Origin: an uncultured Caulobacterales bacterium
GTDB taxonomy: Bacteria; Pseudomonadota; Alphaproteobacteria; Caulobacterales; Maricaulaceae
NCBI GenBank assembly: GCA_937927825.1
Contig: CALFWV010000143.1
Location: forward strand, 1-35,855
DNA: 35,855 nucleotides
Direction of reading: 5' to 3'
The first letter of the stretch is position 1, and each line of letters starts with the position of its first letter. Shown here one piece after another: positions 1 through 35,855 of the stretch. The notes under the pieces are model-generated. The model made no database searches. It was given only the letters and a program-made list of their open reading frames with translations, and was not told the origin of the DNA. The position numbers and the translations under genes are program-made.

Positions 1-189
1 TCGCTTCTGGGTGAAACTGGGGCTGCTGAGGGGGGAGGCGGCGCGCGCGGCAAGCCCGGAGGTAATGCGGATCAAAACGAACAAGCCGTTCAAACACTCA
101 TGGGTGTCTTTGGCTCTTTGCTCGTTTTATATACCGCTCCGTTTTTAAACCTCGCACTTTTGTCTCGGTTTTTTCAGCCTAGACGTTAG
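1..189 (+). CDS. C-terminal end of a membrane protein (5' truncated by window)
   Basis: Frame 1 is open from the first base to a TAG at 187-189 and encodes 62 residues. The start lies outside the window. The visible part has a Gly/Ala-rich hydrophilic stretch, then one strongly hydrophobic segment (about residues 34-57, including LLVLYTAPFLNLALL), and ends in a basic RFFQPRR tail. This looks like the last transmembrane helix of an inner-membrane protein with a positively charged cytoplasmic end. I cannot assign a family from this fragment. It converges on the VOC gene on the opposite strand. The coding call rests on the open frame and the membrane-helix pattern only. Confidence 0.5.
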   Translation, partial: SLLGETGAAEGGGGARGKPGGNADQNEQAVQTLMGVFGSLLVLYTAPFLNLALLSRFFQPRR

Positions 190-235
190 CGTGCGACCGG
201 AATCTTTATATCCTAATGGACATAGCGCGCTTCTC

Positions 236-613
236 TTAACCTCTGCACATCGCGCAGATTTTATTGCCTGACGGGTCTGACAGATAGGCGAGATAAAGTT
301 TCATACCATTGCCTTCACGCCAACCGGGGGCGTCTTCGATTGCGGTGCCGCCATTGGCGAGCCCCGCCGCGTGGAAAGCGTTCGCTTCCTCTGGCGTGCT
401 GGCCGCAAACCCAATGGTTCCGCCATTCGCGCCACAGGCCTCTTTGCCATTGATGGGCTGGGTCAACATAAAGATGTTATCGCCGTGCATATACATGGCC
501 CGGCCTTTGGGGTCGACGCGGCCTTCTCTCACGCCCAGCGCGCCTAGCGCTGCGTCATAGAATTTCTTAGAGGCGGCGACATCATTCGCCCCAATCATCA
601 AATGGCTAAACAT
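236..613 (-). CDS. VOC (glyoxalase/bleomycin-resistance fold) family protein
   Basis: The product is a 125-residue single-domain protein of the vicinal-oxygen-chelate superfamily. The sequence shows the usual opening MFSHLMIGANDVAASKKFYD (beta strand with a possible metal-ligand His4, then the helix that carries F/Y-Y-D) and the closing YLSDPSGNKI strand. The usual late Glu ligand after the GN motif is not obvious (GNKICAM), so the metal site may be altered. The substrate cannot be told from sequence; many relatives are small dioxygenase-like, lyase-like or binding proteins. A good ribosome site (AAAGGAAAA) precedes the ATG. It sits 22 bp downstream of the ABC permease on the same strand, so the two are probably cotranscribed. 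Confidence 0.85.
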   Translation of the reverse strand: MFSHLMIGANDVAASKKFYDAALGALGVREGRVDPKGRAMYMHGDNIFMLTQPINGKEACGANGGTIGFAASTPEEANAFHAAGLANGGTAIEDAPGWREGNGMKLYLAYLSDPSGNKICAMCRG

Positions 614-635
614 AGGTTTTCCTTTGTGTGGGTGG

Positions 636-1472
636 TTAACTTTTTATTCGCCAGCCTTTTTTCAAGACGGTCAAAACAATGGCAAAGAGGACGAGGTTAA
701 TTGCCGCGGTGAGGGCAACTCCAATCATCACATTACCGTCGCTCTCGCCGAGGAAGCCGTAGCGGAACCCGTCGATCAGATAGAAAAGCGGATTACAAAG
801 GCTGATTTTATAAAAGAGCGGCGGCAATATATCGATGTGATAAAATGTGCCCGACAAATAGGACAGCGGCAGAATGATGAATTGATTGACCACGGCCAGC
901 TGGTCAAATTTTTCGGCCCAAACGCCGGATAAAATCCCAATCATGCCGAGCATGACAGCGGCGGAGACGCCGAAATAAAGAACGGCCCAAAGCTTTACAG
1001 GGACCAGCGGCGTAAAAAATATCGACAGGGCGATGCCAGTGACCACGGCCACCAAAACGCCCCGCGTCGCCGCCCCGCCAATATAGCCAAGTGCAAGTTC
1101 GATATAAGAGAGCGGCGTCATGAGGACGTCATTAATCGACCCCATCATCTTTCCGGTCATAATAGATGACGATGAATTGGCAGACGCATTATTTAGAATG
1201 CCCAACATTACCAGACCGGGGGCAAGGAAGACAATAAAATCATCCGTGGCTGCGCCTTCGCCTATGCCGCGTGTTTGGGCGAAAGCCAAAACAAAAACGG
1301 TCATGAACAACAGGTTTGAAATAATCGGGGCAAGAACAGTTTGCGGCGCAACTTTCCAAAAGCGCTTCACCTCTTTAATATAAAGGGTGCGCAGCCCCAT
1401 CCAATTCAGAACACCATATTCGCGGGCTCGCGGTTTATCAGCGGACAGATTGAGAGCGGGCTTTGTAGACAT
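636..1472 (-). CDS. ABC-2 type transporter permease
   Basis: This encodes an integral inner-membrane permease of the ABC-2 family (drug, polysaccharide or lipid exporters), about 278 residues from the chosen start. The N-terminal cytoplasmic part (TLYIKEVKRFWKVAPQTVLAP) is followed by about six hydrophobic segments. It carries the family's typical central region (APGLVMLGILNNA.SNSSSSI) and the PLSYLSGTFY...LPPLFYKI stretch. The open frame runs upstream to 1583, but I prefer the ATG at 1472 (MSTKPALNLS). The extra 37 residues are basic and poorly conserved in style, and they overlap DnaA-box-like sites of the gcrA promoter region. The upstream ATG does have an AGGTG-like ribosome site, so the start is uncertain. 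No ATP-binding subunit is encoded nearby; the partner must lie elsewhere. Confidence 0.85.
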   Translation of the reverse strand: MSTKPALNLSADKPRAREYGVLNWMGLRTLYIKEVKRFWKVAPQTVLAPIISNLLFMTVFVLAFAQTRGIGEGAATDDFIVFLAPGLVMLGILNNASANSSSSIMTGKMMGSINDVLMTPLSYIELALGYIGGAATRGVLVAVVTGIALSIFFTPLVPVKLWAVLYFGVSAAVMLGMIGILSGVWAEKFDQLAVVNQFIILPLSYLSGTFYHIDILPPLFYKISLCNPLFYLIDGFRYGFLGESDGNVMIGVALTAAINLVLFAIVLTVLKKGWRIKS

Positions 1473-1529
1473 AGGGTGCCGTCTATGCCGCTTGGCCGTC
1501 TTTCGCAAGATGAAGCGAAGAATTCTGAC

Positions 1530-1603
1530 TTCTCCACAGTAAATCGAATCAGCTGCCGTCATTAGCTGTGGAGAACATGACACCTCATCTTGTGGACAGA
1601 CTC
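1530..1603. promoter_or_regulatory. DnaA-box-like and GANTC cluster upstream of gcrA
   Basis: Within about 75 bp there are two copies of TTCTCCACA, at 1530-1538 (plus strand) and 1567-1575 (minus strand). Each differs by one base from the DnaA box TTATCCACA. A third, weaker match, CTGTCCACA, lies at 1591-1599 on the minus strand. Two CcrM methylation sites are interleaved: GAATC at 1546-1550 and GACTC at 1599-1603. In Caulobacter, DnaA activates gcrA transcription, so this arrangement fits a replication-coupled promoter. No footprint or transcription start can be seen here; the regulatory role is inferred. Confidence 0.5.
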
Positions 1604-1717
1604 ATCGGCCTTACGATATATGGTGTCGGGAGAGGTAAATCCTTTCCCTTTGAGATAATATTCAAGCGGGTCCGTCGGCTGAGGCGCGTCCCGCGCGAAA
1701 GATAAAAGAGGTATAAC

Positions 1718-2278
1718 ATGGCTTGGACTGACGACCGCGTTGCGACATTAACGAAATTATGGGCTGACGGTTTATCTGCGTCCCAAATTGCAAAGCAACT
1801 GGGCGGCGTAACCCGCAATGCCGTGATTGGTAAAGTTCACCGTTTGGGTTTGTCCGGACGCGCGAAACCGTCATCTCCTGCGCGGAAGGCAGCGGCGCGC
1901 AAAACGGCGGCGAGTAGTGCGTCGCGGTCCAGCGCGGCGCCGAAACCTAAGCCAAAGCCGGCGCGCACACCTTCCGCACCGCGGACGCCGCGCGTGATTG
2001 CTCAGGCGCCAACACCGCCGCCGCCGCCACTGGAGGCGAGATTGCAAGCCGATGGGACATTTGCGACAATTCTGACAATTACAGACCATATGTGTAAGTG
2101 GCCGATTGGAGATCCGGGGGCGGATAACTTCCGTTTCTGTGGCCGCAAGACGGATCCGGAAGAACCCTATTGCGTCGCGCATAGCCGCGTTGCCTATCAG
2201 CCGTCGCGTCGCCGCGGCGCGAGCTCCAACACAAAAGCGCTTGGCCCGCAGCCAACCAGCCGGAAACGCCTGCGCTAG
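1718..2278 (+). CDS. gcrA: cell-cycle regulator GcrA
   Basis: GcrA is the alphaproteobacterial cofactor that binds sigma70-RNA polymerase and stimulates transcription at promoters with GANTC sites methylated by CcrM. The 186-residue product starts with the diagnostic helix-turn-helix domain (MAWTDDRVATLTKLWADGLS, then a GVTRNAVIGKVHRLGLSGR recognition region, residues 1-50). An Ala/Lys/Pro-rich linker (about 50-110) follows, and then the C-terminal sigma-interacting domain with conserved Cys-containing motifs (CKWPIGDP, FCGR, PYCVAH). The length is close to that of Caulobacter GcrA. AGAGG lies about 7 bases before the ATG. The gene is divergent from the ABC permease, and its upstream region carries DnaA-box-like and GANTC sites. 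Confidence 0.97.
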   Translation: MAWTDDRVATLTKLWADGLSASQIAKQLGGVTRNAVIGKVHRLGLSGRAKPSSPARKAAARKTAASSASRSSAAPKPKPKPARTPSAPRTPRVIAQAPTPPPPPLEARLQADGTFATILTITDHMCKWPIGDPGADNFRFCGRKTDPEEPYCVAHSRVAYQPSRRRGASSNTKALGPQPTSRKRLR

Positions 2279-2299
2279 TCTGCAAACACTGAGAGCTTA

Positions 2300-2354
2300 A
2301 AAAGCCCGGTTGGTACATGTCGTAACAGAACGACTTGCACCAACCGGGTTTTTT
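2300..2354. terminator. bidirectional rho-independent terminator between gcrA and the acyl-CoA synthetase
   Basis: CCCGGTTGGT (2305-2314) pairs perfectly with ACCAACCGGG (2339-2348). The stem continues inward with mismatches and then GTCGT/ACGAC (2319-2323 with 2330-2334). It is flanked by an A run on the left (2299-2303) and a T run on the right (2349-2354), so it can terminate both converging genes. Confidence 0.9.
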
Positions 2355-2373
2355 ATGGCCGTTTAAACCCGAT

Positions 2374-3918
2374 TTATTCCGGCGCGGTGACGTCTGAATA
2401 TCTCTCCCGCAAGGCGCGTTTCAATATTTTGCCCGAGGCATTGCGGGGAATGATATCTGTGAATTTCACCCGTTTGATAGATTTAAATCCGGCTAATTTT
2501 GCTTTGGATAAAGCGATTAAATCCTCTTCGGTGACATCGCTATCGGGAGCGCGGACAATAACGGCCATTGCGCTTTCACCCCATTTCTCGGACGGAATAC
2601 CGATGACGGCGGCATCTGCGACGCCTTCATGCGAGAGAAGGACATTCTCAATTTCGGCCGGATAAACATTCTCGCCGCCCGAAATCAGCATGTCTTTTAA
2701 GCGTTCGACAATCGTAACAAAGCCTTCGGCATCGGCAACGCCGACATCTCCGCTATGCATCCAGCCATCTTTCAAAGCCTCCGCAGTGGCCTCTGGACGG
2801 TTCCAATAGCCGACCATATTATTCGGGGCGCGCATACAAACCTCGCCGGATACGCCCGGTGGGCATTCGCTGCCATCGGGGGCTGTGATGCGAATATCCG
2901 TGTAGAAATATCCCTTTCCGCAAGAGCCCGGGCGCGCCGCCGCGTCTTCGCCCAAGATAAGACACCCCGGTCCGCAGGTCTCCGTCATCCCGTAGACCTG
3001 ATTAATTTCAATGCCCATCTCGGCAAAGGCCTCAATCATAGAGACGGGAACAGGCGCGGCGCCTGACACCATGGACCGCATGGACGACGCATCGTGAATG
3101 GACGGATCAAATACCGCCTTCATTGCTTGCAACATCGCGGGAACGAGTAGCGTATTCGTAATTTTCTCATCGCGGATAATTTCCCAGCTTTTCACGGGAT
3201 CAAAACTGCGGGTGATGACAAGGCGCGCGGCGGAATAAATACTCTGAAATGCGGGGGTCAGCGCGCCGACATGAAACAGCGGCAGAGAGAGCAGCGTCGT
3301 TTCACCAATTCCGGTTTCATTCGTCGCCATCATATTTGTGATGGCAGCAAAAACGGTGCGGTGCGAATGCATCACGCCTTTTGGAAGGCCCGTCGTACCG
3401 GAGGTGTACATAATAAAGAGCAGGTCATCATCGCGGCCCGCCAAAGTGGGCTCTGTCTCCGGTTGGGCCGCCGTCAGATTTTCATAGTTTTTGGCAAAGC
3501 CGGCAATCTCTCCGCCGAGTTGAATATATCGCTTTATATCTGTCTTGGGGCCGCGCGACTGAATATCCGCGACCTGTCCCGCAAATTCAGGCCCAAAGAC
3601 CAGCGTGGTTGTTCCGCTGTCTTTCAAAATGAACTCTAATTCATCCGGGGTCAGCCGCCAGTTGAGCGGTACAAGCGTTGCGCCGATTTTGGCGGTGGCG
3701 AAAAAAGTTTCGACGAATTCTGACCCGTTCATCATTAATATGCCGATGCGATCACCTGCGGCTGCGCCTATGGATGTTAGCGCATTGGCAATGCGGTTGG
3801 TCCGTGCATTGATTTGGGCATAGGTAAAGCGGCGGCCACTGTCGGTTTCGACCAGAGCTTCCCGATTTGGCATACGTTTTGTGCGCCGCGTTAATGTATC
3901 ACCAATATTGATTGTCAT
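2374..3918 (-). CDS. acyl-CoA synthetase (AMP-forming, fatty-acid--CoA ligase type)
   Basis: This adenylate-forming enzyme (ANL superfamily, 514 residues) activates a carboxylic acid with ATP to an acyl-AMP and transfers it to CoA. Visible motifs are the P-loop YTSGTTGLPKG (171-181), YGMTE (309-313), GWMHSGD with the ribose-binding Asp (385-391) and the hinge ERLKDMLISGGENVYP (405-420). The C-terminal catalytic Lys is in NASGKILK (K497). The chain is full length and resembles medium/long-chain FadD-like ligases; the exact substrate cannot be fixed from sequence. GGGGAG lies just upstream of the ATG. The gene stands alone on the minus strand, converging with gcrA and divergent from tamA across 137 bp. 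Soluble or peripheral, with no signal peptide. Confidence 0.93.
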   Translation of the reverse strand: MTINIGDTLTRRTKRMPNREALVETDSGRRFTYAQINARTNRIANALTSIGAAAGDRIGILMMNGSEFVETFFATAKIGATLVPLNWRLTPDELEFILKDSGTTTLVFGPEFAGQVADIQSRGPKTDIKRYIQLGGEIAGFAKNYENLTAAQPETEPTLAGRDDDLLFIMYTSGTTGLPKGVMHSHRTVFAAITNMMATNETGIGETTLLSLPLFHVGALTPAFQSIYSAARLVITRSFDPVKSWEIIRDEKITNTLLVPAMLQAMKAVFDPSIHDASSMRSMVSGAAPVPVSMIEAFAEMGIEINQVYGMTETCGPGCLILGEDAAARPGSCGKGYFYTDIRITAPDGSECPPGVSGEVCMRAPNNMVGYWNRPEATAEALKDGWMHSGDVGVADAEGFVTIVERLKDMLISGGENVYPAEIENVLLSHEGVADAAVIGIPSEKWGESAMAVIVRAPDSDVTEEDLIALSKAKLAGFKSIKRVKFTDIIPRNASGKILKRALRERYSDVTAPE

Positions 3919-4055
3919 ATGAACTCCCCTACGTGCGGGCTTAGGCCCGTCTCAGACCCCAAGCGTAAATCAGCGCTGTCATTAGGTCTATAGCTTGGAA
4001 CCCTAAGGTCATAGGCTCGTTTAAGACTACACATACGGAGACTCTACTGGCATTT

Positions 4056-5897
4056 ATGACACGACTTCTACGTCATTCTCTTTTGGCGGGCTTATTTCTA
4101 AGCTTGCCCGCAAGTCTCGTGCAGGCGGCAGAGCCTATTGTCGTCATCGAAAGCAATATGAGCGAGACAGAGCAAGCGTTGCTGCGCTCTGTTCTCGGCG
4201 AGGTCGATGCGCCCGCCCGCAGCTTGGCCCAAGCGCGCCGACGGGTCGAAGCTGCGTCTAAATCCGCGCGTTCCGTTATGCGAAGTTTGGGGTATTATGA
4301 CGCCGTCATTCGCGCCGAAGTCATTGAGACGAAAGCTGAAGCTCGGGATATAAATGCCGAGATGGATGAGGCTGTTCGCCGCCCGCCGCAGGCGGTTCTT
4401 TATATCACGACGGGCACCCGTTTTACTTTCGGTGACCTGAACATCGATTTCAAAGACGGCGAGCCGGTCAATGCCGCCGATATCACAGAAAAATTGAAAT
4501 TAAGCGCGGGACAGCCCGCAGAGGCCGCCCCTGTTGTCGCCACTGAACTTCGCTTGGTGAACACGTTACAGGCGCAAGGCTATCCTGACGCCAAGGCGTT
4601 GCCCCGCACGGCCATTGTGGATCACGCGACGAAAAATATGAACGTCACCTATAATTTGGAGACCGGACGCCGAACCCGCTTCGGGCAAATTGAACAAACC
4701 GGAACCGCCTATTTACGCAAAAGCTTTCCCAAGATGATCGCGCCTTTCGAGGCCGGTGAAATTTATAGTGCGAAAAAGATAAACCGCTTGGCGGCGCGGG
4801 TGACGGGCACAGGTGTCTTTGACAGCGCGGTCGCCACGCTCGCGGAGGACGGAACAGAGAATGCAGACGGCACTATAACGCGAAATGTCATTTTGAATGT
4901 AGAGCAGGGCGCGATTAACACCGTCTCCGGCGAAGTCGGATATTCAACCTCTGACGGGTCAGGTTTAGATATCACCTATGAAAGACGGAATTTCATCGGC
5001 TTTGCGCAAACATTGGAATTGAACGCGCGGGTGAAAACAAATGAAATCGGCGCGGGCATCGCCTATAATATTCCCTATGCTTGGCGCGAGGACCGGGAGC
5101 TGGACTTGGCCGCCGATGTCGCCCGTTTGGATACGGAGGCCTTTGAGGGGGAGAGAGCCTTGGCCAATGCGCTGGTCACGCAGAGATTTTCCCGAAAATT
5201 CAGGTTGGGCCTCGGCCTTGGGCTAGAGGCGTCGCGCTTCGATCAAGAGGGGGTTGAAACAACCGCTTATCTAGTCGAAGGATTGGGCCGCGCGGTTTAT
5301 GACACGCGAGATAATCTGTTGAACCCCGTCAAAGGCGTGAGTGTGGAAGGGGCAATTATCCCCACCTATAATTTTGGTGATGAAGACGGGACCTTCACAA
5401 CCCTGACCTTGGACGGGTCGACCTATAAGCGCGTGTCGGAAAAAATTGTCCTCGCGGGACGGGTTGGGACGGGCACAATCTTGTCTAAAGATTTTCAGAC
5501 GGTTCCGCGAAACCGCCGCCTCTATGCGGGGGGCGGGGGGTCCGTTCGGGGTTATGCCTTTCAATCTATTTCCCCGTTAGAGGTTACGACCTCGGTAAAT
5601 GCTGATGGCGAGACCGTCTCTGAAACGGAACTCATTGGCGGCCGGAGCCTCGTCGAAGGCAGTGCTGAAATTAGATATAAAGGCCAGGGTCCGATAGGCT
5701 ATGTGGGGTTTGTGGATGCGGGCAGCGTGTCGCGTCCCCAAGTCTCGGGTTTGGACGATATCCGCGTCGGTGCAGGCGTTGGGGTCCGGTATTACACGGC
5801 TTTTGCGCCGCTCAGGGCCGACATTGCGATTCCACTGAACCCAAAACCCGGTGATGCGGATTTTCAAATCTATATCTCTATCGGGCAGGCCTTTTAG
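4056..5897 (+). CDS. tamA: outer-membrane translocation/assembly protein TamA (BamA/Omp85 family)
   Basis: TamA is an Omp85-family barrel that works with TamB in inserting a subset of outer-membrane proteins and/or moving lipids between membranes. The 613-residue product begins with a signal peptide (LLRHSLLAGLFLSLPASLVQA, cleavage near residue 24). POTRA-type domains follow to about residue 275; the third contains the TGRRTRFGQIEQTGTAYLRKS stretch. The remainder is a 16-strand-type barrel with the conserved late region (RRLYAGGGGSVRGY, about residues 488-501) and a terminal Phe. Length matches the family. The stop TAG abuts the tamB ATG directly. The ribosome site is only a CGGAG some 15 bases upstream, slightly distant. 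Confidence 0.93.
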   Translation: MTRLLRHSLLAGLFLSLPASLVQAAEPIVVIESNMSETEQALLRSVLGEVDAPARSLAQARRRVEAASKSARSVMRSLGYYDAVIRAEVIETKAEARDINAEMDEAVRRPPQAVLYITTGTRFTFGDLNIDFKDGEPVNAADITEKLKLSAGQPAEAAPVVATELRLVNTLQAQGYPDAKALPRTAIVDHATKNMNVTYNLETGRRTRFGQIEQTGTAYLRKSFPKMIAPFEAGEIYSAKKINRLAARVTGTGVFDSAVATLAEDGTENADGTITRNVILNVEQGAINTVSGEVGYSTSDGSGLDITYERRNFIGFAQTLELNARVKTNEIGAGIAYNIPYAWREDRELDLAADVARLDTEAFEGERALANALVTQRFSRKFRLGLGLGLEASRFDQEGVETTAYLVEGLGRAVYDTRDNLLNPVKGVSVEGAIIPTYNFGDEDGTFTTLTLDGSTYKRVSEKIVLAGRVGTGTILSKDFQTVPRNRRLYAGGGGSVRGYAFQSISPLEVTTSVNADGETVSETELIGGRSLVEGSAEIRYKGQGPIGYVGFVDAGSVSRPQVSGLDDIRVGAGVGVRYYTAFAPLRADIAIPLNPKPGDADFQIYISIGQAF

Positions 5898-8800
5898 ATG
5901 ACCGACGTGAAGACCGAGAAAACGTCAAATTGGCTACGCCGGATATGTCTTGGGCTCTTACTCTTCGGCCTTCTTGCAGTGCTGGCGGCCTTAGGCTTGC
6001 GGTGGTGGATAACAACGGATAGCGGTGCGAATTTTTTAGAGCGCCAAATTGAAAACCGGCAACTCGGCCCGATTAAACGGGTGGAGATTGACGGTCTGTC
6101 GGGTGATCCCTTGGATAGGCTGACACTTAAAAGGCTGCGGGTGTATGATGGCGAAGGTCTTTGGCTCTCGGCTTCGGACATTCAATTTGATTGGTCGCCC
6201 TGGCCGCTTCGTACTCGTCATCTGGTCGTCGAAGATTTAGATATTGCCCGGATGGACGTTTTGCGCAGACCCAAATTGGAAAAGATAGAGCCCGGCGCAC
6301 CTTTCACCGCACGTCTTGATAACGCCGATATTGCAGCATTAACATTGGCGGAAGCCGTCATAGGGCAAGCGGCCACTTTGAAAATAGATATGCAAGGCGG
6401 GCTCCTTCCGGGCGGCGCGGTCAAAGCGGTGTTGACCGCGTTGCGAACGGACACGTCCGGTGATGAAATAAATTTGGATTTCAAACGGGCGCCTGATGGC
6501 GACATATCCGGCACGTTTGAAATTGCGGGGCAACCCGGCGGCATGATTGCGGCGGCTCTGCGCGCGCCGTCAGGCCAAATGTTGTCGGGAGGGGGCGAAA
6601 TTAACGGCACGATTGAGACGGGCAGCGGCACGGCGCTCATCACATTCGGAACGGCCAAAGCCATTGATGCGCACGTTAAATGGTCGCCTGAGACAGCAGG
6701 TGTTGAGGCTGAATTAAATACAGCGAACTGGGGGATATTCGATGCCTCCCGCCAAGCTTTAGGGTCAAAAATTAATCTGATGGCGGCACTCGACAGAAGC
6801 GCCTCCCCACAGACCTTCGACGCCTCTGCCGTATCTCCGAATTTAAATGCGGTTATATCCGGGGAGGTGCCGGAGGCGGGCGGGCGGCCCGACGCTTTAA
6901 ACTTTAATGTCCGTTCGTCTCAGCTTGGCGCGGTCCTGCCTTTGCCCGCCGGGTATAGGCTGGGCGCAGGGTCCGCGCGCGGGCGCGTGCAGCTCAGCGA
7001 GATTATGTCGGGCACAGCTGAGATTGATGTCGCCAATCTTATCAGTCCTTACGGCCGCGCAGCGCGTCTGTCGGGGCCGATTACACTGTCTCCAAATGGC
7101 AAAGCTTACCGGGTCACGACGAAGCTTCGCGCGGTGTCTCCCGTGACAGCGGCGGAGTTACCCATATCGCTTGGGGCGGATGCCGTGTTGACAGGACAAG
7201 CGGTTATCAATCCCGAAACCCGCCAAGTTTCAGCCTTGGACGCGGTCCTGACATCGGGGGGCAACACGACGTCTGCCAAAGGCAGTTTGGCCTTTGATGC
7301 ATCGCAATTAAATCTAACCGGCCAAATTCAAACGCAGGTGAAGTCCATCGGCACAGTTCCGGCCGGCGCCATAGATGCTGAATATACGCTCCAACGGACC
7401 GCGCTGTCTGACCAAGCCCTCAGCGCCCGCGGGACGTTCCGTCCGGACGGAACCTTTGCGCCGCCATTGGACGCATTGGCGGGAGACGTCATCGCCTTTG
7501 ATGTGGATATGACGCCGATTGAGGGCGGGGTCCAGTTGCGCGACTCGCTTGTCTCGTCAGATGGGATTCGCGTGGCTGCAGAGGGGAAAATCACGGATAG
7601 CTTAGATTTATCTGCTGAAATTGCGGTGTCGCAACCCGTCACACTGGCCGCGCTGGACATAACCGCACCGAGTCAATTTTCGGCAACTGTCACGGGTCCG
7701 CGCAGTGACCCGGCGCTGCGTCTTGACGGCACGCTGGACGCCGCCGATTTGGCCGGGCAATCTTTTGAAAATATTCGCCTGCGGACGGAGGTGACCGAAC
7801 TCTTATCTGCGCCGAAAGGGCCCGTCCGATTGACGGCCGATACGGCCTACGGCCCGCTGGATTTGGAAGCGCGCTTAGCGTCCAGCCAAGCCGGATATGC
7901 CGTCAGTGATCTCGACCTCACCTTGGCGGGGTTGAGTGCGCGCGGTGAGCTGGCATTGGACAGCAGCAACATCGCAACAGGCCAACTTGCCCTGAACTTA
8001 CCGGAAGAGGGTGACCGCTACGCGCGGGCCATTTTGAACTTGGAAAATACAGGTGGGGAACAAGGTTTGCGCCTGATGGCGGACGCCAAGAATGTTGTTT
8101 ACCAGGCCTATGCGGTCGAGATGCTGTCCTTTCGCGCGGCCGGAACATTGGCCGCACTAACCGGGGAACTGGTGATGGAGGGGAAGGAGGTCAACACTTT
8201 GCTGACCCGCGAATTTGGATTGGATACGCCGCTTTCGCTAACCCGCACAGCTGAAAATGCCTACCGTCTGACCTTGCAACCCGACGCCGATTACGGACGG
8301 TATCAATTAGGCCACAGCGGGCCCGTCGCCATAGGCTATCAAGCCGGGAAAATTGCAGTGAACGCGCCCCTCACCTTAAACGGAAAACCTCTCGAGCTCA
8401 GCTATGACCGCGAGGGTTCAGTCGAAACACTGCGATTAAACGCCCGGGATTTATCCATGGATGTAGTTCCGTTGCCCGGCGCTTTACGAGAAACGAAGGG
8501 ACGTATTTCTGTAGACTTGAATATTCGCCACGGAGGAGCGGCGCAGCTGTCCGGGCAAGGTGAGATTGCGGTCACGGATTGGCGCGGATTTGAGTTTGAT
8601 AAAGGCGAGGGGTTCACAACGGCGCTGGCCCTTGAGTTTCAACCGCAATCCGTCGGCTGGCGATTGAGCGCCGCAGACGCGACAGATTTGAAAGCTGAGG
8701 GTCAGGGAATTTTGCCGCTGGCCTCAGGGAAGAGCCTGCTGGCTGTTCGGCCCAATATGACAGCGTCAATGCAGGGTCGGCTGGATATTGCCGGGTCTGC

Positions 8801-10043
8801 GAAACCGCTTTTGACATTGATTACGGCAGAAGCGGCTGAACCCGAGGGTCAATTAGACGCCCGTTTGGATATTGGCGGCAGCTTAGGCAGCCCACAAATA
8901 GAGGGGCGGGTCAAAGGTCAGGCCTTTCGCTTGGAGCTTCCGTCGTTGGGGACGCGTCTGCGAGACGGCCGATTCACAGCGAATTTTACGAATGACACAA
9001 TCGATGTCAGTGACGTTTATGTCCGGGACAACAAGAAGGGTACATTGGAAGGCAGCGGTCGGTTTAAACTGGGAGAATATGCGATTCCGCTCGGCCGTTT
9101 AGATGTCACGGCTAAAGGTTTTAATGCTTTGGACCGCAAGGATTATGAAGGCAGTGTCTCCGGGTCTATGTTTTTCGAGAGCGAGATAGAGGCGGCAACG
9201 CTGGGCGGCGACGTCACGGTGAAACGGGCGGAAGTCAAGAAATTCGTCCAAGGCCGGGTCGCTGTCATTGAGATTGACGTCGAGGAAATTAATGGCCGGA
9301 TGGACGAAATCGCGGTGGAAGAGCGGTCCGAGGCCGCGCCGGTAAAGCTGGATCTGCGCGTTCGCGCCCCTCGCAATATTTTTGTCCGCACACGCGGGTT
9401 AGACGTGGAATTAGACTTAGATGTCACCCTAAAGGGCACGGTCTCTGAACCGCAGCTTTTCGGCGAGGCCAATGTGCGCCGGGGCGGGTACCGCATTGCC
9501 GGTAAGGAGCTGCAATTCACGGAAGGCGGAATCGAATTTAATGGCAGCTTGAACGCTGCCAAAGTAAATTTGATTGCGGAAACCGATACGCAAAATATCA
9601 GCGCCTCGGTCGAAATTACCGGCACCGTTGAGGCGCCTAAAATCGAGCTGACCTCTACACCGGAGCGACCACAAGATGAAATTTTATCGGCCCTGCTCTT
9701 TGGGCGATCCGTGACTGAACTCTCCACGATTGAGGCGGCGCAATTGGCGGGGGCATTGGCTCAGTTTTCCGGCGCGGGCGGGGGGTTTGATTTGATGGGC
9801 GGCTTGCGGGATGCGCTTGGCGTCGGGCAGTTATCCATTGGTGTCGGCGAGGACGGTCAAGCCTCAGTTTCCGGCGGGCGCTATCTGGCGAAAGATGTTT
9901 ACCTGCAATTATTCACGGGCGCCGCGCAAGATTCGACGGGCGCGATTATCGATTGGGAAATCCGCAAAAACTTATTCCTACGCTCAAAGATTCAGTCAGA
10001 TAATGAGCAAAGCCTATCTCTGAAATATGAGAAAGATTTCTAA
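5898..10043 (+). CDS. tamB: translocation/assembly module protein TamB (DUF490, AsmA-like)
   Basis: TamB is a very long periplasm-spanning protein anchored in the inner membrane, belonging to the AsmA-like lipid-bridge superfamily, and partner of TamA. The 1381-residue product has one N-terminal membrane anchor (about residues 14-38, LGLLLFGLLAVLAALGLRWW). A long beta-rich, repetitive region follows, then the conserved C-terminal TamB/DUF490 domain (roughly the last 350 residues, with RRGGYRIAGKELQFTEGGIE and ERPQDEILSALLFGRSV). It is slightly longer than E. coli TamB (about 1260). The ATG directly follows the tamA stop, indicating translational coupling in a tamAB operon. Confidence 0.95.
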   Translation: MTDVKTEKTSNWLRRICLGLLLFGLLAVLAALGLRWWITTDSGANFLERQIENRQLGPIKRVEIDGLSGDPLDRLTLKRLRVYDGEGLWLSASDIQFDWSPWPLRTRHLVVEDLDIARMDVLRRPKLEKIEPGAPFTARLDNADIAALTLAEAVIGQAATLKIDMQGGLLPGGAVKAVLTALRTDTSGDEINLDFKRAPDGDISGTFEIAGQPGGMIAAALRAPSGQMLSGGGEINGTIETGSGTALITFGTAKAIDAHVKWSPETAGVEAELNTANWGIFDASRQALGSKINLMAALDRSASPQTFDASAVSPNLNAVISGEVPEAGGRPDALNFNVRSSQLGAVLPLPAGYRLGAGSARGRVQLSEIMSGTAEIDVANLISPYGRAARLSGPITLSPNGKAYRVTTKLRAVSPVTAAELPISLGADAVLTGQAVINPETRQVSALDAVLTSGGNTTSAKGSLAFDASQLNLTGQIQTQVKSIGTVPAGAIDAEYTLQRTALSDQALSARGTFRPDGTFAPPLDALAGDVIAFDVDMTPIEGGVQLRDSLVSSDGIRVAAEGKITDSLDLSAEIAVSQPVTLAALDITAPSQFSATVTGPRSDPALRLDGTLDAADLAGQSFENIRLRTEVTELLSAPKGPVRLTADTAYGPLDLEARLASSQAGYAVSDLDLTLAGLSARGELALDSSNIATGQLALNLPEEGDRYARAILNLENTGGEQGLRLMADAKNVVYQAYAVEMLSFRAAGTLAALTGELVMEGKEVNTLLTREFGLDTPLSLTRTAENAYRLTLQPDADYGRYQLGHSGPVAIGYQAGKIAVNAPLTLNGKPLELSYDREGSVETLRLNARDLSMDVVPLPGALRETKGRISVDLNIRHGGAAQLSGQGEIAVTDWRGFEFDKGEGFTTALALEFQPQSVGWRLSAADATDLKAEGQGILPLASGKSLLAVRPNMTASMQGRLDIAGSAKPLLTLITAEAAEPEGQLDARLDIGGSLGSPQIEGRVKGQAFRLELPSLGTRLRDGRFTANFTNDTIDVSDVYVRDNKKGTLEGSGRFKLGEYAIPLGRLDVTAKGFNALDRKDYEGSVSGSMFFESEIEAATLGGDVTVKRAEVKKFVQGRVAVIEIDVEEINGRMDEIAVEERSEAAPVKLDLRVRAPRNIFVRTRGLDVELDLDVTLKGTVSEPQLFGEANVRRGGYRIAGKELQFTEGGIEFNGSLNAAKVNLIAETDTQNISASVEITGTVEAPKIELTSTPERPQDEILSALLFGRSVTELSTIEAAQLAGALAQFSGAGGGFDLMGGLRDALGVGQLSIGVGEDGQASVSGGRYLAKDVYLQLFTGAAQDSTGAIIDWEIRKNLFLRSKIQSDNEQSLSLKYEKDF

Positions 10044-10110
10044 GCCCAGCGTGGTGGGCCAGTTTGTGACCAAGCTTGCCGATTGGGCGGTCGGCGCTTA
10101 AGGCTTGGCT

Positions 10111-10908
10111 ATGGACAGTGAAACCTATCTTGCGCGTATCGGATTGAGCCGCCATCCCAAGCCGACATTGGACGCCCTCCATAGTATACAAGACGCACAT
10201 ATGCGGCATGTCCCCTTTGAAAACCTAGACGTTTTTTTGGGACGGCCTTTGGATTTGCAAACCGATGCGTTGTTTGAAAAAATCATCACGCGCAAACGCG
10301 GCGGATATTGTTTTGAATTAAACACACTTTACGGCGCTTTATTATCCCATCTCGGATTTAATCCCATACCGATGTTGGCCAGAGTCTGGCTGCGAGACCC
10401 TGCCGAAACGCCTCCGCAGACCCATCTTGTTAACCGCGTTAATATTGATGGTCAGGATTGGATAACGGATGTCGGGTTTGGGGGCCGCGCGGCACGTGTG
10501 CCTTTGAAAATCCAAGAGGGATATCAGCTGGATGATGGCGATGGCCGGATTCGTATTCGTCGCGATGCCGACTTCGGATACCGTATCAGCCGTCTTCGAG
10601 ACGGCAGATGGTCCGATCAATATACCGTAGACACCAAAAGCGCGCCTCTGGCTGACATTCTTCTCGGCAATCACTGGACTGAAAACCATCCGGAGTCACA
10701 TTTCCGGCAAGGTGTTGGCGTTGGCCTGTTTACGGCAGAGGGCCGCACGAGTTTTTATGGCGGCGTGCTGACACATCGGGGCGTTCAAACGCGCAGCCGA
10801 ACGATTACCGGCCTGACTGAAACCGTAGAGGTGCTACGCCGCGAGTTCGGATTAAATTTGGATTTGTCACCTGAAGACCGAGCGCGTTTGGCAAATATCG
10901 TCAGCTAG
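10111..10908 (+). CDS. arylamine N-acetyltransferase (NAT)
   Basis: This cytosolic enzyme moves an acetyl group from acetyl-CoA to arylamines or hydrazines. The catalytic Cys-His-Asp triad is visible and correctly spaced: Cys67 in RGGYCFELN, His105 in QTHLVNRV and Asp120 in WITDVGFGG, in a 265-residue chain typical of the family. The N-terminal MRHVPFENLDV motif is also classic. A TTG at 10105 would add two residues, but the ATG at 10111 follows an AAGG at a better distance. It lies 67 bp after tamB. Its stop overlaps the stop of the convergent Lrp-type gene: the palindrome CTAG at 10905-10908 gives TAG on both strands. Confidence 0.93.
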   Translation: MDSETYLARIGLSRHPKPTLDALHSIQDAHMRHVPFENLDVFLGRPLDLQTDALFEKIITRKRGGYCFELNTLYGALLSHLGFNPIPMLARVWLRDPAETPPQTHLVNRVNIDGQDWITDVGFGGRAARVPLKIQEGYQLDDGDGRIRIRRDADFGYRISRLRDGRWSDQYTVDTKSAPLADILLGNHWTENHPESHFRQGVGVGLFTAEGRTSFYGGVLTHRGVQTRSRTITGLTETVEVLRREFGLNLDLSPEDRARLANIVS

Positions 10909-11411
10909 TAACGCGGCACAGCATTGCTAATGAGATTAAGCGGTACGGCGGTTGTGTCCTTGCTTTGGCGCATAACAATCCGGCTCTGTACATCGCTGAC
11001 CAGATCAATAGAGAGCAGAACCTCGCGTAAAAATGCTTCATACGCATGCATATCCGTCGTGACGATGCGGAGCATGAAATCAACGGCACCTGTAACGACG
11101 GCGCATTGCACAACCTCCGGCATACGGGCCACGGATTGTTCAAATTTCTCCATATTTGTCCGGTTCGGCAGAGCCAATTTCACGGCAACGAAAACTTCAA
11201 AATCCAAACCTAAAGTCTTGCGGTCCAGCAAGGTCACCCGGCCCTTGATAATGCCCAGTTCTTCCATCCGTTTTATTCGCCGCCAGCAAGGGGATGAGGA
11301 GAGCCCAACCTCTTCTGAAATATCAGAAACCGAGAGGCCGGCATCCGATTGGATAAGGTGGAGAATTTTTGCGTCGATATTGTCGAGCTTGTCATTCGCT
11401 TTGCCAACCAT
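10905..11411 (-). CDS. Lrp/AsnC-family transcriptional regulator, probable bkd regulator
   Basis: The 168-residue protein has an N-terminal winged helix-turn-helix (about residues 8-65; LDNIDAKILHLIQSDA, EVGLSSSPCWRRIKRMEELG) and a C-terminal RAM/AsnC ligand-binding, oligomerisation domain (about 75-155). This is the usual Lrp layout. It is divergent from, and directly next to, the branched-chain 2-oxoacid dehydrogenase operon. That is the same arrangement as Pseudomonas bkdR, an Lrp homologue that activates the bkd operon. I infer it responds to branched-chain amino or keto acids and controls the neighbouring operon. The 188-bp spacer carries an inverted repeat that could be its operator. 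Confidence 0.92.
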   Translation of the reverse strand: MVGKANDKLDNIDAKILHLIQSDAGLSVSDISEEVGLSSSPCWRRIKRMEELGIIKGRVTLLDRKTLGLDFEVFVAVKLALPNRTNMEKFEQSVARMPEVVQCAVVTGAVDFMLRIVTTDMHAYEAFLREVLLSIDLVSDVQSRIVMRQSKDTTAVPLNLISNAVPRY

Positions 11412-11483
11412 GTCTCAATCCCTCATTGATAGCGGTTTTTCCCGCGAATTTATATATTGTTGGAAATTCCTCCTATCATTATG

Positions 11484-11508
11484 GCAAATTTGTTCAATGA
11501 TTATTTGC
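11484..11508. promoter_or_regulatory. candidate Lrp-type operator in the bkd intergenic region
   Basis: GCAAAT at 11484-11489 and ATTTGC at 11503-11508 form an inverted repeat with a 13-bp AT-rich spacer, between the divergent Lrp-type regulator and the E1alpha gene. AT-rich dyads are typical of Lrp-family sites. A second perfect dyad, TCAGCGG / CCGCTGA (11550-11556 and 11563-11569), lies nearer the E1alpha start and could form a leader hairpin. Function is inferred from position and symmetry only. Confidence 0.35.
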
Positions 11509-11599
11509 TATTCAAAGGCTATACGGGCAGAAATTCGCTTATGCGATTATCAGCGGTTTGGTCCGCTGACTCTGCGTTTTCATGATTGGCTGAGATGAC

Positions 11600-12850
11600 A
11601 TGGCAAAACAATCCGGATCGAATAAGTCGCGCCTTTATGTGCCTGAACCTCCGTTTCGTCCGGGCGACACGCCCGATTACTCACACATCGCAGTCCCCGC
11701 TGCGCATACCCCGCCCCGCCCGGACCCCCTCTGCGAGGCGCATGAAACAACGCCGCATGCGACCTCTCTTATTCGCGTGCTTCGGTTTAACGGCGAGACC
11801 CAAGGGGATTGGGCTCCGGAGGTTTCTCCGGAATTAATGCGAAGGGCGCTGCGCGACATCGCCATGACGCGGGCCATGGATGAACGCATGTTCACCATGC
11901 AGCGTCAGGGCAAAATGAGTTTCTATATGAAGTCGACCGGCGAAGAAGCCGTATCCGTCGGCCATGCCTTGGCCCTACAGGATACGGATATGGTGTTCCC
12001 CACCTACAGGCAGCAAGGTATTTTGATTAATCGCGGCGCGAGCATGAAAGAAATGATGTGCCAATGTCTTTCCAATTCCGGTGACCCGTTGGACGGGAAA
12101 TCTATTCCGGTCCTCTATTCTTTCAAAAAGCATGGGTTCTTTTCAATTTCAGGAAATCTCGGCACCCAGCTGATTCAGGGCGTCGGGTGGGCCATGGCCA
12201 GCGCTTATAAGAATAGCGATGAGATCGCTTCTGTCTTCACGGGAGAGGGGGCAACAGCCGAAGGTGACTTCCACTATGCTCTAAATTTCGCCTCAACTTA
12301 CCGTGCGCCTTGTATCATTAACGTCGTGAATAATCAGTGGGCCATTAGTTCCTTTCAAGGTATTGCGGCCGGTGAGGGGGAAACCTTTGCCGCGCGGGGC
12401 ACAGGATATGGCCTCGCGACTTTGCGCGTTGACGGGAACGATGTTTTGGCGGTCTATGCGGCGACGAAATGGGCGGCCGAACGCGCGCGGCGCGGCGGCG
12501 GCGCAACGCTGATTGAACATTTCACTTATCGGAAATCGGGACATTCTACATCTGATGACCCGTCCAAATACCGTCCGGAAAACGAGCCGGAGGTCTGGCC
12601 ATTTGGGGATCCGTTGGAGCGCCTTAAGACCCATCTCATCTTTATTGGTGAATGGGACGAAGAGCGGCACGCGGCTCTGCTGGATGAGTGCAAGGGGGTC
12701 GTGCGCGAAACTTATAAATCCGCCGAAGCCATGGGCAATCTATCAGGCGAAACAAAGGTGAATGATTTCACAATGTTTGAACAAGTCTATGAACACGCGC
12801 TGCCGCATTTGGACGAGCAAAAGCGTTGGTTCGCGCAAGAGCGGGATTAG
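11600..12850 (+). CDS. bkdA1: branched-chain 2-oxoacid dehydrogenase E1 alpha subunit
   Basis: E1alpha with E1beta forms the thiamine-diphosphate decarboxylase of the branched-chain 2-oxoacid dehydrogenase complex (2-oxoisovalerate and relatives from Val, Leu, Ile). The 416-residue chain has the TPP/Mg motif GEGATAEGDFHYALNFAS (215-232) ending in NNQWAIS (244-250), the YMKSTGEEA region (109-117), FPTYRQQG (133-140), and the phosphorylation-loop-like YRKSGHSTSDDPSKYR. The roughly 60-residue N-terminal extension before LIRVLRFNG is usual for bacterial bkd E1alpha. It is first in a tight three-gene operon; the E1beta start lies 4 bp after its stop. Confidence 0.95.
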   Translation: MAKQSGSNKSRLYVPEPPFRPGDTPDYSHIAVPAAHTPPRPDPLCEAHETTPHATSLIRVLRFNGETQGDWAPEVSPELMRRALRDIAMTRAMDERMFTMQRQGKMSFYMKSTGEEAVSVGHALALQDTDMVFPTYRQQGILINRGASMKEMMCQCLSNSGDPLDGKSIPVLYSFKKHGFFSISGNLGTQLIQGVGWAMASAYKNSDEIASVFTGEGATAEGDFHYALNFASTYRAPCIINVVNNQWAISSFQGIAAGEGETFAARGTGYGLATLRVDGNDVLAVYAATKWAAERARRGGGATLIEHFTYRKSGHSTSDDPSKYRPENEPEVWPFGDPLERLKTHLIFIGEWDEERHAALLDECKGVVRETYKSAEAMGNLSGETKVNDFTMFEQVYEHALPHLDEQKRWFAQERD

Positions 12851-12854
12851 AGAC

Positions 12855-13868
12855 ATGCCGCAAATGAACATGATTGAGGCCATCCGCGATGCGCTGGATG
12901 TGAAGATGAGCCAAGACTCCGACGTTCTCGTCTTTGGTGAAGATGTTGGCTATTTCGGCGGCGTATTTCGCGCGACGGCGGGCCTGCAGGAAACACATGG
13001 GCTTCACCGTTGTTTCGACACGCCCATTTCGGAAGGCGGCATTGTCGGCATCGCAATTGGTATGGCGGCCAATGGCCTTCGCCCTGTGGCTGAAATCCAG
13101 TTCGCCGATTATATCTATCCGGCTTATGACCAAATCGCATCAGAGGCGGCGCGGCTGCGCTATCGGTCCAATGGTGATTTCACCGCGCCCATTACCATAC
13201 GCACCCCCGTTGGCGGCGGCATTTACGGCGGCACGACGCACAGCCAATCTCCCGAAGCTTTGTTCACCCACATTGCGGGTTTAAAAACAATTATTCCGTC
13301 AAACCCTTATGATGCTAAAGGCATGTTGATTGATGCGATTGAGGATAATGACCCGGTTCTGTTTTTAGAACCCAAGCGCCTTTATAACGGGCCATTCTAC
13401 GGTGACCCACATGCGCCCGCAAAAACATGGCGCGGGCATGAGCTGGGCGAGGTGCCCAGTGGACATTACACCGTTCCGATTGGTGAAGCGCGTAGACTTT
13501 CTAAAGGTGAAGACGTTACAATTTTGGCGTATGGTACGATGGTTTGGGTTGCGCAAAAAGTGGCCGAAGATATGGGCCTAAACGCGGATATTCTCGATCT
13601 GCGCTCTTTGTTGCCGCTCGATATTGATGCGATTGAGAAATCTGTGAAAAAAACGGGACGTTGCGTTATTTTGCATGAAGCGACGCGAACATCAGGCTTT
13701 GGTGCCGAGCTGTCCGCACAAGTGCAAGAGCGCTGTTTCTATTCCCTCGAAGCGCCAATCCAGCGCGTCACGGGCTGGGACACGCCCTATCCACACGCGC
13801 AGGAATGGGCTTATTTCCCGGGTCCAAAGCGGGTCGGAAATGCGCTTCGTAAAGTGATGGAGGGGTAG
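12855..13868 (+). CDS. bkdA2: branched-chain 2-oxoacid dehydrogenase E1 beta subunit
   Basis: This is the E1beta partner of the preceding gene, 337 residues from the chosen start. Typical features are MNMIEAIRDALDVKM, LVFGEDVGYFGGVFRAT, the DTPISEGGIVGIAIGMA stretch, the PVGGGIYGGTTHSQSPEA loop, and the C-terminal transketolase-like domain (HEATRTSGFGAELSAQV). The frame is open further upstream inside E1alpha. The ATG at 12855 fits the family length and lies 4 bp after the E1alpha stop; an ATG at 12864 is an alternative. The protein contributes to the E1 active site and to E2 contacts. Confidence 0.95.
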   Translation: MPQMNMIEAIRDALDVKMSQDSDVLVFGEDVGYFGGVFRATAGLQETHGLHRCFDTPISEGGIVGIAIGMAANGLRPVAEIQFADYIYPAYDQIASEAARLRYRSNGDFTAPITIRTPVGGGIYGGTTHSQSPEALFTHIAGLKTIIPSNPYDAKGMLIDAIEDNDPVLFLEPKRLYNGPFYGDPHAPAKTWRGHELGEVPSGHYTVPIGEARRLSKGEDVTILAYGTMVWVAQKVAEDMGLNADILDLRSLLPLDIDAIEKSVKKTGRCVILHEATRTSGFGAELSAQVQERCFYSLEAPIQRVTGWDTPYPHAQEWAYFPGPKRVGNALRKVMEG

Positions 13869-13871
13869 GTC

Positions 13872-15176
13872 TTGGGACAATATTTCTATAAACTTCCTGA
13901 TATTGGCGAAGGCGTTGTCGAGGCTGAAATCACGGCTTGGCATGTGGCCGTTGGCGACACGGTGTCGGAGGAAGACCCGATTGCCGATGCAATGACGGAT
14001 AAGGCGACGATTGAGCTGACCTCGCCCGTTGACGGCGTGATTCAATTTATTGCCTGTGAAGAGGGCGACTTGCTCGCTGTTGGTGCCGTGCTGGTCACGT
14101 TTGAAATCGAGGGTGAAGATGAGCCCGAGCCCGAGCTTGTTATCGAAGCCACTCCTGAACCCGCTGCTAAACCCCAACCGGAAAAGTCTCAGCCTGCCGT
14201 GCAGAGCATGACGACTCCGACGACACCTATATCTCGGTCTGTCACAAGCGGAAAAGTTTCAGCCTCTCCCGCCGTCCGCGGCCGCGCGGCGCGCTTAAAC
14301 ATAGATTTGTCGCGCGTGCCCAGCGAAGGGGCGCGGGTGTCCCATGCGGATTTGGACGCTTATCTTATAGCAGGGGCCGCATCGGCTGCTGCATCGTCTG
14401 CTTCATCCCCCCAGGTGAAGCCGTCTCCTGCATCTTCGAAAGTGCAGGAGACACCTCAGGGGGCAGATGAACCCTTACCCGGTGAGACGCGGCAAAAAAT
14501 TATCGGATTACGCCGCGTAATTGCGTCCCGTATGCAGGAGTCAAAACGCAATATACCGCATTTCACCTATGTCGAAGAAATGGACGTCACGGCGTTGGAA
14601 GAGATGCGGGCCCGTATGAACGCACGGCGCGGCGAGGATAAACCCAAGCTGACGGTTTTGCCGCTCATGATCCGTGCGCTCGCTGTGACTTTGGTGGATT
14701 GGCCGCAATTTAACGCGCGTTACGAGGACCAAAAAGGATATGTCGCGCGGTTTGACGATCTCAACCTGGGCATTGCGACGCAAACGGATGGTGGATTAAT
14801 TGTACCGGTAGTGAAAGCGGCGCAATCCAAAACAGTTTGGGAACTCGCGGCTGAAATTGGTCGTCTGGCAGAGGCCGCTAGAACCAATCAGCTTTCAACA
14901 GAAGATTTGTCAGACGCGACCACGACGCTTACCTCGCTTGGTCCCCTTGGCGGGATTGTTACCACGCCCGTTATCAATCGCCCGGAAGTCGCGATATTTG
15001 GCCCGAATAAAATTCGCGAAAAATTGGTTATGGACCACGGCGAAGTCGCTGTGCGTAAGGTGATGAATTTCTCTGTCTCTTGTGATCACCGCGTCATTGA
15101 CGGATATGACGCGGCGAAAATGATGCAAGATATTAAAGCCCGCCTCGAAGACCCAACCAGCATGTTTGTTCTGTAA
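13872..15176 (+). CDS. bkdB: branched-chain 2-oxoacid dehydrogenase E2 (dihydrolipoamide acyltransferase)
   Basis: E2 is the core of the complex and transfers the acyl group from lipoate to CoA. The 434-residue protein has one lipoyl domain with the lipoylated Lys in MTDKATIE (K44). An acidic/Pro/Ala linker follows, then a peripheral-subunit-binding domain (about 131-166, SPAVRGRAARLNIDLSRVP). A second Ala/Ser/Pro linker leads to the catalytic acyltransferase domain (about 205-434), with the active site CDHRVIDG (His406, Asp410). It starts with TTG at 13872, just after an AGGGGTAGG ribosome site that overlaps the E1beta stop, which suggests translational coupling. No E3 (lipoamide dehydrogenase) gene follows, so the complex must use one encoded elsewhere. 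Confidence 0.95.
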   Translation: MGQYFYKLPDIGEGVVEAEITAWHVAVGDTVSEEDPIADAMTDKATIELTSPVDGVIQFIACEEGDLLAVGAVLVTFEIEGEDEPEPELVIEATPEPAAKPQPEKSQPAVQSMTTPTTPISRSVTSGKVSASPAVRGRAARLNIDLSRVPSEGARVSHADLDAYLIAGAASAAASSASSPQVKPSPASSKVQETPQGADEPLPGETRQKIIGLRRVIASRMQESKRNIPHFTYVEEMDVTALEEMRARMNARRGEDKPKLTVLPLMIRALAVTLVDWPQFNARYEDQKGYVARFDDLNLGIATQTDGGLIVPVVKAAQSKTVWELAAEIGRLAEAARTNQLSTEDLSDATTTLTSLGPLGGIVTTPVINRPEVAIFGPNKIREKLVMDHGEVAVRKVMNFSVSCDHRVIDGYDAAKMMQDIKARLEDPTSMFVL

Positions 15177-15270
15177 ACCGGCTTTCAGAATTTTGACGGA
15201 TATTTACGCTTGGCAGGTCGATACGGCTGTCTTATAGGGCGCGGCACTGTGTTAAACAGTTGCGACGGAT

Positions 15271-15347
15271 GGTGGGGTAGCTCAGCTGGTTAGAGCGCAG
15301 GACTCATAATCCTGAGGTCGAGAGTTCAAGTCTCTCTCCCACTACCA
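15271..15347 (+). tRNA. tRNA with anticodon CAT, probably elongator tRNA-Met
   Basis: A complete cloverleaf can be drawn: acceptor GGTGGGG (15271-15277) with TCCCACT (15337-15343), D arm 15280-15296, anticodon stem CAGGA/TCCTG (15298-15302 with 15310-15314), anticodon CAT at 15305-15307, and a perfect T stem GAGAG/CTCTC around TTCAAGT. A discriminator A and encoded CCA end at 15347. The D loop and acceptor style, with G1-U72, resemble alphaproteobacterial elongator tRNA-Met. A lysidine-modified tRNA-Ile2 also reads as CAT and cannot be fully excluded. It is not an initiator, since position 72 does not form the initiator mismatch and the anticodon stem lacks three G-C pairs. Confidence 0.93.
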
Positions 15348-15414
15348 ACGTCGAAATCCCCGGGCCTGAATACGGTGGAGGTGTCGCGCGCGGTGAGCGC
15401 TTATCCAAGAACGC

Positions 15415-16389
15415 TCAAATAATGCCTAAATAGGGTGTGATCCGTTGGAAAACCCAAAACATCGCGACGGTCGCGATCGCATAGACGCTCACAGTCTCCG
15501 CCGTTTTGCGCCAGTCCGGCCCCAGTTTCATTAATCCCCAAAGCGCAGCCAATGCGGCGGCAATGACAGCAAATTGGCCCAATTCAACGCCGACATTGAA
15601 TAAGAGCAGCGCCATTAATTCCGTCCCTTGCGGCAATCCGATGTCTGCCAAGGCACCGGCAAAACCAAAGCCGTGGATGAGTCCGACAACAAAGGCGATG
15701 AGATAGGGCCGCCTTGCCCCGAGGGTCGGTTTTCCCGCACGCTTTCGCAAAATCTCCACACCCAGCAAAATAATAGACCCGGCGATTAAAATTTCGACGG
15801 GGCGAGACGGTAAGGTGAGTCCGCCCAATGCTGTCGCCGCCAAAGTAATAGAGTGGGCCAGCGTGAAGGCTGTGGCCACGCCCCACACCCGCCGTCCACC
15901 GACAAGCAAAGTCAATCCAATCACAAACAGCAAGTGGTCCCATCCGAATAAGATATGTTCTACCCCGATGCCGATATAGGCTTTGGCCGGGCTGGTTTTT
16001 GGCCCTGCCAAGCCAAGCGTGGGATAAGCAGGTTTTAACAGGGCTGTTCGGGCGGTACCGTCCAGATAGGTAATCTCAACAAAAGCATCCGTCAGCGTGT
16101 TTTCCAAACCCGGTAGAGAAACGGCGCCTTGACGCAAATCGCATGTAAGTGTGAACCGTTCTGCAACAGTATCTCCACTGCGGTCTAAGCGCGGCTCGGT
16201 CTGTGTGCAGTCGTCCGGAAAAGCCGGTCGAATGCGGAGGCGCTGCCCGGACAAGACAGGTTGTTTCCAAACAATATCGAATTCTCCCGCCGCAGTCTCA
16301 GTTGCGCGCAGAAATGCCGGCCGGACTTCATGAGCGAAGCTGGTCGCTGCTGCGCACCAAAGACAAAGTGCGAGGAGGAGGCGTATCAC
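15415..16389 (-). CDS. HupE/UreJ-family integral membrane protein with exported N-terminal domain
   Basis: The 324-residue protein starts with a signal peptide (RLLLALCLWCAAATSFAH). An extracytoplasmic domain of about 110 residues with two Cys (61, 83) follows, then about six transmembrane helices in the C-terminal half. The membrane part carries the family signatures HILFGWDHLLF (His145, Asp151, His152), AHSITL (His179) and GLIHGFGFAGAL (His239). Classical HupE/UreJ proteins are nickel permeases tied to hydrogenase or urease, but neither enzyme is encoded here and the substrate is unknown. The start is GTG and overlaps the stop of the upstream isomerase gene (GTGA). It is the last gene of a three-gene operon with DUF3604 and the isomerase. 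Confidence 0.88.
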   Translation of the reverse strand: MIRLLLALCLWCAAATSFAHEVRPAFLRATETAAGEFDIVWKQPVLSGQRLRIRPAFPDDCTQTEPRLDRSGDTVAERFTLTCDLRQGAVSLPGLENTLTDAFVEITYLDGTARTALLKPAYPTLGLAGPKTSPAKAYIGIGVEHILFGWDHLLFVIGLTLLVGGRRVWGVATAFTLAHSITLAATALGGLTLPSRPVEILIAGSIILLGVEILRKRAGKPTLGARRPYLIAFVVGLIHGFGFAGALADIGLPQGTELMALLLFNVGVELGQFAVIAAALAALWGLMKLGPDWRKTAETVSVYAIATVAMFWVFQRITPYLGII

Positions 16390-17210
16390 TCCGTAACCTC
16401 AACGCGGTATGTCGCGATCAAGTCTTTCAATGCCCGGCTATTCTCAACCCGTTTGGCTTCGTCCAGCCAGACCGTTTCAACCTCGATTTGAATCTCTGCG
16501 AAATCAGGTAAATACTCGGCTGAAATATCAGTCAGCCTGATAAGGTGAACGCCAAAGGCGGAATTTACGGGGCCTTGCCAGTCGGGACTATCGGGCAAGG
16601 CAAACAGCGCAGTGGCAAAGGCGGTCCCAAAATCGCGCTGAACAGCGGGTTGCGCCAATCTTGTAAAACTCAGCCCCGCCATGAAAGGGTCGCTGCTGGA
16701 TTTCCAGTCCTCTTCAATTCCCGTCTTTGACAGCAGGGTTTTTGCGTCGGCAACAACCGTATCGGACCGCCCTTTTGGAGACAGGTAAATATGCTCAAAA
16801 CTGCGGGTTTCAGGTCTAATAAATCGGGTCGGATTATTTTCAAACCACGTTTTTAACTGTTCACGCGGCGGCAATTCAGGCGCCCCCAAGTCGTCAATCA
16901 TAAACCGCATTTTCTGCGCGAGCCTACGTCGGATGATTGTGTCATCCTCGTCGAGCCCTAAGCGCTTTGCTTCGCGCATTAAAACCTGTTCTTCGATATG
17001 CGCAAAGAGCAGTCCTTCCAAATCGGCATCCGTTGGCGGGCGTTTATTCTCACTCGCAAAAATCTGGGCTTGCCGCTCCATTTCCGCGGGGCTGACCGAG
17101 ATGGTGCGGTCTTGTTTTGAAACGTGGTTTTGCCAAACGGTATGACACGCAAATAACAATCCACCCAACAGGACAAAATGAACGAAAGGCTCGCGCAATA
17201 AGTATTTCAT
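16386..17210 (-). CDS. membrane-anchored peptidyl-prolyl isomerase, parvulin/PpiC type
   Basis: The 274-residue protein has an N-terminal membrane anchor (about residues 9-25, FVHFVLLGGLLFACHTVW) and a helical SurA-like N domain (about 35-125). A C-terminal parvulin-type region follows (about 135-240), with FEHIYLS and the closing FGVHLIRL motif. The GGxLGW stretch of active parvulins is replaced by a diverged sequence around RLAQPAVQRDFG, so catalytic activity is uncertain and a chaperone role is possible. The protein would act at the periplasmic face. Its ATG directly follows the DUF3604 stop, and its TGA overlaps the GTG of the HupE-like gene. The coupling suggests it serves one or both neighbours. 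Confidence 0.85.
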   Translation of the reverse strand: MKYLLREPFVHFVLLGGLLFACHTVWQNHVSKQDRTISVSPAEMERQAQIFASENKRPPTDADLEGLLFAHIEEQVLMREAKRLGLDEDDTIIRRRLAQKMRFMIDDLGAPELPPREQLKTWFENNPTRFIRPETRSFEHIYLSPKGRSDTVVADAKTLLSKTGIEEDWKSSSDPFMAGLSFTRLAQPAVQRDFGTAFATALFALPDSPDWQGPVNSAFGVHLIRLTDISAEYLPDFAEIQIEVETVWLDEAKRVENSRALKDLIATYRVEVTE

Positions 17211-19124
17211 TTAGTTCGACGCTGTCCAAATCGGCGACGACCAAGCGCGCTCTTTAATCGTGGTGGGGAGGTCCGGATGAAATTCGGTGCCGGCTTTCAA
17301 AGCGTCCCAGGTTGACCAACGGCAAGTTGGATTTTCGAGTACGCGCACATAATAGGCTGCGCTTTCGCCCGCCGTGTAATCCGGGTCCGTCCACACCGCC
17401 TTTAACTCCGGGTCGCCTTGTCCGGTTGAGGGGGAGCAATCTTTCAAATCCACAGTTGCGCCATTCTCCGGACAGCGGTTCGTCACGGCATCCGGACTGG
17501 CGCCGTCCGAACAGGCCATATCGTAGACGGCTTCTTTCGGGCCGTCTGCGGTGTTCCAGGATTTTATGATTTGCAATCGGTCCAATTGTGCGCCGCGCGG
17601 GTCGCGTGCGGCCCAAGCCATGAAAGTTGGCGCAACATCCGTCGATAAATTGCCGCCCATAGGGACGCCCGCGCTATAACCTTGTGCGGCCATATCGGCA
17701 GCATTCAACATATCAGAGGTCATATCGCCGCCAAAAAACCGCAAGCGAATACGCGGACCGGAGGTGGCGTAGGTTTCTTTTTGGCGCATGCCGTTGAAAA
17801 TTGACTCGCGCGTATTTTCTTCGGCCCAAACCGCTGCATATCCTGCCGCGCTCCATTTTGAAAACCAGTTTTCCGCATTTTCATCGCGTTCGACGCCTTC
17901 CCAAGCCTTTGCACCGCCCGGCGGGACCGAGCCGCGTTGCGCGGCAGCGCCGTCCACAACCCCGACTTTTGACCAATAGTCATTTTCGTCATAAGCCCCA
18001 CCCGCAACATGGCTGTCGGAGCTGCCGATAAGACCAAAAGCATAGGGGTTCGTTCCGGTCGCTTCTTCCAACGCCAACCCGCGCGCGAGCGCTTCGCGAA
18101 TGTAGGACCCATTGATTTTGCTCTCGATGTTAGAGGCCAGCAATTTATCGTAAATTTCAAATCCTGCAAATTCGTCATTTGGTGAAAGAGCCGGATGGGT
18201 TTCGGACGTGCCTTTGACTTGGGACATTTCCACAACGGGCTCATTCCGGAGTCGCTGGCGGGTATAGTCTGCGTCTATGACCCCGCCGCCATATTGCACC
18301 AAATCAAACATCTTTCCGTCCGACACGTTAGAATTATGCGGAATGGCAATCACGTCGCGTCCAGCTTTTCGCTCGTCATCCATCCAGTCCCAGAGATCTT
18401 CCGGGTTTGGCGATTCTAAAACGCTATGAAGCCGCCCCGGTGCGGCGTCTTTGAAAACAACATTCCGGTGCAAGTTTCCACCCGCGAAGGACCCGGGACT
18501 ATCCGCCCGCGTCGTGACCGCCGTGAATTCATACGCGGCAAATGTTGTCAAAGTCCCGGGCTTATAATACCGATCCGCGGTCGCCACAGCGTCTTGCCAG
18601 GTTCTGTCAACGAGGTCGCGATCATAAAGGCCGTCAATGGGCTGTCCGCTTCTGACGGATTGTCCGATGGTTTGGAAATTCCGGATGATGGCATCCGGAT
18701 CATTGGCGCCAAAAATCTTTTTAGAGATTTCGAGATCTGACAGTGGGCTGTCAGGATTATCCATCGCGGGTAAAATGCCCATATAGGCGCCGTGATCCGT
18801 CGCGGCGACGAAATCCAAGGGCGGGCCGGCCAAGGTCATTTCAAACCCGGCGGGATGTTTTAGGGTTTCGCCCGAAGCGAAACGGTAAACATCGGCGGGC
18901 GTCGTGCGGACATTGAAAATATAAGCATCAAAGCTGTTTTTCGTGTGAATGTGTAAGTCGCCAAAATAGACATTCTTGCTGGCGTTAAATCCCGCTGTTT
19001 TTTCCGACGTGGGTTGCGTTGTTGCTTTCGGGCTGATGCTTGGCGCTTCGAGGGACGTGTCTCCGCAAGCCGCCAGCAAAACAAATATGGCCGATCCGGC
19101 CAACCATTTTGTGTTCATCTTCAT
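17211..19124 (-). CDS. DUF3604 family lipoprotein, PHP-like metal-dependent hydrolase candidate
   Basis: The 637-residue protein begins with a lipoprotein signal (LAGSAIFVLLAAC, Cys20). A region matching DUF3604 follows. Its metal-ligand pattern resembles the PHP phosphoesterase superfamily: GDLHIHT (His58, His60), ATDHGAYMG (Asp110, His111), AAYEFTA (Glu199), NLHRNV (His219), AIPHNSN (His263) and GSSDSHVAG (Asp370, His372). This supports a multi-metal active site, but no substrate is established for the family. It is exported and lipid-anchored. It is the first gene of a tightly coupled operon with the isomerase and HupE-like genes. C-terminal Cys residues (for example CSDGASP, CPENG, CRWS) may form disulfides. 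Confidence 0.87.
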   Translation of the reverse strand: MKMNTKWLAGSAIFVLLAACGDTSLEAPSISPKATTQPTSEKTAGFNASKNVYFGDLHIHTKNSFDAYIFNVRTTPADVYRFASGETLKHPAGFEMTLAGPPLDFVAATDHGAYMGILPAMDNPDSPLSDLEISKKIFGANDPDAIIRNFQTIGQSVRSGQPIDGLYDRDLVDRTWQDAVATADRYYKPGTLTTFAAYEFTAVTTRADSPGSFAGGNLHRNVVFKDAAPGRLHSVLESPNPEDLWDWMDDERKAGRDVIAIPHNSNVSDGKMFDLVQYGGGVIDADYTRQRLRNEPVVEMSQVKGTSETHPALSPNDEFAGFEIYDKLLASNIESKINGSYIREALARGLALEEATGTNPYAFGLIGSSDSHVAGGAYDENDYWSKVGVVDGAAAQRGSVPPGGAKAWEGVERDENAENWFSKWSAAGYAAVWAEENTRESIFNGMRQKETYATSGPRIRLRFFGGDMTSDMLNAADMAAQGYSAGVPMGGNLSTDVAPTFMAWAARDPRGAQLDRLQIIKSWNTADGPKEAVYDMACSDGASPDAVTNRCPENGATVDLKDCSPSTGQGDPELKAVWTDPDYTAGESAAYYVRVLENPTCRWSTWDALKAGTEFHPDLPTTIKERAWSSPIWTASN

Positions 19125-19274
19125 CCCCTTTTAAACCTATTTTTGGTCTTTCTTTGGTGTTGTGACGCAACGTCGCACAGCTGTCAAAAAACCTTATGGA
19201 AATTTCATGCGTAGCCACTTTGAAATTGAAAATATGTTGTATATTTATACGGCCCAAAAATAGGAGCGTGGACT

Positions 19275-19706
19275 ATGGCTTTGCTAGAACTTATCTACAC
19301 CAGCTTCGCGGAAGCGCAAAATGATACGGATGACGTTCAAAACATCCTGGCTTCATCTGAACGAAATAACGTCGCGTCGAACATAACCGGATTATTGTTA
19401 TTTGACGGCGCACGTTATATTCAAATCCTGGAAGGTGAGAGCCAAGATGTCGAGCGTTTGTTTATGACAATCAGCAAGGACCCTCGCCATCACAGTCTTG
19501 AGCTTCTCCATAAAGGCCCAATTTTAGAACGGTCTTTTGAAACTTGGCGTATGGCCTACGAGGCTTTGCCGAAAGGTCTCTTGAGCGACCTCGCCGAGAA
19601 TATGGCTGTTTATTCTCTAGAGCAGGATGGAGAGCCGCTCGGCGTTGACGAAAGTTTTGGGGCCAAGCTCAATGGGATGTTCATGGATGCGATTGCGGCC
19701 GAATAG
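19275..19706 (+). CDS. BLUF-domain blue-light photoreceptor
   Basis: The 143-residue protein is a short, stand-alone BLUF sensor that binds FAD. All residues central to the AppA photocycle are present in register (AppA number minus 13): Tyr8 (Y21), Asn32 (N45), Gln50 (Q63, in YIQILEG), Trp91 (W104) and Met93 (M106). The NITGLLLF and DPRHH motifs are also typical. There is no output domain; about 40 residues after the core form the usual capping helices, so signalling must be by protein contact. TAGGAGC lies 7-8 bases before the ATG. The gene converges on regBA and is divergent from the DUF3604 operon. No photosynthesis genes are visible. Confidence 0.95.
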   Translation: MALLELIYTSFAEAQNDTDDVQNILASSERNNVASNITGLLLFDGARYIQILEGESQDVERLFMTISKDPRHHSLELLHKGPILERSFETWRMAYEALPKGLLSDLAENMAVYSLEQDGEPLGVDESFGAKLNGMFMDAIAAE

Positions 19707-19730
19707 GGTTTTTGACTTTCACAAATTTAG

Positions 19731-19760
19731 AAACGCCGCCTCTAGAGGAAAGAGGCGGCG
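19731..19760 (-). terminator. terminator downstream of regA
   Basis: CGCCGCCTCT (19734-19743) and AGAGGCGGCG (19751-19760) form a perfect 10-bp GC-rich stem with a 7-nt loop. Read on the minus strand it is followed by TTTCTAAATTT, so it best serves the regBA transcript. It could also block the convergent BLUF transcript. Confidence 0.75.
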
Positions 19761-19801
19761 GGGAAGTCTCACAGGTAAATCGACCCGTGAGGTGAGAGGG
19801 T

Positions 19802-20350
19802 TTATTTCGGCGCTCGTTTCGCGAGAATACGTTGCAACGTCCGGCGGTGCATATTCAACCGACGCGCCGTTTCGGACACATTTTTCCCGCAAAGCTCATA
19901 GACACGCTGGATATGCTCCCATCTGACACGGTCTGCGCTCATCGGGTTCTCGGGCGGCTCGGGCGCGGCATCACGTTGCGCGAGCAAGGCTTTACAAACG
20001 TCATCGGCATCGGCCGGTTTCGCGAGATAATCGACCGCGCCGCGTTTGACGGCGGACACAGCGGTCGCGAGATTGCCGTAACCCGTCAACATCACCATTT
20101 TTGAATCGGGCCTCCGCTCGTGCAGCAAATCGATTACATCTAACCCGTTGCCGTCTTCCAGTCGCATGTCGAGCACGGCAAAAGCGGGGGGTTTGTTGCG
20201 AACGATAGACCGGGCTTCGGCCACAGTTTCTACCGCGTCTACAGTAAAACCTCGTTGCTCCATTGCGCGGCCCAAGCGGGTGCGGAACGGACCGTCGTCA
20301 TCCAAAATCATCAAAGATGCGTCGTTTGGTAGGGCGTATTCACTCATCAT
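19802..20350 (-). CDS. regA: redox response regulator RegA/ActR/PrrA
   Basis: RegA is the DNA-binding response regulator of the global redox system in alphaproteobacteria, controlling respiration, carbon/nitrogen fixation and, where present, photosynthesis genes. The 182-residue protein has a receiver domain (about 12-125) with phospho-acceptor Asp61 (FAVLDMRL), acidic pocket Asp17-19 and the conserved Lys in YLAKPAD. A proline linker (PEPPENP) leads to a Fis-type helix-turn-helix at the extreme C-terminus (NVSETARRLNMHRRTLQRIL), which is the RegA/PrrA layout. Two ATGs are adjacent; AAGGAG sits 4 bases before the first and 7 before the second, so the true start may be 20347. It lies 51 bp downstream of regB. 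Confidence 0.95.
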   Translation of the reverse strand: MMSEYALPNDASLMILDDDGPFRTRLGRAMEQRGFTVDAVETVAEARSIVRNKPPAFAVLDMRLEDGNGLDVIDLLHERRPDSKMVMLTGYGNLATAVSAVKRGAVDYLAKPADADDVCKALLAQRDAAPEPPENPMSADRVRWEHIQRVYELCGKNVSETARRLNMHRRTLQRILAKRAPK

Positions 20351-20401
20351 CAGACTCCTTATTCATGGTATTTACGCATGAACGGGCAGAAGGATGCTGT
20401 T

Positions 20402-21796
20402 TTAGAGTTCAGGGGCGACGGACAATCTGTCGCGGGGGAGAACGGCCATAATGCGGGCTCCGCCCAATGGGGATTGCAGATAGCGAACTTTGCCGCCGGT
20501 TTGTCGGATTAAACGCTCGGAAATAAAAAGGCCCAAGCCTAAACCGCCTGCGGTCTTGGCGCGTCGACGGGTACTTACATACGGCTGTCCCAATCGACTT
20601 TTTAACGCGGAATCAAAACCGACGCCGTCATCATCGATTAAAATTGTCACATCTTGGGCGTCCCAATGTGCGGAGAGCTCGACCCGTGTTGTCGCAAAGT
20701 CTACGCCGTTGTCGATATAATTTTTGAGGGCATAAAGCAGTTCAGGGCGACGTTTGAGAACGGGTTCGGCATTGTCCCCTGTGCAGCTGATAACGATGTC
20801 TTTGTCGCGGTTGATGAAAGGTTCAGCGGCTTCCTCCAAGAGGTCCTCAATCGATAGCGCATCATGGATAAGGTCGCCTTCATCGCCGCGTCGGGAGAGT
20901 TGTTCCAAAATATCGCGGCAGCGTTGCGCCTGGGACAGGATGAGCGCCGCATCTTCGCCTAGCGGCGTGTCCGGTTCGACTTCGCGGCTCATTTCTTTGG
21001 CAACGACTTGTATTGTCGCCAGCGGCGTTCCAAGCTCGTGTGCTGCCGCGGCCGCGAGGCCACCTAAGGCGCTCAGCTTTTGCTCATGTGCCAGCAATGC
21101 CTCGGCCGCCGCGAGCGCGTAAGCCATTTTTCGGCTCTCATGTGTGGACCGCCAGGCATAGAAAGAGGTGAAGCTCGCCCCGACCAAAATCGCCATCCAG
21201 ATTCCGAGTTTTAATACCAACGGAAGATCAAAACTTCCTGCGGGCGACCAAGGTAACGGGTGATGATAGAAGACGAGGCCAAAGGAAAGTGTCAACGCCA
21301 TGCTACCCAAGGCCAAAACAACCCATCGGGATAAAGTCGTTGCCGCCGTCACAACGGGCGCAAGGAACAGAATCGAAAACGGGTTCACAATGCCCCCGGT
21401 GAGCCAAAGCAGACCCGCTAATTGCCAGATATCGAACCCCAATTGCATATAGGCTTCGAAATCAGACACGCGGCGGTCCAATGGAAGTTTCAGCGTTACG
21501 ACGAGGTTGACGATGACAGAGGCAAGAACTGTTAATCCGCAAGCGAGCAAAGGATAGTCGAAGCCCAAAAACTGACTGACAACGACAAGGGCTAATATCT
21601 GGCCCAACACAGCGCCCCAGCGCAAAGCCACTAAAGTTTGGCGGCGTAATGAGCCCAGGCTTTCAACACGGTCATGACCCTGGGCTGACGCAAAACCGCC
21701 AAAACCCCGCAATGGGGTGTCAATAATCGTGCCCCGACTTGGACCGCCAATATTTTGTCCTGCGGCGTTATGCGCTTTCACATCCAGCTCTTTCAT
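20402..21796 (-). CDS. regB: redox sensor histidine kinase RegB/ActS/PrrB
   Basis: RegB is the inner-membrane kinase that phosphorylates RegA under low-oxygen or reduced conditions. The 464-residue chain has about six transmembrane segments (about 60-212), including the ubiquinone-binding motif GGIVNPF (134-140). The dimerisation/H-box has phospho-His253 in AAAHELGTPLATIQ. The redox-active Cys found in RegB homologues appears at Cys293 (QAQRCRDIL). An HATPase domain follows, with LKNYIDNGVDF, DDDGVGF and GGLGLGLFISERL. The roughly 45-residue N-terminal tail is Gly-rich. It heads the regB-regA operon, and only 46 bp separate it from the divergent SenC gene, so their promoters probably overlap. 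Confidence 0.95.
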   Translation of the reverse strand: MKELDVKAHNAAGQNIGGPSRGTIIDTPLRGFGGFASAQGHDRVESLGSLRRQTLVALRWGAVLGQILALVVVSQFLGFDYPLLACGLTVLASVIVNLVVTLKLPLDRRVSDFEAYMQLGFDIWQLAGLLWLTGGIVNPFSILFLAPVVTAATTLSRWVVLALGSMALTLSFGLVFYHHPLPWSPAGSFDLPLVLKLGIWMAILVGASFTSFYAWRSTHESRKMAYALAAAEALLAHEQKLSALGGLAAAAAHELGTPLATIQVVAKEMSREVEPDTPLGEDAALILSQAQRCRDILEQLSRRGDEGDLIHDALSIEDLLEEAAEPFINRDKDIVISCTGDNAEPVLKRRPELLYALKNYIDNGVDFATTRVELSAHWDAQDVTILIDDDGVGFDSALKSRLGQPYVSTRRRAKTAGGLGLGLFISERLIRQTGGKVRYLQSPLGGARIMAVLPRDRLSVAPEL

Positions 21797-21842
21797 TTAT
21801 AGGATTATATCACCCTATCACTTTTGAATTGAGCTTTGCAGT

Positions 21843-22481
21843 ATGAGAATTGCGACAAATTTGACGACAAGTCTCCTCGTTGGGATAGGCTTGTCAGCCT
21901 GTCAGCCTGCCGACCCTAATGAGGCGGGTGTATCCGGTCGAACGGTTGTCAGCTCCGGTACGGCTGCCATTGGCGGGGCGTTTACTTTGGTTGATGAAAC
22001 GGGCGCAACGGTCACTGAAGCGGATTTGCTCGGACAACCGCATCTGGTATATTTCGGCTTTGCTTATTGCCCCGATATTTGCCCGACCTCCTTGCAAAAG
22101 CTTGGGGCCGCGCAAACGCTTTTGGGGGATGCAGGCGATGACGTTGGTTACGTTTTAATTACAGTCGATCCCGAGCGGGACACGGTTGAAAAAATCGCGG
22201 AATATGTGACCTTCGAGCCCTTTCCGAAGGGTCTTCGCGGGTTCACGGGAACTGTCGAGCAGATTGAGACGGCCAAAGCTGCCTATAAAATCACGGCCAT
22301 GAAAACGACTTTTGACGGAGGCCCTGTTGCAGACGGCGCGACCGATTACACCGTCAACCATACGGACATCATCTATTTCATGGGCGCGGACGGGAAATTC
22401 GCTGACTTCTTTTCTGCCCGCTCCACACCGCAAGAAATTGCCATCCGTGTCCGCCAGGAACTCATGAAGTCTGAGAAATAG
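21843..22481 (+). CDS. senC: SCO1/SenC/PrrC-family copper lipoprotein
   Basis: SCO proteins deliver copper or manage thiol redox state for the CuA centre of cytochrome oxidase. In Rhodobacter the homologue (PrrC/SenC) is encoded beside RegBA and feeds into its signalling. The 212-residue product has a lipoprotein signal (LLVGIGLSAC, Cys20), a thioredoxin-like fold and the copper ligands FAYCPDICP (Cys76, Cys80) and NHTD (His173). It is divergent from regB across 46 bp. Its stop is 2 bp from the stop of the convergent cobalamin adenosyltransferase gene. It likely acts at the periplasmic face. Confidence 0.94.
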   Translation: MRIATNLTTSLLVGIGLSACQPADPNEAGVSGRTVVSSGTAAIGGAFTLVDETGATVTEADLLGQPHLVYFGFAYCPDICPTSLQKLGAAQTLLGDAGDDVGYVLITVDPERDTVEKIAEYVTFEPFPKGLRGFTGTVEQIETAKAAYKITAMKTTFDGGPVADGATDYTVNHTDIIYFMGADGKFADFFSARSTPQEIAIRVRQELMKSEK

Positions 22482-22483
22482 CC

Positions 22484-23059
22484 TTATCGGTTTTGTCCGG
22501 GGACCCATTTGACGTCAGATGTGCCTTGGTCATTGCACCACCGAGCCGCGACGAATAAAAAGTCCGATAGGCGGTTGAGGTAACTCAGCGCGTGGGAATT
22601 TACCGGCTCTTCTGCAGCCAAGGCGACACAGATACGTTCAGCCCGGCGGCACACTGTTCTGGCTTGATGAAGATAGGCCGCAGGCGGGTGACCGCCCGGC
22701 AGAACAAAAGAGTTCAGCGGTTCTAAATCTGCGTTCAGGGCGTCCAGCTCGGATTCTAATCTCACCGTTTGTGAGGCGACCATACGCAAGGCATATTCGC
22801 TGTCGGCTCCGCCCTTGGCGGGCAAGGGCGTGGCCAAATCTGCCCCTAAATCGAACAGATCATTTTGAATACGGGACATCATATCGTCTAAACGCCGGCT
22901 TTCCAAATGTAGACGAACCAGCCCGATAACGCTGTTGGTTTCATCAACGTCGCCATAGGCGCGCACACGTAGCGCATCCTTACCAAGCCGGGAGCCGTCA
23001 ACCAATCCGGTAGATCCGTCATCCCCTGTTCGGGTGTAGATTTTATTGAGTTTGACCAA
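22484..23059 (-). CDS. cob(I)yrinic acid a,c-diamide adenosyltransferase, PduO type
   Basis: This enzyme uses ATP to attach the 5'-deoxyadenosyl group to cob(I)alamin, making coenzyme B12. The 191-residue protein has the PduO-type ATP-binding start YTRTGDDGSTGLVDGSR (8-24), RAYGDVDETNS (33-43), and the C-terminal helical motif CRRAERICVALA...LSYLNRLSDFLFVAAR. Length is normal. It lies 13 bp downstream of the small HIG1-like gene on the same strand, so the two form an operon. I recall the same pairing from other alphaproteobacteria. Other cobalamin genes are not in view. Confidence 0.93.
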   Translation of the reverse strand: MVKLNKIYTRTGDDGSTGLVDGSRLGKDALRVRAYGDVDETNSVIGLVRLHLESRRLDDMMSRIQNDLFDLGADLATPLPAKGGADSEYALRMVASQTVRLESELDALNADLEPLNSFVLPGGHPPAAYLHQARTVCRRAERICVALAAEEPVNSHALSYLNRLSDFLFVAARWCNDQGTSDVKWVPGQNR

Positions 23060-23072
23060 TTAGTCGGCCCTC

Positions 23073-23276
23073 TTACGTGCCTTTGGATTTCATATAGACT
23101 GTCAGGGCCAATAGGCCGATAGCCGCGACCTGCGCGTATATTCGGCGCCACATCCAATCATTGGATTTCTTCCGATTTTCCTCACTTTTCTTGCTCATGG
23201 CGACCGTGCCCATGACGAGCGTGAGAACAACGCAAGCAAAAGCGAGGCCGGTCAAAATATATAGAATAATAAGCAT
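23073..23276 (-). CDS. HIG1-domain-like twin transmembrane protein
   Basis: The 67-residue protein has two transmembrane helices (about 3-25 and 48-63) joined by a basic loop (MSKKSEENRKKSNDWMWRRIYAQ). The RRIYAQ motif after that loop matches the HIG1/twin-transmembrane family common in alphaproteobacteria. The family is related to mitochondrial Rcf1/HIG1 proteins, which associate with cytochrome oxidase. The bacterial role is not established. It is cotranscribed with the cobalamin adenosyltransferase gene downstream and lies near SenC and RegBA, so a respiratory link is plausible but inferred. No strong ribosome site is seen. Confidence 0.75.
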   Translation of the reverse strand: MLIILYILTGLAFACVVLTLVMGTVAMSKKSEENRKKSNDWMWRRIYAQVAAIGLLALTVYMKSKGT

Positions 23277-23455
23277 GGCGAGGGTCCAAGTTAAATTATG
23301 TTTCGCCTTATATACGGGTCAGCGCAAAGTTCGAGCCAAATAGGGTGCAGAGAATTCAGCCCATCCACAATTTTTGATGCGGGACGCTCTGTTGGACTCT
23401 GCTTGGCGCCGCTATGTGACAGGTTCAAGTTATCCAGACCTAAAGAGTTCCAACC

Positions 23456-23722
23456 ATGATGAGTGATTCCGACCGTGCCGACCAGATGGGCCAAGCTACA
23501 CGCGAAAAACTGCGCCAGTTCATTGCTCGGATAGAGCGTCTGGAGGGCGAGAAAGCCGAACTCGTGTCTGATATTCGTGACGTATATGCTGAAATGAAAA
23601 CATTCGGCCTCGATACGAAAGTCATGCGCAAAGTTATCGCGCTTCGCAAACAAGATGCTGATGAGCGGGCAGAGCAAGAGGCGTTAATCGACCTTTATCT
23701 TGAAGCCTCCGACGGCGTCTAA
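23456..23722 (+). CDS. gapR: nucleoid-associated protein GapR (DUF2312)
   Basis: GapR is a small alphaproteobacterial nucleoid protein that binds AT-rich, overtwisted DNA ahead of replication and transcription, and is needed for normal replication in Caulobacter. The 88-residue product matches the family over its whole length: a long helix (REKLRQFIARIERLEGEKAE), the short IRDVYAEMKTFGLDTKVMRK region, then IALRKQDADERAEQE and a LIDLYLEA tail. Two consecutive ATGs are possible starts. Upstream there is a GANTC site (GACTC, 23395-23399) and a one-mismatch DnaA-box-like TTATCCAGA (23430-23438), which may hint at cell-cycle control. Confidence 0.96.
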   Translation: MMSDSDRADQMGQATREKLRQFIARIERLEGEKAELVSDIRDVYAEMKTFGLDTKVMRKVIALRKQDADERAEQEALIDLYLEASDGV

Positions 23723-23775
23723 GACGCGCGTTAATTTTTGTTCGCTTTTCGTTCTGACTGTGATAGGCTTACAGA

Positions 23776-24462
23776 ATGTCCGATTATGACCGGGAACAAT
23801 GGCAGGCTGAACAAGCCGCGCAGGACCAAGCGCAAACCGCTTATCGCGATAAAATGGCGAGGGCACGGGAACGCTCGGCTTCAAATGCAAAGCGCAAAAT
23901 AACGCGCCTGCACGCGAAGCTCACAGAACTGGGTCACATCTCTGACTTTGAAGATGAGTTTGGCGAGAGTGTTTTAGAACGCCTCGAAAAATTTGGCTCG
24001 GCCTTTCATGATTTGGAAAAAGGGCGCGCAGGCGATGCGCTCTCGATGGCTCAGCGGCAGGTGGTTGCTCGGATGAATAAGAAGGTCAAAGACCTCAAGG
24101 CCAAACAAAAGGCAGGAAATGCGCAAGGGTTTGACCCCGATGCCGATTATGTTCGAACAGCGGAACGGTGGAAAAACGAAACGTCGAAAAAAAGCGGATT
24201 CAGATCAAAACGGAAACCCAATTTTACGCCGCGAGTTCGCAATATCGAAGATGAGATGATTCAGGACGAACCGCCAGCCAGACCGATTAATCCGGGGCCT
24301 CCAAAATTAGCGAGTGTAAATAATCTGTCGTCCGGACAAATCCCGGAACAACCAAAAGCGAAACCTTACATCCCAGGTTACGTGCCTCCGTCTAAACCAA
24401 GTTCAGCGAAGCGGCCATTTCTGCGGATTGTACCGAAGGCTCCAAATTTGGTCAAAAACTGA
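23776..24462 (+). CDS. uncharacterised basic protein, coiled-coil start and proline-rich tail
   Basis: I do not recognise this 228-residue protein. Residues 1-120 are strongly charged and helical in character, rich in Lys, Arg, Glu, Gln and Ala (for example MARARERSASNAKRKITRLH and MNKKVKDLKAKQKA), consistent with coiled coil. Residues about 140-228 are rich in Pro, Lys and Ser (PPARPINPGPPKL, KPYIPGYVPPSKPSSAKRP) and probably disordered. No signal peptide or membrane segment is present. It begins 53 bp after gapR on the same strand and may be cotranscribed. The high basic content and the neighbour make a nucleic-acid-binding role possible, but nothing in the sequence proves it. Confidence 0.8.
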   Translation: MSDYDREQWQAEQAAQDQAQTAYRDKMARARERSASNAKRKITRLHAKLTELGHISDFEDEFGESVLERLEKFGSAFHDLEKGRAGDALSMAQRQVVARMNKKVKDLKAKQKAGNAQGFDPDADYVRTAERWKNETSKKSGFRSKRKPNFTPRVRNIEDEMIQDEPPARPINPGPPKLASVNNLSSGQIPEQPKAKPYIPGYVPPSKPSSAKRPFLRIVPKAPNLVKN

Positions 24463-24486
24463 TGGGTCGCATTTCACCTGACTGCT

Positions 24487-25674
24487 TTAAGGCGTAAAGT
24501 CCGGGTCCAAAATAGCCTGTAAAGCAGACTTTGCCTGTCTATCCCTGTCCCAAAGAAGCGGCGCATTGGTTCGCGTAATGGGAACATCATTCAACCAGGA
24601 TTGGGCGTCTGAGACGCCCCATGTTGTAACGGATGTGATGGATGAACGCTCTGTAAAGCCATTGAATAATGCTCTGTAAAGCTCGGCTTGTCGGGAAATA
24701 ACCGAGGCTGGAACGTTCGAGCCGTAATCTGCGCGGCATCCTGTTTGGGTCTCAAAACAACTGCCCGGATCCGGATAAAGGGATATGTCTAATTCCGTGA
24801 CGTGCTGCACCAGGCCCATGAACTCATCATCAACGGCATCAATCGCGGCGAGGGCGCTGCTGGCTTGGGTGTCCACATTCAAGTGCATTTGATGGCCGAC
24901 GCCGTCAACAGGTATGCCGCGGTCTACAAGGTCGCGAATAACATCGATATAGCGGCCCCTTTTGCCTGAGAACCGCGTGCTATATTCATTTATAAAGAGA
25001 AGACAGTCGGGGTCCGCGGCACGGGCGGCGTTGAACGCCCAATCAATATAATCTGCATTTCCACCTGATGCGTCCCACCAGTTCGACCTACGGTAGGGGT
25101 CTGTTGCGGAATCGTCATCCGTAATGACCTCATTGACGACATCCCACGCGAAAATACGGCCGCGATACCGGCTCACAACCTCCGTGACATAATTTTCCAA
25201 TCGCGCCCGAACCTCGGCAGGGGTCCCTTGAAAAAAGTAGTCCGGCGTTGCCAAATGCCAGAGGAGGGCATGGCCGCGCACCACCATGTCATTATCTTCG
25301 GCAAATTGAACGAGTGTATCCGGAATCGTCCAATCAAATGTGCCTTCTGTGGGCGCAATGATTTCCGGTTTCATTTGGAATTCTGCACTAATGGAGTTGA
25401 ATTGATCTTTCAGAATTTGAGCGTCGACCGCGGAGTCGACTGTCTGATTATCTTGAATCGCCGCCCCGATTTCAAAATTTCCGGCAAAAGCAGTCCTAAA
25501 CTGGCCGACCTCGGGAACAAAGTCCGACGCAGGGGGCGGTGTGACGGGCGGCGTCACGACAACCGGTGGCGGTGTTGTGGAGGAGGCGCCCCCGCCGCCC
25601 CCACACCCGGTGAGCAACGCAGCTGCGCCGCCTGTCAGCAGTTTCAACCGATCTCGAGCCGTGAAATTTGGCAT
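24487..25674 (-). CDS. GH10 endo-1,4-beta-xylanase lipoprotein
   Basis: This glycoside hydrolase family 10 enzyme would cut beta-1,4-xylan with retention. The 395-residue protein has a lipoprotein signal (LLTGGAAALLTGC, Cys24). A Gly run and a Pro/Thr/Val linker (about 25-50) follow, then a complete GH10 barrel: MKPEIIAPTEGTFDW, GHALLWH (His140), WDVVNEV with acid/base Glu182, GHQMH, and TELDIS with nucleophile Glu294. WGVSDAQSWL is near the end. The frame opens at a TTG (25692), but the ATG at 25674 follows GGGGAAG at good spacing. It is surface- or periplasm-anchored. No other xylan-utilisation gene is in the window apart from the outer-membrane barrel upstream. Confidence 0.94.
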   Translation of the reverse strand: MPNFTARDRLKLLTGGAAALLTGCGGGGGASSTTPPPVVVTPPVTPPPASDFVPEVGQFRTAFAGNFEIGAAIQDNQTVDSAVDAQILKDQFNSISAEFQMKPEIIAPTEGTFDWTIPDTLVQFAEDNDMVVRGHALLWHLATPDYFFQGTPAEVRARLENYVTEVVSRYRGRIFAWDVVNEVITDDDSATDPYRRSNWWDASGGNADYIDWAFNAARAADPDCLLFINEYSTRFSGKRGRYIDVIRDLVDRGIPVDGVGHQMHLNVDTQASSALAAIDAVDDEFMGLVQHVTELDISLYPDPGSCFETQTGCRADYGSNVPASVISRQAELYRALFNGFTERSSITSVTTWGVSDAQSWLNDVPITRTNAPLLWDRDRQAKSALQAILDPDFTP

Positions 25675-25759
25675 ATATGTCTTCCCCGACAAGAATGATG
25701 TCTTATTGACAGCGTTGTCATTTTTCTAGGGAGAGGATGCGGGAAAGTCAAATTTACTC

Positions 25760-25799
25760 AAAAAACAAGACCACATGTTCCCCCGAACATGTGGTCTTG
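25760..25799 (-). terminator. strong rho-independent terminator of the outer-membrane barrel gene
   Basis: CAAGACCACATGTTC (25766-25780) and its exact complement (25785-25799) form a perfect 15-bp stem with a CCCC loop. On the minus strand it is followed by a run of six T (25760-25765). It ends the transcript of the barrel gene and isolates it from the xylanase gene. Confidence 0.92.
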
Positions 25800-25869
25800 A
25801 GCCTGCGCAAAGCTGAAAGCTGCGCGCGGGAGTAAGGGGATAGAAAGCCCTTGTTCTGTAAAGTCGACC

Positions 25870-27606
25870 TTAGAATCTGGCCTTGAAGCCGACGTTAATC
25901 GCATGGGCTTCCGTTTGGTCATTGCTGACCTGCTGCGGCGCAACGAACGGAATAAAGCCTTTATTATAGACATATTCTGCCCCGAATTCGAGGTAGTCAT
26001 TAATCGGATATTCGACCGAAAGCGCATGTTGTTGGTTTTTCTGGAATGTTGTCGGTTGCCCAAATAAGCCGACATTGCCTGTATCATCACTGATATTGCC
26101 CCAGCTTCCGACGGCAGCAATTGATAGGCGTCGTCCGGCGACTATCGGCTTAATTCTGGCTTGTGCGACCAAGGTCGAGAGCTTCTCATCGAAACTGATA
26201 TTATCAATGTCAGTTGTTGAGCCCGCAGGGTCGATCAAAAATTGCGGTAACGGCGTGCCGTCGATTGTTTGCGGGATGGCTGCGGCCCAAGGTTTTAAGG
26301 TCGTTGTATATTCCACCATCGCGTCAAAGAAGGGCGAGTTATACTCTGCAAATCCGTTTACAGCGCTGTTGCGATATTCAATGAAGTTCGCTGGAGGCGT
26401 TCCATTCTGACGGCCTAGGAAAGTATGGGCCGTGAAATTATCGCGATAAATTGTATCGTGTAGATAGCCACCGCCAATCGTAAAGGCTTGACGATCTTCA
26501 CGTCCAAAGCGAAATTCCTTTTCTGCATTGAAGGCGTAGTTGCCGAGATTATTTTCTTCCCCGGCTAATGCGACCCGCAACTGACGTCCCGCTGAGAACG
26601 CGGAGGCTGTCGCCTTAAAACCATTCGAATAAAAACCGGCCTCCAGCACGGGTTGATCACTCACGGCGTGAAAGTAGTGTGCGCCTTCATTATGCGTAAA
26701 GGCGTTATAGCTGTCGAAATTACCGAAATCGATCGTCTTGCGGCCAAAGGCGGCATAGAAGGGCGTCTTTTCCAAATTACCAAAGACAACAAAAGCCTTA
26801 CGGAGTTGGAACTCGTCTTGGTCGCGGCCATATTCCGTTTCCGAATATTCGGGCTGTAAATAAACCGTTGTCCAATCCCCAAAGGTCGATGTGAAAGCGA
26901 GAGCGGCATTATCGATTGCGAAAACACCCGCCTGTCGATCTGTACGGTCAGAGAAGAATGGGAAACGAGAGAGCAGCGGGAATTGTCCCGGGACTTCGGT
27001 TGTTTGCCATTTCAGACCTCCTTGAAATCCTGCGCCTAAATAAACAGAGTTTGGAGCCAGGGTGCCGTTGGCGCGATTGGCCAGCAAAGTCATAGTTTTG
27101 CCAGTTGTATTTTCTTGCCAATCCAACATGTCCCGTGTGTGGAGGGCATTCGTGCGAACCGTCACGCCGCCAACATTATGATTTCGGGTGAAGGATTGCG
27201 CGCTGGCTTTGTCATAAGAAACAGAGCGCGGAGAGGAGAGGCCTCGAAGTCCGGACAGAAAAGAGCGTTTCTTTTTCTTTGGGGTCGTTTCAATATGCAC
27301 ATAGTCCGGGGCGCTGGTGTAACCCTGCGCATAATAACTCGATGCCGCATAACCTTGTGCGGGTTGGGGCACGTAATATTCAGATTGTGCAGGCGCCGCA
27401 TAAGTTTGCACATAGGATTGCTGTGCCGCTAATTGGGCTTGTAAACGTTGTTGTTGCCAAGATCCGGCGGCCACATAGTTTTGCGTGTTCACGCCTTGCC
27501 CTGAAAACGCTCCGCGTAATCCGTGACTTTGATGTGTCGCCGTAACCGGGACTGCGATTAAAAGGGCAAGTGCAGCCGCACTGGCTAAATATGTTTTACG
27601 TTTCAT
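25870..27606 (-). CDS. outer-membrane beta-barrel porin-like protein with Q/Y-rich N-terminus
   Basis: The 578-residue protein has a signal peptide (SAAALALLIAVPVTATHQ, cleavage near residue 24). An unusual low-complexity region rich in Gln, Tyr and Ala follows (about 37-102, for example QAQLAAQQSYVQTYAAPAQS), then a basic KKKKR (110-114). The rest is a long amphipathic beta-strand region (about 150-578) ending in the barrel signature FKARF. The barrel style (GGLKWQTTEVPG, YLQPEYSETEYGRDQDEFQLRK) resembles large porins, perhaps the LbtU-like group, but I am not certain of the family or substrate. GAGGA precedes the ATG. It begins 26 bp after the TacA-like regulator and may be partly read through from it. 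Confidence 0.8.
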   Translation of the reverse strand: MKRKTYLASAAALALLIAVPVTATHQSHGLRGAFSGQGVNTQNYVAAGSWQQQRLQAQLAAQQSYVQTYAAPAQSEYYVPQPAQGYAASSYYAQGYTSAPDYVHIETTPKKKKRSFLSGLRGLSSPRSVSYDKASAQSFTRNHNVGGVTVRTNALHTRDMLDWQENTTGKTMTLLANRANGTLAPNSVYLGAGFQGGLKWQTTEVPGQFPLLSRFPFFSDRTDRQAGVFAIDNAALAFTSTFGDWTTVYLQPEYSETEYGRDQDEFQLRKAFVVFGNLEKTPFYAAFGRKTIDFGNFDSYNAFTHNEGAHYFHAVSDQPVLEAGFYSNGFKATASAFSAGRQLRVALAGEENNLGNYAFNAEKEFRFGREDRQAFTIGGGYLHDTIYRDNFTAHTFLGRQNGTPPANFIEYRNSAVNGFAEYNSPFFDAMVEYTTTLKPWAAAIPQTIDGTPLPQFLIDPAGSTTDIDNISFDEKLSTLVAQARIKPIVAGRRLSIAAVGSWGNISDDTGNVGLFGQPTTFQKNQQHALSVEYPINDYLEFGAEYVYNKGFIPFVAPQQVSNDQTEAHAINVGFKARF

Positions 27607-27632
27607 TATTTAAGGTCCTCAAAACTTTAGAC

Positions 27633-29105
27633 TCAGGCTGAGCGGACGTCTTCGACGTCCAATTCGTGCTCACGTACTTTGCGGTAAAGGGTGGATCGGC
27701 CAATGCCGAGACGGCGCGCGACCTCCGACATGTGACCCGAATAATTAGAAATCGCGAACTGAATGAGATCGCGTTCAATGTCTTCTAGAGTCCGAAGGTG
27801 ACCTTCGCGATCAAGGACGGAAACCGCCGAATCCAATGGTGTCGGATCTTGCCTCAAATCAGACGGGACAAGGCTTTCCATCGGGCCTTCGTCAACCGAA
27901 TTAGACTTAGGCAAGAGGCCCGGCATGAGGCCCGAAATTTGCGGGAAGTCCTGTGGATGCAGCTTATTCCCATCGGATAAAATCATCGCTCGGAAAATTG
28001 TATTCTCCAATTGACGAACATTGCCTTTCCAGTCATGCGTCTTGAGCATTTCAAGCGTCTCAGCGGTTGCCCCGGACACATTCAGGCGCTCGGCGGCATT
28101 AATGCGGCGGACGAAATGCTCGACCAAAGCGGGAATGTCCTCACGGCGTTCGCGCAGCGGCGGAACAGCAATCGGGAAGACATTCAGGCGGTAAAATAAA
28201 TCTTCACGGAATGTGCCGTCCTTCACGGCTTCGGCAAGATCGCGATTTGTTGCGCTTATAATCCGAACATCCACAGGCACTGTGCGCTTGGATCCAATGG
28301 AATCCACTTCACCTTCTTGCAGGACGCGCAGCAGTTTAACCTGCATTTCTAAAGGCAATTCTCCGACTTCATCCAGGAAAAGTGTCCCCGTGTGCGCCTC
28401 CTGGAATTTACCAAGGTGTTTCGAGTTTGCGCCTGTGAAGGAGCCCTTTTCATGGCCAAAGAGAATAGATTCGACGAGGCTTTCCGAAATCGCGCCGCAG
28501 TTTACCGTGATGAAAGGTTTGTCGGACCGCTCAGACGCGCTTTGAATTGCGCGGGCGATCACTTCTTTACCCACGCCGGATTCGCCGGTGATTAAAATTG
28601 GAATATTTGCTCTTGCGCCGCGCTCACCCATGGCCACAACAGAGCGCATGGAGGATGCATTGCCGATAAGGTCGTCAAACGACAGACCGCCTTCGGTTGT
28701 TTTCTTAAGGCGCTTAACTTCTCCGACCAAAGTTTTCATATCCAGAGCATTGCGAATGGACACGATAATTCGCTCGGGGGCCGCAGGTTTGACGACGAAA
28801 TCACGCGCGCCAGCTTTCATGGCTTTGACCACTGCATCGATGGAGCCTTTACCTGTCAAAACGATGACAGGCAGATCCGGGCGTTTTTTGGCAAGCTCCG
28901 CCAGCGTTTCCATGCCGTCGCGACCCGGCATAATCAAGTCCAGCAACATCACGTGAACTTTGTCTTGCTCTGCGCCAAGGGCAATTGCCAAAGCTGCGTC
29001 TCCGTCGCCCGCTTGCAGTGTCGAGAATCCGGACTTTTCTACAACGGCCTGTAAAAGGCGGCGTTGCGTCGGATCGTCATCCACGATTAGGACAGTTTTA
29101 GCCAT
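27633..29105 (-). CDS. sigma-54-dependent response regulator, NtrC/TacA type
   Basis: This activator of sigma-54 RNA polymerase has 490 residues. It shows a receiver domain (1-120) with phospho-acceptor Asp56 (VMLLDLIMPG) and Lys106 (VVKP), then an AAA+ domain (about 145-375) with Walker A GESGVGKE (174-181), the sigma-54 contact loop GSFTGA (221-226, the Ala-to-Ser variant of GAFTGA), Walker B LFLDEVGE and FREDLFYRLNVFPI. A Fis-type helix-turn-helix (SEVARRLGIGRSTLYRKV) ends the protein. Its start (KTVLIVDDDPTQRRLLQAV) resembles Caulobacter TacA, a regulator of stalk formation, so orthology is plausible but unproven. No kinase is adjacent. The barrel gene follows 26 bp downstream. Confidence 0.94.
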   Translation of the reverse strand: MAKTVLIVDDDPTQRRLLQAVVEKSGFSTLQAGDGDAALAIALGAEQDKVHVMLLDLIMPGRDGMETLAELAKKRPDLPVIVLTGKGSIDAVVKAMKAGARDFVVKPAAPERIIVSIRNALDMKTLVGEVKRLKKTTEGGLSFDDLIGNASSMRSVVAMGERGARANIPILITGESGVGKEVIARAIQSASERSDKPFITVNCGAISESLVESILFGHEKGSFTGANSKHLGKFQEAHTGTLFLDEVGELPLEMQVKLLRVLQEGEVDSIGSKRTVPVDVRIISATNRDLAEAVKDGTFREDLFYRLNVFPIAVPPLRERREDIPALVEHFVRRINAAERLNVSGATAETLEMLKTHDWKGNVRQLENTIFRAMILSDGNKLHPQDFPQISGLMPGLLPKSNSVDEGPMESLVPSDLRQDPTPLDSAVSVLDREGHLRTLEDIERDLIQFAISNYSGHMSEVARRLGIGRSTLYRKVREHELDVEDVRSA

Positions 29106-29376
29106 AAATTCACCCGGTTTTTTCCAAGAGGAAATGGTTTGTCCAAATCTCTCTCTTCCCGGAACATGACGCGGGGAGGTGAATTTCAGGTTCGAGATTA
29201 TGCTTAAGGAAGATTAAATTTGATTCTGGTTGAAATCCGGTACTCCGCAGCAAAATATTGTGCCGCGTCCTCAAAAATATTTTATTTTGGAGAGATGGGA
29301 CCGCTTGTCTAAGGCTTAGGCGCATGATAGCCCACCACCCCAAACCGATAACTTATCTATAAGACAGGAAAGCGAC

Positions 29377-29679
29377 ATGGCAGGCGGACATTCCGATTAC
29401 ACACGTGGGACGATGAAAATCGACGAACAATCCGGCACGTTCTCAGGGTTTATGGGTGGCACTAAATATGGCGGAGCACTAATCGCCTTATTCGTCATTA
29501 TGCCCACGCTCGTTTTTGCGGTTAATCTCCATTGGTTCCCGTCTTTGATTGCGACCCTCGTCTTAGGTTTTGTATTGGGGCTGGCAATGAAGTTCAAAGG
29601 CGGCTGGTATGCAGGATTGATTGGCTTATCGATCCTCGTTGCTCTTTTTTCCTTCTTACTTTCCGCCGTCGCGTCCTAG
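29377..29679 (+). CDS. aa3-type cytochrome c oxidase subunit IV-like small membrane protein
   Basis: The 100-residue protein starts with the short hydrophilic motif typical of the alphaproteobacterial COX IV family (TRGTMKIDEQSGTFSGFMGG) and then has hydrophobic helices (about 31-50, 54-71 and 76-97). Known family members are usually about 45-70 residues with a single helix, so this one is extended. It lies 27 bp before pntAA, an arrangement I recall from other alphaproteobacteria, and is likely cotranscribed. AGGAAAG precedes the ATG at good spacing. The role in the oxidase is inferred from family only. Confidence 0.72.
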   Translation: MAGGHSDYTRGTMKIDEQSGTFSGFMGGTKYGGALIALFVIMPTLVFAVNLHWFPSLIATLVLGFVLGLAMKFKGGWYAGLIGLSILVALFSFLLSAVAS

Positions 29680-29706
29680 GCGACTGACTAAAAAAGGCTG
29701 TATCGC

Positions 29707-30849
29707 GTGAAACTTACTGTTCTAAATGATGTGGCTTTAGAGAAGAAAGGCGGTGCGGAAGCTCGCGTCGCCGCCACGCCTGATACCGTCGCGGGCTATG
29801 TGAAATCAGGGCATAGCGTCACAATTGTCAAAGGCGCGGGTGCAAAGGCCGATTTCGCCGACGCCCTTTATAAAGAGGCCGGCGCATCAATTTCGACTAC
29901 AAATACGACCGCCGTAAAATCCGCTGATTTGGTCTTATCCGTCACTGGCGGGTCTGAAAAATTGGTCGCGGCTATGAAAAAAGGCGCTGGTATTACAGGT
30001 ATTCTATCGCCGACAGATAATCCCAAATATGCGGCGGCTTGCGCCAAGGCTGGCGTCACAGCTTATGCGCTGGATTATATTCCGCGGATTTCACGCGCGC
30101 AGGCGATGGATGTTCTCTCCTCACAATCCAATCTTTCCGGCTATCGTTCTGTTGTCGAAGCGGGCGGCATTTACGGACGCGCCTTTCCAATGATGATGAC
30201 GGCAGCGGGTACAATCGCCCCGGCGAAAGTCTTTATTATGGGCGTGGGTGTTGCGGGCCTGCAAGCCATCGCGACGGCGCGCCGTTTGGGAGCCGTCACA
30301 ACCGCGACCGATGTGCGTCCTGCTACCAAAGAGCAGGTGGCTTCATTGGGCGCAAAATTCATCGCTGTTGAAAATGAAGAATTTAAAGCGGCTGAAACAG
30401 CGGGCGGCTATGCCAAACAGATGAGCGCGGAATATCAAGCGCTACAGGCCGAACTCACGGCGAAACATATTGCCAAACAAGATATTGTCATAACGACGGC
30501 CCTTATTCCGGGCCGCAAAGCACCTGTTTTGGTGACGAAAGCGATGCTGGATACAATGCGTCCTGGCTCTGTCTTGGTTGATTTGGCGGTTGAACGCGGC
30601 GGTAATGTTGAGGGCGCAAAGCCCGGCGAGATTGTTACGACGGTAAACGGCGTTCACATTGTTGGTCATCTGAATTGGCCGTCTCGTATGGCGGCGGATG
30701 CATCCAATATGTTTGCCCGCAATATCAAAAATTTCCTCCCGCTCGTCACTGCGGACGACGGCGCTTATGTTCCGGATTGGGACGACGAAATCATCCAAGG
30801 CTGCGCGCTCACCCGTGACGGCGAAGTTATTCACGAGAGGCTTAATTGA
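29707..30849 (+). CDS. pntAA: NAD(P) transhydrogenase alpha subunit, part 1
   Basis: This is the cytosolic NAD(H)-binding part (domain I) of proton-translocating transhydrogenase, which makes NADPH from NADH using the proton gradient. The 380-residue protein has the alanine-dehydrogenase-like fold: EARVAATPDTVAGYVKSG at the start, SGYRSVVEAGG, the dinucleotide-binding VFIMGVGVAGLQAIATARRLGA and the mobile-loop region PGRKAPVLVT. It begins with GTG. Alphaproteobacteria usually split the alpha subunit into AA and AB, as here. Its TGA overlaps the pntAB ATG by one base (TGATG). Confidence 0.95.
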   Translation: MKLTVLNDVALEKKGGAEARVAATPDTVAGYVKSGHSVTIVKGAGAKADFADALYKEAGASISTTNTTAVKSADLVLSVTGGSEKLVAAMKKGAGITGILSPTDNPKYAAACAKAGVTAYALDYIPRISRAQAMDVLSSQSNLSGYRSVVEAGGIYGRAFPMMMTAAGTIAPAKVFIMGVGVAGLQAIATARRLGAVTTATDVRPATKEQVASLGAKFIAVENEEFKAAETAGGYAKQMSAEYQALQAELTAKHIAKQDIVITTALIPGRKAPVLVTKAMLDTMRPGSVLVDLAVERGGNVEGAKPGEIVTTVNGVHIVGHLNWPSRMAADASNMFARNIKNFLPLVTADDGAYVPDWDDEIIQGCALTRDGEVIHERLN

Positions 30850-31193
30850 TGTCAGCAGTTCTCATCATGGCAGGCGGCGCAGCCGTGTCGCCCCTTGTCT
30901 TCCAACTCGCCATTTTTGTCATGGCGATTTTCGTAGGCTATTACGTTGTTTGGTCAGTCACGCCAGCTCTGCACACGCCTCTTATGGCTGTGACGAACGC
31001 AATTTCATCTGTCATTATCGTTGGCGCTTTGGTGGCCGTGGCCGCAGGCGTCAAAGGCGGTTCCAGCGTTTCGACATGGGCAGGTTTCGCGGCTGTTGCG
31101 CTCTGCGCCGTTAATATTTTCGGTGGCTTCCTTGTGACCCAACGTATGTTGGCCATGTATATGAAAAAGGCTCCTAAAGAGGTGATAAAATAA
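30849..31193 (+). CDS. pntAB: NAD(P) transhydrogenase alpha subunit, part 2 (membrane)
   Basis: This small membrane subunit (114 residues) supplies the alpha-side helices of the transhydrogenase proton channel (domain II). Hydrophobic helices lie at about 14-35, 47-67 and 76-97. The family stretch VWSVTPALHTPLMAVTNAIS is intact. The frame also opens at a TTG at 30846, but the ATG at 30849 overlapping the pntAA stop is the natural start. Its TAA overlaps the pntB ATG (TAATG), so the three subunits are translationally coupled. Confidence 0.95.
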   Translation: MSAVLIMAGGAAVSPLVFQLAIFVMAIFVGYYVVWSVTPALHTPLMAVTNAISSVIIVGALVAVAAGVKGGSSVSTWAGFAAVALCAVNIFGGFLVTQRMLAMYMKKAPKEVIK

Positions 31194-32617
31194 TGCCTCA
31201 ATTTTTAGCTGATATTGCAGCCGTCGATATCGCGGCCGTTCTTTATACGGTCTCGGCGGTTCTCTTTATTCTCGCGTTACGGGGTTTATCTTCCCCAGCA
31301 ACGTCCCGTCGGGGCAATACCTTCGGGATGGTCGGTATCGCGATTGCGATTGTTACAACTTTGTTCGTGGCGGGAATGAATGGAACAGGCTTCATATTGT
31401 CCGCTGTTGGCTTGGGGCTGGGCGGCGTAATTGGCGCTTACATCGCCAAGAAAATTCCAATGACGGATATGCCTCAACTCGTCGCAGCTTTCCATTCGCT
31501 TGTAGGTTTGGCAGCGGTTCTGGTCGCGGTAGCTGCATTTTTCAGTCCGGGAGATTTCGGGATTTTATCCGAGGGTCAGATCAAAGCCGGGTCGCTTTTA
31601 GAGCTTGGTCTGGGGGCAGTGATTGGCGCAATCACTTTCTCAGGCTCAGTCATCGCCTTCGCGAAATTAAACGGAAATATGAGCGGGTCACCGATTATGT
31701 TGCCGGCGCGTCACCTTATTAATATTGCACTCGGTCTCGGCATTGCGGTCCTCATTGGCATGTTGATGAAATCCGGGGGCACAGCGCATTGGATGATTTG
31801 GGCATTGCTAGGCGCGGCTTTCTTGATTGGTTTTTTGCTTATTATCCCAATTGGCGGCGCGGATATGCCTGTCGTTGTTTCGATGTTAAATTCCTATTCC
31901 GGTTGGGCCGCAGCGGCACTTGGATTTACACTTGGAAACTTGGCGCTAATTATTGTTGGCGCGCTTGTCGGCTCTTCAGGGGCGATCCTGTCCTACATCA
32001 TGTGTAAGGCGATGAACCGGAAATTTATTTCGGTTATCCTTGGCGGGTTTGGGGCCGACGCTGCGGCGGCTGACACGGGCACGAAGGAACAACGCCCTGT
32101 CAAAAAAGGCTCTGCGGCTGACGCTGCCTTTATCATGAAAAATGCGTCCAAAGTTATCATCGTACCTGGGTATGGTTTGGCTGTGGCGCAAGCCCAGCAT
32201 GCGACCCGTGAAATGGTAGATGCCTTAAAAGAAGAAGGCGTCGAGGTTGTCTATGCGATTCATCCGGTTGCGGGGCGTATGCCCGGTCATATGAATGTGT
32301 TGCTGGCCGAAGCAAATGTTCCTTACGATGAAGTTTTCGAGTTGGAAGATATCAATTCTGACTTTGCAAATGCGGATGTGGCTTTTGTTATTGGCGCAAA
32401 TGATGTGACCAATCCTGCGGCCAAGACAGATCCGCAAAGCCCGATAGCAGGCATGCCGATTTTGGATGTTGAAAAGGCGGCCACAGTTCTTTTTGTAAAA
32501 CGATCTTTATCTCCCGGTTATGCCGGTATTGATAATGATTTGTTCTATCGCGACAATACGATGATGCTGCTGTCCGACGCCAAGAAAATGGTCGAGGAAA
32601 TTATTAAGAGTCTATAA
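31193..32617 (+). CDS. pntB: NAD(P) transhydrogenase beta subunit
   Basis: This subunit carries the remaining membrane helices and the NADP(H)-binding domain III. The 474-residue protein has about eight or nine transmembrane helices in the first 270 residues (including MPQLVAAFHSLVGLAAVLVA). The C-terminal nucleotide domain follows, with IIVPGYGLAVAQAQHATREM, the HPVAGRMPGHMNVLLAEANV loop, IGANDVTNPAAKTD and KRSLSPGYAGIDNDLFY. All family landmarks and full length are present. It is last in the operon and is followed by a terminator. Confidence 0.96.
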   Translation: MPQFLADIAAVDIAAVLYTVSAVLFILALRGLSSPATSRRGNTFGMVGIAIAIVTTLFVAGMNGTGFILSAVGLGLGGVIGAYIAKKIPMTDMPQLVAAFHSLVGLAAVLVAVAAFFSPGDFGILSEGQIKAGSLLELGLGAVIGAITFSGSVIAFAKLNGNMSGSPIMLPARHLINIALGLGIAVLIGMLMKSGGTAHWMIWALLGAAFLIGFLLIIPIGGADMPVVVSMLNSYSGWAAAALGFTLGNLALIIVGALVGSSGAILSYIMCKAMNRKFISVILGGFGADAAAADTGTKEQRPVKKGSAADAAFIMKNASKVIIVPGYGLAVAQAQHATREMVDALKEEGVEVVYAIHPVAGRMPGHMNVLLAEANVPYDEVFELEDINSDFANADVAFVIGANDVTNPAAKTDPQSPIAGMPILDVEKAATVLFVKRSLSPGYAGIDNDLFYRDNTMMLLSDAKKMVEEIIKSL

Positions 32618-32622
32618 AATAA

Positions 32623-32652
32623 AACCTCCGCTCGTCATCGCGAGCGGAGGTT
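32623..32652. terminator. bidirectional terminator after pntB
   Basis: AACCTCCGCTCG (32623-32634) and CGAGCGGAGGTT (32641-32652) form a perfect 12-bp stem with a 6-nt loop. The A-rich left flank (TAAAATAAAA) gives a T-rich tail on the minus strand, and the right flank (CTCAAATTTT) is moderately T-rich. It separates pntB from the convergent small exported-protein gene. Confidence 0.85.
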
Positions 32653-32677
32653 CTCAAATTTTATGTCGACGCTTTCT

Positions 32678-33121
32678 CTAGCTGTCGGGTAAAATCAGCT
32701 TTTTAGCGAGAAAACTATTGCCATCGGCAGGTTTCGGGCCACTTCCCATTTCAAAATCAATCTTTTGAACTTGGACGGTGACGTCAGTCGTCGGAATTTC
32801 CAAATAGATCCGTTCGCCGTCTTCCATGTCCAAGTAGCGGGACTCAGCATCACTACTGGCGTTACGTGTTACGGTTTCTGTCCTGGCGTCGCGGTAAACC
32901 ACGCGAAACCAGTCCTTATCCTCGTCCAGTGTTTTCGACGCGGCATTCGCGAGCGCGGCTTCAAAAATGATATCTGTCATGACCGGAACGTCCTCAGCCG
33001 GTATCTCGGTCTGTACGGCGACCGTGTGAATGTTTTGGTCTCCAGCAAATGCCGCAGAGGGTAGGGAGACGGCCAAGACTGCTGCCGCGACCGGGGTGAG
33101 TGTTTTCTTATAAGTATTCAT
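32678..33121 (-). CDS. small exported protein of unknown function
   Basis: The 147-residue product starts at an ATG preceded by GAGGAG; the open frame extends much further upstream but without coding character. A clear signal peptide (KKTLTPVAAAVLAVSLPSAAFAG, cleavage near residue 27) directs it to the periplasm. The mature part is acidic, with Asp/Glu-rich segments (TLDEDKDWFRVVYRD, YLDMEDGERIYLEIP) and no Cys or membrane helix. I do not recognise a family. It lies downstream of the GGDEF gene on the same strand, 139 bp away. Confidence 0.78.
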   Translation of the reverse strand: MNTYKKTLTPVAAAVLAVSLPSAAFAGDQNIHTVAVQTEIPAEDVPVMTDIIFEAALANAASKTLDEDKDWFRVVYRDARTETVTRNASSDAESRYLDMEDGERIYLEIPTTDVTVQVQKIDFEMGSGPKPADGNSFLAKKLILPDS

Positions 33122-33260
33122 ATTGAATTCTCCTCTCATGCTACAACAACGGGGTTGCAGGGTCAGAAGTTCCAATCGAATTAAGGTATGATTAAGGCAA
33201 TTTTCATCAAATTTAGTTGAAATTTCAAGGCTCGCCCTGTCGAAGCGCGCAAAAGGCAGT

Positions 33261-33884
33261 CTATTTCCGGGACCGTTTGGACATATACATGGCGCGATCT
33301 GCACGGGCCAGAACTTGTTCAACACTATCTCCGGGTTCGCAAGGCGCAACGCCCCAAGCGGCGCTGATATTCACGCTGCCCGTAGGCATGACAACTTCTT
33401 GTTCCGCGATACGGCAGCATAAGGTTTGAGCTTTTGCCTTGGCGACTTCGACGTCGGATTTAAACAATAAAATTCCAAATTCATCGCCGCCCAACCGCGC
33501 GACCATGTCACAATCGCGGACGCCCTCCTGCAAAACCTCGCCAATCATCTTCAGCAGCGAGTCCCCGACGCCATGGCCAAATCTGTCATTCACGGATTTA
33601 AATTCGTTGAGATCGAAAAAAATAAGCGTGGACAGAAGGTCGTATCGTTCCATCACGGTTTGTGCGCGAGAAATTTCGCGCATGAACGCGCGCCGATTAT
33701 AAACGGGGACGAGTGGGTCAGTATTGGCGGCATGTTCCAACTCTAAAATCCGTAACCGCAAATGCGCAATTTCACTCGTCATATCTTCATTTGCCCGGAC
33801 CAATGCGGCATCCGCATCTGCACTACGTTGATACAACGGTGTGGCCGCGTCTTGTAAAACGCGTGTTAGGCGAGATGGGCTCAT
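33261..33884 (-). CDS. GGDEF-domain diguanylate cyclase
   Basis: The enzyme makes the second messenger c-di-GMP from two GTP. The 207-residue protein has a short N-terminal coiled-coil segment (about 20-52, [20 protein letters not shown]), then one GGDEF domain. The active motif GGDEF (132-136) is intact, as are [12 protein letters not shown] and HGVGDSLL. A complete RxxD product-inhibition site (RDCD, 123-126) lies five residues before GGDEF. There is no signal peptide, membrane segment or sensor domain, so it is a cytosolic cyclase that likely dimerises through the coiled coil. It is divergent from purE. No strong ribosome site is visible. Confidence 0.93.
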
Positions 33885-34050
33885 GCTGTTAAGGCTCGTA
33901 ATTTCATTTCAGGACAGAATAGATCTCCTTATAGGCCAACTGAGATTAAGATTTCACCAATGCCCTGCGAATGGACATTTGACCCCTGTCGTTCGGGGGG
34001 TTAGAGACACTCGCTTCCACCCTGCGGAGTCATCATGGGAGCGGGCGCAA

Positions 34051-34536
34051 ATGGCCTCACCGAAAATCGCAATCATTATGGGCTCGACCAGTGATTGGCC
34101 GACAATGGAACATGCGGCGACCGTGCTTGACGCGCTGGACGTGCCCTATGACGCACAGGTTATTTCTGCTCACCGGACGCCGGATCGTCTCGTTGAATTT
34201 TCTAAAACAGCCGAGGACACCGGATTTCACGTCATCATTGCAGGCGCAGGCGGCGCGGCGCATTTGCCGGGCATGTGTGCCTCCATGACGCAGGTTCCCG
34301 TCTTGGGTGTTCCCGTGCAAAGTGCGGCGCTGTCGGGGTTGGATAGCCTGCTGTCCATTGCGCAAATGCCGGGCGGCATCCCCGTCGGCACTTTGGCCAT
34401 CGGTAAAGCCGGCGCAAAGAATGCAGGGCTGATGGCCGCGTCCATCCTCGCCTTGTCCGACCCCGCATTGGCCGCGCGTTTGCGCGCGTGGCGAGCCGCG
34501 CAAACGGCGTCCGTTGCGCTTTCCCCCAGAGGCTAA
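34051..34536 (+). CDS. purE: N5-carboxyaminoimidazole ribonucleotide mutase PurE
   Basis: PurE (class I) converts N5-CAIR to CAIR in de novo purine synthesis. The 161-residue protein shows the phosphate-binding [10 protein letters not shown], the [10 protein letters not shown] motif with the catalytic His, [13 protein letters not shown], and the [29 protein letters not shown] stretch read in two parts. The frame is open for another 70 codons upstream, but ATG 34051, preceded by GGGAGCGGG, gives the family length. purK begins 3 bp after its stop. Confidence 0.96.
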
Positions 34537-34539
34537 AAT

Positions 34540-35625
34540 ATGCAGTCACACTCCCCCCGCAATCCGGATAAAACGCTTCCTCCCGGTTCGACAATTGGTA
34601 TCCTCGGCGGCGGACAATTGGCCCGTATGATGGCGGTTGCCGCCACCCGCTTGGGATTGAACACCCATATTTATTCCCCCGACGCCAATTGCCCTGCGGC
34701 GCTCGTGGCAGAGAAAATTATTGTCGGTCCCTATAATGATCTCGACCGTGTATTGGAATTTTCGCAATCTTGCGATGTTGTGACCTATGAATTTGAAAAT
34801 GTTCCGGCCATGACCGCGAAAGCCGCCGCCTCTGCCGTGCCCTTGCGTCCCGGTGCACGCGCATTGAACGTCAGTCAGGACCGTTTGGAAGAAAAGTCTT
34901 TCCTGCGCGCACAACTGGATTTGGAGGTGGCCGGTTTTGAAGACATTACCAGCATCCATGATTTGCGCCGCGCTGTGAAACGTCTGGGCTTGCCATCTGT
35001 GTTGAAAACGCGGCGATTTGGTTATGACGGCAAAGGTCAGGTCATTCTCCGCTCGGAAGCGGATATTGATGGCGCATGGGAGGCGCTCTCGCCTGCGCCT
35101 TGTATTTTGGAAGCGTTCATCGCGTTTGACCGCGAGGTGTCCATCGTGGCCGCCCGCGGATTGAACGGGGAAATCGCAGCCTATCCGCTGACGGAAAATA
35201 TACACCGCAATCACATACTTCATACCAGCGCGGCCCCCGCGCAAAATGATGATGGCAGCGCCGCAAAGATTGCGGCAAAAATTCTGGACCATTTGGATTA
35301 TGTCGGCGTGATGGGCGTCGAGTTTTTTCAAATGAAAAATGGCCAACTAATCGTGAATGAGATTGCCCCTCGCGTTCATAACTCCGGACATTGGACACAA
35401 AATGCCGGCTGTACGGATCAGTTCGAGCAACATATGCGCGCTGTTGCCGGCTGGCCGCTGGGCGATGCGCGTCCGCGCCAAGGCGTCGTTATGACCAATT
35501 TGATTGGGGATGATGTTGCAGACTGGAAAACTCTGGCGGCCCAAGCTGGAACCCATGTTCATCTCTACGGAAAATCAGAGGTCAGAGCAGGTCGAAAAAT
35601 GGGCCACGTCAACCGCACGAAATAA
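34540..35625 (+). CDS. purK: 5-(carboxyamino)imidazole ribonucleotide synthase PurK
   Basis: PurK is the ATP-grasp enzyme that makes N5-CAIR from AIR, bicarbonate and ATP, the substrate of PurE. The 361-residue chain has a short N-terminal tail (about 17 residues), then GILGGGQLARMMA, the ATP-grasp region with KTRRFGYDGKGQ, FDREVSIVAARG, and the metal-binding EFFQMKNGQLIVNEIAPRVHNSGHW stretch (in two parts). Complete and in the usual purEK operon. Confidence 0.96.
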   Translation: MQSHSPRNPDKTLPPGSTIGILGGGQLARMMAVAATRLGLNTHIYSPDANCPAALVAEKIIVGPYNDLDRVLEFSQSCDVVTYEFENVPAMTAKAAASAVPLRPGARALNVSQDRLEEKSFLRAQLDLEVAGFEDITSIHDLRRAVKRLGLPSVLKTRRFGYDGKGQVILRSEADIDGAWEALSPAPCILEAFIAFDREVSIVAARGLNGEIAAYPLTENIHRNHILHTSAAPAQNDDGSAAKIAAKILDHLDYVGVMGVEFFQMKNGQLIVNEIAPRVHNSGHWTQNAGCTDQFEQHMRAVAGWPLGDARPRQGVVMTNLIGDDVADWKTLAAQAGTHVHLYGKSEVRAGRKMGHVNRTK

Positions 35626-35636
35626 ATTCACTCCGT

Positions 35637-35771
35637 TCAGACGTCTATGCGTGAACATGCATCTCGTGGCGTCCTTTGGAGAAGGGGGCGGGAGACATAA
35701 ATCCAGAGGGTTAGAATACTAAGGAAAAGCCCGGAAATATCTGCATTTGCAAGCGCCATCAATCCCCACAT
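35637..35771 (-). CDS. possible small membrane peptide downstream of the XRE-type gene
   Basis: A 44-codon frame on the minus strand begins with ATG at 35771, ten bases after the stop of the XRE-type gene, and encodes one hydrophobic segment (DISGLFLSILTLWIYVSR). Small membrane proteins paired with XRE-type regulators are known, but the coding evidence here is only the hydrophobic pattern and spacing. It could be chance. Confidence 0.25.
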   Translation of the reverse strand: MWGLMALANADISGLFLSILTLWIYVSRPLLQRTPRDACSRIDV

Positions 35772-35781
35772 TCAGCCTGAT

Positions 35782-35855
35782 TTAAGCCAATTGAAAAAGG
35801 TCCTCGACGCGAACATCTAAAACCTCTCCAATGCGCAAGGATAATACCGTCGATG
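35782..35855 (-). CDS. C-terminal end of an XRE-family (HTH) regulator, 5' truncated by window
   Basis: The minus strand is open from the window edge to a TAA at 35782-35784. The 23 visible residues (STVLSLRIGEVLDVRVEDLF, then QLA) match the end of short Cro/C1-type regulators, whose last helix reads like LALKIAxxLxVxVEDLF. The helix-turn-helix itself lies outside the window. Function beyond DNA binding cannot be stated. Confidence 0.65.
   Translation of the reverse strand, partial: STVLSLRIGEVLDVRVEDLFQLA

Follow-up and report, generated by a model that had tools for sequence, protein, structure and literature searches.

Why would the genes of an exported DUF3604 lipoprotein, a membrane-anchored parvulin, and a HupE-like permease lie end to end on one strand, and what might the three proteins do together? 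The question is raised by positions 15415 to 19124 of the window, that is, the whole stretch of 35,855 nucleotides from an uncultured Caulobacterales bacterium that was analysed. To our knowledge, it is poorly understood how the right metal reaches an enzyme folded outside the cytoplasm, and the trio, with a predicted exported PHP hydrolase, a HupE tipped with a putative receptor domain, and a parvulin of its own, offers a directly testable case.

Layout and distribution of the three-gene set

The sequence-only reading had described a coupled three-gene set (Table 1). The set is confirmed as real and conserved, and both junctions, a stop abutting an ATG and then a GTGA overlap, are seen in the sequence. 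We infer that DUF3604, parvulin, and HupE are co-transcribed. Scans gave 4 promoter-like elements versus 3.0 in shuffles and 11 terminator-like elements versus 6.2 in shuffles; a riboswitch scan found no riboswitch, a tRNA being its sole match. Relatives were searched for in viral contigs, and none were found there.

Table 1. Positions of the three genes, their junctions, and the HupE domains in the window.
Feature	Position	Strand	Basis
DUF3604 lipoprotein, 637 aa	17211..19124	-	DUF3604 (PF12228) 679.2 bits, residues 48-634, gathering score 20.4
Junction TAAATG, DUF3604 stop abutting parvulin ATG at 17210	17208..17213	-	sequence
Membrane-anchored parvulin, 274 aa	16386..17210	-	Rotamase_2 (PF13145) 50.5 bits, gathering score 27
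GTGA overlap, parvulin stop / HupE GTG start	16386..16389	-	sequence
HupE_UreJ_2 permease, 324 aa: signal peptide, exported domain, membrane domain	15415..16389	-	HupE_UreJ_2 (PF13795) 145.8 bits, gathering score 24.5; HupE_UreJ 37.7 bits
HupE exported domain, residues 20-136, beginning HEVRPA after predicted cleavage, conserved Cys61/Cys83	15982..16332	-	sequence, alignments, predicted fold
HupE membrane domain, invariant H145-x5-D151-H152, H179, E199, H239	15418..15981	-	alignments, 16 + 25 sequences

Conservation was counted in a sample of 150 genomes of the order, the window's own included; the latter is 92% complete, and it and many of the other genomes are incomplete MAGs or SAGs. Nine second pieces of counted frames and four weak matches (G008, G102, G014:C9, and G087) were dropped from the HupE list beforehand, as were nine second pieces from the DUF3604 list. 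There are 51 full-length DUF3604 genes in 34 of the 150 genomes. Both HupE and parvulin lie within 4.5 kb of 38 of these genes, in 33 of the 34 genomes, which bears out the claim that the trio is a conserved unit. The HupE gene is downstream, on the same strand, and at a spacing of one parvulin gene in 30 sets from 29 genomes. Nearly all trio-type parvulins (45 of 46) adjoin a HupE, and DUF3604 or a distant relative is found within 4.5 kb of 43 of the 45 parvulin-linked HupEs. Some HupE_UreJ_2 protein occurs in 76 of the 150 genomes, so that sharing a genome is weak evidence and linkage carries the case. The association of the three genes is far above chance, and a merely accidental neighbourhood is rejected by these linkage counts.

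DUF3604 is nevertheless multi-copy and often solitary, as 13 of the 51 genes, some at contig ends, have no linked HupE. It had been allowed beforehand that DUF3604 might seldom co-occur with the other two; this is not so in the order sample, but many DUF3604 genes elsewhere are solitary, and 58 of 113 DUF3604 proteins are. Of the 43 genomes in which a DUF3604 locus is solitary, 42 carry a HupE_UreJ_2 of some kind, not just of the trio class; for L162 and L166 it is in the fetched locus itself. On the DUF3604 tree the association changed 13 times, compared with at least 30 in shuffles. The named loci are the best 80 of at least 576 matches and thus a non-random sample.

The trio is spread over a range of bacteria, and the parvulin-linked HupE class is present even in the small genomes of SAR86. 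No paper describing the trio was found in the open literature searched by family names, where one paper mentions DUF3604, in a single table row.

The putative exported enzyme and the permease

The DUF3604 protein carries a lipobox, LLAAC with Cys20, as read from the sequence. Plain Foldseek with its AlphaFold2 model (pLDDT 86.9) returned no structure with an E-value of 0.001 or less; VIA-align then found a PHP fold, with 3e38_A at Z 15.5 (228 residues, 3.6 Å), 2anu_A at Z 15.2, and 7rty_A at Z 11.8, the first unrelated row standing at 4.2. A C-terminal beta domain follows the PHP-type part. The PHP ligand scheme is HxH, DH, E, H, H, DxH, and the invariant residues of DUF3604 are H58, H60, D66, D110, H111, E199, H219, H263, D370, and H372. 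The PHP-type ligands are complete in all 113 DUF3604 proteins; H58 and H60 were part of one search pattern, and the others are independent of the search patterns. The PHP-like His/Asp set that the sequence-only reading had noticed on the lipoprotein is therefore a full ligand series on a predicted PHP fold. Membership of the CehA/McbA family (NF038032) is not indicated by the score of 21.8 bits, below the cut-off of 80; for 3 of 6 fetched sequences, profile-profile comparison with that family matched 48 columns around motifs I-II (prob 79, E 1.5e-5), and the DUF3604 profile had no sequence match in the PDB. We predict from sequence and model that DUF3604 is an exported metal-dependent hydrolase of the PHP type. 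Its description as disulfide-containing fits most members and not all, since the four Cys are all present in 103 of the 113 proteins and all absent in 9. A parvulin–HupE set of its own also belongs to a distant DUF3604-like enzyme, and in 4 of 4 cases nine ligands and the predicted N-terminal His are kept.

The signal peptide of HupE ends SFA|HEVRP, as read from the sequence, and the predicted N-terminal residue of the exported domain is His in 60 of 67 proteins, the window's among them, and Asp in the other 7. No His-rich loop is present in the window's exported domain (residues 20-136), whose single His is the predicted N-terminus. Cys61 and Cys83 are each conserved at 90% or more among 25 sequences. 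In the predicted model of mature HupE (pLDDT 92.1), the exported domain resembles ZrgA (Foldseek E 3.8e-4, VIA Z 10.1) and PA4063 (VIA Z 9.7); its resemblance to Ang-1 (9gce; Foldseek prob 0.98, E 0.025) reaches VIA Z 7.9, barely above the first unrelated row at 7.4, and the HupE profile found no sequence match in the PDB, to Ang-1 or otherwise. The exported domain tracks parvulin linkage: a score above 50 bits is reached by 61 of 73 parvulin-linked HupEs (38 of 50 without training rows), compared with 2 of 32 that have neither partner. Given the predicted N-terminal His and a predicted fold of the ZrgA/PA4063 (and perhaps Ang-1) type, the permease is probably metal-related. Thus, of the earlier suggestion that the permease brings a metal, the metal link is probable, and on firmer ground than a family name.

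Is the metal nickel? The HupE of hydrogenase clusters is a nickel permease, and H-x5-DH is the membrane motif of HupE-type nickel permeases; H145, D151, and H152 are invariant in alignments of 16 and 25 sequences. A match of the membrane domain to the zinc transporter BbZIP (VIA Z 7.0) is given no weight because it is within the background for helical proteins. The absence of hydrogenase and urease nearby, noted previously, extends to the window's whole genome, 92% complete, in which neither urease nor [NiFe] hydrogenase was matched. Among 32 trio genomes, strong urease matches occur in 9 (17 match at E 0.001, the remainder of these weak) and a strong [NiFe] hydrogenase match in 1, with weak ones in two more. 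Nickel supply to these two enzymes is accordingly rejected as a general role. The survey covered urease and [NiFe] hydrogenase and speaks to nickel, not to other metals.

A proposed metal-handling pair and its alternatives

We tentatively propose, as the best explanation, that HupE and the parvulin form a periplasmic metal-handling pair in the service of DUF3604 as an exported hydrolase of the PHP type. With a free His (or Asp) at its N-terminus, HupE's exported domain would bind a transition metal ion and exchange it with the His/Asp site of the membrane domain. The membrane parvulin would fold or hold this receptor domain, and perhaps the DUF3604 enzyme as well. The pair, encoded in the same operon, would keep the metal site of DUF3604 filled or secure the metal that it needs. 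Metal as the cargo, its arrival at DUF3604, and the parvulin's folding client are what we infer here.

What, then, is the parvulin's partner? The protein has an N-terminal membrane segment, recognized by eye, and a PpiC-type domain at residues 114-240; its family profile matches chains of CBF2, HP_0175, PrsA, and SurA. Mirror-tree correlations, from which the species tree was not subtracted, are 0.875 for parvulin and HupE and 0.47 for parvulin and DUF3604 (0.47 to 0.55 for DUF3604 overall). The parvulin thus co-evolves more tightly with the permease than with DUF3604. An apparent parvulin–HupE fusion in L234 (636 aa) is rejected, since the parvulin profile does not match there and the frame seems to have been called too long. 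The earlier idea that the isomerase helps fold DUF3604 keeps the support of two loci, L119 and L140, that have DUF3604 and parvulin with no adjacent HupE; against it stand these correlations and the existence of pairs without DUF3604. Could the pair then be the real unit, serving general envelope metal homeostasis, with DUF3604 merely a frequent neighbour? The correlations and the 23 parvulin–HupE pairs with no DUF3604 within 4.5 kb argue for this, but the 43 of 45 parvulin-linked HupEs near DUF3604 or its distant relative, the few association changes on the DUF3604 tree, and the loci L119 and L140 argue against it, and we hold it to be quite improbable.

The 23 pairs were drawn from hand-picked HupE genes, namely 40 stretches, mostly long frames, in genomes known for DUF3604, another 20 surrounding the order sample's 59 unlinked HupE matches, and two named loci, so the proportions of their neighbours are not estimates. 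Metal- or cofactor-type proteins lie near 8 of them: diheme cytochrome c in 5 (four with a NosD-like beta-helix) and an arginase-family, a Cu-monooxygenase-like, and a PQQ-type protein in one each. The other 15 have no such neighbour; an AbgT transporter was seen at two pairs and a biotin-dependent carboxylase at one. Of these neighbours, the beta-helix, cytochrome, and arginase-family proteins were assessed for export by eye. It is tempting to see in the parvulin and the His-tipped HupE a general, transferable envelope metallation module that would load metal into Sec-exported, unfolded proteins, attached to different exported enzymes, and that would be a hand-over device toward the periplasm and not a nickel importer. 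Its clients would be two kinds of PHP hydrolase, an arginase-family enzyme, the NosD-like/diheme cytochrome set, and perhaps a copper monooxygenase. We regard this wider proposal, clients included, as rather doubtful.

The metal might instead be scavenged for the cytoplasm. Here, periplasmic DUF3604 would hydrolyse an organic ligand, e.g., a phospho- or carboxyl-ester, and the freed metal would be caught by the exported domain and imported by HupE, the parvulin folding the receptor domain. HupE is a known nickel importer, Ang-1 and Ang-2 are proposed to feed uptake (PMC12537917), and PMC9820375 presents ZrgA as a receptor for zinc uptake. Genes recognized by eye as TonB-receptor-like occur close to 8 of the 31 trio loci and 3 of the 49 others among the best 80 of at least 576 matches. 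The typical nickel consumers are mostly absent, however, as counted above, and no site for a metal regulator (Zur, NikR, Fur, or Irr-like) was enriched upstream of 42 operons, a weak test with general consensus strings. We consider scavenging somewhat unlikely.

Operons of an enzyme and a permease are common in nutrient use, and HupE might thus move a non-metal product or substrate of DUF3604, in or out, with the exported domain as the receptor for that molecule. Catabolic-looking genes, judged by eye, do occur, but mainly at loci without the trio: SDR at 11 of 49 such loci and 1 of 31 trio loci, acyl-CoA dehydrogenase at 8 and 2, and enoyl-CoA hydratase-like genes at 6 and 3. Moreover, the same pair has unrelated neighbours, of the arginase family and of the beta-helix/cytochrome c kind, that would hardly have a product in common, and HupE retains H-x5-DH and other membrane His/Asp residues. 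This explanation seems improbable.

Several results favour the metal-handling pair as the servant of DUF3604: the linkage (33 of 34 genomes), the PHP-type ligands and predicted fold, the short CehA/McbA profile match, the predicted N-terminal His, the ZrgA-like predicted fold of an exported domain that tracks the parvulin, the metal- or cofactor-type neighbours, and the sets of the distant enzyme. Against it, DUF3604 does not depend on an adjacent pair, since 58 of the 113 proteins are solitary; characterised HupE proteins are regarded as importers of metal to the cytoplasm, but DUF3604 is exported; and most DUF3604-free pairs have no metal-type neighbour, regulator sites are not enriched, no riboswitch was found, and the Ang-1 match is weak.

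Comparison with known systems

The DUF3604 family gains a predicted fold, a predicted active site, and partners. In predicted fold and ligand order it is like the PHP phosphoesterases (3e38, 2anu, and PsfC, 7rty) and CehA/McbA; unlike these, it is exported and larger, with a C-terminal beta domain and long inserts.

The best structural matches of the exported domain are the periplasmic zinc-binding proteins ZrgA of V. cholerae and PA4063 of P. aeruginosa, and PMC9820375 describes a conserved disulfide and a His site at the N-terminus of ZrgA. In the trio, no ABC transporter is served: the domain is joined to a HupE permease, and the His-rich loop is missing.

With the HupE of hydrogenase clusters, cited as a nickel permease in PMC12537917, the trio HupE shares the HupE_UreJ family and the H-x5-DH motif. 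It differs in its added exported domain, its parvulin partner, and a genome in which no hydrogenase or urease was found.

A further comparison is with the newly named anglerases, in which, according to PMC12537917, Ang-1/Ang-2 domains are fused to HupE/UreJ-2 permeases, Ang-1 being Cu/Ni-binding. Like them, the trio HupE has a signal peptide, an exported domain with a predicted N-terminal His, and a HupE_UreJ_2 membrane domain, and the weak structural match to Ang-1 aligns from residue 1 of both. Unlike them, the trio's exported domain did not match Ang-1 in a PDB sequence search, is shorter, has a conserved Cys pair, and carries Asp for His1 in 7 of 67 proteins. The trio HupE moreover has a parvulin as its partner, and often a PHP hydrolase too, and section 8 of PMC12537917 mentions neither; the anglerases would thereby gain a parvulin-linked class.

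Gene organisation and linkage of the trio

The trio genes, encoding a DUF3604 lipoprotein, a membrane parvulin and a HupE_UreJ_2 permease (HupE), lie in the window as the sequence-only reading described them: open reading frames, sequence and Pfam matches place all three on the minus strand, meeting at a TAAATG junction and then a GTGA overlap.

Coordinates of the trio, its surroundings in the window and related gene sets in fetched loci (L numbers)
Feature	Source	Position	Strand	Remark
DUF3604	window	17211-19124	-	Pfam 679 bits, above curated cut-off
Parvulin	window	16386-17210	-	Pfam 50.5 bits, above curated cut-off
HupE_UreJ_2	window	15415-16389	-	Pfam 145.8 bits, above curated cut-off
tRNA-Met	window	15271-15347		downstream of trio
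BLUF-domain (blue-light sensor) gene	window	19275-19706	+	divergent, upstream of trio
Response regulator with Fis-type HTH and membrane histidine kinase	window	19802-22481		adjoining SCO1/SenC gene; RegA/RegB-like by eye
DUF3604-like enzyme (~760 aa, PHP ligands), parvulin, longer HupE	L071	2155-6497		also L072, L073, L074
Parvulin-HupE, TIGR03805 beta-helix (NosD-like), TIGR03806 diheme cytochrome c	L227	4025-8312		also L224, L228
Same order	L237	4026-8258		
Parvulin-HupE, 14 bp, arginase/agmatinase-family protein	L083	2088-5500		

Since the BLUF gene is divergent from the trio, and the start of this same BLUF protein is also readable upstream of DUF3604 in L103 and L068, light control of the operon is possible in this group. 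The window's genome has a second DUF3604 gene (G000:C152:6772-8511) and a DUF3604 fragment (G000:C220:5830-5937), both at contig ends, so their partner genes are only partly visible.

An order sample of 150 genomes, the window's included, was searched for DUF3604, HupE_UreJ_2 and A3, the family profile of the trio-type parvulin, and positions were compared. The expected co-occurrence was borne out: of 51 full-length DUF3604 genes spread over 34 genomes, 38, in 33 of these genomes, have both HupE and parvulin within 4.5 kb. In 30 sets from 29 genomes, HupE follows DUF3604 on its strand with the spacing seen in the window; the remaining four genomes (G036, G065, G085 and G129) have the genes linked in another arrangement. 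Against strict linkage, 13 of the 51 genes have no linked HupE. Seen from the partners, a same-strand HupE lies within 1.5 kb of 45 of the 46 parvulins that scored above 80 bits. The 102 retained HupE matches include 45 linked to a parvulin, and DUF3604 or its distant relative is close to 43 of those 45.

Among 200 phylum genomes, again including the window's, DUF3604 was matched in 13 (12 above the cut-off). Nine carry a full-length gene (>600 bits), and in each of them comparison of printed positions puts a HupE no more than 4.5 kb from one or more copies; G311 holds a divergent copy in a genome without any HupE match. In G222, a single 333-aa frame (G222:C2:46141-46476) matches both the beginning of DUF3604 and the final part of HupE, apparently the remnant left when a deletion ran through a trio. 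Confirmed matches in named organisms number at least 576, and the best 80 come from Alpha- and Gammaproteobacteria (Hyphomonas, Hellea, Phenylobacterium, Steroidobacter and SAR86 among them), Deltaproteobacteria and Acidobacteria-type MAGs. HupE lies within 3 kb of DUF3604 in 31 of these 80 loci, all 31 with a parvulin match. Of 43 searched genomes with trio-less DUF3604 loci, 42 have some HupE_UreJ_2 gene, versus 76 of the 150 genomes in the order sample.

Parvulin and HupE as a module

Trees of 45 loci plus the window gave distance correlations of 0.875 for parvulin-HupE, 0.545 for DUF3604-HupE and 0.473 for DUF3604-parvulin, the highest of 1000 control permutations being 0.30. An HMM of the exported domain, the part of HupE between signal peptide and membrane domain, exceeds 50 bits in 61 of 73 HupEs with a linked parvulin (38 of 50 once training rows are removed), in all four that have DUF3604 near and for which no parvulin was counted, and in 2 of 32 that lack both partners. 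On the tree of 113 DUF3604 proteins, the state of being in a trio changes 13 times versus at least 30 in 500 shuffles, which indicates that it is inherited, yet gained and lost.

Twenty-three pairs have no DUF3604 within 4.5 kb. Neighbour genes of five match the TIGR03806 diheme cytochrome c representative, four of these with a TIGR03805 beta-helix gene also near, and this is a second recurrent context of parvulin-HupE; acyl-CoA dehydrogenase and SDR genes lie upstream in some such loci. An AbgT transporter adjoins two pairs and an arginase-family protein one (L083, where its N-terminal extension looks like a signal sequence). Single neighbours are a PQQ-type protein (L166), a biotin-dependent carboxylase (L162) and, 592 bp off, a Cu-monooxygenase-like protein (L222); no clear partner was found for the remaining pairs among the 23. 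That the pair has no functional tie to DUF3604 is improbable and the last of our readings; beside these pairs, the data support parvulin-HupE being kept with an exported metallohydrolase most often in the window's order.

To judge by sequence, the distant set of L071 to L074, whose longer HupE has a predicted N-terminal His, is a second version of the trio system; in the order sample, HupE and parvulin adjoin nine of the 12 weak matches to DUF3604. Both a short and a long HupE frame occur in each of five SAR86 genomes (G157, G168, G171, G176 and G179; 1.2 to 1.7 Mb).

The DUF3604 enzyme and the role of its partners

The AlphaFold2 model of DUF3604 (36 sequences, pLDDT 86.9, pTM 0.89) had no Foldseek match in the PDB at E <=0.001. 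VIA-align of Foldseek candidates placed PHP phosphoesterases on top (3e38_A, Z 15.5, 228 residues, 3.6 A; 2anu_A, Z 15.2, 212 residues, 3.4 A; PsfC 7rty_A, Z 11.8), the first unrelated row being far lower at Z 4.2. Residues H58, H60, D66, D110, H111, E199, H219, H263, D370 and H372 are identical in all 113 DUF3604 proteins, the constancy of H58 and H60 being partly selected because both stand in one search pattern; the nine positions compared in the distant relatives, all but D66, are kept in 4 of 4. Cys 538, 551, 563 and 601 are all present in 103 of the 113 and all absent in nine, as expected of disulfides, which they probably form. A lipid anchor is not shared by all: a lipobox-like string occurs in 58 of 113, although wrong start codons may lower that count. 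Against the CehA/McbA model, DUF3604 scores far under the cut-off.

The parvulin more probably assists the receptor domain of HupE than DUF3604 alone; L119 and L140, with DUF3604 and parvulin and no adjoining HupE, indicate that it can serve DUF3604 too. We tentatively favour, at somewhat under even chances, a periplasmic metal-handling pair of HupE and parvulin that would serve the exported enzyme. HupE proteins known so far are regarded as importers, whereas the DUF3604 enzyme is exported, which makes transport direction the weakest step of this reading. Uptake of metal set free by the enzyme comes second and is rather doubtful. Transport of the enzyme's product is unlikely and ranks third, above the lack of any DUF3604 tie.

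The exported domain and known metal-binding proteins

Signal cleavage of the window HupE is predicted at SFA|HEVRPA, and the first residue after predicted cleavage is His in 60 of 67 exported domains and Asp in seven. In the HupE model (pLDDT 92.1), a beta domain comes first and a helical membrane domain after it. ZrgA headed the Foldseek ranking (8ezw_E, E 3.8e-4), and third place went to Ang-1 (9gce, prob 0.98, E 0.025), a domain of another HupE/UreJ-2 protein; VIA-align gave Z 10.1 for ZrgA, 9.7 for PA4063 and 7.9 for Ang-1. Since unrelated rows begin at Z 7.4, the modelled fold firmly resembles the periplasmic zinc-binding proteins ZrgA and PA4063, and its likeness to Ang-1 is possible. 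The sequence speaks for a HupE permease that carries a fused metal-receptor-like domain and is kept with parvulin.

In the open literature, with most subscription journals outside its scope, DUF3604 appeared just as a table entry, HupE, UreJ and peptidyl-prolyl together only on another subject, and the trio's Pfam names or "anglerase" only in PMC12537917. On these negatives we read the window HupE as anglerase-like, belonging to a class that is linked to a parvulin and comes with a PHP hydrolase; a prior description may exist elsewhere.

An N-terminal His site is described for ZrgA, along with a disulfide that is conserved (PMC9820375). In the window's exported domain two Cys form a conserved pair, and the N-terminal His, going by the printed range, would lie at the matching end of the alignment. 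Ang-1 has a Kd of 74 nM for Cu and 220 nM for Ni, and its crystal structure shows His1 as a Cu ligand; Ang-2 binds Cu, and the proposal is that each of the two domains supplies the HupE permease (PMC12537917). The HupE/Ang-1 alignment begins at residue 1 in both. Neighbours named for Ang-2 include metallophosphatases, whereas section 8 of that paper, on anglerases (HupE/UreJ-2 permeases fused to metal-binding Ang-1 or Ang-2), names neither a parvulin nor a DUF3604 neighbour, and the window HupE has both.
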